Shown: in pieces, positions 1 to 64,000 of the stretch
How positions within the stretch are numbered: position 1 is the first letter of the stretch
Layout: the number at the start of each line of letters is the position of its first letter
Origin: Bacilli bacterium
GTDB lineage: Bacteria; Bacillota_I; Bacilli_A; RF39; UBA660
NCBI GenBank assembly: GCA_017409785.1
Contig: JAFQSD010000002.1
Location: forward strand, 1-64,000
Direction: 5' to 3'
Length of the DNA: 64,000 nucleotides
The notes under the pieces: model-generated
What the model was told of the DNA's origin: nothing
The model's database searches: none
Seen by the model: only the letters and a program-made list of their open reading frames with translations
Made by a program: the position numbers and the translations under genes

Positions 1-215
1 TCATTTTTTTCTTTTTCTTCTATATTTTCACCAAGAATTTCATTAACTGGTGTTTCAAAAATTTCTGATATTGTTATTAACATTTCTGCATCTGGAACTG
101 ATAACCCTGACTCCCACTTTGAAACGGTTTGTCTTACTACATTCAATTTAATACTTAATTCTTCTTGAGAAAGTCCTTTGTTTTTTCTTAATGTTTTTAA
201 ATTATCTTTCAACAT
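1..215 (-). CDS. XRE-family transcriptional regulator (partial)
   Basis: Seventy-one N-terminal residues are visible and the gene runs off the left edge. They form a Cro/C1 (XRE) helix-turn-helix: the recognition region reads LSQEELSIKL followed by RQTVSKWESG and the usual VPDAEMLITI helix. Such proteins bind short inverted repeats as dimers. The start at 215 gives the canonical MLKDNLKTLR opening and has AAGGAG 10 bases upstream; an in-frame ATG at 224 is possible. A promoter with a 13-bp inverted repeat lies just upstream, suggesting autoregulation. The effector domain is outside the window. Confidence 0.85.
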   Translation of the reverse strand, partial: MLKDNLKTLRKNKGLSQEELSIKLNVVRQTVSKWESGLSVPDAEMLITISEIFETPVNEILGENIEEKEKN

Positions 216-247
216 ATTACACATTCTCCTTTCCTCAAGTTCATTTT

Positions 248-275
248 ATTATAAATATTCCGTTGCTACAAGCAA
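248..275 (-). promoter_or_regulatory. Promoter with candidate operator for the partial XRE gene
   Basis: On the minus strand a -35 of TTGCTT (270-275) and a -10 of TATAAT (248-253) are 16 bases apart. The inverted repeat TTGCT-ACA-AGCAA (263-275) covers the -35 box, a position where bound repressor would block polymerase. The binding protein is inferred. Confidence 0.55.
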
Positions 276-304
276 TGTATTTTAACATACCATTAAATTG
301 TAAT

Positions 305-769
305 TTATCGTCCTGCTATATGTCTTCCAATAATATAAACACCAACTAACATTTCAGCAATGGATAAACCTAACATAAGACCAGATAAGAAGTCTTTTAC
401 ATTAGAACCACTTATCGAATGAGAAAGTGCTTGTATAGCAATTCCCATTACTATTAACAAAACCCCATATATCAATTTCTTTTGTTTTTCTAATTCTTGT
501 GTTCGTCTTAATAAATCCATAATTTGCTCCTCATCATATGTGCGAACACTTTTTTCTTCTGTTTCTTCACCATCCATCAACTCTGCAATTGTTATTTCTA
601 ATTCTTCACACAAATTTTTAATCACAGAATAATCTGGCATACATTTTCCTGTTTCCCATTTTGAAATAGTTTTATTAGAAACACCAAGTTTTTCTGCTAA
701 TTGTTCCTGTGTTAAATTTTTTTCTTTTCTTTTTTTCAATATAAATTTTCCAGTAGTTAATTGATTCAT
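305..769 (-). CDS. XRE-family regulator with C-terminal membrane segment
   Basis: This 154-residue protein begins with an XRE helix-turn-helix (residues about 9-65; LTQEQLAEKLGVSNKTISKW). An acidic linker follows, then a basic, Gln-rich helix and two hydrophobic stretches (LIYGVLLIVMGIAIQAL and LSGLMLGLSIAEMLVGVYII) that look like membrane segments. The start at 769 is chosen because GGAGG sits 8 bases upstream; an upstream in-frame ATG lacks such a site. The layout is that of a membrane-tethered DNA-binding regulator. Its targets are unknown; a palindrome in its own promoter suggests autoregulation. Confidence 0.85.
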   Translation of the reverse strand: MNQLTTGKFILKKRKEKNLTQEQLAEKLGVSNKTISKWETGKCMPDYSVIKNLCEELEITIAELMDGEETEEKSVRTYDEEQIMDLLRRTQELEKQKKLIYGVLLIVMGIAIQALSHSISGSNVKDFLSGLMLGLSIAEMLVGVYIIGRHIAGR

Positions 770-790
770 TTTCTTCACCTCCATTTGTTG

Positions 791-820
791 TTTATACTGT
801 AAGTATATCTTTTTTATCAA
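791..820 (-). promoter_or_regulatory. Promoter and candidate operator of the XRE gene at 305-769
   Basis: The minus strand has TTGATA (815-820), an 18-base spacer, and TATAAA (791-796). The perfect inverted repeat ATACT-GTA-AGTAT (794-806) overlaps the -10. Its 5-3-5 architecture matches the repeat found in front of the neighbouring XRE gene. Confidence 0.5.
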
Positions 821-891
821 CTAAATAACATCCCCTATTTGGAGAAATTAAGTAGAATTTTTATATAATTACCATTTACAACAACAAATTA

Positions 892-1392
892 CTATTTATC
901 TGTCCTCTTAGTTTTTAAATATACTTTAACACCTTTAGTTAATTCTTTTTCTATATCAGCAGTTGTTGGCTCACCTATTTCTTGAGCTGCTTTAAAAATA
1001 TCTTCTTCCATTGGTGTATTAGCTTCTGCTATACCCATATCTTGTAATATTGGTAAAATTACATCTTCCATTTCTGGATAGTAAGCATATAACGTATCAA
1101 ATGCATTTAATGGTTTATCTGGTTTAGTATATCTAGCACTTTCCCAATCTAATACCATTTCCATATAATCTAAATCTGTCTTTTCTATATCATTAGCATG
1201 ATGTGCATTTTGTTCTCTATGAAGTTTTGAAGCAACTTTCTTATCATAAAATAAATACATAAATAATTTATCTAAATCATGTAATTCTACTTGAGCAAGT
1301 AAAGCTTCATTTCCTCCAAAATATTTTTCTGCTAACAGCATAACTACTTTTCTATGTTTATATGTATAATCTATATATTCTCTATTTCTCAT
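892..1392 (-). CDS. Conserved hypothetical protein, DUF5662-like
   Basis: This 166-residue soluble protein has no signal peptide or membrane segment. It carries the motifs ELHDLDK (residues about 37-43) and EQNAHHA (61-67), a histidine/aspartate pattern like that of the DUF5662 family, which has an HD-like look but no established reaction. The remainder is acidic and helical. The start overlaps the end of the carboxypeptidase gene by 11 bases, so the two are probably translated together. I do not assign a function; the family match is by motif only. Confidence 0.6.
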   Translation of the reverse strand: MRNREYIDYTYKHRKVVMLLAEKYFGGNEALLAQVELHDLDKLFMYLFYDKKVASKLHREQNAHHANDIEKTDLDYMEMVLDWESARYTKPDKPLNAFDTLYAYYPEMEDVILPILQDMGIAEANTPMEEDIFKAAQEIGEPTTADIEKELTKGVKVYLKTKRTDK

Positions 1393-2626
1393 ATTTACTT
1401 CTCCTAACTTTTCTTTTTCTTTTCTTTCTAAAAATAAGTCTAATAATTATCGCAAGTAATAAAACTATAACTAAAATAATTCCCCCAACTTGTAATTTAT
1501 TAGCTTTAATGTATTTCATAAGATCAAATTCTTGTTCTTCTTCCAATACTATCTCAACCGTAGTAAGTAAAGTTTCTTTATCAAACACTTCTACTTTACC
1601 TAACTTAGTCCCCTTCTCCATATCATATGGTATTTCTTCAATACCAGAATATTTATAAATTAATTCTTCTTTCTTATATGTATTTTCTAAATACATATCT
1701 AACTCTTTATTCGCATAAAAATCAACTTTATCATTCTTGGCATACTTAGTTTTAATACTAACTAATTTATCCTTTTCAGATAAGACATTTTTATAACTAT
1801 AATTATTCATAAAATATTCATAAATTGTTTTCGCATCTAAATAGTTTAATGGTTTACTTGATGGAAATATAGTCTTCGCAGTAACTAACATATAGTCTAC
1901 TCCATTATAATTCGCAATTGTTGCTAAACAATATCCGGCATCACCTGTAGTACCTGTTTTTCCTCCCAAGACATAATCCATACTTAAACCATATCTTGAT
2001 TTAGCTCTTTCGATTGTACTTTTAAAAGTTAATCTACCATTACTAGTTGTATAAGTTTTTGATTTAACAATCTCTAAAAAATCTTTATTTTTAATGGCAT
2101 ATTGAAAAATTTTAGCAACATCCTCAACAGTTGAATAATGTTCCGCATGATCAAGTCCAGTTGTATTAACAAAATGTGTATTACTACAACCTAGTTCTGC
2201 TGCTTTCATATTCATTAGAGTAACAAATCCATCAACTGTACCAGATACATTTCTCGCTAAACTTTGTGCGGCATCAGCACCAGACGGAAGCATTAATCCA
2301 TAAAGTAAATCTCTATAAGTAACTTCTTCACCAGATCTAAACCCTGCAACAGATGCATTCGCTGCCGCAAGCCCAGAAAAATCCGCATATGTTAATTTTA
2401 CTTTCGCATCAAGATTATCAATATTTTCAATCGCAACAATAGCAGTCATAATTTTAGTCATTGAAGCAATACTAGTTTTTTCTTGACTGCTTTTTTCATA
2501 TAAAACACTATTATCATTCAAATTATAAAGTATCGCATGATTTGAATTTAAATCAAACTCTACCGCATGAACATTTATAGTAAACATCATTATAAATAAC
2601 AATAACAAAATCTTTATCTTTTTCAT
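1382..2626 (-). CDS. D-alanyl-D-alanine carboxypeptidase (DacA/DacF-type, class A PBP)
   Basis: A serine peptidase of family S11 that trims the terminal D-Ala from peptidoglycan stem peptides outside the membrane. A signal peptide covers about residues 1-21. The three catalytic motifs are visible: SMTK at 55-58, SGAD at 115-118 (SGN-type motif with Ala in third place) and KTG at 223-225. The C-terminal half is the usual beta domain, followed by a membrane anchor near 380-400 and a very basic tail. At 414 residues it has the normal length. Which paralog it is (vegetative DacA or sporulation DacF) cannot be decided. Confidence 0.93.
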   Translation of the reverse strand: MKKIKILLLLFIMMFTINVHAVEFDLNSNHAILYNLNDNSVLYEKSSQEKTSIASMTKIMTAIVAIENIDNLDAKVKLTYADFSGLAAANASVAGFRSGEEVTYRDLLYGLMLPSGADAAQSLARNVSGTVDGFVTLMNMKAAELGCSNTHFVNTTGLDHAEHYSTVEDVAKIFQYAIKNKDFLEIVKSKTYTTSNGRLTFKSTIERAKSRYGLSMDYVLGGKTGTTGDAGYCLATIANYNGVDYMLVTAKTIFPSSKPLNYLDAKTIYEYFMNNYSYKNVLSEKDKLVSIKTKYAKNDKVDFYANKELDMYLENTYKKEELIYKYSGIEEIPYDMEKGTKLGKVEVFDKETLLTTVEIVLEEEQEFDLMKYIKANKLQVGGIILVIVLLLAIIIRLIFRKKRKRKVRRSKYEK

Positions 2627-2653
2627 ACTACCACCACGAATATTATAACATAT

Positions 2654-2683
2654 AAAAAAGCAAATCTAATCATAGATCTGCTT
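2654..2683 (-). terminator. Intrinsic terminator after the beta-helix gene
   Basis: An 11-bp stem (2658-2668 with 2673-2683) around a 4-base loop is followed on the minus strand by a run of six T. Confidence 0.85.
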
Positions 2684-2696
2684 ATAATCTTTTATT

Positions 2697-4355
2697 CTAT
2701 TCTTCTACTTTTTTCTTATTAATTGTCACATACATAATAATACTACCAGTAAACATTAATATAATACTTAATGTCATAACAATAGTACTAATATTTAAAG
2801 CTGTATCAGGAACTACTACTTCTGGTATTTTTAACCATTTAGCATAAATAACTGCATTTTCACTATATTCAGTATTAAGGTCTAACTTCTTAGTAAATTC
2901 AGCATCACTAAACCATCCTTCAAAAGTATAACCATCTCTTTCAACAATAGGAATATCTGTATCTAATAATTTATAGTTTAAATCATACACATTATCTATA
3001 ACAGTATATCCTGTATCTTTTTCTTTACCATCATTTAAATCAAATCTAATAATTATTTTACCTTCAACATTAGATAATTCTTTTACATATTTACCAGTAA
3101 CAACTCCATTATTAGTAATTTGTGTATCTAACTCATAAACATTATTAATAGCATTATTATTAGTACATTCTCCTTTAAGAAGATCTAAGTCACTTATATT
3201 TCCATTATTAACAACTTTAGCTGTACTATCATTTAACGTAACCTTACCATTAATAGTTCCATTATTTTCTAGTGATGCATTAGTATTATTAACAACAACA
3301 TCACCATCAATAGTCATATTTTCTCCAACAGTACAATTATTTCTTAAGAAAACTGATGAACCTAACCACGTATCTTTATAAGTTGTATTGTTTTTAATAA
3401 CCCCATTATTTAAATGTATTCCTTTATCATCAGGATTATTTGTCCATCTACTTGAAACAACACTGGCTAAAGTTCCAATATTATTACTTATGGTTCCACC
3501 ATTCATTATAAAACCAGCACCACTCTCTACAGTTATCATACTACCAGTAGAAGCTGAACCATGATATTTAGCAAGATTATTATCAATTAAACCACTATTA
3601 AAAGTAACTAAAGCATTATTAACAGCCCCAATTAAAGTACCAGATCTAGCTCTACCACAATTATCTTTCAAAATACCATTATTAATTACTAATTCTCCTC
3701 CATTTTGTTTAAAAAATGCACCTTTATTACCCAAACCATACGAATTAATAATTTTAGAATTATTATTAAATTCTACTTTTCCTCCTACCATAGTTATAAA
3801 ACTACCAAACAAAGTATCAACTGTTGTTGAATCAATTATGACTTTACTATCAGCACCACTTGCTTTAATAAAGCAATTAGTATCACCAATAGCACCATCT
3901 ATATAATAGTTATATATTTGTGAACTACTTATTTTTAATGTCCCTGTAACTTCAATAACATTATTAGATATCTTTTTATCACCAGCAAATAATGTCGTTT
4001 CATCTTCATAAATCATAGGATCTACTCGAGCTTCTTCAGTTAACCAATACCAATCATTATTACCATTAAATTTTAAATTAATAATTTCTAACGTTCCACC
4101 GACAGTAAACATTGTACCAACATAAGTATCATCAAAACTTAAAACATGGCCATTACCATTAATCACAACATTACCGGTAATTGCATGAGATTTATTAATT
4201 TTAATATCCGCGTTCAAATTAATAGTGTCAGACTCTGTTTGCGCACTAAGAGCACTACTTAATTCTCCCTCAGAAGAAACAGTATATTCTGCAGCTGAAA
4301 CATCAATTGCAAAAAAACATATTACAGCAATGAAAAATATAAATAACTTTTTCAT
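2697..4355 (-). CDS. Secreted beta-helix protein with InlB-type repeat and C-terminal anchor
   Basis: This 552-residue protein starts with a signal peptide (MKKLFIFFIAVICFFAIDVSA). Residues about 25-400 are Asn/Thr/Gly-rich and read as a right-handed beta-helix of the polymorphic outer-membrane/adhesin type (many short NNGTI, NNGVI and INNG turns). A Listeria-Bacteroides (InlB B) repeat follows near 465-510 (YTFEGWFSDAEFTKKLD ... YAKW). It ends with a hydrophobic helix and a short Lys-rich tail, with no LPXTG motif seen. It is likely a cell-surface adhesin or matrix protein; ligand unknown. Start 4355 is chosen for its RBS and signal peptide over an in-frame upstream ATG. Confidence 0.85.
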   Translation of the reverse strand: MKKLFIFFIAVICFFAIDVSAAEYTVSSEGELSSALSAQTESDTINLNADIKINKSHAITGNVVINGNGHVLSFDDTYVGTMFTVGGTLEIINLKFNGNNDWYWLTEEARVDPMIYEDETTLFAGDKKISNNVIEVTGTLKISSSQIYNYYIDGAIGDTNCFIKASGADSKVIIDSTTVDTLFGSFITMVGGKVEFNNNSKIINSYGLGNKGAFFKQNGGELVINNGILKDNCGRARSGTLIGAVNNALVTFNSGLIDNNLAKYHGSASTGSMITVESGAGFIMNGGTISNNIGTLASVVSSRWTNNPDDKGIHLNNGVIKNNTTYKDTWLGSSVFLRNNCTVGENMTIDGDVVVNNTNASLENNGTINGKVTLNDSTAKVVNNGNISDLDLLKGECTNNNAINNVYELDTQITNNGVVTGKYVKELSNVEGKIIIRFDLNDGKEKDTGYTVIDNVYDLNYKLLDTDIPIVERDGYTFEGWFSDAEFTKKLDLNTEYSENAVIYAKWLKIPEVVVPDTALNISTIVMTLSIILMFTGSIIMYVTINKKKVEE

Positions 4356-4451
4356 ATAAACACCTTCTACTATAAATAGTATAAGACAAAAAAAGAAATA
4401 TTCCCAGTAAAATACAATATATAACAATCATTTTACATAGTAAAATCTGTA

Positions 4452-4483
4452 AAAAAAAGCAATTAAATAGTCCATTTAATTGC
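4452..4483 (-). terminator. Intrinsic terminator after GNAT gene
   Basis: A 10-bp stem (4459-4468 with 4474-4483), loop of 5, and eight T on the minus strand. It overlaps the last codons of the acetyltransferase gene. Confidence 0.85.
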
Positions 4484-5038
4484 TTCATTACTTTCAACTG
4501 CATCTCTAACATTAAAATAATATGTACTTGTAAGAACATTATCATATGGATCAATTTCTTTCTTTTCCAAAATTCCACCCAAAGCTTCTATCGTTTTAAT
4601 AGAACCAATATTACTACTCTCACAAACTAATCTTACTTCAGAAAGTCCAAGTTTTAAAGCTTCACTAAGCCCTAAATATAAATTAATTTTATTATACCCT
4701 TTTCTTCTTTCAGTAGGTCGTATTCCATATCCAATATTACCACCAAAATATTTTATATCATTAGGAAAATTCCAACGAATATTTATCGATCCAACTATTC
4801 TATTATCTTCTTCTCTAATTAGTAAAAATGTTTTAACTTGAGATTTTCCTAATTTATTCGCATACTCTTCTTTTTCAAGATTTAAACAATGTTCTAAGAC
4901 ATTACTGAAACTTTCTCCCTCTAATATTTTTGCCAAAATTTCTATACCATTAATATCAGAATTAAATTCTACAAGTTCATTAATATATTCTTTAATATCA
5001 TTTTCTCCTTCTAATGAAGGACTTTCTAAATAAAACAT
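4463..5038 (-). CDS. GNAT-family N-acetyltransferase
   Basis: A 191-residue acetyl-CoA-dependent acetyltransferase. The fold's acetyl-CoA loop is visible as RPTERRKGY (about residues 102-110), preceded by strands with IVGSINIRWNF and followed by VRLVCESSNIGSIKTIEALG, the C-terminal substrate/CoA half. Closest in look to the RimJ/RimL or small-molecule acetyltransferases found singly in Bacillota. Start 5038 has GGAGG 7 bases upstream and gives a normal N-terminus. The gene has its own terminator. Substrate unknown. Confidence 0.88.
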   Translation of the reverse strand: MFYLESPSLEGENDIKEYINELVEFNSDINGIEILAKILEGESFSNVLEHCLNLEKEEYANKLGKSQVKTFLLIREEDNRIVGSINIRWNFPNDIKYFGGNIGYGIRPTERRKGYNKINLYLGLSEALKLGLSEVRLVCESSNIGSIKTIEALGGILEKKEIDPYDNVLTSTYYFNVRDAVESNEAIKWTI

Positions 5039-5214
5039 ATCACTACCTCCGTTACAAAACAAACTATAGATAAAATTAATGTCCAAACACTAGCAAAACT
5101 AGTTGGAACTATTTTTAATTAAGATGAAATAACAATATTAAATTCTTTAAATTAAATATATTTTTCATAAACCAATTTGCTCTATCAAGCAAAATAATAT
5201 CTATATGAATTATA

Positions 5215-5758
5215 TCATAAATTTAATATATCTAATATCTTTCTTAAATAATCTTTATCATAAAACTCATTAATTGCAAAACAACTTTTACCTAAATCTT
5301 TAAAGGATGCTCCACAAGAATATAATCTATATCTATCAATGATAATAAATCTATCATGAAATTCATCATTCTTGATAAATGAAACATTTGAATATTGACT
5401 ATTATATTTTTACAAAAGTATCCATAATAGCAATCGATACTTCCGTTGCAACTTTAGATTTTAAAATAGTAGCTAACATATAAACTCCTTGTTCAGTAAA
5501 TACTCTAGGATTATATCTAGACATATTACTTATATTTGCGGTCGAAAATTTCGACCTCAAACTTTTAAGTTCATCATCCAATAATACAAAGCTAAATCGT
5601 TCAGGAAACTTATCCGGATTATTCTTTACAGCTTCATTAATTCTTTTTGCTTCAACTTGATACAGTTTAGCAATATCAGAATCAAGCATAACTTGTACTC
5701 CTCTCACCTCATAAATCATTTCTTCAATACTAATTTCTTTTGTCATTATTTCATTCAT
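5215..5758 (-). pseudogene. ORF6N-domain protein, decayed
   Basis: Residues 1-118 (5758 to 5402) form an intact ORF6N DNA-binding domain of phage-type proteins (RGVQVMLDSDIAKLY, AVKNNPDKFPERFSF, MSRYNPRVFTEQGVYML), ending TFVKI and then a stop. About 10 bases further, in another frame, the typical C-terminal part of the same family continues from about 5398 to a stop at 5215 and includes FHDRFIIID and a GASFKDLGKSCFAI segment. The middle portion seen in full-length homologs, a helical linker and the start of the C-terminal domain, is missing. I read this as one gene broken by an internal deletion; the N-terminal domain may still be made. GGAGGG precedes the start. A structured leader RNA lies upstream. 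Confidence 0.8.
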
Positions 5759-5783
5759 ATTTTTCCCTCCGTTTCAACAACAG

Positions 5784-5863
5784 AAAAAAGGACACTTGTC
5801 CTTAAAACAAGTATCCCGCAGCGTGTATACTTCTATTTTGCCTCTAGAAATATACTTTAGCGC
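5784..5863 (-). promoter_or_regulatory. Structured leader with attenuator-like terminator before ORF6N
   Basis: The untranslated leader on the minus strand folds into two hairpins. The first is an 11-bp stem (5845-5855 with 5825-5835, one GU pair, loop of 9) flanked by GCG/CGC (5861-5863, 5821-5823). The second is a 10-bp stem (5807-5816 with 5790-5799), loop of 7, followed directly by six T: a classical intrinsic terminator placed before, not after, the gene. This is the arrangement of an attenuator or riboregulator. I recognise no named RNA family. Confidence 0.65.
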
Positions 5864-5908
5864 CCTAATTTTCATACAAATATCAGGCAAACTATTTAGT
5901 ACACTTTC

Positions 5909-5938
5909 AGTATACACAAAACAAATTAATTTTAGCAA
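5909..5938 (-). promoter_or_regulatory. Candidate promoter of the ORF6N leader
   Basis: TTGCTA (5933-5938), 18-base spacer, TATACT (5909-5914) on the minus strand, giving a leader of roughly 145 bases that contains the two hairpins. Confidence 0.5.
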
Positions 5939-5962
5939 TACTTTATACAGAAATATACATTA

Positions 5963-6415
5963 TTACCTATTACTATGAATATAATATAAAGTTAAAGATT
6001 CAACATCAAAAAAATACACATCATAATTATCATACTTACCATATTCTCTATCACCAATAGGTTCTCCTTCTGAAGTTTTAATTCTAACATAATCATTTTC
6101 ATCAATTATTTCATAATCAAAAATAAAATCACCTAGTCTATCATCATCATTTAATCTATTAGCCAATGTTAAAAAATACCCCTTAACATCTTCAATATTT
6201 TTTCCTACTTTATCATAATTTTTATCATTAACAAAGGTTTCTTTAGATTCATAAACATAGAATGCAAAATCATCATAATCCATAAAGCCATCTTCCTCAT
6301 AAAATTCATAAGAATCAATATATCCCTTCGGAATTCCATTTAATTGTGCTCTTGAACACCCCGTCAAAATAAATATTAAAAATAAAATTAAAACCATTAA
6401 ACTTTTTTTATTCAT
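5963..6415 (-). CDS. Small lipoprotein of unknown function
   Basis: A 150-residue exported lipoprotein: a lipobox LTGC ends the signal peptide (cysteine 20), after a long hydrophobic core. The mature part is rich in Asp, Tyr and Phe and shows no domain I recognise. It lies 9 bases downstream of the acetyltransferase gene on the same strand and is probably co-transcribed with it. Likely anchored on the outer face of the membrane. Confidence 0.8.
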   Translation of the reverse strand: MNKKSLMVLILFLIFILTGCSRAQLNGIPKGYIDSYEFYEEDGFMDYDDFAFYVYESKETFVNDKNYDKVGKNIEDVKGYFLTLANRLNDDDRLGDFIFDYEIIDENDYVRIKTSEGEPIGDREYGKYDNYDVYFFDVESLTLYYIHSNR

Positions 6416-6424
6416 AAATATCTC

Positions 6425-6880
6425 CTACTTTAACTCAAACTTTAAAAGTTTCTCTGTCTCATTTAAATTTTTTATAAATAAAGCCCCAAACTTTTCATAA
6501 TAATTATTTAATTCTGTTTTTAAATAAATAGTTTTTATTCCTCTCTTTCTTGCTTCTTCTAAAATAGCATCATTTAATATTCTAGAACACCCTCTACCTC
6601 TATACTCTTCTTTAACATACATTGTCGCATACCATGGAGTAAGTTCTTTTTCGCTATCTCCATCATGAGGAAATATTGAAATAAATCCCACTAGTTTATC
6701 TTCATCAAGTAATATTAACTTACAAAAATATTTATCATCAACATATTCAAAATACTTATCAATCTTTTTCTTAACTTTTTCATCTATTTCTGAAATAGAT
6801 GCACTACTCCACTCTTTAAATTCCAATTCCATTACTTCTTTTAAATACTCTTGTTTATTCTTTAAATCAAAGATTTTCAT
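6425..6880 (-). CDS. GNAT-family N-acetyltransferase
   Basis: A 151-residue GNAT protein. The acetyl-CoA loop is YRGRGCSRILND (about residues 94-105), preceded by the strand LTPWYATMYVKEE and followed by IKTIYLKTELNNYYEKFGALF, the typical C-terminal strand and helix. A strand with DKLVGFISIF marks the centre of the fold. The substrate cannot be inferred. It is the first gene of a pair with the lipoprotein gene downstream. Confidence 0.88.
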   Translation of the reverse strand: MKIFDLKNKQEYLKEVMELEFKEWSSASISEIDEKVKKKIDKYFEYVDDKYFCKLILLDEDKLVGFISIFPHDGDSEKELTPWYATMYVKEEYRGRGCSRILNDAILEEARKRGIKTIYLKTELNNYYEKFGALFIKNLNETEKLLKFELK

Positions 6881-6907
6881 AACATCACCTTACTTAGATT
6901 TTATCAC

Positions 6908-6942
6908 ATAAAAATAAAAGTGAAAACACTTCCACTTTTATT
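6908..6942 (-). terminator. Intrinsic terminator after the ABC transporter gene
   Basis: A 10-bp stem (6913-6922 with 6933-6942), loop of 10, then five T on the minus strand. Confidence 0.75.
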
Positions 6943-8626
6943 CATCAATAACACTCTTATAAATTTTATTTTTAGAAATTTCATTATAGTTTCCTGTTTC
7001 TATAACTTCATTTTCATCTATCAAAATAATATGATCTGATATTTCTAAAACTGATTCATTATTATCAATAATTAATATTGTATGATTATTCTTCATATCA
7101 TTTAATAGTTCAAGTACTACTTTACGACTATCATTATTTAAAGAATCTAACACTTCATCAAAAATCATAACCTTAGTATTCTTTAATAAAATTCTCGCAA
7201 TATTTAGCATTATTTTAGTATTAGGTTTTAAATGATCATCATTACTATTTAAAACAGTATCATACCCATATTTTAATTGAGAAATATCATCATGAATACC
7301 TAACTTCTTACACATATAAACTATATGTTCAAAATTATCATTAACTAAACTTAAATTATCTTTAATACTCATATTTAAGAACTTATCACTAATATCAATA
7401 CAAGATACTAAATTATAATAATAATCAAAATCAATATCTTGAATATCTAAACCACCAATAGTAATAACTCCTTCATGTTGTTTATTAAGTTTAAGTAATA
7501 AATCAACAACACCACATTTACCACTATCACTAACACCAACTACAGTATTAATAGAATTTCCTTTAATATCAAATGAAGCATTCTTTAAGAATGGTTTTTC
7601 TCTATCACCATATAAGACATTTTTAAATTTAATATTTAAATTCTTAAATCCATACTTTTTCTCTAATAATAATTTTTCATGACTATAAATAATTAATTGA
7701 TAAAATCTATTTTCAGATACTTTTAATTGTCTAATACCAATATTAATAGTCGCAAATTCACTAAATCCATCGACTAATTGAGTAAAGTAATTATAAATAA
7801 TTAATAATGACCCCATCTCCATCTTACCTATAGAAATTAAATAAATTCCATAAATAAACATTCCCCATCTACAAGCTTCAATTAGCCCAACTACAGAGAA
7901 TTTAAATATGTCTTCACCTACTCTTTGTTTTAAGTACGACTTAGAATATTCTTGTGTTGAATCATCAATTCTTTTCTTCATTGGATTAAAAATATTAAAT
8001 GCTTTAATTTCACAAATACTTAATAAAAATTCATTAACAATAGTATTTCTATTATCATAATAATCTAGCTTAGTTTTATTTAATTCTTCAATTTTCTTAC
8101 TAGATAAGAATATAACTGAAATTGAAATTATTCCCATTACAATACCTGCAATACCAATATATAAATCAATAATAAAGAAATATACAAAGATAATTAGTAC
8201 TTCAAATATTCTAATTAATCTCATAATTAAATTACAATAAAAATCAGCCATAACATTAATATCAGTACTCATTATATTTAAAAATTCACCAACATTAAAT
8301 CTTGATAAACTATACATTGAATTATCAAACACTTTATTAACACCAAGTCTCGTATAATTATCATAAAGACAATTATACATCTTATGCCAAGCAAAAGTAC
8401 AAATAACATCAAATACTCTAAATATTACTACTGTTAAAATAGCTACTATTGCTATCCAAACAGCTTTGTCATACTCCTCTGCTGTAACAAAATCTACTGC
8501 CATACTAAATAGTATCGGTGTAATCATCGCAAGCCCACGATAAATAAGTGAACAAATCCCTCTAAAAATAATATATTTTCTAGATTTTTTTAAAACCAAC
8601 TTAGTTGCATCACTTGGTCTTTTCAT
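6938..8626 (-). CDS. ABC transporter permease-ATPase fusion with degenerate ATPase
   Basis: A 562-residue half-transporter: an ABC exporter transmembrane domain (six helices, residues about 20-310) fused to a nucleotide-binding domain (about 340-562). The key ATPase motifs are altered. Walker A reads GVSDSGKC (Cys where Ser/Thr binds the phosphates), the ABC signature is replaced by LKPNTKIML, the Q-loop Gln is absent (CIDISDKF), and the switch His is Asn (LIIDNNES). Walker B (VMIFDE) is kept. ATP hydrolysis is therefore doubtful; it may partner an active half encoded elsewhere. Start 8626 has AAGGAT 9 bases upstream. Cargo unknown. Confidence 0.85.
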   Translation of the reverse strand: MKRPSDATKLVLKKSRKYIIFRGICSLIYRGLAMITPILFSMAVDFVTAEEYDKAVWIAIVAILTVVIFRVFDVICTFAWHKMYNCLYDNYTRLGVNKVFDNSMYSLSRFNVGEFLNIMSTDINVMADFYCNLIMRLIRIFEVLIIFVYFFIIDLYIGIAGIVMGIISISVIFLSSKKIEELNKTKLDYYDNRNTIVNEFLLSICEIKAFNIFNPMKKRIDDSTQEYSKSYLKQRVGEDIFKFSVVGLIEACRWGMFIYGIYLISIGKMEMGSLLIIYNYFTQLVDGFSEFATINIGIRQLKVSENRFYQLIIYSHEKLLLEKKYGFKNLNIKFKNVLYGDREKPFLKNASFDIKGNSINTVVGVSDSGKCGVVDLLLKLNKQHEGVITIGGLDIQDIDFDYYYNLVSCIDISDKFLNMSIKDNLSLVNDNFEHIVYMCKKLGIHDDISQLKYGYDTVLNSNDDHLKPNTKIMLNIARILLKNTKVMIFDEVLDSLNNDSRKVVLELLNDMKNNHTILIIDNNESVLEISDHIILIDENEVIETGNYNEISKNKIYKSVIDE

Positions 8627-8718
8627 AACTAAAACATCCTTCTTTATCATTTAATCTCAAATGATTATAGCACACAAAATATAGCCTGTGAACTGCTAAA
8701 ATAAACTTTTTTTATAAA

Positions 8719-8741
8719 CAAAAAAAAGAGAAAAATCTCTT
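8719..8741 (-). terminator. Intrinsic terminator after the XRE/membrane gene
   Basis: A short stem (AGAGA with TCTCT) around 8726-8741 followed by at least seven T on the minus strand. It separates the regulator from the ABC transporter gene. Confidence 0.75.
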
Positions 8742-8743
8742 CT

Positions 8744-9781
8744 TTAAATAGAATAAATACTGCTTAAAACTTCAATAACTTTTTCATAATCAAAATAGTC
8801 AGCATTTTTATTAAAAAATGAAATTGAATAAGTATCATCATTAAAAGTAAATATTGCTTGATAATGATTCTTTGAAACTGATTCAATTAAATAACCATGT
8901 AAATCATTTTCCAAATAATAGAATTTACTATAACTAGGTAGCATATTTTCAGAATAAGTTTTCGCAATATAATTCATCTTTATTAAATTACTATCACTAA
9001 AGACATTTAACTTATCATTATAATGTTTTTCATAATATTTAATTAAATCAACATTATCATCAATAGAATACTTTTCTAAAATCTTATATGGTTCTAAGTA
9101 AGGAAAAATACTTGAATCAATACCATAAAAATCTAAATTACCAGTATCATTAAAATATCTATTACAAAGTAAAATGGCTGAATCAAAATTATCTTTATCA
9201 GATAAATTCTTCATATATAAATCACAATTATCCATTACAAGACCAGACTTTGCTTTATCAGTTATTAATTCAAATTCTTTTGGAATATAAATATTTAACC
9301 AATTAGAATTAAATTTCTTATTTGCCAAACCATTATTATTAATTTTTAAAGAATATATTTCCTTGTTATATGGAAATGAATTATCTTCCACTTCATTCAC
9401 ATTTCTACTTCCATAGTAGAATAAAATAAAGCACTTATATAAGAACCAAATTAATAATATCCCAATAACTATAAAAATAAACTTTCTAATTCTTTTATTT
9501 CTAATCTTATTATTATAATCAATTGTATCTACAAAATTTTTTTCTAACTTTTCTTGATAATTTTCTTCAGTTAATTTTTCTCCACTCAACAACTCATTAA
9601 TTGATATGTCTAACTCCTTACATAAATCATTAAATAATGAATAATCTGGTAAACTATTACCATTTTCCCATTTAGAAATTGTCCTATTACTAACTCCTAA
9701 CTTTTCAGCAAGTTCAACTTGTGTTAATTCTTTTATCTTTCTTCTTTCTTGAATAAATTTACCTATCTTTTGTTGATTCAT
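8744..9781 (-). CDS. XRE-family regulator with membrane helix and extracytoplasmic domain
   Basis: A 345-residue protein. Residues 1-66 are an XRE helix-turn-helix (LTQVELAEKLGVSNRTISKW ... LPDYSLF). A basic linker precedes one membrane helix (about 103-122, FIFIVIGILLIWFLYKCFILF). The remaining 220 residues, Asn/Asp/Tyr-rich, would lie outside the cell and match no domain I know. This architecture suggests a one-component membrane sensor that links an outside signal to DNA binding. GGAGGT precedes the start by 9 bases. The ABC transporter gene downstream is a possible target, but a terminator separates them. Confidence 0.85.
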   Translation of the reverse strand: MNQQKIGKFIQERRKIKELTQVELAEKLGVSNRTISKWENGNSLPDYSLFNDLCKELDISINELLSGEKLTEENYQEKLEKNFVDTIDYNNKIRNKRIRKFIFIVIGILLIWFLYKCFILFYYGSRNVNEVEDNSFPYNKEIYSLKINNNGLANKKFNSNWLNIYIPKEFELITDKAKSGLVMDNCDLYMKNLSDKDNFDSAILLCNRYFNDTGNLDFYGIDSSIFPYLEPYKILEKYSIDDNVDLIKYYEKHYNDKLNVFSDSNLIKMNYIAKTYSENMLPSYSKFYYLENDLHGYLIESVSKNHYQAIFTFNDDTYSISFFNKNADYFDYEKVIEVLSSIYSI

Positions 9782-9859
9782 AAAATATATACCTCCATAT
9801 ATTATTATTTTATCAATCTAATATTCTTTATAACAGGAACTATCCGTAGAATTAACTTT

Positions 9860-11008
9860 TTATTTAACAATATCCATTATTTCAACAAAATATAAATCAT
9901 AAAGTTCATTAACACTACCAATCTTATCAAGAGTATCATTATCTTCATCTATTACTTTTAAATACTCTTCATTAAACTTAGAAGTAGCTTTTTCAATTTT
10001 CTTAACTATTTTCTTTTTATCAGTATAAACCTCAATTAATAATTTACTAATTAATTCTGGTCTTACTCTTTTATTAAATAATTTTTCTACTTCAGAAGAA
10101 AATTCATGTTCTGGAACCAGCTCTAAACTCTTAAAACTCTCGAATTTTCTTTCTCCAATTAATTCCATTAAAGCATAAACTTCATATGGAATTCCAACTT
10201 CTAAGAATTTCTTCTTCGCAACAACTTCCATTCTCTTTTTTAAATAATCATCTTCTGTAGGTGCTAAAGAATAAACTTCTTTACAAATAATAAACTCTTT
10301 ATTTTTTCTTAATTTCTTATTAAATATTTTTTGTTCTAAAACTAAAATTAAATTATCAAAGAAACCACCAAAACATAAGAACCATAATATTACAGTAAGT
10401 ATACTTCCTAAAACAGGTAAATATAAGAAAATAATTCCTACTAAAATAATTAAAATAGTTTTAATCCATTGTGTTATTTTAAACTTTTTCTTTTCACTAT
10501 TAACCAAACTAGGGTCAAATAATCCAAAATAATTATCTTTACAATTATTAAAGAATAATATAATTACTAAACTAATTAAAATATTAACTACTAATTCTAA
10601 ATTTAATTTTTCAAAATAAGGTACTAATATTAAAATAATTGATGCTATAAAAATTTTCTTTGCATTATATTCTTTCTTATTTAATAACTTACTACTACTA
10701 TTTAGCATCATCCATAATACAACAAAATTAAATAGACTATTAACTATATTTTTACCACTAAATAATAAAATACCAGTTTGAACTAAATTAGTTAAAACCA
10801 ATAGTAATAAAATAATCTTTAAATAATATTTTTCAATTTTAGTTTCTTTTTTTCTTAAGTAATTAATTCCCGTAATTAAAAAGAAACCTAAGTACGCTGA
10901 ACTAAGAATAATACTTAGTACATCTCGATCAAAAAATACTAATTTTAGTATTAATAATAGTATTGCTAAAATCATTAAAAAAATAGATTTATTATTTAAT
11001 TTTTTCAT
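9860..11008 (-). CDS. Multi-pass membrane protein of unknown function
   Basis: A 382-residue protein. About the first 220 residues contain six to eight hydrophobic helices (for example FLMILAILLLILKLVFF, YYLKIILLLLVLTNL, IILVGIIFLYLPVLG); the last 160 are charged and cytoplasmic (CKEVYSLAPTEDDYLKKR, IGERKFESF). I recognise no domain. It starts 9 bases after the stop of the HIT gene with AGGAGG in front, so the two are an operon. No transport or enzymatic motif is visible. Confidence 0.75.
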   Translation of the reverse strand: MKKLNNKSIFLMILAILLLILKLVFFDRDVLSIILSSAYLGFFLITGINYLRKKETKIEKYYLKIILLLLVLTNLVQTGILLFSGKNIVNSLFNFVVLWMMLNSSSKLLNKKEYNAKKIFIASIILILVPYFEKLNLELVVNILISLVIILFFNNCKDNYFGLFDPSLVNSEKKKFKITQWIKTILIILVGIIFLYLPVLGSILTVILWFLCFGGFFDNLILVLEQKIFNKKLRKNKEFIICKEVYSLAPTEDDYLKKRMEVVAKKKFLEVGIPYEVYALMELIGERKFESFKSLELVPEHEFSSEVEKLFNKRVRPELISKLLIEVYTDKKKIVKKIEKATSKFNEEYLKVIDEDNDTLDKIGSVNELYDLYFVEIMDIVK

Positions 11009-11016
11009 AACTCCTC

Positions 11017-11523
11017 CTACTTAAGTGCTTTTCTAAGTGCTAAAACTTTTTCTTTATCTTCTACATACTTTTGTCTAGGTTTAACAAAGTTGTCTGATCC
11101 ACGTTCTTCAAAATCATATCTAGGTATCAATTGTACATGAAAATGATTCATTGGTCCATCACACATCGTACATAAATATACACTTTCTGAATTATAAATT
11201 TCTCTTATAGCGTTCATTGCTTTTTTAGAAAATTTAAATACTCTTTCGCAAGTAACATCATCAATATCCATCATATCTTTAAAATGTTTTTTCGTACTAA
11301 CAGCTACATGTCCTTTAGCCCTAGGATTACCAACTAAAAAACACTCTAATATATCATCCTCATAAACTATCATTTCAGAATCATCTCCAAATAAAACTCC
11401 ATCATGGGTTTTATTAAAACAAGTTGGACAAATTTCCGAATCAGTAAGTTCTCTATTAGTAACCTTTCCTTCTTTTATAAGTGCAACTATCTCATCATCA
11501 CTTAACTTCTTTAAATCAGTCAT
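11017..11523 (-). CDS. HIT-family nucleotide-binding hydrolase
   Basis: A 168-residue HIT (histidine triad) protein. The triad-like motif HFHVQLIPR lies near residues 127-135 (third position Gln, as in many bacterial HIT proteins), and a CPTC pair near residue 33 resembles the metal-site N-terminus of the Hit/Ap4A-hydrolase-like group. Members hydrolyse nucleotide phosphoramidates or dinucleoside polyphosphates. Here the usual second half (VGNPRAKGHVAVSTKKH) is present. It leads a two-gene operon with the membrane protein. Confidence 0.9.
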   Translation of the reverse strand: MTDLKKLSDDEIVALIKEGKVTNRELTDSEICPTCFNKTHDGVLFGDDSEMIVYEDDILECFLVGNPRAKGHVAVSTKKHFKDMMDIDDVTCERVFKFSKKAMNAIREIYNSESVYLCTMCDGPMNHFHVQLIPRYDFEERGSDNFVKPRQKYVEDKEKVLALRKALK

Positions 11524-11563
11524 ACTTTTACCTCCTAATTTAATACATAAATTAATTATATCA

Positions 11564-11590
11564 CAAAAAAAGATAGAAAATTTCTATCCT
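11564..11590 (-). terminator. Intrinsic terminator after the metallophosphoesterase gene
   Basis: A 9-bp AT-rich stem (11571-11579 with 11581-11590) followed by seven T on the minus strand. Confidence 0.75.
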
Positions 11591-13414
11591 TTATTTTTTT
11601 ACTTTTTGATAGACTATCTCATTATTTTTTGAAAGTCTTGTCGCAGTACTATAACTAAGTGGCATAAATACCATATATTTAATATCAGTGTCTTCATCAA
11701 AATAAATTCGTAAATGACATGCCCCTCTTTTGTTTGCTCCATCAATAAACTCTGGTATATAACAATATCCTCCCGGATAATTAAATTGACTATGATGTGT
11801 ATGACCTAAAATATCGATATATGAATCATTTCTGTCTCGACCTTGTCTAGCATAAATATCATTTAAATAACCATTCATGTATTCTAAATCAATTCCATCA
11901 TCATCTAAATCTACTGGAAAATCAAAATCATTTGGATGATGAATATCAAAACAACCTAAGTAACTTGTAGGACTATTAATCATAACTGTTGAATGAGTAT
12001 AACCTAAATCTAAGAAATCTTCTCTACCTTCACTTAACATTTTAATAGGATCAAAACCATATCTAGAAATATTCTTATCATGATTTCCACCTAAAATCCC
12101 ATAATAAATTCCATCTACTGCTGGAATATCCGAAATTGTTTTCTCAATTACATTACGATTACCAACTGCATTTTCATAATCAAGTTGATAACTTCCAACT
12201 CCATGAAAGAAATCTCCTAAGCTTAATACTAAATGAATATTATTTTTAGTACAATAATCAATTAATGCATCATAACTTCTCAATACTTTACCATCTACAT
12301 CCTTAATATGCATATCTGCAGTAAGCACTACATCATAATGTTTACATCCATAAGGTACATTAATCGTAAACGTTCCATCTTCTTTTAATGTTGGTTGAAT
12401 AACTTTATATCCAGGTTGAGTTGAAAATACACTACTATCAAGTGTAACAACTTTTTTCATACCATTTAGTACTTCAACAACTTCTCTTCTATCAGTTTTC
12501 ATTCCATTTTCTTTTAAATATCTTAATAGTCCATCAACATCAATTCTATCAAATAACATTTTTTGATACATCAATGCTTCCATTGTTGAATGCTTTATTT
12601 GTAACTCAGTTTCCGCCGTTCTTGCCTTAATATCTTCAGCAATAACATTTTGTAAACGACTAACTTCTCCAACTAATTCTTCATATTTTACTTTAAATTC
12701 ACTCAACTCACCATTATCCTCAGTCACTTGACTAAGTTCTGCACTTAATTCTTCAACTCTACCTCTTAATTCACTAATAGTTCCAGAAAGTTCTAAAATT
12801 TCTTGTTCTTTACCTCTTACATTTTTTTCTAATGTTCGAACATCATCCATTAACGAATCAATTCTTCGATCTTTTTTCTCATTATCACTCTTAGCAACAT
12901 CTTGTAATCTTAAAGCTTCAGCTAACTCTTTTTCTAACTTTCCAATTGTTATATTTAATGCAGCAATCTTTCCAATATATTTAGATAAAGATTCATTAAC
13001 TTCTTCACTTGGATATAGTTTGTTAACTTTTTCTACAACTGGTAAAATCATAGTTTCATAGAACTCATCATCTCTGTTAACACCAGTTCTTTCTAAATAC
13101 TCTTCATAAAAATCTTTTAAGCTTCTAATTTTATCAATTGTTTCTTCAGATACATCTTGTTTACCTTCATAAACCCAATCTAAAATAGCATCTACACAGG
13201 AAACTACTTTAGTTAAATGCGTAATATAAATTTTATCAGACTTACGAAATTCGCTTGCAAGATACTCTACAAAATAATCTAAGAACTCAACATCAGTAAC
13301 TTTATCTCTTCTTCTACCTAAAGTATCACGCATATTACCATAATAAATATCACCCATAGCATGTTCTTTCAAATATTTCATGATGTTCATTTTTTCAAAT
13401 CCTGTTAATGCCAT
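11591..13414 (-). CDS. Calcineurin-like metallophosphoesterase with coiled-coil
   Basis: A 607-residue cytoplasmic protein. A helical N-terminal part (1-130) precedes a long coiled coil (about 140-275, heptads of Leu/Glu/Lys). The C-terminal 250 residues are a calcineurin-like phosphoesterase with the five metal motifs in order: ADMH, LGDF, GGNHD, a later histidine segment (DIHHPND) and GHTHHS. Such enzymes cleave phosphomonoesters or diesters with two metals. The partner bound by the coiled coil is unknown. It has its own extended -10 promoter and terminator, so it is monocistronic. Confidence 0.88.
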   Translation of the reverse strand: MALTGFEKMNIMKYLKEHAMGDIYYGNMRDTLGRRRDKVTDVEFLDYFVEYLASEFRKSDKIYITHLTKVVSCVDAILDWVYEGKQDVSEETIDKIRSLKDFYEEYLERTGVNRDDEFYETMILPVVEKVNKLYPSEEVNESLSKYIGKIAALNITIGKLEKELAEALRLQDVAKSDNEKKDRRIDSLMDDVRTLEKNVRGKEQEILELSGTISELRGRVEELSAELSQVTEDNGELSEFKVKYEELVGEVSRLQNVIAEDIKARTAETELQIKHSTMEALMYQKMLFDRIDVDGLLRYLKENGMKTDRREVVEVLNGMKKVVTLDSSVFSTQPGYKVIQPTLKEDGTFTINVPYGCKHYDVVLTADMHIKDVDGKVLRSYDALIDYCTKNNIHLVLSLGDFFHGVGSYQLDYENAVGNRNVIEKTISDIPAVDGIYYGILGGNHDKNISRYGFDPIKMLSEGREDFLDLGYTHSTVMINSPTSYLGCFDIHHPNDFDFPVDLDDDGIDLEYMNGYLNDIYARQGRDRNDSYIDILGHTHHSQFNYPGGYCYIPEFIDGANKRGACHLRIYFDEDTDIKYMVFMPLSYSTATRLSKNNEIVYQKVKK

Positions 13415-13447
13415 AAAATCTCTCCTAAAAATTTTAAATTCGCAACT

Positions 13448-13456
13448 ATTATATCA
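13448..13456 (-). promoter_or_regulatory. Extended -10 promoter of the phosphoesterase gene
   Basis: TATAAT (13448-13453) preceded by TGA gives an extended -10 on the minus strand; the -35 region is only a T tract, which lies in the glmM-side terminator. Confidence 0.5.
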
Positions 13457-13470
13457 TACAAGTTTATAAC

Positions 13471-13504
13471 AAAAAAGAAATTTAGTTAAATACCAAATTT
13501 CTTT
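13471..13504 (-). terminator. Intrinsic terminator after glmM
   Basis: AAGAAATTT pairs with AAATTTCTT across a loop of about 13 bases, followed by six T on the minus strand. It overlaps the last codons of glmM. Confidence 0.75.
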
Positions 13505-14820
13505 TCAATAACATCTGCTATTTTCTTAGCTTTCTTATTAATATCGTCTTGATCTAGACCTTCGATCATTACTCTAATTAATGCTTCAGTACCACTTGGT
13601 CTAATTAAAACTCTACCTTCTCCATTTAATGCCTTCTCAACATCTTTAATTGCTTTAGTAACTTGCGAATCATTTTCATATTGACCTTTAGCTTCTTCTC
13701 TAACTTTAACATTAAGAAGTACTTGTGGATATCTCTTCATTACACTAGCAAGTTCACTTAACTTTTTACCCTCTTTAGATAAAATATTTAAAATTTGTAC
13801 AGAAGTTAATTCTCCATCTCCTGTATTTGCAAAATTCTTGTAAATTACATGTCCTGATTGTTCTCCTCCAACAATAAAGTTACATTCTAACATTTTTTCA
13901 AGAACATATCTATCTCCAACTTTAGTTGCTTCAAAATGTACATCATTTGCTTCACAGAACTTAACTAATCCTAAATTAGACATTACAGTACCAACTAAAG
14001 TATTATTAGTTAACTTACCATTTTTCTTTAAATCTAATGTACTGATAGCCATAATTTGATCTCCATCAACTTCATTACCATTTTCATCAATCATTAAACA
14101 TCTATCAGCATCACCATCATATGCAATACCAACATCTGCTTTTAACTTCTTAACTTGCTTAATAAGCCCTTCTAAGTGAGTAGACCCTGCTTTATCATTA
14201 ATATTATATCCATCATATTCAAAATTAATTAAAGTTGCATCCATACCTAATTGTTCAAATAAAAGTGGTGCTGTTGCACTTGCAGAACCATTTGCACAAT
14301 CAACTACAACCTTTAACTTAGTATTAATGTTTTCTGCTGTTTCTACTATATGATTAACATAATCTTCAACTGCATCTTCACACATTTCATAAGTACCAAC
14401 TTTTGTTGTTGCAGGAACTGCTTTTCCTAATAAATACTTTTCAATTTCATTTTCAGTAGCATCAGGTAATTTAAATCCTTCATTATTAAATAATTTAATT
14501 CCATTATATTCAGCAGGATTATGTGATGCAGAAATCATTGCACCCATACTTGCCCCATACTTCTTAACTAAATACGAAACTGCTGGTGTAGGAACTACTC
14601 CTAAATCAATAACTTTAGCTCCTTGGCTCATAAAACCTGCACTTAGTGCTGAAGCAAGCATTTGGCCAGAAATTCGTGTATCTCTACCAATTAATACTAC
14701 TAAATCTTTTTTACCACCCAAAACATATGCAGCAGCTTCTCCTACTTTCATAGCTAACTCATGTGTTAAGTCTTCACCAACTATTCCTCTAATTCCATCT
14801 GTTCCAAATAATTTTCCCAT
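13486..14820 (-). CDS. glmM: Phosphoglucosamine mutase
   Basis: Converts glucosamine-6-phosphate to glucosamine-1-phosphate, the step before UDP-GlcNAc for peptidoglycan. The 444-residue length is typical. Visible motifs are the start LFGTDGIRG, the phosphoserine loop ISASHNP (Ser99), the Mg-binding loop DGDADR, the sugar-binding GGEQSGH and the C-terminal phosphate loop RPSGTEALIRVM. Its ATG overlaps by one base the stop of a hexapeptide-repeat acyltransferase gene, so both are translated together, which fits a shared amino-sugar pathway. Confidence 0.97.
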   Translation of the reverse strand: MGKLFGTDGIRGIVGEDLTHELAMKVGEAAAYVLGGKKDLVVLIGRDTRISGQMLASALSAGFMSQGAKVIDLGVVPTPAVSYLVKKYGASMGAMISASHNPAEYNGIKLFNNEGFKLPDATENEIEKYLLGKAVPATTKVGTYEMCEDAVEDYVNHIVETAENINTKLKVVVDCANGSASATAPLLFEQLGMDATLINFEYDGYNINDKAGSTHLEGLIKQVKKLKADVGIAYDGDADRCLMIDENGNEVDGDQIMAISTLDLKKNGKLTNNTLVGTVMSNLGLVKFCEANDVHFEATKVGDRYVLEKMLECNFIVGGEQSGHVIYKNFANTGDGELTSVQILNILSKEGKKLSELASVMKRYPQVLLNVKVREEAKGQYENDSQVTKAIKDVEKALNGEGRVLIRPSGTEALIRVMIEGLDQDDINKKAKKIADVIEKKFGI

Positions 14821-15485
14821 TATAAATTCTCCTTCTCAACAATTACATCTGTATCTTTAACAATTCTATTAGGTAGAACTTCCCCTCTTACTCTAGTTAA
14901 TGGATAAACATTAGTATTTTGTCCAATTATTGTTCCAGGAAACAATACACTATTGCAACCAATATCAGCATGGTTACCAAGAATTGCCCCAAACTTTCTT
15001 AAACCAGTCTCAATAACTTCATTTTCTCTTCTAATCTTAACATTAGAACCATCACTCTTAAAATTAGATAAAATTACTCCTGCTCCAGTATGAGCTTTTT
15101 CTCCTAAAACAGAATCTCCAACATAATTATAATGTGGACATTGACAGTTATTAAATATGATTGCATTTTTCATTTCAGTAGAGTTACCTACAACACACTT
15201 TTCTCCTACAATAACACTACCTCTAATAAAAGCACCCGGTCTAACTTCAGTATCTTTACAAATAATAGTAGGACCATTAATTACTGCAGTATCTGCAATT
15301 TTAACACTTTCATGTACAAATACATTCTCACTAATTTCTTTAAACTCACTTCCTAAATTAGGAATAATTTCTAAAATATAATTTTTAATAAGAGGTAATA
15401 CTTCCCAAGGATGATCAACTCTCTCAAATAAATCTTTAGAAATTGTTGCATCTAAATTTAAAAGATCATTATATTTCTTTAACAT
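14820..15485 (-). CDS. Left-handed beta-helix (hexapeptide) acyltransferase, GlmU-like half
   Basis: A 221-residue protein. After a 60-residue helical N-terminus (with a WEVLPLIK segment) come hexapeptide repeats of a left-handed beta-helix: ISENVFVHESVKIADTAVIN, then PTIICKDTEVRPGAFIRGS, GNSTEMKNAIIF and GVILSNFKSDG. It lacks the uridylyltransferase domain of full GlmU. Overlap with glmM suggests acetylation of glucosamine-1-phosphate, but the sugar-nucleotide step would need another protein. The function is an inference from family and neighbour. Confidence 0.85.
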   Translation of the reverse strand: MLKKYNDLLNLDATISKDLFERVDHPWEVLPLIKNYILEIIPNLGSEFKEISENVFVHESVKIADTAVINGPTIICKDTEVRPGAFIRGSVIVGEKCVVGNSTEMKNAIIFNNCQCPHYNYVGDSVLGEKAHTGAGVILSNFKSDGSNVKIRRENEVIETGLRKFGAILGNHADIGCNSVLFPGTIIGQNTNVYPLTRVRGEVLPNRIVKDTDVIVEKENL

Positions 15486-15539
15486 TCTTTCACCTTACTT
15501 ATAATTTATTTATGTACACAATTCTTTATACATAATTTA

Positions 15540-15568
15540 ATTATAATAAACATTATCAATATAATCAA
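15540..15568 (-). promoter_or_regulatory. Promoter of the acyltransferase-glmM operon
   Basis: TTGATT (15563-15568), 17-base spacer, TATAAT (15540-15545) on the minus strand. Confidence 0.65.
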
Positions 15569-15579
15569 ACATTTCAAAA

Positions 15580-15603
15580 GAAAAAGTGCTATTTCTAGCA
15601 CTT
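15580..15603 (-). terminator. Intrinsic terminator after the GNAT gene
   Basis: An 8-bp stem (AGTGCTA with TAGCACT) with a GAAA loop and five T on the minus strand; it closes the lepB-to-GNAT run and overlaps the GNAT stop. Confidence 0.8.
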
Positions 15604-16087
15604 AATCTAATTTCTTAATATCAACTAACATTCTTGAATGATATCCAGACTTTTCATAAAATTTAATTGCATTATCATTATAAGCAAATACATCTACTAA
15701 AACATATTCACAATTATTTTCTTTAAAATAGTCTTCCATTACTTTCATTAATTCTCTACCAATACCTTTACTTCTAATATTTTTAGATACTACTAATTCA
15801 GTAATTTCTCCACGTTTAGGACATTTATAATCCAAGTAATCATATTCATCATATCCAGGAATAATTCCCATAATAAGGCCTATTGCTTTACCATCTTCAA
15901 TAGCAAGATAACATTTACCATTCCATTCTCTTACTTCTTCTAAATCAAGTATAGCCATCTTTTCACGATACTCTGGATGTAATTGATCTAATTCATCTTT
16001 ATCAATAGAAACAATATATTCTTCAAGTTCAACAAGTAAATCTTTAACATCTTCTAAATATTTATCACTATATTCAACTATCTCCAT
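15602..16087 (-). CDS. GNAT-family N-acetyltransferase
   Basis: A 161-residue acetyltransferase with the CoA loop NIRSKGIGRELM (about residues 103-114), preceded by GEITELVVSK, and the C-terminal signature VDVFAYNDNAIKFYEKSGY typical of RimI-like GNATs. Its ATG overlaps the stop of the SGNH hydrolase gene, so it is the last gene of a coupled four-gene run behind lepB. Substrate unknown. Confidence 0.9.
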   Translation of the reverse strand: MEIVEYSDKYLEDVKDLLVELEEYIVSIDKDELDQLHPEYREKMAILDLEEVREWNGKCYLAIEDGKAIGLIMGIIPGYDEYDYLDYKCPKRGEITELVVSKNIRSKGIGRELMKVMEDYFKENNCEYVLVDVFAYNDNAIKFYEKSGYHSRMLVDIKKLD

Positions 16088-16665
16088 TAATTATCCTCAC
16101 TCTTAACTAACTTCTTTTTACCACTTACAAAATATTTATTTAATTCTCCCACAATAAGTCCATATCCCTTTTTATTAGGATGAATCCCATCATCAGTATA
16201 TTCTTCATTAAATAAATTATCTTTTTCTAACAAACTATACATATCTACATATTCAACCCCAACCAAATCACAATAATTTTCTATCTCATGATTTAATCTA
16301 CGAATATCTTCATCTCTTCTAATATATTTAGTTGGATAAATACTTTGTACAATTAATCTTGAACCAGTTAAAATTACTTCATTAATCATTTCTTTCATTT
16401 TCATAACTAAATCATCAAAAGTTTCTCTATCATCATAATCACAATCTGGTCTTGATAAATTATTAGTACCAATTAATAATACAAATATATCCGCATCACT
16501 TTCTTTTTCTTTAACACGAGGCCAACAATATTGGCAAAAACTTCCTACTCCAATATTCTCAATACCATGATAAGTAACACTATCTTCTTCACTACCTACT
16601 TTATCTTTATAAATATAAGGCATATATTCAGTAATAGAATCTCCTAAAAACACTATTTTTGACAT
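16087..16665 (-). CDS. SGNH/GDSL-family hydrolase
   Basis: A 192-residue esterase/acylhydrolase. The four SGNH blocks are visible: FLGDSITEY with the catalytic Ser near residue 9, a Gly in the VGSFCQ region, GTNNLSRPD with the block III Asn, and DGIHPNKKGY with catalytic Asp/His near residues 167-170. There is no signal peptide, so it acts inside the cell. Substrates of this family are mostly lipids, acylated sugars or polysaccharide esters. It sits between a P-loop kinase-like protein and a GNAT in an operon. Confidence 0.92.
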   Translation of the reverse strand: MSKIVFLGDSITEYMPYIYKDKVGSEEDSVTYHGIENIGVGSFCQYCWPRVKEKESDADIFVLLIGTNNLSRPDCDYDDRETFDDLVMKMKEMINEVILTGSRLIVQSIYPTKYIRRDEDIRRLNHEIENYCDLVGVEYVDMYSLLEKDNLFNEEYTDDGIHPNKKGYGLIVGELNKYFVSGKKKLVKSEDN

Positions 16666-16667
16666 AA

Positions 16668-17381
16668 CTATTTCTTTATACCTCCAACACTACCTTGTTT
16701 AGGAGTATCAACAGTAATAACTCTTTCTACTCCAAAAGAAGTTAAACCTAAAAGCATTTGTTCATCATAACAAGCATTATGTCTTTCTTTTTCATGATAT
16801 TCCATAACATTTTGTTTAGCTGCTAAATAACGAGGATCAGTTCTATAACTATCAACATTCTCAACTGTAACAGGACTACCTATTAATCTACTAGCAACAT
16901 CCATAATTCTTCTTTCTAAAGTAACATCAAATATTGGTGTTATATCAACTAATGAAACATCATATCCATGTGTATGTAATGAATCAACAAGTATCATTCT
17001 CGTAACAAAATTTAAAAAGTTACCATCAATTATAACATTACATCCTCTACTAACAACATAATCTAAGGCATTACTAAAATGTCTAATAATTTCTTCACTA
17101 GATAATGCACTACCTTTTACCTCTGTAGCACTTTTAACAACATAGTCCATTGATAATATTAAATAATCTCCATTATCTTTTTGAAAATTCTTAATCCAAG
17201 TACTCTTCCCATTTCCTGAAAATCCAAATAAAACCATAGCTTTCTTCTCTGTACCATCATTAATCAAAGGAACAGCATGTTCACTCATATATTTTGAAAA
17301 ATCATCATAGTCTCCACCAGGAAAACTTTCTAATAATCTAACATACTTGTTATAATTTTTTATATATACATTTCTTTCCAT
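16668..17381 (-). CDS. P-loop kinase-like protein (zeta/AAA kinase type)
   Basis: A 237-residue protein with a clear Walker A, GFSGNGKST (about residues 53-61), followed by a DYVVKSATE segment and a NVIIDGNF strand like the Walker B region of P-loop nucleotide kinases and zeta-toxin folds. Basic residues near 151-165 (RRIMDVASR) could form the lid. No toxin-antitoxin pairing is present, so I favour a metabolite or RNA-end kinase. Its ATG overlaps the lepB stop and its own stop is 3 bases from the SGNH gene. Confidence 0.8.
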   Translation of the reverse strand: MERNVYIKNYNKYVRLLESFPGGDYDDFSKYMSEHAVPLINDGTEKKAMVLFGFSGNGKSTWIKNFQKDNGDYLILSMDYVVKSATEVKGSALSSEEIIRHFSNALDYVVSRGCNVIIDGNFLNFVTRMILVDSLHTHGYDVSLVDITPIFDVTLERRIMDVASRLIGSPVTVENVDSYRTDPRYLAAKQNVMEYHEKERHNACYDEQMLLGLTSFGVERVITVDTPKQGSVGGIKK

Positions 17382-17887
17382 TACTTCTTTTCTCCGAATC
17401 TCTTAAAAGGATAAATAGTAAAATTAGCTTTACCTTTAATTTCCTTTCTCGTGTAAGTTCCATATACTCTACTATCTAATGAAACTTCTCTATTATCCCC
17501 CATAACAAAGTATTCATCTTTACCTAAACTAACCTTTTCAAAGTCATTAGTTGTACCATTAACATAAGTTTCAGACAATTTCTTATCATTAATATATATA
17601 GATCCATCTTTGCATTCAATTGTCTCATTAGGAAGTGCAATTACACGTTTAATTAGTAATTCACCTTTTTCCTTAACAACAACAATATCACTTCTCTCAA
17701 TATCATTAAAATAATAAGTAAATTCATTTAAAATCATTATATCTTTATCATGTAATGTCTTATACATTGAACTTCCATTTACTCTAATTGGCGAAGCCAC
17801 ATATAATTTAATTAATATAACTATTATAATAATTGCTATATAAGATATAATTTCAAAAATAACCTTCTTATTCTTATTATCTTCCAT
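17381..17887 (-). CDS. lepB: Signal peptidase I
   Basis: A 168-residue type I signal peptidase that cleaves secretory signal peptides at the outer membrane face. One N-terminal membrane helix (about 8-30), catalytic Ser40 in NGSSMYKTL, general-base Lys80 in ELLIKRVIA, and the conserved GDNR..SLDSRVYG box near 135-146 are all present. The ATG at 17887 is preferred to an upstream TTG. It follows rplS, from which a terminator separates it. Length is normal for Gram-positive SipS-type enzymes. Confidence 0.95.
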   Translation of the reverse strand: MEDNKNKKVIFEIISYIAIIIIVILIKLYVASPIRVNGSSMYKTLHDKDIMILNEFTYYFNDIERSDIVVVKEKGELLIKRVIALPNETIECKDGSIYINDKKLSETYVNGTTNDFEKVSLGKDEYFVMGDNREVSLDSRVYGTYTRKEIKGKANFTIYPFKRFGEKK

Positions 17888-17903
17888 AAAAACACCCAAT
17901 AAC

Positions 17904-17928
17904 AAAAAAATAAGGCATTGGCCTTATT
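17904..17928 (-). terminator. Intrinsic terminator after rplS
   Basis: An 8-bp stem (AATAAGGC with GCCTTATT), CAAT loop, and a run of T on the minus strand between rplS and lepB. Confidence 0.85.
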
Positions 17929-17929
17929 T

Positions 17930-18274
17930 TTATTTTTGTCCTCTTTCTTTAATACGGTATCCGCCAACCATACCTTTAAGGAATGTAAGTTTAGCACGTC
18001 TTACTTTACCTCTACGTACAACTGTAATACCAGCTATTTTTGGTGAATGCATAGGGAAAGTTCTTTCAACTCCTACACCACTAGACATTTTACGAACTGT
18101 GAAAGTTTCAGAAACTGAACCACCACGTCTAGCTACTACAACACCTTCGTAAGCTTGAATACGTTCTCTCTTACCTTCGATAATCTTAACGTCTACTCTG
18201 ATAGTATCTCCAACACGGAATTCAGGAACATTAGGATTAATTTGTTTAGCGTTAATTTTGTCAATAATATTCAT
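17930..18274 (-). CDS. rplS: 50S ribosomal protein L19
   Basis: A 114-residue L19, a protein at the 30S-50S interface. Hallmarks include the N-terminal [13 protein letters not shown], the central [15 protein letters not shown], and [12 protein letters not shown]. The gene has its own strong promoter and an 80-base leader, and it is followed by a terminator. In many Bacillota it sits directly behind trmD; here a three-gene membrane-protein set intervenes. Confidence 0.98.
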
Positions 18275-18283
18275 ATCTAAGTT

Positions 18284-18355
18284 CTCCTCTCTAAATTTAT
18301 TCTAACAATGATCATATTTAATAATCGATAACAGCGGATCATCGCGCTTTGACAA
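18284..18355 (-). promoter_or_regulatory. Candidate L19 leader RNA
   Basis: The transcribed leader of rplS can form GAUGAUC with GAUCAUU (a 7-bp long-range stem with one GU pair) enclosing CGCUGUUAUCG, with an alternative CGAU/AUCG pairing inside. Autoregulatory L19 leaders are known in Bacillota (an Rfam family); placement and size agree, but I could not align it to the model. Confidence 0.5.
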
Positions 18356-18360
18356 AGTTG

Positions 18361-18389
18361 ATTATAACATAACAATTTATAAAAATCAA
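18361..18389 (-). promoter_or_regulatory. Promoter of rplS
   Basis: TTGATT (18384-18389), 17-base spacer ending TGT, TATAAT (18361-18366) on the minus strand: a near-consensus promoter with an extended -10. Confidence 0.8.
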
Positions 18390-18453
18390 TTTATTTTTTA
18401 AAATTTAATGATAATTTATTTCAATACTTTTAACTAAAATTAATAGATATATA

Positions 18454-18480
18454 AACAAAAGAAGGGAATTACTTCCCTTC
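18454..18480 (-). terminator. Intrinsic terminator after the 517-codon membrane protein gene
   Basis: GAAGGGAA pairs with TTCCCTTC (18461-18480), followed by TTTTGTTT on the minus strand; it overlaps the end of the gene. Confidence 0.8.
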
Positions 18481-20019
18481 GCAATCTGCTTCTTTTAAAG
18501 TGTATTTATAAATAGACTCACTATCTTCAACATAGAATTCACTCTTAACATTATTTACTTTTACATAAACAATTGGTTTTTCTAATGTATTTCTAGCATC
18601 AAGTAACTCTCCAAATGAAGCTACTTTAATTAATCTCTTACTATTATCTACTTCATAATCTCCTCGAGATATAACAATATACTTATCATATTCTCTTAAG
18701 ATCTTATTAAGTTTTCTTTGATACATACTTGTAGTACCCATTACTTTAAATACTAAACTAGATAATCTAATAATACCAAGTACTCCAAATAATACAAAGA
18801 TTATTCCAACAGCACCATATGAAGTATTAATACCAGCCCAACTATGACTATCTAATGTTAAGTTTTGTTTTGTATTATCAATTTCAAATATATCAACTGA
18901 GAATGTTTGAGTTGAAATTGGTAAAGTCATTGCCGATGCTTTCTTAATAACATTTCCATTATCTACATAGAACACTACTTCAAGTTCAGCATAACTATTA
19001 ACATTATATTGACTATTATAACTATTAACATACTCTTTATATTTCTTAAATGGTAAATCAACGTCAATCGCAAATCCTGTTTCATCACCAAATACTTCAT
19101 GTTCTGTTCTTTCAACTAAAACTTCTTCCATCGTATTTAAAACTTTACCTTGTTTCTCACGATAAATATTAATTTTAGATACAACGTAATAACTTACTTT
19201 AGTTGATACAGAATTATTAAATACCATATCATAATCAAATGTTACTGGAATTCTTTCAGTAATATCGCTTAAATATTCCATATCAGAATCTAAGCAATTA
19301 TCTGAATAATATTGATTATTAGCATCAGTTATACATACTTCATAATCTAAAGTACCTTTTTCATCATAAATAATTGCATCATTTGAAGAATAAGTAACTG
19401 CTTTAAATATAAAGAATCCAGCGATAAAGAATGAAACAATTATAACAATAAGTAGTAACATAATTCTACTTTCAAAACTAAAATACTTTTTAGCATTAAT
19501 ATCAACTTTATCAGTAGTTCTAGGAATAATTTCTTCATCAACTGAAACAGTTTCAATTTCTTCTCTATCTAATTGTGGAGTTTCTTCATAAGGTACTTCT
19601 TCAATATTTTCATAATTAATAAATTCTTCAAGTTCTTCTTCTTGAACTTTTTCTACTTTAGGCTCATCTTCTTCATCAAATTTAAATCTATCAAGAAAAT
19701 CTTCATCATCACTTTCAGTAAATCTAAATCTATCAATATCAACAGAAATAAAGTTAGGATCATTATCATCATCTTCCACAACAACTTTTCTATCTGGAAC
19801 TACAACGACATTATCTCTAAGAGGAGTATCAACAATAATTGCTTTTACTTCAACTTCATCACTCTTTAAGACACTTTCAATGTCCTCTACAACTTTCTTA
19901 TTTTTCTCTTTCTTAGCTATTTCTCTCTCACGAGCCTTAATTTGAAGATTCTTATTCTTATTCTTATTTCTATTTCTACTTGTTACTCCCTTGTTAGTAG
20001 AACTTACTTTTTTCTCCAT
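18469..20019 (-). CDS. Two-helix membrane protein, DUF5305-like
   Basis: A 516-residue protein. The first 175 residues are highly charged and cytoplasmic (Lys/Arg/Asn-rich, then Glu/Asp-rich). A membrane helix near 187-209 (IMLLLIVIIVSFFIAGFFIF), an outside domain of about 190 residues and a second helix near 405-425 follow, with a short cytoplasmic tail. The outside domain and helix order resemble the DUF5305 family, often found near camelysin/TasA-like proteins and SipW. It is the last gene of a three-gene set. The call is by layout, not by a catalytic motif. Confidence 0.65.
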   Translation of the reverse strand: MEKKVSSTNKGVTSRNRNKNKNKNLQIKAREREIAKKEKNKKVVEDIESVLKSDEVEVKAIIVDTPLRDNVVVVPDRKVVVEDDDNDPNFISVDIDRFRFTESDDEDFLDRFKFDEEDEPKVEKVQEEELEEFINYENIEEVPYEETPQLDREEIETVSVDEEIIPRTTDKVDINAKKYFSFESRIMLLLIVIIVSFFIAGFFIFKAVTYSSNDAIIYDEKGTLDYEVCITDANNQYYSDNCLDSDMEYLSDITERIPVTFDYDMVFNNSVSTKVSYYVVSKINIYREKQGKVLNTMEEVLVERTEHEVFGDETGFAIDVDLPFKKYKEYVNSYNSQYNVNSYAELEVVFYVDNGNVIKKASAMTLPISTQTFSVDIFEIDNTKQNLTLDSHSWAGINTSYGAVGIIFVLFGVLGIIRLSSLVFKVMGTTSMYQRKLNKILREYDKYIVISRGDYEVDNSKRLIKVASFGELLDARNTLEKPIVYVKVNNVKSEFYVEDSESIYKYTLKEADCEGK

Positions 20020-20139
20020 CACTATTCACCCCAAATTACTTTTAATTTGCCTAACCCCTCTATCATATATAAAGTATACCATATTTTAGCAAATAAACAA
20101 TATTTAAAAATACAAAAATTAAAAAATAATACCTAAGTA

Positions 20140-20700
20140 TTATCTTTTAACTTCATCTAATAATAAAACTACTCTACTAATAAAAACTTCTGTCTCTACT
20201 GCTTCATTTCCTATATATTTTGTATCAACCACTACATCAACACAACTATTTGCCGAAACAATCATATTCTCATCTAATTTTCTTTTTTTCTTCATTACAT
20301 AATTATTAAACTCTATATCAGTACAATCATCATTACCATCAGGATCTAAACAACTAACAGATTCAACAATTAAATCTTTATACCTCATATCTTCATCATT
20401 CATATTACAGAAACTAATAGAATAATAAACTTCATCATCTTTATTAGTTAATTTAACATTATAATTAGAAATCATTGTCTTTTCTATCTTCGGAGTTGTC
20501 TCTATAAAATTACCTTTACCATATAATTTAATTTTTGATGAAGAAGACAAAATATTTTTTTGAAGTTCTTCACTTTTATTTACATTACTTACTTCATCAA
20601 TAACACTAGTAATACTTTTAGCAATAACAAATCCTAAAAGCAAGGTAATTAAAATACCACATACCATTAAAATGAAATTTCTTGATCTTGCCCTTCTCAT
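20140..20700 (-). CDS. Membrane-anchored protein of unknown function
   Basis: A 186-residue protein with a basic N-terminus (MRRARSR) and one helix (about 8-30), then an outside domain with a strand-rich look (KTMISNYNVKLTNKDDEVYYSIS). The domain contains three cysteines (in SFCNM, SCLDP and DDCTD) plus a later one in NSCVD, which could form disulfides. AGGAG precedes the start. It lies between two other membrane-anchored genes in the same direction. No domain recognised. Confidence 0.75.
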   Translation of the reverse strand: MRRARSRNFILMVCGILITLLLGFVIAKSITSVIDEVSNVNKSEELQKNILSSSSKIKLYGKGNFIETTPKIEKTMISNYNVKLTNKDDEVYYSISFCNMNDEDMRYKDLIVESVSCLDPDGNDDCTDIEFNNYVMKKKRKLDENMIVSANSCVDVVVDTKYIGNEAVETEVFISRVVLLLDEVKR

Positions 20701-20725
20701 CTTTTTTCTCCTACATCATACTTTT

Positions 20726-21232
20726 TTATGCTTGTTCATATAACATTATAAAATCAAAATCGTCTATATTAACTCCAGTTCCTTCATAACTTATAACAAG
20801 TCTCATATCCATATAAGTACCATAATTAACAACATCACCTTCAAGTACATCTCTACCATCAGCATAAGTTAATTTATAACTAACATTTTCACAATTATTA
20901 CCATTACATAAACTTCTACCATAATTTATACTTTTTAATACAGCATCAACTGCTCCAGTATTTTTTAATTTAAATTTATAAGTAACAGTACCATTACCAT
21001 TAAAAATAAAATTCATATCTTTTAAACTAGTAACTTCTACTCCCATATTTGACTGGCTAGCGCCACTAGTAGTATCAACTTCTAAATCAACAATACGAAT
21101 TTTCCAAATATTATTAGCTTCTCTAATATTTAATGCTGTACTCATCGCAACATATGAAACAATTAATCCAAATACTGAAATTAGTAATGCTCCTACTGCT
21201 AAATACTTTAATTCTTTATTCTTTTTGAACAC
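20726..21232 (-). CDS. Membrane-anchored protein with camelysin/TasA-like domain (tentative)
   Basis: A 168-residue protein starting at a GTG with AGGTGG upstream. A hydrophobic helix (about 9-36) ends in AMSTALNI, and the rest is beta-rich with YKFKLKNTGAVDAVLKSI, a pattern seen in TasA/camelysin-type surface proteins in which an N-x-G-x-x-x-A strand pair recurs. Two cysteines (SLCNGNNCEN) may pair. First gene of the three-gene membrane set. The resemblance is weak. Confidence 0.65.
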   Translation of the reverse strand: MFKKNKELKYLAVGALLISVFGLIVSYVAMSTALNIREANNIWKIRIVDLEVDTTSGASQSNMGVEVTSLKDMNFIFNGNGTVTYKFKLKNTGAVDAVLKSINYGRSLCNGNNCENVSYKLTYADGRDVLEGDVVNYGTYMDMRLVISYEGTGVNIDDFDFIMLYEQA

Positions 21233-21291
21233 TTCTAGCCACCTCTTATCTTATATGAATATACCATAAATTTAAAATAAGTACAATGATA

Positions 21292-21318
21292 CAAAAAAAG
21301 AAATTATTTCTAATTTCT
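21292..21318 (-). terminator. Intrinsic terminator after the trmD operon
   Basis: An 8-bp AT stem (21299-21306 with 21311-21318) followed by seven T on the minus strand. Confidence 0.7.
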
Positions 21319-21757
21319 ATTTTCCCTTACCACTAGACTTCATAGCTAAATAAGCATCATGAATCTCTAACATTCTTCTATCAGCTTCTTTCTTTAATAA
21401 GGTCAATTGTTTAGACATCATTTCTAACTCTTGTTGTTTTAAAAATTCACGATATTTAACTTTTACTTCTAATCTAAATTTTTCAATATGATTAAGTGCT
21501 TCTCTAAACGCTTCCCCACTATCATCATCACTAATTAAAAGTTCAGTTAAAAGTGGAATTAGTTTGTTATATTTTTTCATTACTTGTCTACTAACAACAC
21601 CATTCGCAAGCCTCTTATTCATAATTTCCAAATTTCTAACTAAGACATCTGAAATCATAAAACCTTTCTTAGAAGTCATCATAAACCCTTTTAATTCAGT
21701 TAATGACTTCTTAAGTTTTACTTTACCTTTTCTTTTATCTTCAATTAAAATATACAT
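21317..21757 (-). CDS. Helical protein of unknown function
   Basis: A 146-residue cytoplasmic, mostly alpha-helical protein rich in Lys, Glu, Leu and Met; residues about 85-135 look like a coiled coil. No cysteine and no catalytic motif. It starts 9 bases after the trmD stop and precedes the terminator, so it belongs to the rimM-trmD operon. I do not recognise the family. Confidence 0.75.
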   Translation of the reverse strand: MYILIEDKRKGKVKLKKSLTELKGFMMTSKKGFMISDVLVRNLEIMNKRLANGVVSRQVMKKYNKLIPLLTELLISDDDSGEAFREALNHIEKFRLEVKVKYREFLKQQELEMMSKQLTLLKKEADRRMLEIHDAYLAMKSSGKGK

Positions 21758-21765
21758 CTAAACAC

Positions 21766-22431
21766 CTACTTTTCTAATAAATCAGGTCTTCTTTCTTTAG
21801 TTCTTTTTAAACTTTCCTCATATCTATATTGTTCTATTTTTTTATGATCACCAGAAAGTAACACTTCAGGTACTTCCATTCCTTCATATACTCTTGGTTT
21901 AGTATATGTAGGATAATCTAATAAATTATTATTAAATGAATCATTAATATGACTATCTTCTACTATAACACCTGGCATTAATCTAACTATTGAATCAACT
22001 AATACCATTGATGCTAGTTCACCCCCAGTAAGAACATAGTCCCCAATACTAATTTCCATATCACAAATACTTCTAATTCTTTCATCAAAGCCTTCATAGT
22101 GACCACATATTAATATTAAATGACTACATTTACTTAATTCATAAGCTTTCTTCTGTTTATATACTTCTCCATCAGGTGTCATTAAAATAACTATTGAATC
22201 TTCTTTTCTTAATGCCTTAACACAATCAAATATTGGTTGACAAGTAAGAACCATTCCAGCTCCTCCACCATATGGAGTATCATCAACTTTATTATGTGGA
22301 TCAAGTGTATAATCTCTAAAGTTATGAATATTAATTTTAACTCTACCTTCATCAACTGCTCTTTTTATAATTGATTCATCAAAAATACCTTGATACATAT
22401 TTGGAAATAATGTCAAAATATCAATTGTCAT
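21766..22431 (-). CDS. trmD: tRNA (guanine-N1)-methyltransferase
   Basis: A SPOUT methyltransferase that makes m1G37 in tRNAs read by G-starting anticodon neighbours and prevents frameshifting. The 221 residues show the knot motifs [22 protein letters not shown] and the N-terminal [10 protein letters not shown]. The truncated-type length is normal for Gram-positive bacteria. The start has AGGTGATAAA upstream. It lies directly after rimM, the common order. Confidence 0.98.
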
Positions 22432-22439
22432 TTTATCAC

Positions 22440-22922
22440 CTACATTCCACTAATTAATTCAATTATTATCTCTTTCTTATTTTTATTAACTTCCTTTAAC
22501 ATTGGAGATTTTACCGGAATTAATACTTCATTATCTAAAACAACTCTAATAATTTTATTATCAATACTCGCAAAGAATACTTCCTTTATATATCCTTCTT
22601 TACCATCAGTTGTTCTAACTTTATAAGTAACTAATTCTTCATCTAAAACTTCATTATCTAATAATTCGATATTATCTTTTTCAATATAAACCTTTTTCTT
22701 CATTAAAAATAATATTTCATTAATATCTTTATAATCATTTAAAGTAACCATCTCAAAATTCTTATGATGACGATAACTTTTAATAACATACTCTTCATCA
22801 TCAATTATTAATATATTTCCTACTTTAAATACTTTATCTTTATATTCAAAATCACTAAGTATTTTTACTTCTCCTTTAATACCATGAGTAGAAACAATTT
22901 TACCTACATACACCTTACTCAT
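22440..22922 (-). CDS. rimM: 16S rRNA processing protein RimM
   Basis: A 160-residue RimM, needed for 30S maturation and binding of S19. The N-terminal beta-barrel ([16 protein letters not shown]) and the C-terminal PRC-barrel ([15 protein letters not shown]) are both present. It is placed between an SPOUT methyltransferase gene and trmD, spaced 2 and 8 bases, so all are co-transcribed. Confidence 0.96.
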
Positions 22923-22924
22923 AA

Positions 22925-23662
22925 TTATCTCCCTAACTCATATAGTAATATTGAAGCAGCAATACCTACATTTAAACTTTCTACATTTCTATTCATTTCA
23001 ATATAAAGTTTCTTAGTACATCTAGAATTAATTTCTGGTCTTACACCATTACCTTCATTCCCCATAACTAAAGCAAACTTTTCCTTTTCATGAGGCTCTA
23101 AGTCTCTAACATCAACTCCACCAGATACATCTGTACCATATACTGGAATACCTAAATTTTGTAATAATAAAACTAATTCCATTGCATTTCTAGTTATTAT
23201 ATTAATATGAAACATCATTCCTTGTGTGGCACGTAATACTTTAGGATTATATAAATCAACTGTATTTTCTGTAAGAACAATAGTATCAATATTAAATGCC
23301 ACCGCACTTCTAATAATAGTACCTAAGTTTCCTGGATCTTGAATACCATCCAATACAAGTATTTTATCTCCTTTAACTTCTTTGTTTTCATCAAATCTTT
23401 TACATAAAGCCATTACTTCAGGAGGATTATCCATTGAAGAAATCTTTTTCATTACATCATAACTATAATAAGTATATGGTGCAGGTACTGGTAAATCTTT
23501 CCCTTCCATAACGATCAATTCTTCAATTGCTCCACGTTTAAAAGCTTCTAAAATAAGATGGTGTCCTTCAACAATATATTGATTATATTCATCACGATAT
23601 TTTTTCTTTTGTAGTTTTTTAAACTTCTTTACCTTTTCATTTTCAGCACTTGTTATAACCAT
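22925..23662 (-). CDS. TrmH-family RNA 2'-O-methyltransferase
   Basis: A 245-residue SpoU/TrmH-type enzyme that methylates ribose 2'-OH of RNA with S-adenosylmethionine. The N-terminal substrate domain (KKFKKLQKKKYRDEYNQYIV) is followed by the three SPOUT motifs: LDGIQDPGNLGTIIRSA, MGNEGNGV and ESLNVGIAASILLYE. The ATG at 23662 overlaps the stop of the upstream metallopeptidase gene (TGATG). The exact RNA target (rRNA or tRNA) cannot be told. Confidence 0.95.
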   Translation of the reverse strand: MVITSAENEKVKKFKKLQKKKYRDEYNQYIVEGHHLILEAFKRGAIEELIVMEGKDLPVPAPYTYYSYDVMKKISSMDNPPEVMALCKRFDENKEVKGDKILVLDGIQDPGNLGTIIRSAVAFNIDTIVLTENTVDLYNPKVLRATQGMMFHINIITRNAMELVLLLQNLGIPVYGTDVSGGVDVRDLEPHEKEKFALVMGNEGNGVRPEINSRCTKKLYIEMNRNVESLNVGIAASILLYELGR

Positions 23663-24303
23663 CAAAATTCCTTCATCTCCTCACGATACTTCTTATACTC
23701 AGGCATATTCTCTCCAACCAATTTCCAAAAAGCTGAAGAATGATCTCCATGAATTAAATGACTTAATTCATGAACAATAACATAATCCAAATATTTTGTA
23801 TCTCTTTTAATTAATTCTAAATTAAGTGTAATAACTTTAGTTCTAATATTACAAACTCCCCATCTACTTTTCATCTTTCTAATCTTTAAATCAGGATAAG
23901 GAATTCTCTTAGTAAATTTATTATACATTTTATCAAAGTGTTCTTGAAATAACACTTTTGCTTGTTCTTTATACCATTTATCTATATCTATTTTTCTACT
24001 TATGAATACTTTATCTTCTCCAAAAGAAATATCACACCATTCTGCATAAACAACATCATACTTCTTACCTAGATAAAAGAAACCACCTTCATTATTACTT
24101 TTCTTTGTTTCTTGTGCTTCTATCATCTTAATGATTTTATCATAATTGTCTTCAATTAACTTTTCAATCGATTTATTTGAAGTAAACGTATTTGTCGTAA
24201 CTTGAATAGTTAAATCTTTTTTAACTCTAATATAAGTATTTCTATTTCCAGCCTTCTTTTCAATAACAATATCATAATATTTGCCATCAACATCAAGTTT
24301 CAT
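23662..24303 (-). CDS. YgjP-like zinc metallopeptidase
   Basis: A 213-residue WLM/YgjP (SprT-like) protein. The zinc motif HELSHLIHGDHS lies near residues 173-184 with the HExxH core, and an SRWGVCN segment, typical of the family, precedes it. The substrate is unknown; E. coli YgjP is a poorly studied metallopeptidase. Start 24303 is chosen over an upstream GTG because GTGGTGATAAG gives the better spacing. First gene of the trmH-rimM-trmD run. Confidence 0.9.
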   Translation of the reverse strand: MKLDVDGKYYDIVIEKKAGNRNTYIRVKKDLTIQVTTNTFTSNKSIEKLIEDNYDKIIKMIEAQETKKSNNEGGFFYLGKKYDVVYAEWCDISFGEDKVFISRKIDIDKWYKEQAKVLFQEHFDKMYNKFTKRIPYPDLKIRKMKSRWGVCNIRTKVITLNLELIKRDTKYLDYVIVHELSHLIHGDHSSAFWKLVGENMPEYKKYREEMKEF

Positions 24304-24334
24304 ACTTATCACCACTTATATTTTACAACAAAAC

Positions 24335-24360
24335 AAAAAAAAAGGGAACAATTGTTCCCT
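24335..24360 (-). terminator. Intrinsic terminator
   Basis: AGGGAACA pairs with TGTTCCCT (24342-24360) followed by nine T on the minus strand; it closes the gene at 24368-25243. Confidence 0.85.
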
Positions 24361-24367
24361 GATATTA

Positions 24368-25243
24368 TTATATCTTTTCTCTACTTATATATTTATAAGA
24401 TCCATCTTCTTCTTGTTCGAACGTATAAACTAAAATAAATGTTTTATCTTCTTTTCTTACATCGCCTTCATAAATTTCCTCAGTTACTGTTTCAGTTAAT
24501 CTTAAAGTCTTACCTTCTTTTACAGCTGAAGTTAACTTACCAATATAACCTCCCGGTCCAACTACACCACCAGTAATAATTTTATATAGATAATATCCAT
24601 CATATTGAGCAACATAAGTATATGACATTCCACCAAAATAATCCATTCTCATTGTAACAGATGTATCAAGTTCACTATCTTCACCAAATAAATCTTTATA
24701 AACTCGTTCAACAGCACTTTTCTTATAATAACTCATTGCTTCAGTAATATCATATTCTTTTTGAAGAGCACAAGCACTTTTAGCACCTATAGAATTAGTT
24801 TCAGGTACATTTAAATCAAAACAAGTACCATAAAAAATCAAATCATTTTCCGATAAATTCTTTGCAACTAATTGCATCTTAACAACCTCAGATGCAGTCT
24901 TAACATTAAAATTATCTAAAGATGTCACTATACCATTACTATTGTTAGATAAGTATCTCCAATAATGGAATGCATTAGCAGTTTCACCATCCCCAGAAAC
25001 CTTTTCATATAATGATTGTACCCAACTCTCATTAATATTAACCTCCATTTTCTTAACTTCTTCTTCCACTTGAGTTTTATCATTAAAAACAATTATTCTT
25101 TGATCAACAAGTACATAACCAACAAATAATAATACAACAAGAACTAATAAAATAGTTAAAAATACAACCGAACCATTTTTACTTTTCTTTTCAATAATTT
25201 TCTCAACTTTTCTTTCTAAATCTTTATCAATTTTTTCACTCAT
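24368..25243 (-). CDS. Membrane-anchored protein of unknown function
   Basis: A 291-residue protein with a charged N-terminus (MSEKIDKDLERKVEKI), one membrane helix (about 25-45) and a 245-residue outside domain containing two cysteines (GTCFD, SACAL) that may form a disulfide. The domain shows YYLYKIITGGVVGPGGYIG, a Gly-rich strand region. I recognise no family. The second in-frame ATG (MSEK) has GGAGTGA at the right distance. It is divergent from sspI, sharing a short intergenic region. Confidence 0.75.
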   Translation of the reverse strand: MSEKIDKDLERKVEKIIEKKSKNGSVVFLTILLVLVVLLFVGYVLVDQRIIVFNDKTQVEEEVKKMEVNINESWVQSLYEKVSGDGETANAFHYWRYLSNNSNGIVTSLDNFNVKTASEVVKMQLVAKNLSENDLIFYGTCFDLNVPETNSIGAKSACALQKEYDITEAMSYYKKSAVERVYKDLFGEDSELDTSVTMRMDYFGGMSYTYVAQYDGYYLYKIITGGVVGPGGYIGKLTSAVKEGKTLRLTETVTEEIYEGDVRKEDKTFILVYTFEQEEDGSYKYISREKI

Positions 25244-25325
25244 AAACATTCACTCCTTCTATTATCAATAATAACATAAAAATATTTATTAATAATTTAA
25301 AAATAAAAAAATAAATGTAAACAAT

Positions 25326-25354
25326 GTATAATTAAGTAATACAATAACATAATA
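25326..25354 (+). promoter_or_regulatory. Candidate sigma-G/F promoter of sspI
   Basis: GTATA (25326-25330) and CATAATA (25348-25354) are 17 bases apart, matching the known forespore consensus (GHATR / CATNNTA). The transcript start would fall close to the RBS at 25360, which is unusually near. A vegetative TATAAT at 25327-25332 with a poor -35 is the alternative. Confidence 0.5.
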
Positions 25355-25372
25355 ATTTTAGGAGGAATTATT

Positions 25373-25579
25373 ATGATAAAAGAACATATAATAAACAACT
25401 TTAAAGGAGACGACTATAAAGCTTTAAAAGAAGCAATAGATGAATCAGTTGAATCAAATGACGAAGTAACTCTACCAGGCTTAGGAGTATTCCTATGCCT
25501 AATTTGGGAAGAAGCCGATCAAGAATTAAAAAATACCCTTATAGAACTAATAAAAATACATTTATCCAAAACAAACTAA
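25373..25579 (+). CDS. sspI: Small acid-soluble spore protein SspI
   Basis: A 68-residue protein and the only plus-strand gene supported in the window. It carries the SspI hallmark LPGLGVFLCLIWEEAD (residues about 34-49), flanked by charged helices. SspI is a minor forespore DNA/core protein of Bacillota. AGGAGG lies 8 bases before the ATG, and a forespore-type promoter is seen upstream. Its opposite strand from all neighbours and its terminator show it is monocistronic. Confidence 0.88.
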   Translation: MIKEHIINNFKGDDYKALKEAIDESVESNDEVTLPGLGVFLCLIWEEADQELKNTLIELIKIHLSKTN

Positions 25580-25602
25580 AAAAGACATTTAATGTCTTTT
25601 TT
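25578..25602. terminator. Bidirectional intrinsic terminator
   Basis: AAAAAAGACAT pairs with ATGTCTTTTTT, so both strands have T runs. It serves convergent sspI (plus) and the TIM44-like gene (minus). Confidence 0.85.
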
Positions 25603-26641
25603 ATATTCCTTGAATTTTGATATTCTTAATATCTGTTAAGATCCAATCAGTATCACCTGATACAACAGATGTTTCACAGTACTTACAAATACCATCATCA
25701 TCAACATCAATAACTGCTCCACAGTTACAACAGTTACCTGTAGATAAATGTCTCTTTTTATTTGTCTTAACACCCTTTTTTCTAACAAATTTTAAGACAT
25801 AAGGAAAATCTCCTTCCTCTGTCATATACATATCTTCACTATTTTCTACTTTCATATTTGCCGTTATAGTAACAACTAAAATCTCTTGCTCATCTTCAAC
25901 TTTATAATCTTTTAATAATGCCCCCTTAACTCTAATATGACTTCTTTTATTACTAATTTCATCATTAATCATACTTTCAATACGATGCTTATGTCTAAAA
26001 TATAATAAATCTGATTCATATGGTCTTAAACTTCTATAATCATTATTACTCCATCCTTGTTGTACTAAAACAAAAACACTCTTAACATAATCTTTAAAGT
26101 CTAACGCTGAAAAGTCATTATCTACTTTTTTAATATTACTTATTACTTCTTCTTCAGACAATGTATAAACTTCTGAAATCAATACTCTTCCATCACCATC
26201 TTGATCAAGACTTGTATTTTCACTCGCAACAGTATCTAAAATTGTATCCGTAGACTTAAATCTATCAATTGTTGATTTAGGTAGATTAACTACAAACTTA
26301 GGGGCTTTATAAGGCTTATTCTTCCAATTAGATATATGCTTAAACAAAGCCCCAAGTCCTGCAAACGTACCTATTATTCCTAAATATAATAATGATTCAT
26401 AAGGAGTTACTGGAGATTCAGGATTATTTATTACAATCATAAAAAGAATAAAAGTAAAAAATCCTGAAATAGTAAATGCAATTGCTGAAAACATTTTTGA
26501 TTCCATAGCCTTCATAAATGCCTCTGCATCTACCTCGATTAACTCTTCACCATCATAATTAACTCTTTTTCCTTCTTCGTTAACTAAATATCCCATTTCA
26601 TTTAATTTAACGCCATTAGCCATTTTATTTGCTTTTTTCAT
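25601..26641 (-). CDS. TIM44-like membrane protein with C-terminal zinc ribbon
   Basis: A 346-residue protein. N-terminal linker, two membrane helices (about 51-70 and 83-100), a central domain (about 165-300) that reads as a TIM44/MBA1-like fold (DFKDYVKSVFVLVQQGW ... IRVKGALLKDYKVEDEQEILVVTI), and a C-terminal zinc ribbon with CCNCG and CKYC (near 310-330). Such proteins are widespread in gut Bacillota and their role is unknown; a membrane-associated chaperone or translocation function is only suggested. Start 26641 (AGGTGAA upstream) is preferred to a GTG 9 bases earlier. Confidence 0.75.
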   Translation of the reverse strand: MKKANKMANGVKLNEMGYLVNEEGKRVNYDGEELIEVDAEAFMKAMESKMFSAIAFTISGFFTFILFMIVINNPESPVTPYESLLYLGIIGTFAGLGALFKHISNWKNKPYKAPKFVVNLPKSTIDRFKSTDTILDTVASENTSLDQDGDGRVLISEVYTLSEEEVISNIKKVDNDFSALDFKDYVKSVFVLVQQGWSNNDYRSLRPYESDLLYFRHKHRIESMINDEISNKRSHIRVKGALLKDYKVEDEQEILVVTITANMKVENSEDMYMTEEGDFPYVLKFVRKKGVKTNKKRHLSTGNCCNCGAVIDVDDDGICKYCETSVVSGDTDWILTDIKNIKIQGI

Positions 26642-26667
26642 ACACTTCACCTATTATGAGTATAACA

Positions 26668-26704
26668 CAAAAAAAGACTTTAAGCCTTAAATCTTAAAGT
26701 CTTT
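26668..26704 (-). terminator. Intrinsic terminator after pheT
   Basis: AAAGACTTTAAG pairs with CTTAAAGTCTTT across an 8-base loop, followed by T on the minus strand. Confidence 0.85.
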
Positions 26705-26708
26705 ACTT

Positions 26709-29078
26709 TTACTTGTCACGTAATTTAGCATTATGACTACTTTCAACCTTAGTAATAATATTATTAAATACATTCATTACTTCTTCATCAGTTAATGTCT
26801 TAGTAGGATCTAAGAAGTTAAGTTTAAATGCGATTGATTTTTCATCATCACCAACATTTTCTCCAGTATAAACATCAAATACTGAAATACTTTGTAGAAG
26901 TTTACCTCCAGCCTTTTTAATAGTAGCCATTACTTCTCCAGCAGTTACCTCTTTCTTTAAGATAAATGCAATATCTTTAGAAATAGATGGGAATTTAGGA
27001 ATATCCTTATAACTCATTCTACTTGGATAATTTTGAAGTAATTTATCTAAATTAATTTCAAATACATAAACATTATCTTTTAATACATTTGGATGAACTT
27101 TACCAATTACTCCAACTGGTTTACCTTGTAAGATAATACTTGCACTTTGTCCTGGATGTAACTCATCACTTACTCCTCCAACTACAAAGCTATATCTTCC
27201 ACCAAATCCTAAGTATTCTAGTAATTCTTCAACTACACCCTTAACTGTATAGAAATCAACTTTACTATTATTAATATCTAAATAATAATCTCCAGTCATT
27301 AAACCAGCTAATTTTAAATCTTCTTTATAGATTCCATCTTCTTTATAGAACCCTTTACCTACTTCAAAGATTGAAATATTAGTATTATTACGAGCCTTAT
27401 TATATAAATAAATTTCTTTTAATGAATAAAGTAAACTATATCTTAATGTATTTCTATCTTCACTCATTGGATCTGCTAAATAAATTTCTTTGAAAGAATC
27501 AAGAGTAAATTTATGAACTTCTTCTTTAGGAATTAATGTATAACTACAAGTTTCATTTAATCCCATAGCTACCATTTTATTCTTAATTTCACGTTTAGTT
27601 TTATCATAACTTCCAGTAACTACATTTAATACTGGTAATTTACCTTGAATATTATCCATTCCATAAATTCTACCAACTTCTTCAATTAAATCTTCTGGAA
27701 TATTAACATCTAATCTACGAGTTGGAACTACTACATCAATAACTCCGTTATTAGCACTAACACCAAATCCTAAATCTTCTAAAATTGAAACAATAGTTTC
27801 TTCTGGTATTTCAATACCAAGAACTTTATTAACTTTTTCTACTGTTACTCTAATATTCTTATCAGATTTATCAGTTGTATCATGAACAGACATTCCACCA
27901 ACAACTTCAGCATCAGCATACTTTTCAAGTAAATGACAGCTTCGCATCACAGCTAAATATGTTCTCTTAGGATCAAGTCCTTTTTCAAATCTGTTAGAAG
28001 CTTCACTTCTTAAAATCTTCTTAGAAGTTTTTCTAATCATAACGTTATTGAAAATTGCTGCTTCAATTAAAATATTTTTAGTATCCATCTCAACTTCTGT
28101 AGAAAGTCCTCCCATAACTCCAGCAAGACCTACTGCATCTGTTTTATTAGCAATTACGATATCTTCACTAGATAACTCTCTTTCTTGAGAATCAAGAGTA
28201 ACTAATTTTTCACCATCATTAGCATGTCTAACAACAAGTGTATCTCCTAATCTATCAGCATCATAATAATGAAGTGGTTGACCAGTTTCTAACATTACAT
28301 AGTTTGAAATATCAACTACGTTATTAATTGGACGAATTCCACTAGCCATTAATCTATTTTTAATAAATTCTGGACTTTCTTTAATAGTAACATTCTTAAC
28401 CATTTTTCCTAAGAATAATGGACAGTCTTCTGTTTGAACATCAACTTTAAAACTATTATTAATATCATCATTATTTTCAGTATAACTTAAATCAACTTCT
28501 TTTACAGGCTTCTTATAGATTGCTCCTAGTTCATAAGCCATACCCATAATACTTAATAAATCTCCTCTATTAGAAGTAAGTTCAAAGTCAATAACTTCAT
28601 CATCTAATCCTAAAGCAACTATTGGATCACTACCAATTTCTGTATCTTCAGGAAGTTCATGAATACCAGCTTTATCTTCTTCAGTTAAGAATTTAGAATC
28701 AAGTCCAAGTTCTGCTTTAGAGCAAAGCATACCATTAGATTCAACACCACGAATAACTCCTCTTTTAATTTCTCCACCAGGAAGTTTAGCACCTGCTAAA
28801 GCTACTATTACTTTTAAACCTTTTCTAACATTAGGAGCACCACATACTATATTTAAAACTTCATTACCTACATCAACTTTACATACATGTAAATGATCTG
28901 AATCAGGATGATCAACACACTCTAATACATGTCCTACTGTTAAATTAGTACAATTAATTAATTTTTCTGCAGAATCATATTCATTACCTACACCAGTCAT
29001 TGCTTCAGCAATATCTGTTACAGTTAAATTTTCATCTAAATCAATATAATCACTAACAAATTTTCTACTTAACTTCAT
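26709..29078 (-). CDS. pheT: Phenylalanyl-tRNA synthetase beta subunit
   Basis: A 789-residue beta chain of the (alpha-beta)2 enzyme. Domains in order: EMAP/tRNA-binding domain (about 40-150, LTVGHVLECVDHPDSDHLHVCKVDVG), B3/4 editing domain, B5 domain, catalytic-like domain, and the C-terminal ferredoxin-fold anticodon-binding domain. The start MKLSRKF at 29078, with GGTGAG upstream, is preferred over an in-frame ATG 12 bases earlier. It ends the pheS-pheT operon under a T-box leader. Confidence 0.98.
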   Translation of the reverse strand: MKLSRKFVSDYIDLDENLTVTDIAEAMTGVGNEYDSAEKLINCTNLTVGHVLECVDHPDSDHLHVCKVDVGNEVLNIVCGAPNVRKGLKVIVALAGAKLPGGEIKRGVIRGVESNGMLCSKAELGLDSKFLTEEDKAGIHELPEDTEIGSDPIVALGLDDEVIDFELTSNRGDLLSIMGMAYELGAIYKKPVKEVDLSYTENNDDINNSFKVDVQTEDCPLFLGKMVKNVTIKESPEFIKNRLMASGIRPINNVVDISNYVMLETGQPLHYYDADRLGDTLVVRHANDGEKLVTLDSQERELSSEDIVIANKTDAVGLAGVMGGLSTEVEMDTKNILIEAAIFNNVMIRKTSKKILRSEASNRFEKGLDPKRTYLAVMRSCHLLEKYADAEVVGGMSVHDTTDKSDKNIRVTVEKVNKVLGIEIPEETIVSILEDLGFGVSANNGVIDVVVPTRRLDVNIPEDLIEEVGRIYGMDNIQGKLPVLNVVTGSYDKTKREIKNKMVAMGLNETCSYTLIPKEEVHKFTLDSFKEIYLADPMSEDRNTLRYSLLYSLKEIYLYNKARNNTNISIFEVGKGFYKEDGIYKEDLKLAGLMTGDYYLDINNSKVDFYTVKGVVEELLEYLGFGGRYSFVVGGVSDELHPGQSASIILQGKPVGVIGKVHPNVLKDNVYVFEINLDKLLQNYPSRMSYKDIPKFPSISKDIAFILKKEVTAGEVMATIKKAGGKLLQSISVFDVYTGENVGDDEKSIAFKLNFLDPTKTLTDEEVMNVFNNIITKVESSHNAKLRDK

Positions 29079-29079
29079 C

Positions 29080-30123
29080 TTACTCACCATCCTTTTTATC
29101 GAATTGTTCGATGAATCTTATATCATTACCATAAATAGTTCTAATATCAGGAATACCATATTTAAACATTGCAAATCTATCCATTCCAGTACCAAATGCA
29201 AATCCTTGATATTTTGTACTATCATATCCACTCATTTCTAATACATTAGGATGAACCATACCAGCACCTAATACTTCAATCCATCCTGTTTGTTTACATA
29301 ATGGACAACCTTTACCTCCACACTTGAAGCAAGTTACATCTACTTCTACTGAAGGTTCTGTAAATGGGAAGAAACTTGGTCTAAATCTAACTTTAGTCTT
29401 TTCTCCTAAAATCTTTTTACAGAATAATTCTAAAGTTCCTTTTAAGTCAGCCATTGAAACATTCTCATCAATAACTAATCCTTCAATTTGCATAAATTGA
29501 TGTGAATGAGTAGCATCTTCATCACGTCTATATACTTTTCCAGGACAAACTACTCTAATTGGTCCTTTTTCAGTATTTTCTTCCATAACACGAACTTGTG
29601 CTGTAGAAGTTTGACTACGTAATAAGAAATTTTCATACTCATCTTTCAAATAGAATGTATCTTGCGCATCTCTCGCAGGATGACCTTTAGGTAAATTTAA
29701 TTTTTGGAAGCAATTTTCATCACTTTCAATTTCAGGTCCTTCATAAACTGTATATCCCATTGATACGAATAAATCTTCAAATTCTTCTGTAATTCTTGTC
29801 ATAGGATGTTTACTACCACGTTTAACTTTCTTACTTGGTAAACTAATATCAATGGCTTCCTTAGCTAATTTTTCATTTAAAATAGCTGCTTCAAAAGCTT
29901 GTCTTTTTTCTTCATAAATGTCATTAAACATTGTACGAATTTCATTAACCTTTTGTCCAAACTCTTTCTTTTCTTCATTTGGTACATCTTTAATCATTTG
30001 ATTAAGTTCTGTAATTTTTCCTTTTTTACCTAAATATTCAACTTTTAAATCATTTAGTTCTTTTAAATCATTTACTTTTTCTAAATCATTAACTAAACTC
30101 ATTCTTACTTCTTCAATATTCAT
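29080..30123 (-). CDS. pheS: Phenylalanyl-tRNA synthetase alpha subunit
   Basis: A 347-residue class II synthetase chain. An N-terminal coiled coil (about 1-90) precedes the catalytic core with motif 2 RVVCPGKVYRRDEDATHSHQF and motif 3 FAFGTGMDRFAMFKYG. The FR-like zinc pair CFKCGGKGCPLC is also seen. GGAG lies 8 bases before the ATG at 30123. Expression is set by the T-box upstream, which senses uncharged tRNA-Phe. Confidence 0.98.
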   Translation of the reverse strand: MNIEEVRMSLVNDLEKVNDLKELNDLKVEYLGKKGKITELNQMIKDVPNEEKKEFGQKVNEIRTMFNDIYEEKRQAFEAAILNEKLAKEAIDISLPSKKVKRGSKHPMTRITEEFEDLFVSMGYTVYEGPEIESDENCFQKLNLPKGHPARDAQDTFYLKDEYENFLLRSQTSTAQVRVMEENTEKGPIRVVCPGKVYRRDEDATHSHQFMQIEGLVIDENVSMADLKGTLELFCKKILGEKTKVRFRPSFFPFTEPSVEVDVTCFKCGGKGCPLCKQTGWIEVLGAGMVHPNVLEMSGYDSTKYQGFAFGTGMDRFAMFKYGIPDIRTIYGNDIRFIEQFDKKDGE

Positions 30124-30153
30124 GTTTCTCACTCCTTTATATTTTTCTTACTA

Positions 30154-30371
30154 ACAAAAAAAGCAACTATAACATAAGGACGACAAAATTCGCGGTACCA
30201 CCTTATTTTATAGTTGCTACTATACACTCAAAACTTCTTAACGCGAAGCAACGCTTATTATTAGTAAGGACTCCCGAGACGAATTCATTATTTATACCTC
30301 TTTGTTTCCACCTAACCACAAAGTCTCTATAAAGTAATCAATAATTACTACTCCCCGATCACCATCGATAT
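30154..30371 (-). promoter_or_regulatory. T-box leader of pheST
   Basis: The minus-strand leader contains the T-box core AAGGTGGTACCGCG (30191-30205), an antiterminator, and a terminator in which TAGCAACTATA pairs with TATAGTTGC before seven T (30156-30162). A specifier-like TTC in GAATTCGTC is consistent with tRNA-Phe (codon TTC). Transcription presumably stops unless uncharged tRNA-Phe binds. Confidence 0.93.
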
Positions 30372-30377
30372 GAGTAG

Positions 30378-30386
30378 ATTATACCA
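30378..30386 (-). promoter_or_regulatory. Extended -10 promoter of the pheST leader
   Basis: TGGTATAAT on the minus strand (TATAAT at 30378-30383) places transcription start at the 5' end of the T-box; no strong -35 is seen. Confidence 0.55.
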
Positions 30387-30423
30387 CATTTTCTAAAAAT
30401 AAACCATTATTTTTTAAAAATAT

Positions 30424-30454
30424 AAAAAGAATTACTTAAACAGTAAGTAATTCT
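30424..30454 (-). terminator. Intrinsic terminator after frr
   Basis: AGAATTACTTA pairs with TAAGTAATTCT around a 5-base loop, followed by TTTTTA on the minus strand; overlaps the frr stop. Confidence 0.8.
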
Positions 30455-30984
30455 TGTTCTTTTTCTTTAGTTAATGCTTCAATTTTCTTATTATATTCAT
30501 TAACCATATCTTGAATATCTTTTTCCATACCTTTTTCTTGATCTTCAGGTAATTCTAATTTTTCAACGTCTTCTAAACCTTCACGTCTTAAATTTCTAAC
30601 TGTAACTTTTGCATCTTCTGCCATAGCTTTAACTTGTTTAGCAAGTTCTCTTCTTCTTTCTTCAGTAAGTTCTGGAATAACAATTCTAATTGTTTCTCCA
30701 TCATTACCTGGATTATATCCTAAATTAGATGCTAAAATTGCTTTTTCAATCGCAGATAAACAACTCTTATCAAATGGTTTAATTAAAAGTTGTCTAGCTT
30801 CTGGAACTGAAATAGTAGCTAATTGTTTTAATGGAGTCATACTTCCATAATATTCAACCATAATCCCATCTAAACTAGAAGGGTTAGCTCTCCCCGCTCT
30901 AACTGTAGTAAATCTTTTTTCTAAAGCTTCCATAGCTTTATCCATTTTTTCAGTAAGTTCCAACATAATCATGTCGCTATCCAT
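30436..30984 (-). CDS. frr: Ribosome recycling factor
   Basis: A 182-residue RRF, which splits post-termination ribosomes with EF-G. Visible: RAGRANPSSLDGIMVEYYG near residues 29-47, the LLIKPFDKS loop, and the C-terminal RRELAKQVKAMAEDAKVTVRN helix. Usually frr follows pyrH; here pyrH is absent and a DUF4176 gene lies just upstream. A start at the internal ATG (30972) is possible. Confidence 0.98.
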   Translation of the reverse strand: MDSDMIMLELTEKMDKAMEALEKRFTTVRAGRANPSSLDGIMVEYYGSMTPLKQLATISVPEARQLLIKPFDKSCLSAIEKAILASNLGYNPGNDGETIRIVIPELTEERRRELAKQVKAMAEDAKVTVRNLRREGLEDVEKLELPEDQEKGMEKDIQDMVNEYNKKIEALTKEKEQELLTV

Positions 30985-31046
30985 AATAAATTCATCTCTC
31001 CTTAATTCATACTATTATTATAGTATAAAATATACTTAAAATAAAG

Positions 31047-31068
31047 AAAAAAAGTAGAAATTCTACTT
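31047..31068 (-). terminator. Intrinsic terminator after the DUF4176 gene
   Basis: AAGTAGAA pairs with TTCTACTT, followed by seven T on the minus strand. Confidence 0.75.
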
Positions 31069-31070
31069 TC

Positions 31071-31742
31071 TTATAATCTTGATAATCCTGATAATCCACC
31101 ATTAGCGGGAGCAGCTGGTGTACTATCACCTGATGCAGCACCATCGAATATTGGTTGAAGTTGTAAAACAGGTTGTCCATCAGCGACAACTTCTTGTTCT
31201 ACTGGTGCACTTTCCTCACTTTCTTCCTCTTCAGGAATTTCTTCTTCTTCCTTCTTTTCTTCTTTTTTATTTCCACCATCTAATGAAGGTAATTCAAAAA
31301 CTGGTTTTTTTATTGCTTCTTCATCAAAAGCAGTTGGTTCTTCAACTGGCTTTAATTCATCTTCATGTTTATGAATTTCTTGTAACATCAAATTAATATT
31401 TTCTGGTGTAAAAGGTGGTAAAGCATTAACATTAGCATCAGCAGAAGGCGCAGCAGGTGTTGCAGGAGCAGCTGGTGCTTCAACAGATTCTTTAATAACT
31501 TTTTCTAAATTTTTAAATTCATCATTAACAAGTCCCATATGAACAACAGACCCAATTTGATCATGATTAAATAATGCTACATTTTCTCCAGCTAAACTTC
31601 CCTCTGGAAACAAATATGCTACATAATCATAAACAGTGTTTGGCTCATCTGGTGTTGATGAACAATAACCAGTAATCATTAATGTCTTAGTTGCTTCTTT
31701 TAATAAAACAACTGTTCCTATAGGTAAATACTTTTCTTTCAT
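31071..31742 (-). CDS. DUF4176-domain protein with low-complexity tail
   Basis: A 223-residue protein. Residues 1-90 form a DUF4176 domain (MKEKYLPIGTVVLLKEATK, VYDYVAYLFPEGSL, VALFNHDQIGSVVHMG); the rest is Pro/Ala/Glu-rich and disordered, ending in GLSGLSRL. DUF4176 proteins are found in type VII secretion loci of Bacillota, but no other such gene lies here. It starts 12 bases downstream of the large WG-repeat gene and is likely translated with it. AGGAGG precedes the ATG. Confidence 0.85.
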   Translation of the reverse strand: MKEKYLPIGTVVLLKEATKTLMITGYCSSTPDEPNTVYDYVAYLFPEGSLAGENVALFNHDQIGSVVHMGLVNDEFKNLEKVIKESVEAPAAPATPAAPSADANVNALPPFTPENINLMLQEIHKHEDELKPVEEPTAFDEEAIKKPVFELPSLDGGNKKEEKKEEEEIPEEEESEESAPVEQEVVADGQPVLQLQPIFDGAASGDSTPAAPANGGLSGLSRL

Positions 31743-31753
31743 ACTCTATCCTC

Positions 31754-33856
31754 CTAATATGTCATTCCGCCCCATTCAACGGCAACAAAACCCTTTCTTT
31801 TAAACTTCTTTAAACTTTGTTTCTTTATATTAACTTTTTTATCAACTTTTTTAATATGAATTGCTACTCTAAGTAATGAATCAGGTTTAGGACTAATATT
31901 TATTTTATTATAGCTTTCTCTTTCTTCAGTAAGTTCAAAATATACTAAACTCTTCCCATTCTTTTCAAGTATTGGTAACCAGTACATAATAAATTCATTC
32001 ATTTCTTTATCATTTAGTCCAATATAACTTAATTTCTTTTCTAAGAAATCAATTGCATTATCTTTTTCAACATAAAATCCTTCATCAAATGAAACAGTAT
32101 GTACTTTCTTTTCATCCCAATATAAAGCATAATATTTTTTATTTTTTTCATCAGTTAATGTTCCATCAGTATCAGCATCAACTATCCACTTACTAGTAAA
32201 CTTTGGATAAGTTGTTTCTAAATATTCAGGATGTTCAAAAGTAACCATTACTTTAGTTTTTTCTTCTGGATATAAATAAAGTATTGGTTTAGCAAGTCCT
32301 CCGCAAACAGCTTGTTTAGAACTTCCTTCTTTAGTAGAAGGATCATAAATCACTTCAATACACTTTTCCCTAGATGTTACATCAGCAAATTGGAAAATTG
32401 CTTGGTTATTATAATATATACCAAAATTATAATCTCCCATATTCTCTATTTTACCATAATTGTATTTAACATCGCCACTAACATTTACTAACTTTACTGA
32501 TTCCTTGTCTAATACTAAGACATTATTACCACTAACAATACCAAATACCTTATCATAAGTATTTTCTAAATACGTATTGCCATCTTCATCAAATATATGA
32601 CCATTACCATTATTATCTCTTGCCCAAATATAGTCTCCATTTAATGAAATAGTAATATAATCAAACGGAATTACTGTTTTATTAGTAGTATAATTAATAA
32701 CTCCATAGTTATTTCCATTCCATGCTACCACTTTATTATTCCCAATTGTATCAACCGCTTTTGGATTACCAACGCTACCACTTAAATATGGTAAGAAATT
32801 AGTATACATAGGAGAAATAACTTGTTCCCCTGTGATATAATTATAAACTCCCCAGAAATTACTTATCTTAACTAATAGATATGTTGAATCATAAGTACTT
32901 TCACTTACTCTAATTGGCCATATTTCTTGATATGAAAGATTCTTTAATACAACCTCATCAGTTTTATAATTTTTCATATGTAAAACATATTCACTATCAT
33001 AGTAAATAACATAATCACCCACTATTTCAGCTTCACTATATTTGCTACCACAATGAACTGTATAAGTATCATATGTACTACCAGTTGGCTTTTCTAAGCT
33101 AACTTTCTTACTAACCTTTTCTACATAAACATTTAATAATTCATCACTAGACTCAATCTCTAGTTGAATTTCTCCATAACTATATTTATTCTTAATACCA
33201 TTAATACTACATTTATCTAAATACACTTTACCATCTTTATAAATATCATGTATTTCACAATTAATTTCTTCTTCAAACTCAACTAATTTTAATGCATCTT
33301 CATACTCTAGTAAAACCCCTTGTTTAGAATAATATATATTAATTACTCCTTCTAATGCTTCACCAAAACTTTTAATTAACTCTTCTTTTTCTTTTTCAGT
33401 TAATTTAATATTTTCTTCTATTACTTCATCATCTTTATTATCATCTTTATTAAAAACAAATAAACAAGTAATAATAACCACAACAACTAATAAAACACCA
33501 ATAATTAAACCAATAATAATATTCCTATTCCTATTCTTATTATTTTTCTTTTTTTCTTCTTTTTTAATTTCTACCTTAGTATTTTCAATAACTTCTTCTT
33601 TTACTTCCTTAACTTCTTCTTTTTCTTCAACTACATCTGTCTTTTTAGTTTCCATTAAATCTTCAAGAAGTTCTACATCATCATTATCGCTAGATTCAAC
33701 TATTTCTGCACTATCAAATACTTTAGTCTTAGTTTTATCTAAATCTTCAAATACTTTGGTTGTTTGTTCTTTTTCAGACGTTTTTATAGGTTCACGTTTT
33801 TCTAACTTTTTAATTTGTTCATCTAATTTTTCAATAGAATCTTTTTCTTTCTCCAA
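31754..33856 (-). CDS. Large single-pass membrane protein with WG-like repeats
   Basis: About 700 residues. The N-terminus (1-110) is acidic/lysine-rich, likely coiled and cytoplasmic, followed by a membrane helix near 112-135 (IIIGLIIGVLLVVVVIITCL). The outside part has WG-like repeats (for example NFWGVYNYITGEQVISPMY, NYGVINYTTNKTVIPFDY), a beta-propeller-like region, and a C-terminal domain (about 525-680) common in Bacillota with ILYLYPEEKTKV, ALYWDEKK and KPDSLLRVAIHIKK. Probable start is the TTG at 33856, with AGAGGTGA upstream. Function unknown; it occupies the usual place of pyrH. Confidence 0.75.
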   Translation of the reverse strand: MEKEKDSIEKLDEQIKKLEKREPIKTSEKEQTTKVFEDLDKTKTKVFDSAEIVESSDNDDVELLEDLMETKKTDVVEEKEEVKEVKEEVIENTKVEIKKEEKKKNNKNRNRNIIIGLIIGVLLVVVVIITCLFVFNKDDNKDDEVIEENIKLTEKEKEELIKSFGEALEGVINIYYSKQGVLLEYEDALKLVEFEEEINCEIHDIYKDGKVYLDKCSINGIKNKYSYGEIQLEIESSDELLNVYVEKVSKKVSLEKPTGSTYDTYTVHCGSKYSEAEIVGDYVIYYDSEYVLHMKNYKTDEVVLKNLSYQEIWPIRVSESTYDSTYLLVKISNFWGVYNYITGEQVISPMYTNFLPYLSGSVGNPKAVDTIGNNKVVAWNGNNYGVINYTTNKTVIPFDYITISLNGDYIWARDNNGNGHIFDEDGNTYLENTYDKVFGIVSGNNVLVLDKESVKLVNVSGDVKYNYGKIENMGDYNFGIYYNNQAIFQFADVTSREKCIEVIYDPSTKEGSSKQAVCGGLAKPILYLYPEEKTKVMVTFEHPEYLETTYPKFTSKWIVDADTDGTLTDEKNKKYYALYWDEKKVHTVSFDEGFYVEKDNAIDFLEKKLSYIGLNDKEMNEFIMYWLPILEKNGKSLVYFELTEERESYNKINISPKPDSLLRVAIHIKKVDKKVNIKKQSLKKFKRKGFVAVEWGGMTY

Positions 33857-33923
33857 GAGACTCACCTCTATTCTATATCAGTATATCAAAATTCAAGAAA
33901 AAATAATAGTCTAAAATAACAAC

Positions 33924-33962
33924 AAAAAAAGATGACCGCAACCCTACGGGTCACGACCACCT
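33924..33962 (-). terminator. Intrinsic terminator after tsf
   Basis: A long, GC-rich stem (GGTGGTCGTGACCC with GGGTTGCGGTCATC) with a GTA loop and seven T on the minus strand; the strongest hairpin among the terminators here. Confidence 0.92.
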
Positions 33963-33974
33963 TAATTTTATTTA

Positions 33975-34847
33975 TTAACCATTAATTTGAGCCATTACTT
34001 CTTCAGCGAAGTTATCTTGACGTTTTTCAATACCTTCACCAACAGCTACTCTAACCATTGATAGAACTTCTCCACCATTATTTTTAACGTAATCAGCTAC
34101 GCTCATTCCTGAATCTTTAATAAATGCTTGTTCAACTAAACATACTTCTTTATAGAATTTATTTAATCTACCAGTAACCATTTTTTCAGCGATATCTTCA
34201 GGTTTTCCTTCAGCCATAACTTGTTCTTTAATGATTTTAGCTTCTCTTTCAACTACTTCAGCTGGGATAGAATCTCTATTTAATCCAGTTGGATTCATAG
34301 CACATGCTTGCATTGCAACATCTTTTGCAACTTCTTCATTAGCACCTTTAACTACTACAATAACACCAATTTTTCCACCCATATGTTTGTATGTTCCAAA
34401 ATTAGAATCATCTTCTTTTGTAACTTTTTCAAATCTTCTAAAACTAATTTTTTCACCAATTTTAGCAACTAAAGCTACTAATTTATCATTGATAGTTTCT
34501 CCACCATCATTAATAGCTAAAACATCTTCAACAGTAGCTACATCATTAGCTAAAATTTGATCTGCTAAATAATCAACAAAGTTAGTAAATTCTTCATTCT
34601 TAGCAACGAAATCTGTTTCTGAGTTAACTTCTAAGATAACTGCTGTATTTCCATCAACTTTAATTTGGCATAATCCTTCAGCAGCAATACGGCTTTCTTT
34701 TTTAGCTGCTTTAGCAATACCCTTTTCTCTTAACCAGTCGATAGCTTTTTCCATATCTCCATTATTTTCTTCTAAAGCTTTCTTACAATCAAGCATTCCA
34801 GCTCCAGTTTTTTCTCTTAATTCTTTTACATCACTTGCTTTAAACAT
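33975..34847 (-). CDS. tsf: Elongation factor Ts
   Basis: A 290-residue EF-Ts, the nucleotide exchange factor for EF-Tu. The N-terminal UBA-like domain (VKELREKTGAGMLDCKKALE), the TDFVAKNEEF core motif and the dimerisation region are present. It follows rpsB with about 130 bases between them. AGGAGG stands 8 bases before the ATG. Length is normal. Confidence 0.98.
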   Translation of the reverse strand: MFKASDVKELREKTGAGMLDCKKALEENNGDMEKAIDWLREKGIAKAAKKESRIAAEGLCQIKVDGNTAVILEVNSETDFVAKNEEFTNFVDYLADQILANDVATVEDVLAINDGGETINDKLVALVAKIGEKISFRRFEKVTKEDDSNFGTYKHMGGKIGVIVVVKGANEEVAKDVAMQACAMNPTGLNRDSIPAEVVEREAKIIKEQVMAEGKPEDIAEKMVTGRLNKFYKEVCLVEQAFIKDSGMSVADYVKNNGGEVLSMVRVAVGEGIEKRQDNFAEEVMAQING

Positions 34848-34975
34848 GTATATATCCTCCTCTTTGTTTTTCCATATTAATTATAACTTATTTTATTTAA
34901 TTTTAAAAACATTTTTTACTAAAATAGAACAAAAAAAGGATGGTTACCCATCCTCCTACCTTGTCATTAATATTA

Positions 34976-35905
34976 TTACTTAGTTAATGCTTCGATAATT
35001 TCTGCTTTTTTCATTCCAGCAACATTGATTTCTTTTTCAGCTGCAACTTCTTTTAATTGAGCAACTGTCATTTTTGAATAATCAACTTCTTCTGCAACTA
35101 CTTCTTCTTTAACTTCTTCTACTACTTCAGCTTTAGCTTCTACAGCTTCTTCTTTCTTAGTAGCTTTCTTTTCAGTTTTATCAGCTTTATTTTTATCTTC
35201 TTCTGAAACGTAATCAACTACTTCATTTCCATTAACTTCAGCAATAGCGTTTGTTAAAGCACCAATTAGTAATTTAACAGAACGTACAGCGTCATCATTT
35301 CCTGGAATAACGTAATCTACCATATCAGGATCACAGTTAGTATCTACGATACCAAATACAGGAATTCCTAAAATTCTAGCTTCTTTAATTGCGATTTCTT
35401 CTTTACGAGGATCTACAATAACCATAGCTTGAGGCATTCTCTTCATTTCACGAATTCCTCTTAAGTTCTTAACTAATTTGTCATATTCTTTTCTGATTTG
35501 AATAACTTCTTTTTTAGGAAGTGCTTCGAAAGTACCATCTTTTTCCATATTTTCGATTTCTTCCATTCTTCTAATTCTTGAACGAATAGTTTTGAAGTTT
35601 GTTAATGTACCACCTAACCATCTTTCATTTACGAAATAGTTATCAGTTCTTAAAGCACATTCTTCAGCAGCTTCTTGAGCTTGTTTTTTAGTTCCTACGA
35701 ATAAAACTTTACCACCATTTTCAGCGATTTCTTTCATAGCAGCATAAGCTTCTTCTAATTTCTTAACTGTTTTTTGTAAATCGATAATATAAATATCATC
35801 TCTTGTAGTGAAGATGTATTCTTTCATCTTTGGATTCCATCTTCTCTTTTGGTGTCCAAATTGTACACCAGCTTCTAATAAATAATTCATTGATACAATT
35901 GTCAT
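34976..35905 (-). CDS. rpsB: 30S ribosomal protein S2 with C-terminal SAP-like tail
   Basis: A 309-residue S2, with the hallmark starts [21 protein letters not shown] and FVGTKKQAQ, and [20 protein letters not shown]. The core ends near residue 230; an acidic/lysine-rich linker follows, then a 36-residue tail ([18 protein letters not shown] ...) that looks like a SAP or Rho-N-like helical domain. This tail is almost identical (32 of 36 residues) to the tail of L20 encoded just upstream. Typical S2 is 225-260 residues. Start MTIVSM at 35905 has GAAGGAG 10 bases upstream. Confidence 0.97.
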
Positions 35906-35952
35906 ATATTTTTTTCTCCTTCGTTTTTCTTGTCTTCTATTAGTTTCCACTA

Positions 35953-35981
35953 CTTATAACCTATAAGGCACGAATAAGCAA
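35953..35981 (-). promoter_or_regulatory. Candidate promoter of rpsB
   Basis: TTGCTT (35976-35981), 17-base spacer, TATAAG (35953-35958) on the minus strand. Confidence 0.4.
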
Positions 35982-36004
35982 ATCCACTAATATGTTTATT
36001 TTTA

Positions 36005-36580
36005 TTATTTAGTTAATGCTTCAATAATTTCAGCTTTTTTCATTCCTGCAACATCAATATTTTTGCTTGCAGCAACTTCTTTTAATTCAGCAACTGTCAT
36101 TTTTGAATAATCAACATTTTCTTCTTTAGCTTCAGCTTTTACTTCTTTTTTAGCAGCAGCTTTAGTAGTTTTTCCACCAATAGTTACTTCATTTCCAGCA
36201 ACTTCTGTAGCCTTAGTAATCTTACCAGCTTTTCCATCTTTAGCAACTTTAACTAATTCACTAAACATTTTTGGATCGTTAATAGCGATTTCTGATAACA
36301 TTTTTCTGTTGATTTCAACACCAGCTTTAGTTAATCCTTCAATAAATCTTGAATAACTAATTTCATTTTGACGACATGCAGCATTGATACGAGTAATCCA
36401 TAATTTTCTGAAATCTCTCTTCTTTTGTTTTCTATCTCTGAAAGCATATTGTCCAGAATGCATTAATTGTTCTTTTGCTGTTTTGTATAATCTATGTTTA
36501 CTACCAAAATATCCTTTAGCAGCTTTTAATACTTTTTTATGACGAGCTTTTGTAACTGCTCCATTTTTAACTCTTGCCAT
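36005..36580 (-). CDS. rplT: 50S ribosomal protein L20 with C-terminal SAP-like tail
   Basis: A 191-residue L20. Residues 1-118 are a normal L20 ([51 protein letters not shown]); a Thr/Lys/Ala-rich linker and a 36-residue helical tail follow, nearly identical in protein and DNA to the S2 tail. Most L20 proteins stop at 117-120 residues, so this is an extension of about 70. L20 also represses its own operon by binding the leader seen upstream of infC. Confidence 0.97.
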
Positions 36581-36608
36581 TTTCTTCTTCCTCCCTCAAT
36601 TATTATGA

Positions 36609-36794
36609 TTAGATTAAGTTCTTTAATCTATTGTAATCTGCATTACTTAAGTTAGATCCTTTTCTATTCTTTCTGTTTACACTTTGTGATTTAGAACCTG
36701 TATTATGTCTACTTCCAGGTTTTCCAATTTTATAGTCGTTCTTACGAGCTTTAATAGTTTTAGCTGTACCTTTATGTGTTTTAATTTTTGGCAT
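36609..36794 (-). CDS. rpmI: 50S ribosomal protein L35
   Basis: A 61-residue, highly basic protein with the L35 start MPKIKTHKGTAKTIKARKN and the later KNRKGSNLSNADYNRLKNL. It lies between infC and rplT, the standard order, with AGGAGG before the ATG. It binds 23S rRNA near the peptidyl transferase region. Confidence 0.98.
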   Translation of the reverse strand: MPKIKTHKGTAKTIKARKNDYKIGKPGSRHNTGSKSQSVNRKNRKGSNLSNADYNRLKNLI

Positions 36795-36809
36795 ATTAAT
36801 TTCCTCCTA

Positions 36810-37340
36810 TTATTTATCTTTCTTTGGTACCAATAACATAGTCATTGTTTTACCGTCTAATTTAGGTTTTTGCTCTATATCCGCATAATCTGTAACTCGA
36901 GATGCAAAACGTTCTAGAACTTCCTTACCTAATTCTGTATGAGCCATTTGACGACCCTTGAATCTAATAGTAAGTTTAATTCTATCACCTTTCTCTAAAT
37001 ACTTAGTAGCATTTCTAAGCTTAGTTTCAAAATCCCCAACGTCGATAACTGGTGATAATCTGAACTCTTTTAACTCAGACATATTAGCTTTTTGTTTCTT
37101 CAATGCTTCCTTTTGTTTCTTTTGTTGTTCATAACGATATTTGTTATAATCCATTACTTTACAAACTGGTGGATTAGCATTAGGACTTAAAAGTACTAAG
37201 TCTAGCGCTGCATATGATGCTAATGTTAAAGCATCTTGAATTGGCTTAACTCCTACTTGTTCTCCATTTGGACCAATAACTAATACTTCTCTGGCTTTAA
37301 TTTGTTCATTGATTAACAAACCATTCTTATTGTTTGCGAT
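36810..37340 (-). CDS. infC: Translation initiation factor IF-3
   Basis: A 176-residue IF-3 with the N-terminal domain (NGLLINEQIKAREVLVIGPN), the linker with MDYNKYRYEQQ, and the C-terminal domain (IRFKGRQMAHTELGKEVL). GGAGG stands 8 bases in front of an ATC codon (37338-37340). A rare AUU/AUC start is a known feature of infC, where IF-3 limits its own synthesis, so ATC is taken as start; the ATG at 37355 overlaps the RBS itself and is not plausible. Residue count with ATC matches Bacillota IF-3. Confidence 0.95.
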   Translation of the reverse strand: MANNKNGLLINEQIKAREVLVIGPNGEQVGVKPIQDALTLASYAALDLVLLSPNANPPVCKVMDYNKYRYEQQKKQKEALKKQKANMSELKEFRLSPVIDVGDFETKLRNATKYLEKGDRIKLTIRFKGRQMAHTELGKEVLERFASRVTDYADIEQKPKLDGKTMTMLLVPKKDK

Positions 37341-37360
37341 AAAAAACACCTCCATTAATA

Positions 37361-37490
37361 AGAAAAGCGGATATAAACTTTATATCCGCTCAATTACCTA
37401 GTAATATTATAATATTTTTATAATTTAACTTTGGCATTTGACCTATCGCTATTCGCTGATCAGGTGGATATAAATCTCTTTCCTTTTTTC
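37361..37490 (-). promoter_or_regulatory. L20-type leader with attenuator upstream of infC
   Basis: The leader ends in a strong terminator hairpin (AGCGGATATAAA with TTTATATCCGCT, 37366-37390, then TTTTCTT). An upstream segment, GATTTATATCC at about 37465-37475, can pair with the 5' half of this hairpin, giving the two alternative folds of an attenuator. This is the position of the L20 leader that controls infC-rpmI-rplT in Bacillota. Confidence 0.8.
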
Positions 37491-37502
37491 TCGACTAGTA
37501 AT

Positions 37503-37531
37503 ATTATATTCATCTACTTTTAAAAAGTCAA
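37503..37531 (-). promoter_or_regulatory. Promoter of infC-rpmI-rplT
   Basis: TTGACT (37526-37531), 17-base spacer, TATAAT (37503-37508) on the minus strand: near consensus, giving a leader of about 155 bases. Confidence 0.85.
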
Positions 37532-37543
37532 CACTTTTTTTCT

Positions 37544-38338
37544 TTATTTAGATAGTTCTTTAACTAATTGTTTAGTTTCAGGATAAAATAATCCAGCAAA
37601 ATGTCTACCTGCTTTACTAGAATCATTTAAACCGTAAGGACTAGCAGCACTATTAGAATAATAATTAGGATTAGTAATTGTATCATCCATATTAAATGTT
37701 ACATTACTTAAATCAATATGTCTTTCTTCTAATTGTTTTCTAATAACTTTTCTCATATCAATATGGAAGATACCATTCTCTTCATAAATACCATCTTCCC
37801 ACATTTTAGTATCTAATGCCCATTTAGGAAAAGTATTATAAGTCCAATTATCTCCAGCACAAGCACTTACATATGTAATAATATCTTCTTCATTAGAACC
37901 ATATGCATCAACTAATGCATCTGCAAGCATCATTGGAAGTCTTTTATCAATCATCTCTGCACTACAATGGGCAACAGCAGAAACTCCTTTAATTGGATCT
38001 CCCATCATAACAACTGGACAATCTGCAACTGAATGACCAATAACAACTCCAGGAACATTCTCACTAATAATTAAAATATCCTCTGGAATATCACTCCATC
38101 CATTAGGATTTTCTCTAACATAATCCTCAGTAATCTCAAAATAACTACCGTTTTTATGAACTTGATCTGCCATAAACATTTTATGTCCATCAAATCCAAA
38201 TTCACGACCAGCCATCATTCTTCTTGCTAAAAACCAAGCATTTATTTCTTCTTGAGTTGAACCCTCCGGATAAAATCTAGCTTGTGTATTCATATTACCA
38301 AACTTATTTCCGGTTTCAAATATTTTTATTCTTTCCAT
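37544..38338 (-). CDS. Laccase-domain (YfiH/PgeF-like) protein
   Basis: A 264-residue protein resembling the YfiH family (multicopper polyphenol oxidase-like fold; characterised members act on purine nucleosides or edit peptidoglycan precursors). Key residues are visible as DQVHKN, SVADCPVVMMGD and VAHCSAEM, corresponding to the usual H, ADC and GAxHxGW positions; the last is divergent (AHCSAE rather than GHAGWR). The protein is therefore a remote member and its activity is uncertain. AGGTGGGG precedes the ATG. Confidence 0.7.
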   Translation of the reverse strand: MERIKIFETGNKFGNMNTQARFYPEGSTQEEINAWFLARRMMAGREFGFDGHKMFMADQVHKNGSYFEITEDYVRENPNGWSDIPEDILIISENVPGVVIGHSVADCPVVMMGDPIKGVSAVAHCSAEMIDKRLPMMLADALVDAYGSNEEDIITYVSACAGDNWTYNTFPKWALDTKMWEDGIYEENGIFHIDMRKVIRKQLEERHIDLSNVTFNMDDTITNPNYYSNSAASPYGLNDSSKAGRHFAGLFYPETKQLVKELSK

Positions 38339-38392
38339 ACAAACCCCACCTCAAATAGTGCTCATATTATACCATAAAACCTATCAAAAGTC

Positions 38393-38418
38393 AAAAAAAG
38401 AAGCTAAACTAGCTTCTT
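38393..38418 (-). terminator. Intrinsic terminator after the first prepilin-LRR gene
   Basis: AAGAAGCTA pairs with TAGCTTCTT, loop GTT, then seven T on the minus strand; overlaps the gene's end. Confidence 0.85.
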
Positions 38419-40445
38419 GTAACTTCAATATCTCCGTACCAACTCTTAACAGTTCCCGTTTCAAAATAAGCAGTTGATGGTCCACCAGTTATACTCTTCC
38501 AATCAAAACTTCTTCCTGTCTTATTAACAATCTTCGTTAACTCTGAGTTAAAGCTTCCCCAAGATATTTCTTTCTTAAATGCATTACTTCCAATATAAGT
38601 TACTGTCGAAGGAATTGTTACTGTTCCTTTTAAAGAACAAACAGTAAATGCCGAAGAACCAATATATTCCAATCCCTCAGGTAATGTAATTCCTTTAATA
38701 TAAGAATAATGGAACGAACTTGACTCCAGTCTTTTTACATGACTAGGTACAATAACATTATTTGTATATAATGCAGCATATGACAATATAGAAGTCTTGT
38801 CATATCCTCCCCCAGATTTTCTACTATATAGGAATGGTGCCACTTCAGTATCATCACTACCATTTACTACATCAGTTAAATTATTAAGAGCTAAAGGTGT
38901 TCCACCAATAGTTGTAACAGAATCCGGAATCGTAATTGTACCAGTTAAGCTTTGATAACGTAATGCTCCACCATCAATAGTTTTTAAATTTACCCCGTTC
39001 TTCTTCTCAGGAATAACAACATTTCTTCTATTTGCTCCCGCATAGCCAATTAATCTACTATAATCTATTCCGCTTGAACTTCTATAGTAAATCCACATCG
39101 TATTAGGATCACTAACTTGATTATTAGTAAATGCAGCTCCTCCAATATAAGTAACTGAATTAGGAATATTAACCTCTCTTAATCTATTATAGTAAAAAGC
39201 ATTATCACCAATAGATGTTAACCCACTAGGAAAATTAACATGAGCCACATTAGAATAAGCAAATGCTGAACCACCAATTTTAGTAACTGATTCGGGAATA
39301 ACTACCGTCCAATCATGTAAACTCATAGACTGAAATGCACCATTCATAATTTCAAGTAATGGAGTCCCATTAACTTGCGCAGGAATTACAAAGTTTTTTC
39401 CACTAAATTCAGTTAAATCTCCAATGTAACCTCTAACTTTTGAATAATCAACAGTATCACCATTTTGTGCATATAAGAAAGATGGATTAGGTATTGGATT
39501 ATCACAATAACTACATGCACCAAATGATGTAACTGAACTTGGCACTAAAGCAACAGTAAGTTGATTATTTTTAAAGCAACTTGCTCCCATTGTTTTTAAT
39601 CCTTCTTCTAATGTTAAATTAGTTAATTTATTATTGGCGAAAGCCTGACTTTCTATAGATGTAACCGAACTAGGTATATAAAGCTGAGTAAGTTTATTAC
39701 TCGCAAATGCATTAGATCCAATCGTTGTAATTGTATCAGGTATATATATAGATGTAAGATTCATATTATTAAATGCATAACTATGTATCTTATTAACTGT
39801 TTTTCCATCAATTTTTGCTGGAACTGTAACATCTTTTCCACATTCTCTATCATATCTAATAATTGTAATGGTTGTATCAGATGTATCCTCAAATTCATAA
39901 CACTTATCTGCATCTGTTCTAGAAAGTTCTAAGTGTGGATCAAATTCTCTCCACACACCATTCGCATCAAGTACCGCTATCTTACTAGTTTCTCCAATTG
40001 CCTCACGATAATTGACTCTTTTTGTATTTGATTTAAATACATCTCCTCGAACCAACTCATCAGCAAGTTCTAATTCTACTTTCCATCCAGCATTATCAAC
40101 ACTTAACCAATAAAAATCAAATTCACCCTTACCACCAACTGTTACTGCAACATATGCATCTTTCCAATCAGCCCAAGGACTTGGAGTTGGTTTTCTATCT
40201 TCAGAAACATTATTTATATGAATATAATAAGTTTTATCCGGGTCATCTATTTGCCAAGTCTGATTAATAACTTCTTTTTGAACTTCATTTTTAAATGTTT
40301 TAGCATTATTAATATAAGTCCCTTTTCTAACATTTTGTATAATTATTGTTACAGTTGGGATCGCAATCATCATTAAAACACCCATTATTGTAATAACCGC
40401 TAACAACTCAATTAAAGTAAATCCTCGTTCATCTTTTAAATTCAT
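38409..40445 (-). CDS. Prepilin-type protein with BspA-like leucine-rich repeats (copy 1)
   Basis: A 678-residue protein. The N-terminus has a type IV prepilin signal: basic leader MNLKDER, cleavage/methylation motif GFTLIELLAV (cut expected before Phe9) and a hydrophobic helix. A pilin-like neck (about 40-170) is followed by some 15 to 20 BspA/LRR_5-type repeats (for example SIYIPDTITTIGSNAF, QLYIPSSVTSIESQAF). The protein should be displayed on the cell surface as a minor-pilin-like fibre or anchored protein. Its neighbour at 40531-42561 is a tandem copy. No prepilin peptidase or assembly ATPase is in the window. AGGAGC precedes the ATG. Confidence 0.88.
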   Translation of the reverse strand: MNLKDERGFTLIELLAVITIMGVLMMIAIPTVTIIIQNVRKGTYINNAKTFKNEVQKEVINQTWQIDDPDKTYYIHINNVSEDRKPTPSPWADWKDAYVAVTVGGKGEFDFYWLSVDNAGWKVELELADELVRGDVFKSNTKRVNYREAIGETSKIAVLDANGVWREFDPHLELSRTDADKCYEFEDTSDTTITIIRYDRECGKDVTVPAKIDGKTVNKIHSYAFNNMNLTSIYIPDTITTIGSNAFASNKLTQLYIPSSVTSIESQAFANNKLTNLTLEEGLKTMGASCFKNNQLTVALVPSSVTSFGACSYCDNPIPNPSFLYAQNGDTVDYSKVRGYIGDLTEFSGKNFVIPAQVNGTPLLEIMNGAFQSMSLHDWTVVIPESVTKIGGSAFAYSNVAHVNFPSGLTSIGDNAFYYNRLREVNIPNSVTYIGGAAFTNNQVSDPNTMWIYYRSSSGIDYSRLIGYAGANRRNVVIPEKKNGVNLKTIDGGALRYQSLTGTITIPDSVTTIGGTPLALNNLTDVVNGSDDTEVAPFLYSRKSGGGYDKTSILSYAALYTNNVIVPSHVKRLESSSFHYSYIKGITLPEGLEYIGSSAFTVCSLKGTVTIPSTVTYIGSNAFKKEISWGSFNSELTKIVNKTGRSFDWKSITGGPSTAYFETGTVKSWYGDIEVTRS

Positions 40446-40485
40446 GATAACTGCTCCTTTCTACCATTACACTATTCTATAATCC

Positions 40486-40513
40486 ATTATAACATAAATA
40501 TAAAATATATAAA
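40486..40513 (-). promoter_or_regulatory. Promoter of the first prepilin-LRR gene
   Basis: TGTTATAAT (TATAAT at 40486-40491) is an extended -10 on the minus strand; the same TGTTATAMT and downstream GATTATAGAATA are found before the second copy. Confidence 0.5.
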
Positions 40514-40514
40514 C

Positions 40515-40540
40515 AAAAAAGTAGCTATTACTAGCTACTT
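40515..40540 (-). terminator. Intrinsic terminator after the second prepilin-LRR gene
   Basis: AAGTAGCTA pairs with TAGCTACTT, loop of 4, then six T on the minus strand. Confidence 0.85.
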
Positions 40541-42561
40541 GTAATTTCTATATCTCCATACCAGTTTCTAACGGTACCAGTAACAAAATTTGCTGCTGTT
40601 GGTCCCTTAGTAATACTCTTCCAATCAAAACTTTTTCCAGTTTTATTAATAATCTTCGTTAATTCACTATTATGAGCTGCCCAACTAATTTCTTTTTCAA
40701 AAGCTCCAGCACCAATTTCAGTAACAGTCGATGGAATAGTAACACTACCTTTCAATTTACATAAAGCAAATGAATAACTTCCAATAGATGTTACACCTTC
40801 TGGTATAGTAACTCCTTTAATATAACTATAGTAGAAACTATATGGTCCTAATGTTTTAACATAACTAGGAATAGTTACATGATTAGTATTATGTCCTGCA
40901 TAACCAATGACATATGTCTTATCAAAACCTCCACCACTTTTTCTCTTATAAATAAGTGGTAACCCGTCATCATCACCAGTTCCATTTATGACATCACTTA
41001 AATAGTTAATCGCAAATGAAGAACTTGTTATTTCTGTGACACTATCAGGAATTGTTAATGTTCCAGTTAAATTAGTATATCTAAAAGCACCACTTATAGT
41101 CTTTAAAGCAACATTATTCTTCTTCTCAGGAACAACTACATTGCTTTTTTGAGCCCCACAATACCCTATTAAAGTAGAATAATCAATACCACTAGATGTT
41201 CTTTTATAAATAAACGCTCTATTTGGATCAGCAATATTATTACGAGTAAAAGCTAAACTACCAATATAAGTAACAGAATCAGGTATACTTATTGCCGTTA
41301 AATTATTACTATAGAATGCTGAATCACCAATATATTGTAAACCATTAGGTAAATTAACAGAGCCTATTCCTGAACCCCAGAATGCATTACCACCAATATA
41401 AGTAACCGTACTAGGAATAACTACATTCCATCCAGATAAACTCATTGACTTGAAAGCACTACTTTCTATTCTCGTTAATGGAATTCCATTAACTTGTGGT
41501 GGAATAATAAAATTCTTTCCACTAAATTCAGTTAAGTCTCCAATATAACCTCTTATTCTTGAATAATCAACAGAATCACCACTTTGTACATATAAGAATG
41601 ATGGATTTGGAATTGGATTATCACAATAACTACATGCTCCTAGGGATGTAACAGAACCCGGTACTAAAGCAACAGTAAGTTGATTATTTTTAAAACAACT
41701 ATCTCCCATTGTTTTTAATCCTTCTTCTAATGTTAAATTAGTCAATTTATTATTTTCAAAAGCCTGACTATTAATTTTAGTAACACTTGCTGGGACATAT
41801 AATTGTGTAAGTTTATTATTCGCAAATGCATTAGAACCAATTTCTACAACTGTATCTGGAATAAATAACGAAGTAAGTCCCATACCATTAAAAGCATATG
41901 AATGTATTTTATTTACAGTTTTATTATCAATCTTTGCCGGAATAGTTACATCTTTACCGCACGTAGTATCATATCTAATAATTGTTATAGTTGTATCTGA
42001 AGTATCTTCATAACTATAGCATAAATTTGCTTCCTCTCTTGTTAACTCTAAGTGTGGCTCAAATTCTCTCCATACACCATTCGCATCAAGTACTGCAATC
42101 TTACTAGTTTCTCCAATTGCTTCACGATAATTAATTCTTTTAAGATTTGATTTAAACACATTGCCTCTAACTAATTCATCAGCTTTTCGAAGTTCAACTT
42201 TCCATCCAGCATTATCAACACTTAACCAATAAAATTCATATTCACCTTTTCCACCAACTGTTACCGCAACATATGCATCTTTCCAATCAGCCCAAGGACT
42301 AGGAGTTGGTTTTCTATCTTCAGCAACATTATTAATATGAATATAATATGTTTTATTTGGATCATCTATTTGCCAAGTCTGATTAATAACTTCTTTTTGA
42401 ACTTCATTTTTAAATGCTTTAGCATTATTAATATAAGTTCCTTTTCTAACATTTTGTATTATTATTGTTACAGTTGGGATCGCAATCATCATTAAAACAC
42501 CCATTATTGTAATAACAGCCAACAACTCAATTAAAGTAAATCCTCGTTCATCTTTAATCAT
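40531..42561 (-). CDS. Prepilin-type protein with BspA-like leucine-rich repeats (copy 2)
   Basis: A 676-residue paralog of the next gene downstream. The first 100 residues, including the motif GFTLIELLAVITIMGV, are almost unchanged, and the LRR region is diverged (TSLFIPDTVVEIGSNAF, SVTYIGSLAF). It has its own promoter and terminator, so each copy is separately transcribed. Known type IV pilins with large C-terminal domains are adhesins; here an LRR domain would serve that role. Function and binding target are inference. Confidence 0.88.
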   Translation of the reverse strand: MIKDERGFTLIELLAVITIMGVLMMIAIPTVTIIIQNVRKGTYINNAKAFKNEVQKEVINQTWQIDDPNKTYYIHINNVAEDRKPTPSPWADWKDAYVAVTVGGKGEYEFYWLSVDNAGWKVELRKADELVRGNVFKSNLKRINYREAIGETSKIAVLDANGVWREFEPHLELTREEANLCYSYEDTSDTTITIIRYDTTCGKDVTIPAKIDNKTVNKIHSYAFNGMGLTSLFIPDTVVEIGSNAFANNKLTQLYVPASVTKINSQAFENNKLTNLTLEEGLKTMGDSCFKNNQLTVALVPGSVTSLGACSYCDNPIPNPSFLYVQSGDSVDYSRIRGYIGDLTEFSGKNFIIPPQVNGIPLTRIESSAFKSMSLSGWNVVIPSTVTYIGGNAFWGSGIGSVNLPNGLQYIGDSAFYSNNLTAISIPDSVTYIGSLAFTRNNIADPNRAFIYKRTSSGIDYSTLIGYCGAQKSNVVVPEKKNNVALKTISGAFRYTNLTGTLTIPDSVTEITSSSFAINYLSDVINGTGDDDGLPLIYKRKSGGGFDKTYVIGYAGHNTNHVTIPSYVKTLGPYSFYYSYIKGVTIPEGVTSIGSYSFALCKLKGSVTIPSTVTEIGAGAFEKEISWAAHNSELTKIINKTGKSFDWKSITKGPTAANFVTGTVRNWYGDIEITSS

Positions 42562-42598
42562 AACTAATCCCTCTCTATACTATATTATTCTATAATCA

Positions 42599-42628
42599 AG
42601 TATAACATAAAAATATTTCTAGTACCAA
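42599..42628 (-). promoter_or_regulatory. Promoter of the second prepilin-LRR gene
   Basis: TTGGTA (42623-42628), 18-base spacer ending TGT, TATACT (42599-42604) on the minus strand. Confidence 0.55.
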
Positions 42629-42637
42629 TAGTCTCAA

Positions 42638-42666
42638 TAAAAAAAAGAAGTACTATACACTTCTTT
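42638..42666 (-). terminator. Intrinsic terminator after the glutamine amidotransferase gene
   Basis: AAAGAAGT pairs with ACTTCTTT across a 7-base loop, followed by T on the minus strand. Confidence 0.8.
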
Positions 42667-43363
42667 CTAAACTATGTTTTTTACAAACTTCTATAAAATT
42701 ATCTATTACTTTCTTAGAGTTATCATCAAACTCATAACTTATTTCAGGATGCCATTGCACTCCAATTGCAAAGCTATCTCCCAAATACTCAATAGATTCA
42801 ATGATTCCATCATCACTTACAGCAGTTATTTTAAATAAATCATTCATGCCTATACATCTCTTATGATAACTATTAACCATAATTTCTTCTTTACCAATAA
42901 TCTCAAACAATTTACTTTCTTTACTTATCTTTACAGTATGACTAAGTTCAAAATCAGACTCTTGATAATGATCAATTCCTGTTTCAACATCAAAAAGTTC
43001 AATATCCTTTTTTAAACAACTCATCATCTGCATACCTAAACAAATACCTAAAACAGGTATTTTCTTTTCAATCGCCATTTCAAATAAATATCTATCATAT
43101 GGAGTAAATTTTATTCCCCCAGGAAAAATAATCCCATCACACATATTTAAACTAGTATTTATATCTTCTTTTTCACTCTCAGTAAGTTCAGGAAATTCAT
43201 TTCCCTTTGTATGAATATTATCTAAATTTTGTACTGGACTAATTGCATATACAAATCCTCCAGCTAGTTGAACAGTTCTTCTCATTCTCTCACTCATATA
43301 AACAATTGCTCTATTATCAACTAACTTTTGATATCTAAGTGGTATTCCAATAACAGGTTTCAT
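42653..43363 (-). CDS. Class I glutamine amidotransferase-like hydrolase (PuuD/C26 family)
   Basis: A 236-residue peptidase C26 protein. Catalytic residues are visible: nucleophile Cys in VLGICLGMQM (near residue 110) and His/Glu in WHPEISYEF (near 208). Family members hydrolyse gamma-glutamyl amides such as gamma-glutamyl-GABA. The start MKPVIGIPLRY at 43363, with AGAGGTGA upstream, is the typical N-terminus. The gene upstream (43377-43784) ends 13 bases earlier and is probably in the same operon. Substrate unassigned. Confidence 0.9.
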   Translation of the reverse strand: MKPVIGIPLRYQKLVDNRAIVYMSERMRRTVQLAGGFVYAISPVQNLDNIHTKGNEFPELTESEKEDINTSLNMCDGIIFPGGIKFTPYDRYLFEMAIEKKIPVLGICLGMQMMSCLKKDIELFDVETGIDHYQESDFELSHTVKISKESKLFEIIGKEEIMVNSYHKRCIGMNDLFKITAVSDDGIIESIEYLGDSFAIGVQWHPEISYEFDDNSKKVIDNFIEVCKKHSLERSV

Positions 43364-43376
43364 TAAATCACCTCTA

Positions 43377-43784
43377 TTAATAATAATTTTGTTTTGCATC
43401 ATTAATGTCTTTAGCAGTTTCCTTATATTCATTATGAATTGCTTGATTGACAATCTCTTGAGTACCAACTTCTCCTAATAAAATAAATTCAACTAAAGTT
43501 CCTGGTCTATTAACATCATTACTAATTACATCATATAGTTTCTTTTTACTCTTAACAAGTACAACACAAGATGCTAAATCTATCTTTCCATTACTATCAA
43601 AAACATCAGTAGAACGATATCCATTGTAAAGTTCACTAGCCTTATTTTCATATAAAATACCAGCTAACTTACAAGCTTCAATCCAATCATTCTTTTCATT
43701 ACTTGGTAAATTTAAAAATTCTTCCTCTGTAAAATCAACTTTACTACTAATTATAGAATAAACATCTTTTAAAGTATCACTCAT
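43377..43784 (-). CDS. Hypothetical protein
   Basis: A 135-residue soluble protein, rich in Glu, Asn, Asp and Lys, with no signal peptide or membrane helix. I recognise no domain; the segment IDLASCVVLVKSKKKLYDVI reads like one beta strand and a helix. AGGAGG precedes the ATG. Together with the amidotransferase gene it forms a two-gene operon. Confidence 0.7.
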   Translation of the reverse strand: MSDTLKDVYSIISSKVDFTEEEFLNLPSNEKNDWIEACKLAGILYENKASELYNGYRSTDVFDSNGKIDLASCVVLVKSKKKLYDVISNDVNRPGTLVEFILLGEVGTQEIVNQAIHNEYKETAKDINDAKQNYY

Positions 43785-43863
43785 ATTACTCCTCCTATAC
43801 TCACATAAATTGTACCATATCCCATAAAATAACCCTACTATTATTTAATTACTTAACGTAAAC

Positions 43864-43890
43864 AAAAAAAATGAGGCCTAAGCCTCACTT
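43864..43890 (-). terminator. Intrinsic terminator after glyS
   Basis: GTGAGGC pairs with GCCTCAT across a 4-base loop, followed by eight T on the minus strand. Confidence 0.85.
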
Positions 43891-45261
43891 TTAAAATTTA
43901 ATTTTATCTAATACATAACTTTCTACTTCTTCTACTTTTAATACTACTTGTTCCATAGTATCTCTGTCTCTTAAAGTAACAGTACCATTATTTAATGTTT
44001 CATCATCTACAGTAATAGCAAATGGTGTACCAATAGCGTCTTGTCTTCTATAACGTTTACCAATAGATGCAGTCTCATCATATGTAGTCATAAAACTCTT
44101 ATTAAATTGTTCAAATAATTCTTTAGCTTTTTCACCATGATATTTTTTATTTAATGGTAAAACTGCTAATTTATATGGTGCTAAATATGGACTAAATCTC
44201 ATAACTTCACGAATTTCTCCATTTTCAAGAGTTTCTTCATCATAACTATTATCTAATATTGCTAGCACCATACGGTCACATCCATAAGTTGACTCTATAA
44301 TATATGGAACAAATTTTTCATTTGTTTCAGGATCTAAATATTCTTGAGAAGTTCCAGAATATTCTTGATGACGTCCTAAGTCATAATTTGTTCTGTTATG
44401 AGTACCATTAATTTCTCCCCATCCAAAACAGAATTGATAATCAACATCACAAGCCTCTTTAGCATAATGTGCTAATTTTTCATGATCATGATATCTTAAT
44501 TTTTCTTCAGGAATTCCTAAATCCATAAAATACTTTTTAGCATATTCTTTAAAGTAAGCATATAACTCACTATCAGTTCCTTCCTTACAGAAAGTTTGAT
44601 ATTCCATTTGTTCAAATTCAATTGTTCTGAATGTAAAGTTACCTGGAGTAATTTCATTTCTAAATGCTTTACCAATTTGTCCAATACTAAATGGTAATTT
44701 AGCTCTCATACTTCTTTGAACATTTAAGAAGTTAACATACTCACCTTGTGCATTTTCTGGTCTTAAATAAACTTTATTCTTACCATCTTCAGTAACACCT
44801 CTATGTGTTTCAAACATTAACTTAAATTCACGAATATCAGTATAGTTTGACTTACCACATTTTGGACATGGTACTTTATGTTCCTTAATATAAGCAACCA
44901 TTTCATCCCAAGACATACCATCTGCTTTAGCATTTTCATCAAAATCATCAATTAAATTATCAGCACGATGTCTTGTTTTACATTCCTTACAATCAATTAG
45001 TGGATCTGAGAAACTTTCAACGTGTCCACTTGCTTCCCAAACTCTTGGATGCATTAAAATAGCAGAATCTACTTCATATGCATTTGGTCTTTCTTGAATA
45101 AATCTTTTTCTCCAAGAATCCTTAATATTATTTTTTAATCTTGAACCTAATGGACCGTAATCCCATGTATTCGCAAGACCACCATAGATCTCACTTCCTT
45201 GAAATATAAATCCATATTGTTTACAGTAATTTACTAATTTTTCCATTGTTAAATTTTTCAT
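43891..45261 (-). CDS. glyS: Glycyl-tRNA synthetase (dimeric type)
   Basis: A 456-residue single-chain class II enzyme, not the two-subunit GlyQ/GlyS. The start is FQGSEIYGGLANTWDYGP, motif 2 is YRIGKAFRNEI-like (IGQIGKAFRNEITPGNF), and the C-terminal anticodon domain shows LPLNKKYHGEKA. Two CxxC pairs (CKEC and CPKC) form the known zinc insertion. Start MKNLTMEKL at 45261 has AAGGAG upstream. It is controlled by the T-box leader, and a 29-codon ORF lies in between. Confidence 0.97.
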   Translation of the reverse strand: MKNLTMEKLVNYCKQYGFIFQGSEIYGGLANTWDYGPLGSRLKNNIKDSWRKRFIQERPNAYEVDSAILMHPRVWEASGHVESFSDPLIDCKECKTRHRADNLIDDFDENAKADGMSWDEMVAYIKEHKVPCPKCGKSNYTDIREFKLMFETHRGVTEDGKNKVYLRPENAQGEYVNFLNVQRSMRAKLPFSIGQIGKAFRNEITPGNFTFRTIEFEQMEYQTFCKEGTDSELYAYFKEYAKKYFMDLGIPEEKLRYHDHEKLAHYAKEACDVDYQFCFGWGEINGTHNRTNYDLGRHQEYSGTSQEYLDPETNEKFVPYIIESTYGCDRMVLAILDNSYDEETLENGEIREVMRFSPYLAPYKLAVLPLNKKYHGEKAKELFEQFNKSFMTTYDETASIGKRYRRQDAIGTPFAITVDDETLNNGTVTLRDRDTMEQVVLKVEEVESYVLDKIKF

Positions 45262-45314
45262 AATTTTATCTCTCCTTATTATTAATATATTTTCATCCTT
45301 ACATTGCGCCATTC

Positions 45315-45404
45315 TTAGGCGCTAAGACCGAGACCACTAGGTAATATTGAAGATGCAAAAATACTACCTAATATTAATTTATTAAAACAAATAATTAAGT
45401 ACAT
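45315..45404 (-). CDS. 29-residue small ORF between T-box and glyS
   Basis: GGAGG stands 7 bases before an ATG at 45404. The 29 residues start MYLIICFNKLILGSIF and end LPSGLGLSA; they are hydrophobic at first and contain three Gly codons (all GGT). The stop codon falls in a GCGCC/GGCGC hairpin (about 45304-45320), and glyS begins 53 bases downstream. It could be a leader peptide coupled to glyS, a small membrane peptide, or chance. The strong RBS and exact spacing make translation likely. Confidence 0.55.
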   Translation of the reverse strand: MYLIICFNKLILGSIFASSILPSGLGLSA

Positions 45405-45419
45405 ATCATCACCTCCATA

Positions 45420-45554
45420 TAATAAAAAAACTTCTAGAATAACGTAAGGACGAAAATTACTTTCCGCGGTTCCACCTTACTTATTCTAGAAGAATCTGCT
45501 CTTGTTATATACTGCTCGTGGCTTTCCACACCGTCATCGCACTTATCACTTGTT
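45420..45554 (-). promoter_or_regulatory. T-box leader of glyS (short)
   Basis: Minus strand: core AAGGTGGAACCGCGG (about 45465-45480), and a terminator pairing TTCTAGAATAA with TTATTCTAGAA (before seven T at 45424-45430). The whole leader is about 135 bases, which is short, as is known for glycine T-boxes. The specifier is not obvious; a Gly codon is expected. Confidence 0.88.
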
Positions 45555-45560
45555 TTTATT

Positions 45561-45589
45561 AATATACTCAAATTTTTAATTAAAGTCAA
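45561..45589 (-). promoter_or_regulatory. Promoter of the glyS T-box
   Basis: TTGACT (45584-45589), 17-base spacer, TATATT (45561-45566) on the minus strand. Confidence 0.75.
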
Positions 45590-45592
45590 GGC

Positions 45593-46540
45593 TTACTTGT
45601 CTTTAATAATTTCTTTTCCATGAGGTGAAACAATTTTACTTAAATTTGATAATTGTAAAATTTTAGGTTTCTCTTCTTCATGAAAATCTCTAAAATCTAC
45701 TAAGTGTCCTACATTATTAAACATCGACTCCATATAGTCATCAAATATTTCAGAAGAATCTTTTACACTTTCTAAATCCATAAATTGATCAAATGAATCT
45801 GTACTTAAAAATCTTCTATTATCATATCCATCCGGACAAAATATCATTCTCACTCCCGCAACATTTTCTGCTACATTTCGCCCTTTTACTTTACCATCCT
45901 GAATAAAAGCAAATCCATCTGCAAATAAATTATTAAAAGATGAAGTTGTATCCAACAACAATTTCTTGTTTTTATGAACTAATCCAGATACCAAATGATT
46001 TGGCACCTTTTTTCTTTTTTTATCGTCATCGCCTAAATAAACACTTACTTTTGGTGATAAACCTTTTGGCATTTTGCCACTAACATCTGAAAATAATGAT
46101 GCACTATGTCTGCAACAATGTGCACCTGTTGTTACTCTACCACCTAATAAGGCAATAAATTTATCAGAATCATCTTCATAGAGTGCATACTTATCAGTAC
46201 CATCATACGAAAATATTCCACTTTCCAAACACAACTGATACGCAACCGCCAAATCAATTCCAGCTTCAACACCTAAATCACCATACATTTTCGCAATATC
46301 CGAAACAAACTCATCATAAATTCCCAGATATTCCTGACAAAGTGGCGACTTCATAAATTCTTCTCTATCAAACTTAACAACACCATTTTTATAGTTTAAA
46401 TAGCCAACTCCAGCATTGGTTAAAAGCATCGCAATATTAAACCAATTACCATCGTCAAACATAAAAGGAATCTGTACAGCTGCTCCCGCAATATAAGGGG
46501 CAGCACTAACTAACCCCTTCTTAATTCTATCCTTATTCAT
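45593..46540 (-). CDS. Transglutaminase-like protein with membrane-inserting N-terminus (tentative)
   Basis: A 315-residue protein. Residues 11-50 are hydrophobic and may insert in the membrane. The later part has Cys142/Cys143 in GAHCCRHSAS, His182 in NHLVSGL and Asp197 in LLLDTTS, which is the Cys-His-Asp order and spacing of transglutaminase-like (papain-fold) enzymes. I see no other match. Start MNKDR at 46540 has GGTGA upstream, and the 32-codon ORF upstream ends at 46552. Substrate unknown. Confidence 0.65.
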   Translation of the reverse strand: MNKDRIKKGLVSAAPYIAGAAVQIPFMFDDGNWFNIAMLLTNAGVGYLNYKNGVVKFDREEFMKSPLCQEYLGIYDEFVSDIAKMYGDLGVEAGIDLAVAYQLCLESGIFSYDGTDKYALYEDDSDKFIALLGGRVTTGAHCCRHSASLFSDVSGKMPKGLSPKVSVYLGDDDKKRKKVPNHLVSGLVHKNKKLLLDTTSSFNNLFADGFAFIQDGKVKGRNVAENVAGVRMIFCPDGYDNRRFLSTDSFDQFMDLESVKDSSEIFDDYMESMFNNVGHLVDFRDFHEEEKPKILQLSNLSKIVSPHGKEIIKDK

Positions 46541-46551
46541 AATAATCACCA

Positions 46552-46650
46552 TTATAAACTTTTATAATCAATAATTAATTCACAAATCTCTCTAATTATA
46601 AGAAATAATACATGTAATGTAATAAGTCCTAATACAAATATAAAATCCAT
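46552..46650 (-). CDS. Small hydrophobic peptide (32 residues)
   Basis: GAGGGGTGAAGG precedes an ATG at 46650. The peptide begins MDFIFVLGLITLHVLFLI and ends in a charged tail, IIREICELIIDYKSL: one membrane helix plus an amphipathic tail. The stop lies 9 bases before the start codon of the transglutaminase-like gene, and a near-consensus promoter lies just upstream. It resembles small membrane peptides and possible type I toxins; no antitoxin RNA was identified. Confidence 0.55.
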   Translation of the reverse strand: MDFIFVLGLITLHVLFLIIREICELIIDYKSL

Positions 46651-46677
46651 TTACCTTCACCCCTCAAATGTGCCCAT

Positions 46678-46706
46678 ATTATACCACAAACCAACAAAAA
46701 AAGCAA
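46678..46706 (-). promoter_or_regulatory. Promoter overlapping a terminator
   Basis: TTGCTT (46701-46706), 17-base spacer, TATAAT (46678-46683) on the minus strand. The -35 box is formed by the 3' arm and first T of the sulfatase terminator. Confidence 0.7.
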
Positions 46707-46723
46707 GAATTATTATCCTTGCT
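46695..46723 (-). terminator. Intrinsic terminator after the sulfatase gene
   Basis: GCAAG pairs with CTTGC, with an extended AT-rich centre, and seven T on the minus strand; overlaps the gene's stop. Confidence 0.75.
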
Positions 46724-48305
46724 CTATTACCTTATTACTATCATCAACATCAGAAAGCATCTCATAATAAGAACTTCCTAATATATTTTTATTATAATAA
46801 TTTGATTTTTTTACTAATTCTTCATTAAACTTTGTTAGTTCCATTTTTTCAAGTAATGTCTTCTCCTCAGAAAATAAATTAACACCAAGTCCTAATTTAT
46901 CACCTTCAATAGAAGCCCCCATTGCTGCTAAAGTTGTTGGATATAAATCAAATGCTGAAACCATTCTATTTTTACTATTTTCAGTACTAACACTAGAATT
47001 AATAAATACATTATAAATATATCTATCATTATCTGTACCACTCTTATAAAAACCTTCTTGCATAGTTAAATGATCCCCAACAATAACAATAGTTGTATCT
47101 TTATAAAAATCTTGTTTTTTAACCCAATTAATAAATTCATAAATTTTATTATCTGAACAATGAAAACTATTCGCATATGAAACATCAAATGGCTTCTCAC
47201 AACTACTATCTAAATATCCATCAGTAAAATGCGTATCAGCAGTTAACATAGTAAAATTAAATGGTTCATCATTCTTAGAAATCTCAGTTAGTTTCTTTTT
47301 TGCATAACTAAATAATTTCTTATCTTCATAGCCCCACCATTCATAATAATCCTTATCAATATAGCCTAATTCTATTGCTTTATAATAATCAAATATTTCA
47401 TAATTACCATGTTGAATAAAGTAGTCTTTTCTTCCACCGAAACTAGCATCACTACCCATCATAAAATAATTCTTATAACCATTTTTCTCTAATACTTGAC
47501 CTATACTGTATGCACCAGGTAAAGAAGATGAATACTTATCATAAGAATTTCCATCAATAGGTATCTTAAGAGGAATACCTGCAGTCTGTGCTACTAATCC
47601 AGCCATTGTCCAAGTAGTATTATTTACTTGAATTACTCCACCAATCTTATCAGTATTACTAAAATTGACATTATCAAGCGCTAACTGTTCTAAATTAGGA
47701 ATATAACTTTCTTCAAATAAACCACCATTTGCTGAAGATACATTTGATGATTCTAACGATTCAACAAATATATAAATTAAATTTCTTTTCTTACCATCAA
47801 ATCTAACATTAACTTCACTAGGATTAACATAATACTCTTCAAAAAATTCTGAATTAACTTTTTGTGCTTTAACATAAGTATTAAAATCAATCATATTAAT
47901 CGGAATAAGTATTCCAAGAATTAAAATAATCACAAACCAAGCAATCTGTCTAAACTTTGTAACTTTAAATACATCATAATTAAATCTTTTATTAATCTTT
48001 TTACTTTTAATATTAAATTCAAAAATAACAGATATTTTCAAAAACTTAAACACTTTTTTAATAATAAATATTCCTAGTATAATTCCAAATGTAAATAAAA
48101 ATACAAATAATATACCAGTCCAAACAACATCATAATTAGCCCCATCAGGATTTGTTAAAGTAAATAACAATTGTTCAAATCCCACATTATGAAATTTCTT
48201 CTTAATAAATAATGCAAATCCTAAAAATAATAAAAGTAAAAAGTAAATAATATTTCTAATAACTAATAAAATATTTATTTTTTTCTTTTTACTTTTTTCT
48301 ACCAT
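46713..48305 (-). CDS. LTA-synthase-like sulfatase / phosphoglycerol transferase
   Basis: A 530-residue membrane enzyme. Three N-terminal helices (about 10-30, 60-85, 125-145) precede an outside sulfatase-fold domain. The catalytic nucleophile is a Thr in NNTTWTMAG, preceded by LIYIFVESLE (first metal site), and the domain ends with VIVGDHLTMQEGF. Enzymes of this type transfer glycerol phosphate from phosphatidylglycerol to lipoteichoic acid or other glycans. It is translated with the small membrane protein upstream, whose gene overlaps its start by 17 bases. Confidence 0.88.
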   Translation of the reverse strand: MVEKSKKKKINILLVIRNIIYFLLLLFLGFALFIKKKFHNVGFEQLLFTLTNPDGANYDVVWTGILFVFLFTFGIILGIFIIKKVFKFLKISVIFEFNIKSKKINKRFNYDVFKVTKFRQIAWFVIILILGILIPINMIDFNTYVKAQKVNSEFFEEYYVNPSEVNVRFDGKKRNLIYIFVESLESSNVSSANGGLFEESYIPNLEQLALDNVNFSNTDKIGGVIQVNNTTWTMAGLVAQTAGIPLKIPIDGNSYDKYSSSLPGAYSIGQVLEKNGYKNYFMMGSDASFGGRKDYFIQHGNYEIFDYYKAIELGYIDKDYYEWWGYEDKKLFSYAKKKLTEISKNDEPFNFTMLTADTHFTDGYLDSSCEKPFDVSYANSFHCSDNKIYEFINWVKKQDFYKDTTIVIVGDHLTMQEGFYKSGTDNDRYIYNVFINSSVSTENSKNRMVSAFDLYPTTLAAMGASIEGDKLGLGVNLFSEEKTLLEKMELTKFNEELVKKSNYYNKNILGSSYYEMLSDVDDSNKVIEQG

Positions 48306-48612
48306 TTTTCACCTCAACTGAAACACTACAATATTTTTTTATTACTGCACTAATTACACCAAAAACAAAACTAATCATAACACTCATAATCATGTATTTA
48401 AATGCAAATCTATAATCTCCATCTATTCTAGCTGTTAAACTATAAAAATCTTTATCTTTAAGAAACAAAACTAACACACTACCTAAATTAGTAAATAATA
48501 CGTTTAAAAAATAATAAATTCCTAAATTAAAATTTTTCTTTTCCTTAGATAAAACATAATAAGCCCATAATCCTAAAACACATGGTAAAAAGAATACAAT
48601 ATAATAATTCAT
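48289..48612 (-). CDS. Small membrane protein associated with the sulfatase
   Basis: A 107-residue protein with three hydrophobic helices (LPCVLGLWAYYVL, LNVLFTNLGSVLVLFL, FKYMIMSVMISFVFGVISAV) and a basic C-terminus. It overlaps the start of the LTA-synthase-like gene, so the two are likely made together and may interact. No known domain. AGGAGG precedes the ATG. Confidence 0.75.
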   Translation of the reverse strand: MNYYIVFFLPCVLGLWAYYVLSKEKKNFNLGIYYFLNVLFTNLGSVLVLFLKDKDFYSLTARIDGDYRFAFKYMIMSVMISFVFGVISAVIKKYCSVSVEVKNGRKK

Positions 48613-48724
48613 ACAATCAACCTCCTATGCCTTATAGGATAACATACTCATCTTAAATTTTAAAATTTTCACAAAAATTTCACACAAACTTAACACTTCA
48701 TTACATAGTTTTACATCTTTTTAC

Positions 48725-48760
48725 AAAAAAAAGACTTAATTTGACAACTTATTAAGTCCT
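48725..48760 (-). terminator. Intrinsic terminator after recO
   Basis: GACTTAAT pairs with ATTAAGTC across a 10-base loop, followed by eight T on the minus strand. Confidence 0.75.
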
Positions 48761-49476
48761 TTTATAAAATCCTTACTTTTTAAATATAATCCTGTATATC
48801 TTTCATAATACATATCTAAAAAACGATTAATTTCTGAAGACACTTCATCAGATACATCTAATTTAGTTATATTCTTTATTTCAACATAATAATACATTCT
48901 AATCATCTTAATTGTTTTTTCAGAAACATAAACTTCATTACTAAAACAATTACGACATACATATCCTCCACTATCACTAGATAATGTAACAATACCTTTA
49001 TCACTACCACATATACTACATGCATCAATACTAGGTCTAACGCCTAAATAATCAAGTAGTTTAAGTTCTAAAATATTTGTTAAAACAAATGGGTTTAACC
49101 CATCCTCTATTTTTAATAATGTATCTTTTAATAATTCAAATATTTCATTATCATCATTTTGTTTAACAACTTGATTAACTAAATCTAATAAATATAATGA
49201 AAAACTAATTCTCTCTAAATCCATCATCGTCTTAGAAAATGAATTAATTAAATCAACACCAATTAATGTAGATAAACCATTTTCTTTATAATAAACATGA
49301 AATGTACCATAAATTAATTTTCTACTAACACCACGCAACTTACTCTTAACATTTCTACATCCTTTAGACATAACACCAACAATACCTCTATCATTAGTTA
49401 AAACATTAAGAATCTTACTTGATTCGCTATAATTAGTTTCCGTTAAAATAATACCTTCAAAACTTTCTATCTTCAC
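48736..49476 (-). CDS. recO: DNA repair protein RecO
   Basis: A 246-residue RecO, which loads RecA with RecR in gap repair. The N-terminal OB fold (EGIILTETNYSESSKILNVLT) and the zinc finger CSICGS ... CRNC (about 150-170) are present. It begins at a GTG codon, with GAAGTG upstream, just after the small yqzL gene. The order era-yqzL-recO is the known Bacilli arrangement. Confidence 0.96.
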   Translation of the reverse strand: MKIESFEGIILTETNYSESSKILNVLTNDRGIVGVMSKGCRNVKSKLRGVSRKLIYGTFHVYYKENGLSTLIGVDLINSFSKTMMDLERISFSLYLLDLVNQVVKQNDDNEIFELLKDTLLKIEDGLNPFVLTNILELKLLDYLGVRPSIDACSICGSDKGIVTLSSDSGGYVCRNCFSNEVYVSEKTIKMIRMYYYVEIKNITKLDVSDEVSSEINRFLDMYYERYTGLYLKSKDFIKGLNKLSN

Positions 49477-49483
49477 TTATTAA

Positions 49484-49570
49484 TCACTTCTTTTCTAGTG
49501 TACGCATCAAATTATAATATTTAATATCCCCAGTCTTTACAAATAACTTCCATAAAATATCATAATTCAT
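49484..49570 (-). CDS. yqzL: YqzL-family small protein
   Basis: A 28-residue protein reading MNYDILWKLFVKTGDIK then YYNLMRTLEKK. It fits the YqzL pattern (W-x3-F-x-T-G-x-I-x2-Y), a small protein located between era and recO in Bacilli. AGAGGTGA precedes the ATG by 5 bases. Its stop overlaps the recO RBS region (7 bases from the recO start). Function unknown; it is shorter than the B. subtilis form. Confidence 0.8.
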   Translation of the reverse strand: MNYDILWKLFVKTGDIKYYNLMRTLEKK

Positions 49571-49622
49571 AAAATCACCTCTATTAATATAGTGGTGATT
49601 TATATTTTATTTTATTCAATTT

Positions 49623-50513
49623 TTATTCATCTTCATCTTTTAATCCAAGCTCTAAGAAATACTTTTCTTGATCACGCCAATTCTTTAAAGTTTTAACGTA
49701 AGTTTCTAAGAATACTTTCTTACCTAAGAACTTTTCCATATCTAGTCTAGCTCTAGTACCAATTTCTTTTAACATAGAGCCACCTTTTCCAATAATAATT
49801 TTTTTAATATTATCTCTATCAACTACAACTAATACTTGAATATGCACTTTCGTCTCATCTTCTTCATAATTTTCTACATAACAAGTAACAGTATGTGGAA
49901 TTTCATCATGAGTAAGTTCTAAAATCTTTTCTCTTAAGAACTCTGCCATAATAAATCTAGTAGATACATTAGTTAAATCATCTTCTGAAAAAATAGCTTC
50001 ACTATCATCTAAATATTTCTTAATACAATTAACTAATACATCAACATTATCATGTTTCATTGCTGAAATTGGAATAATTTCCGCAAACTCATATAACTCT
50101 TTTAATTTATTAATTTCACCTAACAATTTTTCTTTATTCTTAACTTGATCAATCTTATTTAAAAGTAAGAAGATTGGTACACCTTTATCTTTAATTTTAT
50201 CTAATATAAATTGATCTCCTTTACCAAATCCTTTAGAAATATCAATTAAGAATAATATTACATCAACACCTTCAGTATTATTATACGCTTTTTTATTCAT
50301 TAAATTTCCTAACTTGTGTGTAGGTTTATGAATACCAGGTGTATCTACAAATACTATTTGTGAATCACTATCATTATAAATACCTTGAATTACATTTCTT
50401 GTAGTACCACTAACATTAGAAGTAATAGCTAATTTCATACCAAGTACACTGTTAAGTAATGTACTCTTCCCAACATTAGGTCTACCTACTAAACTAACAA
50501 AACCACACTTCAT
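49623..50513 (-). CDS. era: GTPase Era
   Basis: A 296-residue GTPase that helps mature 16S rRNA and 30S subunits. G motifs are in order: GRPNVGKST (G1), TTRNVIQGI (G2), DTPGIH (G3), NKID (G4) and SAM (G5). The C-terminal KH domain with IIIGKGGSMLKEIGTRAR is present. Its ATG overlaps the cdd stop. Normal length. Confidence 0.98.
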   Translation of the reverse strand: MKCGFVSLVGRPNVGKSTLLNSVLGMKLAITSNVSGTTRNVIQGIYNDSDSQIVFVDTPGIHKPTHKLGNLMNKKAYNNTEGVDVILFLIDISKGFGKGDQFILDKIKDKGVPIFLLLNKIDQVKNKEKLLGEINKLKELYEFAEIIPISAMKHDNVDVLVNCIKKYLDDSEAIFSEDDLTNVSTRFIMAEFLREKILELTHDEIPHTVTCYVENYEEDETKVHIQVLVVVDRDNIKKIIIGKGGSMLKEIGTRARLDMEKFLGKKVFLETYVKTLKNWRDQEKYFLELGLKDEDE

Positions 50514-50899
50514 TATTTTAAATCCTCACTATCAAATGGATAAGGACATAATTCATTAACAGTAAATTCTTTATATCTACCATCTGTTGCCCAACATCTA
50601 ACAATTGACTCTTTATCAAATACTTCTAAAATCATTTGTCTACAAACAAAACAAGGTGTTCCAATTTCTCCACTAGAAACCATAACATTTACTTCTTTAA
50701 ATTCGCCTTTTTTCACTCCTGCAGCAATAGCACTAAATATTGCAGTTCTTTCAGCACATGTTCCAGCTCTAGTACTAGCATCTTCAACATTAACTCCATT
50801 AAATTCTCTTCCATCTTTTGTAACAACAACGGCTGCTACTGGAAACTTAGAATATGGTGCATAACTATTTTTTAATAATTCTAATAACTTCTCTTTCAT
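50513..50899 (-). CDS. cdd: Cytidine deaminase
   Basis: A 128-residue homotetramer-type enzyme, converting cytidine to uridine. The zinc-site motif is CAERTAIFSA with catalytic Glu, and PCFVCRQ supplies the two other Cys ligands. Start at 50899 is chosen for GGAGG 9 bases upstream; an upstream in-frame ATG adds 17 unlikely residues. The ATG overlaps the dgkA stop codon. Confidence 0.96.
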   Translation of the reverse strand: MKEKLLELLKNSYAPYSKFPVAAVVVTKDGREFNGVNVEDASTRAGTCAERTAIFSAIAAGVKKGEFKEVNVMVSSGEIGTPCFVCRQMILEVFDKESIVRCWATDGRYKEFTVNELCPYPFDSEDLK

Positions 50900-51324
50900 T
50901 AAAATAAACCTCCAATAAATTCTATAAGTTCTGGTATAAATATAACACAACCAACAACGGCTGCAATAATTGCCATCATTAACACTCCTGCACTCGCAGT
51001 ATCTTTAGCAGCTTTAGCTAAAGGATGAATATTAGGTGATGCTAAATCAACTACATATTCAATTGCTGTATTAAAAAATTCTGCCATTAACACAAACCCA
51101 ATTAATACCAAACATACTAACCATTCAATATAATCAATTTTAAAAACAAGACCTGCTACAATAACCAAAATAGCAATTATTGTATGAATCTTAATATTTT
51201 GTTCTCTCTTATAAGTTGAATGAATTCCTTCAAATGCAGATTTAAAACTTCTTCCAAGTCTTTTACCATCAAGTACATTTGTATATTCTATCTTTCTTTT
51301 CTTAAACTTATCTAGTAATCCCAT
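50899..51324 (-). CDS. dgkA: Diacylglycerol / undecaprenol kinase
   Basis: A 141-residue integral-membrane kinase. Three helices are visible, and the conserved ALIGFVLMAEFFNTAIEYVVDLAS-type motif includes the catalytic Glu in EFFNTAIE, with AKDTASAGVLM following. In Gram-positive bacteria DgkA-type enzymes phosphorylate undecaprenol for wall synthesis. The start (GGAGG upstream) lies within the end of ybeY. Confidence 0.93.
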   Translation of the reverse strand: MGLLDKFKKRKIEYTNVLDGKRLGRSFKSAFEGIHSTYKREQNIKIHTIIAILVIVAGLVFKIDYIEWLVCLVLIGFVLMAEFFNTAIEYVVDLASPNIHPLAKAAKDTASAGVLMMAIIAAVVGCVIFIPELIEFIGGLF

Positions 51325-51760
51325 ACTCTTCCAAAACCTCCTCTTGTTTTTTAAACATAACTTTCTCATCTTCTGGAGTCATATGATCATACCCAAGTAA
51401 ATGATAAAAACCATGTACTGCTAAAAAAGAAAGTTCACGAAGAAGACCATGTCCAAATTCTTCTGCTTGACTACGAGCTTTATCAATAGAAATATAAATA
51501 TCTCCAAGATTACGTCCCTCTTCTTCTGGAACAATAATACTATCCTCATCTTCAAGAGCAAAAGTAATTACATCAGTTTCTCTATCAATTCCACGATAAT
51601 TCTTATTAAGTTCATGAATATATTCATTATCTACAATAATTAAATTAAAAGTTACATCTTCTAACTTTTCTTTTTTTATCGCACTAAGCAATACTTTCTC
51701 TACTGTTTCTAATTCATTAATTTCTTCATCTAATTGATTAAATATTTCTATTCTATTCAT
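51308..51760 (-). CDS. ybeY: Endoribonuclease YbeY
   Basis: A 150-residue rRNA maturation factor. The zinc motif HGFYHLLGYDH (near residues 118-128) supplies the three histidines; the N-terminal NRIEIFNQ and the central DRETDVITFALED are typical. Start at 51760 has AGGAGG in front. It overlaps dgkA downstream and follows a VanZ-like gene. Confidence 0.95.
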   Translation of the reverse strand: MNRIEIFNQLDEEINELETVEKVLLSAIKKEKLEDVTFNLIIVDNEYIHELNKNYRGIDRETDVITFALEDEDSIIVPEEEGRNLGDIYISIDKARSQAEEFGHGLLRELSFLAVHGFYHLLGYDHMTPEDEKVMFKKQEEVLEEYGITR

Positions 51761-51770
51761 TAACTTCCTC

Positions 51771-52379
51771 CTATAACAAACTAATAACACCAATCAATAT
51801 AATTGCTGAAATAATATTTAAACATAATTCTGATTTAAATACACTAGGTAATTTTTCATAAAATCTACATAACCAATAATATAATAAATATCCTAAGTAA
51901 CCACCTAACAAGTTAAGCATAATATCATCAATATCAAATACTCTTCCAATTACCATTTGTACAAGTTCAATTGAAAAAGATGCAACTACAGTTAATATTA
52001 ATGTTAACCATGGTTTCTTATTCTTTAAATAATAACTTATAAAGAACCCATATGGTAAAAACATTAAAGCATTTCCAAGTACATTCTTTACAAATAAACG
52101 ACTGCCTATATTATATCTAAACATTTCCTTAAACGGAATAAAATTATTAGTCGACCAAGACACATTATCTTGAAAAGTTACAACTTGGAATAAACATAAA
52201 ATATAAATAACAAAACTAAGTACTAATAATTCTTTATATAACACTATTTTTTCTTTATTCTTCAGTAAGTAACAAACTCTAAAAGAAACGAGTACCACAA
52301 CTGAAATTAATACCATCGGCCAAGCAAAATCAACTACACCTTGAATAGTATTAGAAAGTCTTCCTAACACATTAATCAC
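51771..52379 (-). CDS. VanZ-family membrane protein
   Basis: A 202-residue protein with five hydrophobic helices. The middle contains NFIPFKEMFRY and NVLGNALMFLPYGFFISYYL, the hallmark of VanZ-like proteins, plus SIELVQMVIGRVFDIDDIMLNLLGG. Members of the family relate to teicoplanin resistance or other envelope roles; the function here is unknown. The start is GTG, and the precise codon is unclear (52379 or 52370). The gene overlaps the yqfD stop. Confidence 0.85.
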   Translation of the reverse strand: MINVLGRLSNTIQGVVDFAWPMVLISVVVLVSFRVCYLLKNKEKIVLYKELLVLSFVIYILCLFQVVTFQDNVSWSTNNFIPFKEMFRYNIGSRLFVKNVLGNALMFLPYGFFISYYLKNKKPWLTLILTVVASFSIELVQMVIGRVFDIDDIMLNLLGGYLGYLLYYWLCRFYEKLPSVFKSELCLNIISAIILIGVISLL

Positions 52380-53526
52380 CTTCCTCTTTTGCTTCTTCTA
52401 TAACAATCTCTTTATAAGAAGTAATATCTTCTTTAACTTTAAAAAATACTTCTACTATTATTTTACTATTTTTTAGTTGTTTTTTCAAAACTTTTTTAGA
52501 TAGTATTGTATCATCTTTTCCTAAGTTTAAAAGTAACTTTTCCTCAGCAATTTTCAAGGCCTCTTCTTCACAATTATCTAACGTATATAAAATCTTCTTT
52601 TCAACAGTTTCAAAAAGTTTTACTAAAGAAAGCCTAACTGGCAATATTTGATTGCCAAACTCAAATAAATTCCTTTCCTTATAAGTTTTATACTTATTAA
52701 AAAATATATAATTTTTATTTAAAAATTTATATTTAATTCCATACTTATTTTTACCAGTATTTTTACTTTCATAAAACTTTGTCGGAAGTTCTACATTTAC
52801 TTGATACCAAACTTCTCCATAAACTCTTCCTTTAGCACATTTATTAGAAACAACATCTTCTTTATTATGTATAACACCACTAATAATTACATCATCTTTT
52901 AATACATAATCATTTCTTTTTTTTACAACCTCTCCAACTTCAGCACTAATTTCTAAAATAACGGCATTCTTTTTTGCTACAATGTTTCTATTATTACATA
53001 TTTCTTCTTCATCATTTAACTTTCTTTGTTCAACTTTTACAATATATTTAGTACCTACTTCTTCTATTTCTAACCACTCAATATCATTTTTTTCTTTTAC
53101 CAATATTTCTTTAATAATTTTTTCTTTTTCATTAAAATTAACCTTAAAGTTAAATTTACTAATACCTAAGTTTTTTAAATCATTAATTATTATATTTCTA
53201 ATCTCTTTATTTGAATGAATAACTTCTACATCAAATATTAAATTACTTAAAAATATATTTATAATAATACCCATAATAAAAAATAATATGAAAAAGAAAT
53301 ATTTTCTTACTATTTCTTTAACTTTCAAAACACCACAAACACTTACAACCTCAATATCATAACTTGTTTTAATCTTTTTAATTTTTTTATAACCATCTGC
53401 ATCAACAACAATATATAATTTTTTTACTTCTTTCCTAATATCATAAATATTTATCTTTCTATCAATTACTTTTCTTAAAAAATAATCAGGATTCTTCCCT
53501 CTAATACACAATTTATATCTATCCAT
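52372..53526 (-). CDS. yqfD: Sporulation protein YqfD
   Basis: A 384-residue protein of the YqfD family needed for sporulation in Bacillota. The N-terminal domain (RYKLCIRGKNPDYFLRK) is followed by a membrane helix near 85-105, and the C-terminal part has conserved ISAEVGEVVKKRNDYV and a VVSNKCAKGRVYGEVWYQV segment. It overlaps the end of yqfC and ends within the VanZ-like start. Length is typical. Confidence 0.93.
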   Translation of the reverse strand: MDRYKLCIRGKNPDYFLRKVIDRKINIYDIRKEVKKLYIVVDADGYKKIKKIKTSYDIEVVSVCGVLKVKEIVRKYFFFILFFIMGIIINIFLSNLIFDVEVIHSNKEIRNIIINDLKNLGISKFNFKVNFNEKEKIIKEILVKEKNDIEWLEIEEVGTKYIVKVEQRKLNDEEEICNNRNIVAKKNAVILEISAEVGEVVKKRNDYVLKDDVIISGVIHNKEDVVSNKCAKGRVYGEVWYQVNVELPTKFYESKNTGKNKYGIKYKFLNKNYIFFNKYKTYKERNLFEFGNQILPVRLSLVKLFETVEKKILYTLDNCEEEALKIAEEKLLLNLGKDDTILSKKVLKKQLKNSKIIVEVFFKVKEDITSYKEIVIEEAKEEGD

Positions 53527-53758
53527 GAAGAACCTCAATATTATTCACTTCACCAATAATTAAAACTTCTTTTTCTACTAATTTATTTAAAACTAAATTT
53601 TTACCCTTAATACTAATTCTTCTATCAATACCTTCTATTAATATATAATCACTATTCAAAGTATTAATTTTTTCATAATTAATAATATGAATTCTATCAC
53701 TATAAATAGTAAATCTAAACTCTTCATCTTTTACATATTCATATACTCTTCTAAACAT
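53519..53758 (-). CDS. yqfC: Sporulation protein YqfC
   Basis: A 79-residue YqfC-family protein, beta-rich (DRIHIINYEKINTLNSDYILIEG, RRISIKGKNLVLNKL). In Bacillota yqfC and yqfD form an operon under mother-cell control. The ATG at 53758, with AGGTGA upstream, is preferred over a GTG 9 bases earlier. It overlaps the yqfD start. Confidence 0.9.
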   Translation of the reverse strand: MFRRVYEYVKDEEFRFTIYSDRIHIINYEKINTLNSDYILIEGIDRRISIKGKNLVLNKLVEKEVLIIGEVNNIEVLHG

Positions 53759-53791
53759 AGTAATCACCTATAAAAGTATATGAACAACAAA

Positions 53792-53823
53792 TAAAAAAAT
53801 ATATTCTAATCGAATATATTTTT
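53792..53823 (-). terminator. Intrinsic terminator after the DUF285 gene
   Basis: AAATATATTC pairs with GAATATATTT, loop of 5, then seven T on the minus strand. Confidence 0.8.
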
Positions 53824-55810
53824 AAACAACAGTAAGAGAACTAACACCACTGTTAAGAAACATATTTGAAGCTGTTGATGAAGTAACCCAAGAACTAGAA
53901 ACTAAAATTTCTGTTAAAGAAGAAGTAGCATTAAACATATAATTCATACTAGTAACTTTTGCTGTATTAAAATTAGTCAAATCAAGAGATGTTAATGATG
54001 AAGCATTTCTAAACATATAATCCATACGTGTAACATTTGTCGTATCAAATTTTGACAAATCTAATGATTGCAGTGATTTACATCCATCAAACATATTGTG
54101 CATTTCAGTAACATTTGATGTATTAAAATTAGTTAAGTCTAAAGATGTAATTAAATATAAATTTTGGAACATATGCTTCATAGATTTAGCACTACTAGTA
54201 TCAAATTTACTAACATCTAAACTTGTAAGTTTTTCCATTCCATAAAATAAATAATCCATAGCTGTAACTAAAGATGTATTAAAATGAGTTACATCCAAAC
54301 TAGTAAGAGATTTAACATTATAAAACATATTTGACATATTAGTAACATTTGACGTATCAAATGAACTAATATTAAGATTATTTAATGATTGCATGTTGTA
54401 AAACATACATAACATATTTGTTGCACTGCTAGTATTAAAATGGCCTAAATTTAATGTAGTTAATTTACTAACTCCAGAAAACATAGAAGAAAAATTCTTA
54501 ACAGAAGAAGTATCAAATGAGCTTATATTTAGTGTTTCTAGCAAGCTCATATCTTTAAACATCCCAGCCATATTTATAACACTTGAAGTATCAAAAAAAC
54601 TTAAATCTAAAGTTGTAAATGCCGTTCCTGAAAACATCGAGTCCATACGCATAGCATTTGTAGTATTCCAATTACTCATATTAATGTAGCTTAAATTCGT
54701 ACAACCGTTAAACATATTGAACATATTTGAAACACTATTCATTTTAATCATACTAAGATCTAGCGATGTAAGAGAACTACATCCTTCAAACATCGAAAAC
54801 GTTGCATATACCGGGCTTGTATCAATATTATCAAACACAATACTTTTAACATTGCTCATCCCTTTAAAAGCCATTCCCAAATGAGTAACTTTCATAAGCC
54901 ATTCAGACCCAATCCATAATTTATTGTTAGAATCAACCCAAGCTATAATACTTTTATCATCATCTTTCGATAAATCATAAGAAACCTGAGCAGCAGCAAC
55001 ACCTTTTGGATCAATATAATCTACAAACTCAATACTAGTTATTTTATTAATATAATTAGCTTCTTTATAATAAGTATCTTCTCCATACAAAGATTTCATA
55101 ACCGTACTAGATCGATACATCACTTCTATATCACCAGTAACTACATCAACATTTAAAGTATTATTAACATATGAATAATTATCTAATTTAACACCATTAG
55201 TATAAGGAACAACTTTAGGAGGAACAGGACTAGTAAATGTAATATTCAAATTTCCTCCATCAATAACACTCGTTGGATAATTATTATTAGTTATACCATC
55301 ATAAGTAATTGTATGCATTTTTCTAAATTCAAAATCAAGTCTTAGCTCATGGTCTTTTGTAACTGCATCATAAGTATCATATCCTATTGTAATATTAAAT
55401 TTTGTTGTTGAACCTAAGCTACACTTTCCATTACCATCGCATAATTTACTACCCATTTCATAATTATCTACTATTTTTAATAAATTATCTGAAAGACCAT
55501 TAATCGCATATATTCCCATCTCTGTATTACCGAAATTAGTAACACTTACTTCTAACGTAACAGTTGAATTAGAATCATTTAAACTTATATTTCCCACAAC
55601 ACTATCATAGTCATAATCTAAATTTGATGTAGAACCATTATTAGCAGATACAAATTTAACTCCTGTTACTCTAATATCTTTATTAATTCTTACATCTGCA
55701 ACAATATTACTAATAGACATCTCACTACCAAAAGCAGCATAACCTAAAGTCAAAGTACAAACCAATAACATAACAAAAATAATTAAAATATTCTTATAAC
55801 TATTTTTCAT
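53822..55810 (-). CDS. DUF285/BspA-like leucine-rich repeat surface protein
   Basis: A 662-residue protein. A signal peptide ends near LGYAAFG, which resembles SipW-type export signals. A beta-rich domain (about 28-230) follows, with VTGVKFVSANNGS and TLEVSVTNFGNTEMGIYAI. Residues about 300-650 hold about 14 DUF285 repeats of 23-24 residues (LDLSFFDTSSVINMAGMF-like). Such proteins are cell-surface adhesins in gut Bacillota and mollicutes. No LPXTG or C-terminal helix is seen, so its attachment is unclear. Confidence 0.88.
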   Translation of the reverse strand: MKNSYKNILIIFVMLLVCTLTLGYAAFGSEMSISNIVADVRINKDIRVTGVKFVSANNGSTSNLDYDYDSVVGNISLNDSNSTVTLEVSVTNFGNTEMGIYAINGLSDNLLKIVDNYEMGSKLCDGNGKCSLGSTTKFNITIGYDTYDAVTKDHELRLDFEFRKMHTITYDGITNNNYPTSVIDGGNLNITFTSPVPPKVVPYTNGVKLDNYSYVNNTLNVDVVTGDIEVMYRSSTVMKSLYGEDTYYKEANYINKITSIEFVDYIDPKGVAAAQVSYDLSKDDDKSIIAWVDSNNKLWIGSEWLMKVTHLGMAFKGMSNVKSIVFDNIDTSPVYATFSMFEGCSSLTSLDLSMIKMNSVSNMFNMFNGCTNLSYINMSNWNTTNAMRMDSMFSGTAFTTLDLSFFDTSSVINMAGMFKDMSLLETLNISSFDTSSVKNFSSMFSGVSKLTTLNLGHFNTSSATNMLCMFYNMQSLNNLNISSFDTSNVTNMSNMFYNVKSLTSLDVTHFNTSLVTAMDYLFYGMEKLTSLDVSKFDTSSAKSMKHMFQNLYLITSLDLTNFNTSNVTEMHNMFDGCKSLQSLDLSKFDTTNVTRMDYMFRNASSLTSLDLTNFNTAKVTSMNYMFNATSSLTEILVSSSWVTSSTASNMFLNSGVSSLTVV

Positions 55811-55866
55811 AAGTTACCTCCTCTTAGTATATATATTTTATTATATCATAAAAAAATTATCTAAAA

Positions 55867-55894
55867 CAAAAAAAAGAAACTATTGCAGTTTCTC
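55867..55894 (-). terminator. Intrinsic terminator after the YqeY gene
   Basis: AGAAACT pairs with AGTTTCT across a 5-base loop, followed by eight T on the minus strand. Confidence 0.8.
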
Positions 55895-56317
55895 TTTAAT
55901 TATATTACTAACATCTTTCATGTCAGCTTTACCTTTAAGTTTAGCAGTTGCTTCTTTCATAACCTTACCCATATCTTTTGGACCTTCAGGTTTAACTTCA
56001 TCAAAAATTTCATCAATAATTTTTTGAACTTCTTCTAAAGATAATTGTTCTGGTAAATAAGCCATTAAAATATCAACTTCACTTTGTGTCTTTTCTGATA
56101 AATCATTTCTTCCAGCTTTATCAAATTCTGCTATAGAATCTTTTCTCATTTTAATTTGTTTATTAACAACATCAATTAATAATTCATCATTAATTTCTCT
56201 TTTACGGTCGATATGTTCTTGATCCATTGCAGCCTTAACCATTCTAATAACTGTTAATCTTTCTTTTTCTTTGTTCTTCATGGCTTCTACCATATCTTGT
56301 TTTAACTTTTCTACCAT
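55880..56317 (-). CDS. GatB/YqeY-domain protein
   Basis: A 145-residue YqeY-type protein, helical, with RLTVIRMVKAAMDQEHIDRKR, DEFDKAGRNDL-like and AYLPEQLSLEEVQKIIDEI segments, and the terminal KGKADMKDVSNIIKEKL. The domain is the tRNA-binding tail domain of GatB; stand-alone members are thought to bind tRNA, with unclear function. In Bacillota it commonly follows rpsU; here one gene lies between. GGAGATG precedes the start. Confidence 0.93.
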   Translation of the reverse strand: MVEKLKQDMVEAMKNKEKERLTVIRMVKAAMDQEHIDRKREINDELLIDVVNKQIKMRKDSIAEFDKAGRNDLSEKTQSEVDILMAYLPEQLSLEEVQKIIDEIFDEVKPEGPKDMGKVMKEATAKLKGKADMKDVSNIIKEKLQ

Positions 56318-56357
56318 AATTTCATCTCCTTGTATCTATTATATAAAAATTTATTCA

Positions 56358-57302
56358 CTAATTCAATTGGTTATCTTCATCAGTTACATCTAAATATTTT
56401 TTAACTAATTGTTTTGCAGTTTCCATACTTTTTGCTTTTTCAACTTCATCTTTTGTACTTGCTACAACGCCACATGCAGTTAAGAAAGTAGCATAACTAC
56501 CAATATCAGTATAAGATTCAAATTCTGCTCTTATACCATTTAATCTACCACTAATTCTTCTATCAACTAAAATATTTTTAAAGAAATCATCCTCATATAA
56601 TGGTCTTAAAATCTCTGTTATAGAATCATCAACAACTTCATGTCTAGGACAACTTACAACTTCATCTAAATTTCTTTTAATATCTTCGTTATCAATATCA
56701 ATTAATAAAAACTCATATATTTCATTCATGATTTCATCGCTTTGCATAGCATTAATTGCTTCTTCTGCTTTAATATGAATATTTTCACGAGAAGCAAAAA
56801 CATCAAGTGAAATTCCCATTCTCGCTGCCAATCTTCCTTGAACACTAACTACAGGATTATTCATTGAATTTAATACGTGATTAACTTGATGAATAACACT
56901 TCTAAGTAGTGTTGCTTTATCAACACTTCCATCATTTTGTACATAAACGCATCTATCGAATTTATATTTTCTTCTATGATTTTTATCTACATATTCATGT
57001 CCAGTAACTTCATAAAATGTCCCCGGAGCATGACTAACAATCTCACTGACATCACTCTTAGAAACTTTATATTTTTTCATTAAAAAATCTTCAATAGATT
57101 CATCACAAACAACAAACCTTGTTTTTAAAAAAGCCACATAAATTTCATTTAATGCTTCTTGTCCATAATGCACAAGCATCCCTGCAAAAGCAAGTTCTAA
57201 AACATCACTTAATTCACTACTTGTTCCATTAATATGATTAATTTGTTTAATAATTTCTTTACTATAATTTAATCTTTCATTAACAACATCATGCATACTC
57301 AT
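56358..57302 (-). CDS. Hypothetical helical protein
   Basis: A 314-residue soluble protein, mostly helical. The centre has SVIHQVNHVLNSM, which resembles a metallopeptidase HExxH helix but has Gln in place of Glu-His spacing (HQVNH), so activity is doubtful. Cys residues occur singly. No recognised family. It lies between rpsU and the yqeY gene on the same strand; AGGGGG precedes the ATG. Confidence 0.7.
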   Translation of the reverse strand: MSMHDVVNERLNYSKEIIKQINHINGTSSELSDVLELAFAGMLVHYGQEALNEIYVAFLKTRFVVCDESIEDFLMKKYKVSKSDVSEIVSHAPGTFYEVTGHEYVDKNHRRKYKFDRCVYVQNDGSVDKATLLRSVIHQVNHVLNSMNNPVVSVQGRLAARMGISLDVFASRENIHIKAEEAINAMQSDEIMNEIYEFLLIDIDNEDIKRNLDEVVSCPRHEVVDDSITEILRPLYEDDFFKNILVDRRISGRLNGIRAEFESYTDIGSYATFLTACGVVASTKDEVEKAKSMETAKQLVKKYLDVTDEDNQLN

Positions 57303-57356
57303 AAAAAATCCCCCTTTAAGAGTGAAGTTATCATATCACAATCTTCACTTATAGTC

Positions 57357-57386
57357 AAAAAAAAATAGAGATTAATAATCTCTATT
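57357..57386 (-). terminator. Intrinsic terminator after rpsU
   Basis: AATAGAGATTA pairs with TAATCTCTATT, followed by nine T on the minus strand; overlaps the end of rpsU. Confidence 0.8.
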
Positions 57387-57572
57387 GTTAGCACGATTTC
57401 TCTTTTGAGAATTTTTAATACCTTCTTTTTTAGCAAGTCTTCTTCTTACTCCTGGTTTATCGTAAGCTTCTCTTTTTTTGAATTCTGAAGGGACACCGTC
57501 TCTTGCTACTTTTTGCTTAAACTTTCTTAGAGCTTGATCTAAGTTACCTCTAACAGTTACTTTAGTTGCCAT
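57372..57572 (-). CDS. rpsU: 30S ribosomal protein S21
   Basis: A 66-residue basic protein, with the S21 pattern VRGNLDQALRKFKQKVARDG, FKKREAYDKPGVRRRLAKKEG and an Arg/Lys/Asn-rich C-terminus (NRANNRDY). GGAGG lies 7 bases before the second of two adjacent ATGs. It is slightly longer than the common 57-58 residues. It ends in a terminator. Confidence 0.96.
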   Translation of the reverse strand: MATKVTVRGNLDQALRKFKQKVARDGVPSEFKKREAYDKPGVRRRLAKKEGIKNSQKRNRANNRDY

Positions 57573-57671
57573 CATTATCCCTCCCTTCGCTTCAACTACA
57601 ATGAATTATATCAGATGATTCTTTATTTTTCAACAACTTTTTCCACTTTTTTTAGGAAATTTCTACTTTTT

Positions 57672-57812
57672 TTACAAAAAACGCAAACATTTTCCAATAA
57701 GTAAACCCAAATAAAAAACATATTTCAATACTAATCCCATAATAGGAAAACTTAAAAACACTAAAATAATTCTAAAAATATTAACTAAATATCTTTTTAA
57801 TCTATTGGACAT
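57672..57812 (-). CDS. Small hydrophobic protein, likely bacteriocin immunity protein
   Basis: Forty-six residues: a basic start (MSNRLKRYLVN), two hydrophobic helices (IFRIILVFLSFPIMGLVL and YVFYLGLLIG), basic end KCLRFL. The ATG lies inside the 3' end of the upstream bacteriocin gene in another frame (overlap 57797-57812), the usual place of class II bacteriocin immunity genes. The RBS is weak (AAGAG 3 bases upstream), so coupled translation is likely. No family match was checked; the role is inferred from position and properties. Confidence 0.6.
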   Translation of the reverse strand: MSNRLKRYLVNIFRIILVFLSFPIMGLVLKYVFYLGLLIGKCLRFL

Positions 57813-57970
57813 AAACTCTTATCGTTCATTCTTCTAATAGACGATCCAACCGCATGTCCTGCATCATATAATACTTTAAACACTTCTGAAATAGCACTTA
57901 CTAATGTACCAGTTATAGTTGTTCCTCCACCAGAAATCATTTCTAATTTTTCTTCTTCAATTTTCTTCAT
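57797..57970 (-). CDS. Class II bacteriocin precursor A (double-glycine leader)
   Basis: Fifty-seven residues. A leader, MKKIEEEKLEMISGG, ends in a double-glycine processing site (cleavage after residue 15), and the mature part has 42 residues beginning GTTITGTLVSAISEVF. It is amphipathic and has a GxxxG motif (GHAVG), typical of two-peptide (class IIb) bacteriocins, with a single Cys near the end. AGGAAGG precedes the ATG; the start overlaps the stop of precursor B. The neighbouring exporter has the peptidase needed for cleavage. Confidence 0.82.
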   Translation of the reverse strand: MKKIEEEKLEMISGGGTTITGTLVSAISEVFKVLYDAGHAVGSSIRRMNDKSLCPID

Positions 57971-58122
57971 TAACTACACCTTCCTGGATTTGTATACCCT
58001 TCAATTATTCCTGAAATAAAAACTACTAAAGTTGTTATTCCAACTCCAACCGCAAACCATTCAATACCTCCACCAGATATTTTCTCAAGTTCACCATCAT
58101 TTATTTTCTTTATATTAATCAC
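57970..58122 (-). CDS. Class II bacteriocin precursor B (double-glycine leader)
   Basis: Fifty residues if the GTG at 58122 is the start. The leader MINIKKINDGELEKISGG matches the known pattern for peptidase-ABC exporters. The mature part (32 residues) begins GIEWFAVGVGITTLV, has a GxxxG motif (GIIEG) and ends GYTNPGRCS. The gene begins within the end of the accessory gene. Start is uncertain because the GTG has poor RBS spacing; ATT at 58119 or ATA at 58113 would fit AAGG better. The two precursors with GxxxG suggest a class IIb pair. Confidence 0.78.
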   Translation of the reverse strand: MINIKKINDGELEKISGGGIEWFAVGVGITTLVVFISGIIEGYTNPGRCS

Positions 58123-58522
58123 CTTCCCATATAATATTAAATGTTTTTAAGCTAGAAACATTTTTATTCATTATAGAAATATTTACTACATCGTTTACTT
58201 TGTACATATTAGAAATATTAACCTTAATATAAACCTGATTATATTTTTTACCTTCTCTTTCTAAAATATCCTTATCAATTTTAATTATTTCAAATTTCTT
58301 TTTCTTATTTTTTATATATAAATTTTTATTCTTACTAAATAACTTTATCTCATCATTATCTAATACTAATACAACTATATTCTTATTAAATATAACTCCA
58401 TTAAACACTTCATATAAAACAACTTTTTTATTAGAAAAAATTATAATAGTTATAAAAACACATATTAAAAAAAAACTAAATCCAACTAGTACTTTTCCAA
58501 AACTTTCATAACTTTTCTTCAT
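58115..58522 (-). CDS. Bacteriocin export accessory protein (tentative)
   Basis: A 135-residue protein with one N-terminal membrane helix (VLVGFSFFLICVFITIIIF) and a beta-rich outside domain (GVIFNKNIVVLVLDNDEIKLF, YNQVYIKVNISNMYKVNDV). This layout resembles a short form of the HlyD/BlpB-type accessory protein that works with peptidase-ABC exporters. The start at 58522 overlaps the exporter stop; an upstream ATG at 58537 is possible. I see no precise family. Confidence 0.65.
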   Translation of the reverse strand: MKKSYESFGKVLVGFSFFLICVFITIIIFSNKKVVLYEVFNGVIFNKNIVVLVLDNDEIKLFSKNKNLYIKNKKKKFEIIKIDKDILEREGKKYNQVYIKVNISNMYKVNDVVNISIMNKNVSSLKTFNIIWEGD

Positions 58523-60584
58523 AAATTTTCCCATCAATTATTTTTATCCATCTATCAAATAATTTTTTATTATTTAATCTGTGACTAATTACAATAATAG
58601 TTTTATTTTTTAAATAAGAAAACATTTCTTTTAATATTTCTCTTTCTTTCTCAAAATCAATTTGTCCAAATGCTTCATCAAATATATAAATATTACTATT
58701 ACGAAGTAAGTAACGACAAAGAATAATTCTTTGTCTTTCTCCATTACTAAAATTAAAACCATTTTCTTCTACCATCATCTTATAATCAGTATCTCTCTTC
58801 TTAATAATTTCATCAACTTTAGTAACTTTACATACTTCATTTAATAGATCATCATTAATATCTCTTTCTAAAGTTAAATTATTATATAAAGTATCAGTAA
58901 ATAAAAATTCATTACTTGAAACATATGAAATATTCTTTCTAATATTTTCTAAATGATAATGATTAATATCAATACCACTTATTGAACACATTCCATAAGG
59001 TACTTCTAAATATCTCATTAATATTTTAACTAAACTACTTTTACCAGTTCCACTTTCACCCGTTAATAATATCTTTTCACCTTTTTTAATAACAAAACTT
59101 ATATTATCTAATATCTTTTTACTACCAAACTTATAAGTTAAATTATTAAACTTAATATCACCATCTAAAACATAATTATAATAATAAAAAGAACCATTAA
59201 ACTTTTCACTAGTAATTGTATATAAATCCTCAACCCTATCTAATGCAATTTTATAATTATAATATTCATCAATAATATAAATAATTTCTTCAACACTTCC
59301 TAAAAAATAAATTAAAAATGTCTGATATAACAAAACATCTCCTATTGTCATTGTTTCTCTTAGTATATAAATACTCCCCATACAATAAACAACTAATAAT
59401 AAAATATTTTTTATATTATCTTTAATAAATTTACTTATACTAACAAACAATAAATATAAATAGTTTTTTTCTAATAAATCACGATATAAAAGTAAAAATT
59501 TATCACTTAGTCTTTTCTCTATATGTCCTCCTTTTATAGTATCAACATTACTTAACGCTTCAAATAAATAAGAATTTACTTTCTCTTCACCATTACATAC
59601 TTTTATATATAATTTTCTCTTTTTCTTGTTTCTAACAACCATAGTTAGAAACATTAATAATAATAGTCCTAATAAAATACATGTAACGGTTTTATTAATA
59701 AAAAAAATAAAACTAAAAAATAAGAATAAACTAACTCCATCAATAATTAAAATTGAAAATAAACTAATCAAATAATTTTTCACTGTCGTTAAATCTTTAA
59801 GCCTAGTAATAACTTCACCAGTCGTTCTATTCTTATAATATAAATAAGGAAGTAAAAGAATTTGTTTAAAAGTTTTTATTGTTATAGTTTCATCAAGTAT
59901 ACAACTTAATTTTAAAACAATTAAATTTTTAAGTAATTCGCTAACTAATTTAAAGATATATATTACAAAAATAATAATTGAAATAATTTTTATATTAGTT
60001 CCAACATTATAATTAATTGAAAACTTAAGAAGATATTTAAAATTAAAAGAAACTAATATATTAAATATAAAATACATAAGTATTAACAATGATAATACTA
60101 GAAATATTTTTTTATTCTCAAAAAAATTATTTCGTATGGTTTTATAAACCATTCTTTTATTATTAAAAGTTGGAATGTTTTTATTAGGCTTTAATAATAT
60201 AAAGTTATTTGTAGAATGTAATTTAAATTCTGAAAAAGATATTGTTCTTTTTCCTTTAGCAGGATCCATTACTAAAAGTTTTTTATTATCTTTATCAACT
60301 TTATAAATTACTACAAAATGTTTATACTCTTTACTTACTAATAGATGAGCAATGCAAGGTAAGTTATTATTTTCTAAATTTGTCATGTCACCACAAACAC
60401 CTACAGCTTCAAAGCCAATCTTTTTCGCACCCTCAATTAAATTAAAAGCACTTACTCCATTCTTTGTGGTGTTTGTTATTTCTCTTAAATATTCTTTAGA
60501 TACTTCTCCACCATAAAATCTAATAATACTCAAAAGAGAACAAACACCACAGTCTTTAATTCCATCTTGTAATACAATCTTCAT
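58506..60584 (-). CDS. Peptidase-containing ABC transporter (bacteriocin exporter)
   Basis: A 692-residue PCAT that cleaves the double-glycine leader and exports the peptide. The N-terminal C39 peptidase has Gln6, Cys12 (QDGIKDCGVC), His89 (YKHFVVIY) and Asp107 (MDPAKG). Six membrane helices (about 160-420) follow. The ATPase domain has Walker A GESGTGKSS, a signature FSNGERQR, Walker B IYIFDEA and switch His in VISHRL, all intact. The two precursor genes lie downstream in the same operon. AGGTAGGAG precedes the ATG. A structured RNA lies upstream. Confidence 0.95.
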   Translation of the reverse strand: MKIVLQDGIKDCGVCSLLSIIRFYGGEVSKEYLREITNTTKNGVSAFNLIEGAKKIGFEAVGVCGDMTNLENNNLPCIAHLLVSKEYKHFVVIYKVDKDNKKLLVMDPAKGKRTISFSEFKLHSTNNFILLKPNKNIPTFNNKRMVYKTIRNNFFENKKIFLVLSLLILMYFIFNILVSFNFKYLLKFSINYNVGTNIKIISIIIFVIYIFKLVSELLKNLIVLKLSCILDETITIKTFKQILLLPYLYYKNRTTGEVITRLKDLTTVKNYLISLFSILIIDGVSLFLFFSFIFFINKTVTCILLGLLLLMFLTMVVRNKKKRKLYIKVCNGEEKVNSYLFEALSNVDTIKGGHIEKRLSDKFLLLYRDLLEKNYLYLLFVSISKFIKDNIKNILLLVVYCMGSIYILRETMTIGDVLLYQTFLIYFLGSVEEIIYIIDEYYNYKIALDRVEDLYTITSEKFNGSFYYYNYVLDGDIKFNNLTYKFGSKKILDNISFVIKKGEKILLTGESGTGKSSLVKILMRYLEVPYGMCSISGIDINHYHLENIRKNISYVSSNEFLFTDTLYNNLTLERDINDDLLNEVCKVTKVDEIIKKRDTDYKMMVEENGFNFSNGERQRIILCRYLLRNSNIYIFDEAFGQIDFEKEREILKEMFSYLKNKTIIVISHRLNNKKLFDRWIKIIDGKIYEEKL

Positions 60585-60651
60585 AAACTTACTTTCTCCT
60601 ACCTCCTACTTTATTATTCGCAATAACTTTTTTATTTTTTCGCAAAAAAGC

Positions 60652-60761
60652 AAAAAAAAAGAGAAACTTTCGTTTCTCTCTTTTATAGAGGTTGGATCTG
60701 CGCGTGAGTATGCTCTAGGACCTACAGAAAAATAACATTCTTGGTACTAGAACCAACCTCT
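60652..60761 (-). ncRNA. Structured RNA before the bacteriocin operon (unknown family)
   Basis: A transcript of about 110 bases can be drawn on the minus strand. GAGGTTGG (60753-60760) pairs with CCAACCTC (60688-60695), enclosing a second stem TCTAGTACC with GGTCCTAGA (one mismatch) and a loop with AGAA/TTCT pairing. GAGAAAC-GAAA-GTTTCTC followed by nine T (60652-60678) is a terminator. A promoter places the start exactly at the first stem. It may be a free ncRNA or a cis-acting leader of the exporter gene, for which I see no other promoter. It is not SRP RNA (no GGAAGGAAGCAG motif), tRNA or 5S. Confidence 0.6.
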
Positions 60762-60767
60762 AAATAA

Positions 60768-60796
60768 ATAGTAACATAATATTTTGACATATACAA
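60768..60796 (-). promoter_or_regulatory. Promoter of the structured RNA
   Basis: TTGTAT (60791-60796), 17-base spacer ending TGT, TACTAT (60768-60773) on the minus strand, an extended -10. Confidence 0.6.
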
Positions 60797-60842
60797 TAGA
60801 TTATTTAACTTTTTTTATTGTTTTAACATTTTTCGTCAATTT

Positions 60843-60862
60843 TTGACACTAAGATATGTCAA
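60843..60862. repeat. TTGACA/TGTCAA inverted repeat
   Basis: TTGACA-8-TGTCAA lies just after the ATP-grasp gene; further half-sites are TTGACA at 60785-60790 and GTCAA at 60835-60839. Possible operator or weak hairpin; no T run follows. Confidence 0.4.
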
Positions 60863-60871
60863 TCTATAAGA

Positions 60872-62065
60872 TTAAGCTTCTTCTGCTTCTTCTTCAGAAC
60901 TTACCCTTTTAGATTCTCTTAATCTTTTGATTAAAGTCGCAACATCTACATCCTCATCTTCATGTGACCTTTCAAGTCCTTCATCACTATCTATTATTGA
61001 CATTGATAAATCAATTGGTCCTATATTTGTTGGATCTAAATTTCTTGAAGTTTCAAAATGTAAAAACATTCCATTAGATGGTTTACCAAACATCGAAAAA
61101 GAAATAATATCTGCCGCAAAACCACCAGGTAGTTCATAACAAATAGATGGTCTACCCTTAATTGTTGAATCTTTAGAATACATTTCAACTGGACCATACT
61201 TCAATTTCTCATCTGGAATAGTTTTATATGGATCCATAGAACCATCCATTGGAATATGATTTAAATATCCTTTTCTAGCAAAAACACTATTATATAAATA
61301 TGTACCTGATGCTATAAATGGATTACATTCTAATACATCAATTTGTACTTCTCCATTCTCATCATAATATTCAAACATATCTATAACTAAACATCTTGGA
61401 AAATCTGTATCTTTAACAGAATCCATTACTTCAATAACTTTATATTCAAAATCAGGATTAACAATTCCTACTAAATAATCATGAACTCTAGAAATATTTA
61501 CAGGTCTGCCATCAACAACAAATGCTCTAAACTCTCTCATTCCATGTTTGTCTTCTCTAATATCAACAACATCACTTAATATGAAATCATCATCTTGGTG
61601 TGCTTTTAATGCTTCATAAAAGCCACCTTCTTTACTTAATAATTTCTCCATCGAAATAATTTGACTATAGTTCTTATTCTTAGTTTTAAAGAATACATCT
61701 CCTACGCCAAATATTTCCATTATCTTTTCAGGATTTTCTAATATTTCTCTACCAGATACAATCATATTACGTCTTTTAGTCTTAATATAATCAGGCCAAT
61801 CTAAAACTTTTTCATAATCTCCTTGTTTAACCCAAGTAGAAGTACCTCCATGACTATATATAGCATTTACTAAAGCTTCTGCTTGTAACACACCAGTTCT
61901 TGGTAAAATATCTAATCCTGTAATATCTACTTCATTACCATCCTTATCTAAAAATATATCTTTTTTCTCATCATAAAATAAATACTTTCCTAAGTCTCTT
62001 GCATACTTTGCCTCTAGTGCAAATGTACCAAACTCAGAAGAAAATGCATAATATGGATATTTCAT
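60872..62065 (-). CDS. ATP-grasp-like protein
   Basis: A 397-residue cytoplasmic protein. The C-terminal half has features of an ATP-grasp fold: FRAFVVDGRPVNISR (phosphate/Lys strand), CLVIDMFEYY, and QIDVLECNPF with the metal-binding Glu and Asn. Family members in phage and gut bacteria include an uncharacterised clade; ligases join a carboxylate to an amine with ATP. The last 30 residues are acidic/basic and disordered. Substrate unknown. No operon partner. Confidence 0.75.
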   Translation of the reverse strand: MKYPYYAFSSEFGTFALEAKYARDLGKYLFYDEKKDIFLDKDGNEVDITGLDILPRTGVLQAEALVNAIYSHGGTSTWVKQGDYEKVLDWPDYIKTKRRNMIVSGREILENPEKIMEIFGVGDVFFKTKNKNYSQIISMEKLLSKEGGFYEALKAHQDDDFILSDVVDIREDKHGMREFRAFVVDGRPVNISRVHDYLVGIVNPDFEYKVIEVMDSVKDTDFPRCLVIDMFEYYDENGEVQIDVLECNPFIASGTYLYNSVFARKGYLNHIPMDGSMDPYKTIPDEKLKYGPVEMYSKDSTIKGRPSICYELPGGFAADIISFSMFGKPSNGMFLHFETSRNLDPTNIGPIDLSMSIIDSDEGLERSHEDEDVDVATLIKRLRESKRVSSEEEAEEA

Positions 62066-62098
62066 AATTAATCCTCCTAAACACCTTAATTATAGCAA

Positions 62099-62126
62099 CA
62101 AAAAAAGCCTTTATTCAAGGCTTTTT
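62099..62126. terminator. Intrinsic terminator after tRNA-Arg
   Basis: AAAAAGCC pairs with GGCTTTTT across a 9-base loop with T on both strands; the minus-strand run of seven T follows the tRNA gene. Confidence 0.85.
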
Positions 62127-62136
62127 ATATCATAAG

Positions 62137-62213
62137 TGGTGTCCGCGAGGCGACTCGAACGCCTGACCGATCGCTTAGAAGGCGATTGCTCTATCCAGCT
62201 GAGCTACGCAGAC
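62137..62213 (-). tRNA. tRNA-Arg (anticodon TCT)
   Basis: A 77-base tRNA with CCA encoded. The acceptor stem GTCTGCG pairs with CGCGGAC (one GU pair), the D arm is GCTCAGCTGGATAGAGC, the anticodon stem is ATCGC/GCGAT with loop CTTCTAA (TCT at 62177-62179, reads AGA), and the T arm has GGCGTTCGAGTCGCC-type sequence. AGA is the expected major Arg codon in such AT-rich DNA. Confidence 0.97.
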
Positions 62214-62239
62214 ATATCACAACTGACAAGTTAAATTAT

Positions 62240-62273
62240 ACAATAAAAGTACTTACATTTCAAGTACTTTTTT
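62240..62273. terminator. Bidirectional terminator after the GerMN gene
   Basis: AAAAGTACTT pairs with AAGTACTTTT across a 7-base loop, with T on each strand; it ends the GerMN gene on the minus strand. Confidence 0.75.
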
Positions 62274-62280
62274 AACTTTT

Positions 62281-63216
62281 TTATTTTCTATTAATATAAC
62301 TAACTTCCTCACCATTAACTTCAAACATCACCATACTAACATTATAATTATCGAATACTGAATAAGAAATACTATAAATAACTTCCTCTAATATTTTATC
62401 TTCACTATCATATAAATATTCATTAAAATTTAAAAATAAAATATCATTCTCTTCTTTATAATCAATTAACTCTACTTTATTATTTAAAAAACTCATTAAG
62501 TTTTCCTCATGAATATAACTAGTAGTTAACTCCTCTACTATAATTTTTATCTTGTCTCGATCATCATTTAAATATTTAGTAACTGGAACATAATATAATT
62601 CATTTTCAATATCTTCCAAGTAATATACAACAACACTTGAAATATTCTCTCTCGACTTAATATCATATTCTTTATTAATCCCAATACTTTTAGTTAAAAC
62701 ATTAGCTAACTTTTCTTTAGACTTAGGATAACTATCTAATCTCTCTCCTTCAACTAAAATACTAACTCCTTTTACACCATCAATATCTAAAATACTATAG
62801 ACAATTGATGAAATCATGTTTTTTTCATCTTCTAAAGAAACATCTAAAAATTCTTTTGAAAAATCTATTGTAACTAACTCATTACCACAAAAAACATCTC
62901 TTACTTTTGTATCTTTAGGAATTGTCCCTTTTAATTCATTAACATATTTACTTGTATCACTTACTATTAAATTACTTAATATTTTTAATACATTATCTTT
63001 TATATTCCCTTCCTCTAACAATATCTTACTTTTTACTAAATAACCATTATTATTAAGTAAATAGATACTATTAGAATAAACATCATTCTCAACTACTTCC
63101 ATATTAACTTTTAATACATCTTCTGTTTCTACTATTGGGATAGAAAAAACAGTAAGTAAAATAAACATTGTCACTGTAGTTATAAATATTTTTCTAATAA
63201 TTTTACTTTTTATCAT
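62281..63216 (-). CDS. GerMN-domain sporulation/germination protein
   Basis: A 311-residue protein with an N-terminal membrane helix (about 9-28) and two GerMN domains (about 50-165 and 200-305), the fold of B. subtilis GerM. In each, a hydrophobic strand and VxxLxxKIxxx-type pattern occurs (ELVTIDFSKEFLDVSLEDEKN; DILFLNFNEYLYDSEDK). GerM is part of the basal complex that supports engulfment and forespore development. It is followed by a terminator and preceded by spoIIIAH with 11 bases between. Confidence 0.88.
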   Translation of the reverse strand: MIKSKIIRKIFITTVTMFILLTVFSIPIVETEDVLKVNMEVVENDVYSNSIYLLNNNGYLVKSKILLEEGNIKDNVLKILSNLIVSDTSKYVNELKGTIPKDTKVRDVFCGNELVTIDFSKEFLDVSLEDEKNMISSIVYSILDIDGVKGVSILVEGERLDSYPKSKEKLANVLTKSIGINKEYDIKSRENISSVVVYYLEDIENELYYVPVTKYLNDDRDKIKIIVEELTTSYIHEENLMSFLNNKVELIDYKEENDILFLNFNEYLYDSEDKILEEVIYSISYSVFDNYNVSMVMFEVNGEEVSYINRK

Positions 63217-63227
63217 TAGATCACCAG

Positions 63228-63719
63228 CTATTTTTTCTGAAACTTAACAGTTACAAACATTTTATTTTTATATTCATTTTGAATAAGTCGCATAATATTA
63301 TTTGCTAATTTACTATCATGATCTTTCGCAACACATACAACTTCTGCATTAGAGTTATCAATTTTAATAAAACAATTTATCCCGTACTCTTTCTTTATTG
63401 TTTTTTCTAATGTCTCTTCTCTACTTTGAATCTCATTTAAATATTTTAACTGTTCATAAATATTGTTCTTCTCTTCTGTACCTAATACATCACTTACTAA
63501 TTGTTCTTGTAAAGCATCAATTGACGTTTGTCTTTCTTCTTCTAAACTAACTCTCATTGCAAGTAGCGAGTCAACTTCCTCTATAGTCGTTACAATTTCT
63601 TCTTCCTTACTTTCACTAACATCTTTTAATAAATCATTTGGCATCGTAATATAATAAACACTTAAAACTAAAATTAAACTAAATAATGTTAAGAACCATA
63701 AATTTTGTTTGCTAATCAT
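63228..63719 (-). CDS. spoIIIAH: Stage III sporulation protein AH
   Basis: A 163-residue SpoIIIAH: an N-terminal membrane anchor (ISKQNLWFLTLFSLILVLSVYYI), a Glu-rich coiled coil (about 50-105), and a ring-forming domain (INCFIKIDNSNAEVVCVAKDHDSKLANNIM). With SpoIIQ it builds the channel between mother cell and forespore. In most sporeformers it is the last gene of the spoIIIA operon; here the upstream genes are not adjacent, and a terminator lies just before it. GAGGAGGAG precedes the start. Confidence 0.92.
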   Translation of the reverse strand: MISKQNLWFLTLFSLILVLSVYYITMPNDLLKDVSESKEEEIVTTIEEVDSLLAMRVSLEEERQTSIDALQEQLVSDVLGTEEKNNIYEQLKYLNEIQSREETLEKTIKKEYGINCFIKIDNSNAEVVCVAKDHDSKLANNIMRLIQNEYKNKMFVTVKFQKK

Positions 63720-63751
63720 ACGACTCCTCCTCTTTATTAAACTTTATGTAC

Positions 63752-63780
63752 AAAAAAAAAGAATATTCAAAAATATTCTC
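63752..63780 (-). terminator. Intrinsic terminator after the zinc-ribbon gene
   Basis: AGAATATT pairs with AATATTCT across a short loop, then nine T on the minus strand. Confidence 0.8.
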
Positions 63781-63789
63781 TTTTTTATA

Positions 63790-64000
63790 TTAAAGGATTT
63801 CTTTTCCGCATCCAGGACAGAAACGTTCACCATTAGTAACTTTGTAACCACAAGCAGTACAGAACTTAGCTTGAGCATCATTGTTAACTGGTGTGTTATT
63901 AACTGGCGCATTATTTACTGGTTGTTGGAATCCACCATTATTTTGTTGTGGTTGACTTCCATATCCAGGAGTTCCTTTTCCAAGAATTTTTTCTTCAACA
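63790..64000 (-). CDS. Zinc-ribbon protein (3' end only)
   Basis: The visible C-terminal 69 residues begin VEEKILGKGTPG, continue with a Gln/Asn/Pro/Gly-rich linker, and end with a zinc ribbon FCTACG ... FCPGCGKEIL (two CxxC pairs). The start is outside the window. This arrangement is common in membrane-associated SPFH (virion-core-like) proteins and double-zinc-ribbon proteins of Bacillota, but the main domain cannot be seen. Confidence 0.75.
   Translation of the reverse strand, partial: VEEKILGKGTPGYGSQPQQNNGGFQQPVNNAPVNNTPVNNDAQAKFCTACGYKVTNGERFCPGCGKEIL

Follow-up and report, generated by a model that had tools for sequence, protein, structure and literature searches.

A class IIb-like two-peptide operon, probably a bacteriocin locus, conserved across one family of gut Bacilli

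The locus described here lies on the minus strand of the window, by which we mean the whole 64,000-nucleotide stretch of DNA that was analysed. It holds five overlapping open reading frames, preceded by a possible promoter and a structured RNA that ends in a terminator (Table 1). The reading frames encode, in order, an exporter, a short accessory protein, two peptide precursors that we call A and B, and a third small peptide. A preliminary description of this DNA had placed the same five frames, and all of them were found where it had put them. The exporter and accessory frames share 17 nt if the latter begins at its likely ATG and 32 nt if it begins at the TTG; the accessory frame overlaps that of A by 8 nt, A and B share the 1 nt of a TAATG junction, and B overlaps the third ORF by 16 nt. 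From these overlaps we infer that the five frames are translationally coupled.

Table 1. Features of the operon and of its upstream region, in window positions
Feature	Position	Strand	Description
Possible promoter	60765-60795	minus	TTGTAT at 60790-60795, 17 nt spacer, TACTAT at 60767-60772; putative, read by eye
Structured leader RNA	60655-60764	minus	110 nt; closing stem, hairpin(s) with conserved loop UCACGCG
Intrinsic terminator	about 60655-60685	minus	Ends the leader RNA
Exporter ORF	58506-60584	minus	692 aa; peptidase-containing ABC exporter: C39 peptidase, membrane domain, ATPase
Accessory ORF	58115-58537 (TTG at 58537)	minus	Likely start ATG at 58522, giving about 135 aa
Peptide A precursor	57970-58122	minus	GTG start, 50 codons, GG leader
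Peptide B precursor	57797-57970	minus	57 codons, GG leader
Third ORF	57672-57812	minus	46 codons; 46 aa, charge +7, membrane type, GxxxGxxxR; candidate immunity peptide

The exporter matches the Pfam models for a C39 peptidase (5e-32), an ABC membrane domain and an ABC ATPase. Across 20 homologues, Gln6, Cys12, His89 and Asp107 do not vary, nor do the main residues of the ABC motifs. The triad that had been called intact is so in the window and, judging from these homologues, in related loci as well, where an inactive C39 domain had been named as the observation that would count against the bacteriocin reading. PCAT1 of Clostridium thermocellum is its nearest relative of solved structure, and structures of ComA are also among the solved relatives; with both, the similarity runs the full length of the protein across the C39, membrane and ATPase domains and includes the invariant triad. 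A Cys-His-Asp C39 domain fused to an ABC exporter is the mark of the peptidase-containing ABC transporters, and the exporter of the window has it; its score against the NCBIfam model TIGR01193, 335.8 bits, lies below the cut-off of 523.85.

The AlphaFold2 model of the accessory protein (135 residues, pLDDT 92.2) comprises a transmembrane helix, a small β-barrel and short helices. No convincing Pfam match was found for this protein, and a Foldseek search returned nothing at E ≤ 0.001. Aligned with VIA-align, the model matches the adaptor barrels of Spr0693, BesA, MexA and MacA at Z 6.5-7.2, and HlyD over 127 residues, helix included, at Z 5.8, but unrelated barrels reach Z 8.0, and these scores do not by themselves single out an adaptor. 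Like the HlyD-type adaptors and the bacteriocin secretion accessory proteins, it stands behind an exporter and is modelled with an N-terminal transmembrane helix and a β-barrel; unlike the HlyD-type adaptors, it is only about 135 aa long and is without the lipoyl domain and the coiled-coil hairpin. Elsewhere in the class, in a genome of a different family, the exporter is followed by an adaptor-like protein that was judged by eye to be of the full-length type; it has at least 366 aa and ends at the contig edge. Since a full-length adaptor-like protein occupies the same place there, the position in the operon agrees with a reduced adaptor. The accessory protein is probably an HlyD-type adaptor that has been cut down to the membrane helix and the β-barrel.

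With cleavage at the predicted site, mature peptide A of the window would be GIEWFAVGVGITTLVVFISGIIEGYTNPGRCS and mature peptide B GTTITGTLVSAISEVFKVLYDAGHAVGSSIRRMNDKSLCPID. Mature A has mostly 30 to 34 residues and is hydrophobic, with the pattern F..GxxxG...P..C, while mature B has mostly 38 to 43 residues and is amphipathic, with the pattern GxxxGxxxRR......C. Invariant in the alignment of A are the GG, the F, the GxxxG, the P and the C, and in that of B the GG, the GxxxG, the RR and the C, which bears out the earlier identification of two double-glycine precursors with a GxxxG in each. By locus, F..GxxxG occurs in A in 64 of 67 and a GxxxGxxxRR-type motif in B in all 67. Both mature parts had been called amphipathic; this stands for B (moment 0.61) and not for A, which is a membrane-type helix with a mean hydrophobicity of 0.84. 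The net charge in the window is -1 for mature A and 0 for mature B. Similarity of A to B beyond their leaders was looked for and rejected, the two profiles aligning over 18 leader columns only.

That these short frames are genes is indicated by their conservation. The order exporter, accessory protein, A, B recurs in the genomes of most relatives and in loci from named MAGs (80 loci), and A precedes B in 69 of 69. Among the 71 named-MAG loci with enough downstream sequence, A is present in 68 and B in 67. The homologues in relatives stand at this position and in frame, whereas the preliminary description had offered absence or a lost frame as grounds for giving its reading up. Between sister species, dN and dS are 0.10 versus 1.39 and 0.10 versus 0.70 for A, and 0.22 versus 0.96 and 0.24 versus 0.57 for B. 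A and B are, on these sequence comparisons, real genes under purifying selection.

Neither peptide reaches a curated cut-off in Pfam or NCBIfam, so both fall outside the named bacteriocin families, and comparison with solved structures gave leader-level or irrelevant matches only. The class IIb operon of the preliminary description therefore holds in its architecture and not as membership of a named family. The IIBacFinder survey, in the part of it that we could consult, leaves room for some of these precursors being among those it already includes.

In all 67 loci in which both precursors can be cut at GG, mature A and mature B each carry a cysteine near the C-terminus. There is exactly one cysteine per mature peptide in 59 of the 67, the window's locus included, and in none are there two in both. 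A single cysteine per peptide makes an internal disulfide impossible; the simplest role for the two residues would be to link A with B, and their invariance suggests such a bond.

The third ORF is less constant. An ORF whose start lies within B, 12 to 15 nt from where B ends, is present in 42 of the 69 closer loci, and 35 of the 42 have GxxxGxxx[R/K]; the profile of the third ORF finds matches in 52 of 145 family genomes, almost all of them directly behind B. In the alignment, two glycines are invariant and the arginine nearly so, and dN equals dS in the one pair computed. The earlier proposal of an immunity protein thus gains from the conserved GxxxGxxxR and loses from the many loci in which nothing comparable follows B, and small-peptide immunity is, from its sequence and position, plausible only. 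Compared with the profile of B, that of the third ORF scores 22.7-23.1 along the GxxxGxxxR helix, whereas 200 controls with shuffled columns average 7.8 and do not exceed 17.3; the hhalign probability is only 49-56%, and the same comparison with A gave nothing. A useful parallel is gallocin A, whose third gene, gip, holds the same place in its operon and is necessary and sufficient for immunity (PMC10100652). The modelled structure of Gip resembles bacteriocin peptides, and its authors propose that it acts by competition (PMC10100652). By this analogy, the likeliest reading of the third ORF is that it would mimic B and confer a decoy immunity of the kind proposed for gallocin A.

The host family is probably UBA660 of the GTDB order RF39, a family of genome-reduced bacteria (PMC13155120); our literature search found no paper that names UBA660 together with bacteriocins. 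The profile of B matches 356 of 386 genomes of this family, in 144 of 150 genera, and 241 of the 252 genomes that are at least 90% complete (~95%). A draw from the order, which holds the host family only, gave 138 of 146, and a draw from the class gave 51 of 54 family genomes versus 5 of 341 others. These five matches are all marginal and confined to the leader end, and we do not take them as evidence of B outside the family. For peptide A the count is 133 of 145 genomes of the family.

Trees of the exporter and of RpoB for 27 genomes have 10 of 24 splits in common, including the deepest, with supports of 1.0 and 0.99, and the distances of the two proteins are correlated (Spearman rho 0.43, p 0.001). 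RpoB was used in place of PheT, which was dropped as a species marker for its divergent copies in several genomes. Since the exporter tree agrees with RpoB at the best-supported splits, the operon was probably already present in the ancestor of the genomes compared. The weaker splits differ in many cases, and local transfers are possible there. Spread by mobile elements was considered and set aside: no match to A was found in plasmids and none to B in phages, and the two trees agree as described.

Within this frame of vertical descent the operon evolves fast, as far as the closest pair of genomes tells. The genome of the window shares 99% identity in RpoB with its closest relative, but 78% in the exporter. 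The median over 41 proteins of the same pair is 85%; the more divergent of them include the third ORF (52%), the accessory protein (53%) and B (70%), and A, at 80%, is nearer the median. Bacteriocins are usually regarded as patchy, often mobile accessory traits, and a near-universal, ancestral presence is unusual for one.

Between the upstream gene and the exporter lies the leader RNA, whose predicted fold has a z-score of -5.6. The possible promoter is just 5′ of it, and an extended -10-like sequence, TATGNTAAAATG, occurs at the same place in relatives. In two sister species the RNA is nearly identical, though the intergenic region around it has diverged. The motif TCACGC, 109 to 160 nt before the exporter, is present in 22 of 77 loci; by this count the RNA, which is seen in the clade of the window, does not belong to the system everywhere. 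The longer motif TATCACGCG occurs 21 times in the 1.13 Mb (both strands) of these loci. Our first model of the RNA, from three sequences, matched the window's genome only, of 58 searched, and a plain alignment of all the RNA sequences gave no consensus fold. A second model with hand-set stems (closing stem, loop hairpin and terminator) gave 27 matches in 79 sources, 25 of them distinct and nearly all just upstream of the exporter. One match without the loop, in locus L078, is probably due to chance, and in locus L047 inserted repeats separate the RNA from the exporter. Of 22 base pairs, 20 have changed on both sides, and the score for covariation, 0.522, drops to 0.147 or less with the partners slid, figures that come from an alignment fitted to the structure, which favours it, and in part from sequences that also built the model. 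Rfam 15 (4227 models) gave no match at the RNA in the window at E up to 1; the sole overlapping match in eight sources, a microRNA model in locus L059 (E 1.6, 24.7 of 100 bits), was taken as chance. Pairing of the loop with the ribosome-binding site of the exporter was considered by eye and discarded, since it amounts to about 4 bp and is absent in the window.

Because of its position and its terminator, the leader RNA suggests transcription attenuation of the operon. It could instead be an independent small regulatory RNA that uses its loop as a seed, the operon having another promoter, an account that is compatible with the peptide reading proposed below. We regard this as quite possible, if short of even odds: the RNA has a promoter-like sequence and a terminator of its own, a strongly conserved loop and, wherever it is found, a single copy per genome, but nearly always the exporter comes right after it, and inspection by eye of the stretch from the terminator to the exporter showed no convincing second promoter.

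We propose, at a probability of roughly 0.6, that the locus is a class IIb-like two-peptide bacteriocin operon, a fixed and vertically inherited trait of one family of gut Bacilli, with immunity by a small peptide and control by attenuation. The C39 domain would cut both leaders after GG, and the ABC motor together with the reduced HlyD-type adaptor would export A and B. Outside the cell, the GxxxG faces of the hydrophobic A and the amphipathic B would bring the two together, with a disulfide between the cysteines perhaps fixing the contact, and the pair would permeabilise the membranes of related competitors. The third ORF, where present, would shield the producer by replacing B in the pair. 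Transcription would end ahead of the exporter unless the leader RNA, perhaps at its UCACGCG loop, senses a signal that allows read-through. The preliminary description was right in outline, and function is inferred throughout; beyond its view lay the status of the operon as part of the family core, the invariant cysteine in each mature peptide, and the structured RNA with its terminator before the exporter.

The fast divergence relative to RpoB and to the neighbouring proteins fits antagonistic evolution. Against the two-peptide bacteriocin stand the loci that lack a third ORF, the equal dN and dS of that ORF in the one pair computed, the low net charge of A and B, the missed curated cut-offs, and the limited distribution of the leader RNA. 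It is tempting to go further and to see in the locus a disulfide-linked A-B pair as an ancestral core trait that serves as a bacteriocin or in kin competition, with immunity through mimicry of B and with expression governed, in one clade, by an attenuator RNA of a new class; taken as a whole, this fuller account is doubtful.

It is atypical of a bacteriocin to be present in ~95% of the more complete genomes, and a housekeeping or signalling role would suit this as well. A and B, secreted and possibly disulfide-linked, might be no weapon at all but a kin signal or a structural component of the membrane, with the third ORF as partner or receptor. The pair is near-universal, mostly single-copy and vertical in the family, many genomes are without a recognisable immunity ORF, and peptides with GG leaders and PCAT exporters include signals such as ComC with ComA. 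We nonetheless consider this unlikely: a pair of membrane-type helices that are conserved together and both carry GxxxG is what class IIb typically shows, none of the genes close by could be recognised as a histidine kinase or a regulator, and the rapid divergence is less expected of a structural part.

More unlikely still is an ordinary bacteriocin whose cysteines form no A-B bond, each peptide for instance making homodimers or, in the anaerobic gut, keeping its cysteine reduced, and whose third ORF encodes a generic small membrane immunity peptide unrelated to B. Its likeness to B is modest by hhalign, and GxxxG is common in membrane helices, but the family alignments show an invariant cysteine in A and in B alike, and the third ORF outscores every one of the shuffled controls. 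That the small ORFs are chance frames, such as AT-rich DNA yields, and that the exporter has another substrate is highly improbable given the amino-acid conservation across the family, the dN below dS in both precursors, the GG leaders beside a C39 exporter and the fixed order.

If the two-peptide bacteriocin reading is correct, a diverse, uncultured gut family would have such a system as part of its core, in about 95% of its more complete genomes, and the system would offer a way into the question of how these bacteria keep their place in the gut. The surprises are its membership in the core of the whole family, the single cysteine that each peptide conserves, the likeness of the third ORF to B, and the RNA. 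The cysteines offer an opening to a disulfide-linked two-peptide bacteriocin and the third ORF one to immunity by partner mimicry, while the leader RNA would be an uncatalogued regulator. Gene callers can overlook precursors of this length, and the system may be largely missing from annotations.

As for known systems, the lactobin A/cerein 7B family, lactococcin G and Bacteriocin_IIc share with A and B the GG leader and the general peptide type, by weak hits of the leader type. The peptides of the window score 17.1 and 14.3 bits against TIGR03949 (lactobin A/cerein 7B), below its cut-off of 21.5, and A scores 14.6 bits against PF10439 (Bacteriocin_IIc), whose gathering cut-off is 27.1 and which B does not match. 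With the class IIb bacteriocins in general the locus has in common adjacent GG-leader precursors, a GxxxG in both and a dedicated C39 exporter. The class is further marked by one cognate immunity gene next to the precursors, for which the third ORF is a candidate, by full antimicrobial activity only with both peptides in about equal amounts, and by permeabilisation of membranes. A close parallel in layout is gallocin A, which likewise has two GG-leader peptides with few charges and with cysteines, and a small third gene; there this gene encodes the bacteriocin-like immunity peptide, a role for which the third ORF is here a candidate. Gallocin-type peptides differ in having two cysteines each, with internal disulfides and helical hairpins, whereas A and B usually have one; and gallocin is induced via a two-component system, whereas here an RNA leader stands upstream.

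In genome G047 the gene pair for A and B, the two GG-leader peptide precursors of the bacteriocin-like operon, is tandemly duplicated (contig C2:22880-23444). At three exporter loci from related MAGs (L074, L077, and L105), no A or B precursor was found, though the exporter and accessory protein are there; perhaps the precursors have been lost, moved, or replaced.

Other features of the window are listed below.

Features elsewhere in the window and upstream of the exporter
Feature	Position	Strand	Remarks
Leucine-rich-repeat, adhesin-like protein	38409-40445	-	Adjoins the next; prepilin-type N-terminus (GFTLIELLAV)
Leucine-rich-repeat, adhesin-like protein	40531-42561	-	As above
314-aa protein	56358-57302	-	Adjoins rpsU
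Structured RNA	60655-60764	-	Upstream of exporter; covarying; intrinsic terminator; conserved UCACGCG loop

The leucine-rich-repeat pair has 72-73% identity to counterparts in one of the two sister species compared with the window, and no counterpart was found within the compared stretch of the other. The identity of the 314-aa protein is 92% in one sister species and only 29% in the other, an unevenness that could reflect either fast change or replacement. PheT, tried as a species marker, shows 46-70% identity to the window's in most relatives but only 31-32% in five genomes (G006, G009, G022, G031, and G034), which suggests its transfer or replacement within the host family.

The covarying UCACGCG-loop RNA is limited to the window's clade, and it has no credible Rfam match. 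At exporter locus L047, tandem repeats (474-1356) are inserted between RNA and exporter; they carry a tiny hydrophobic ORF (MSKKDFLIFLQIVIIILLIILN) that looks like type I toxins.
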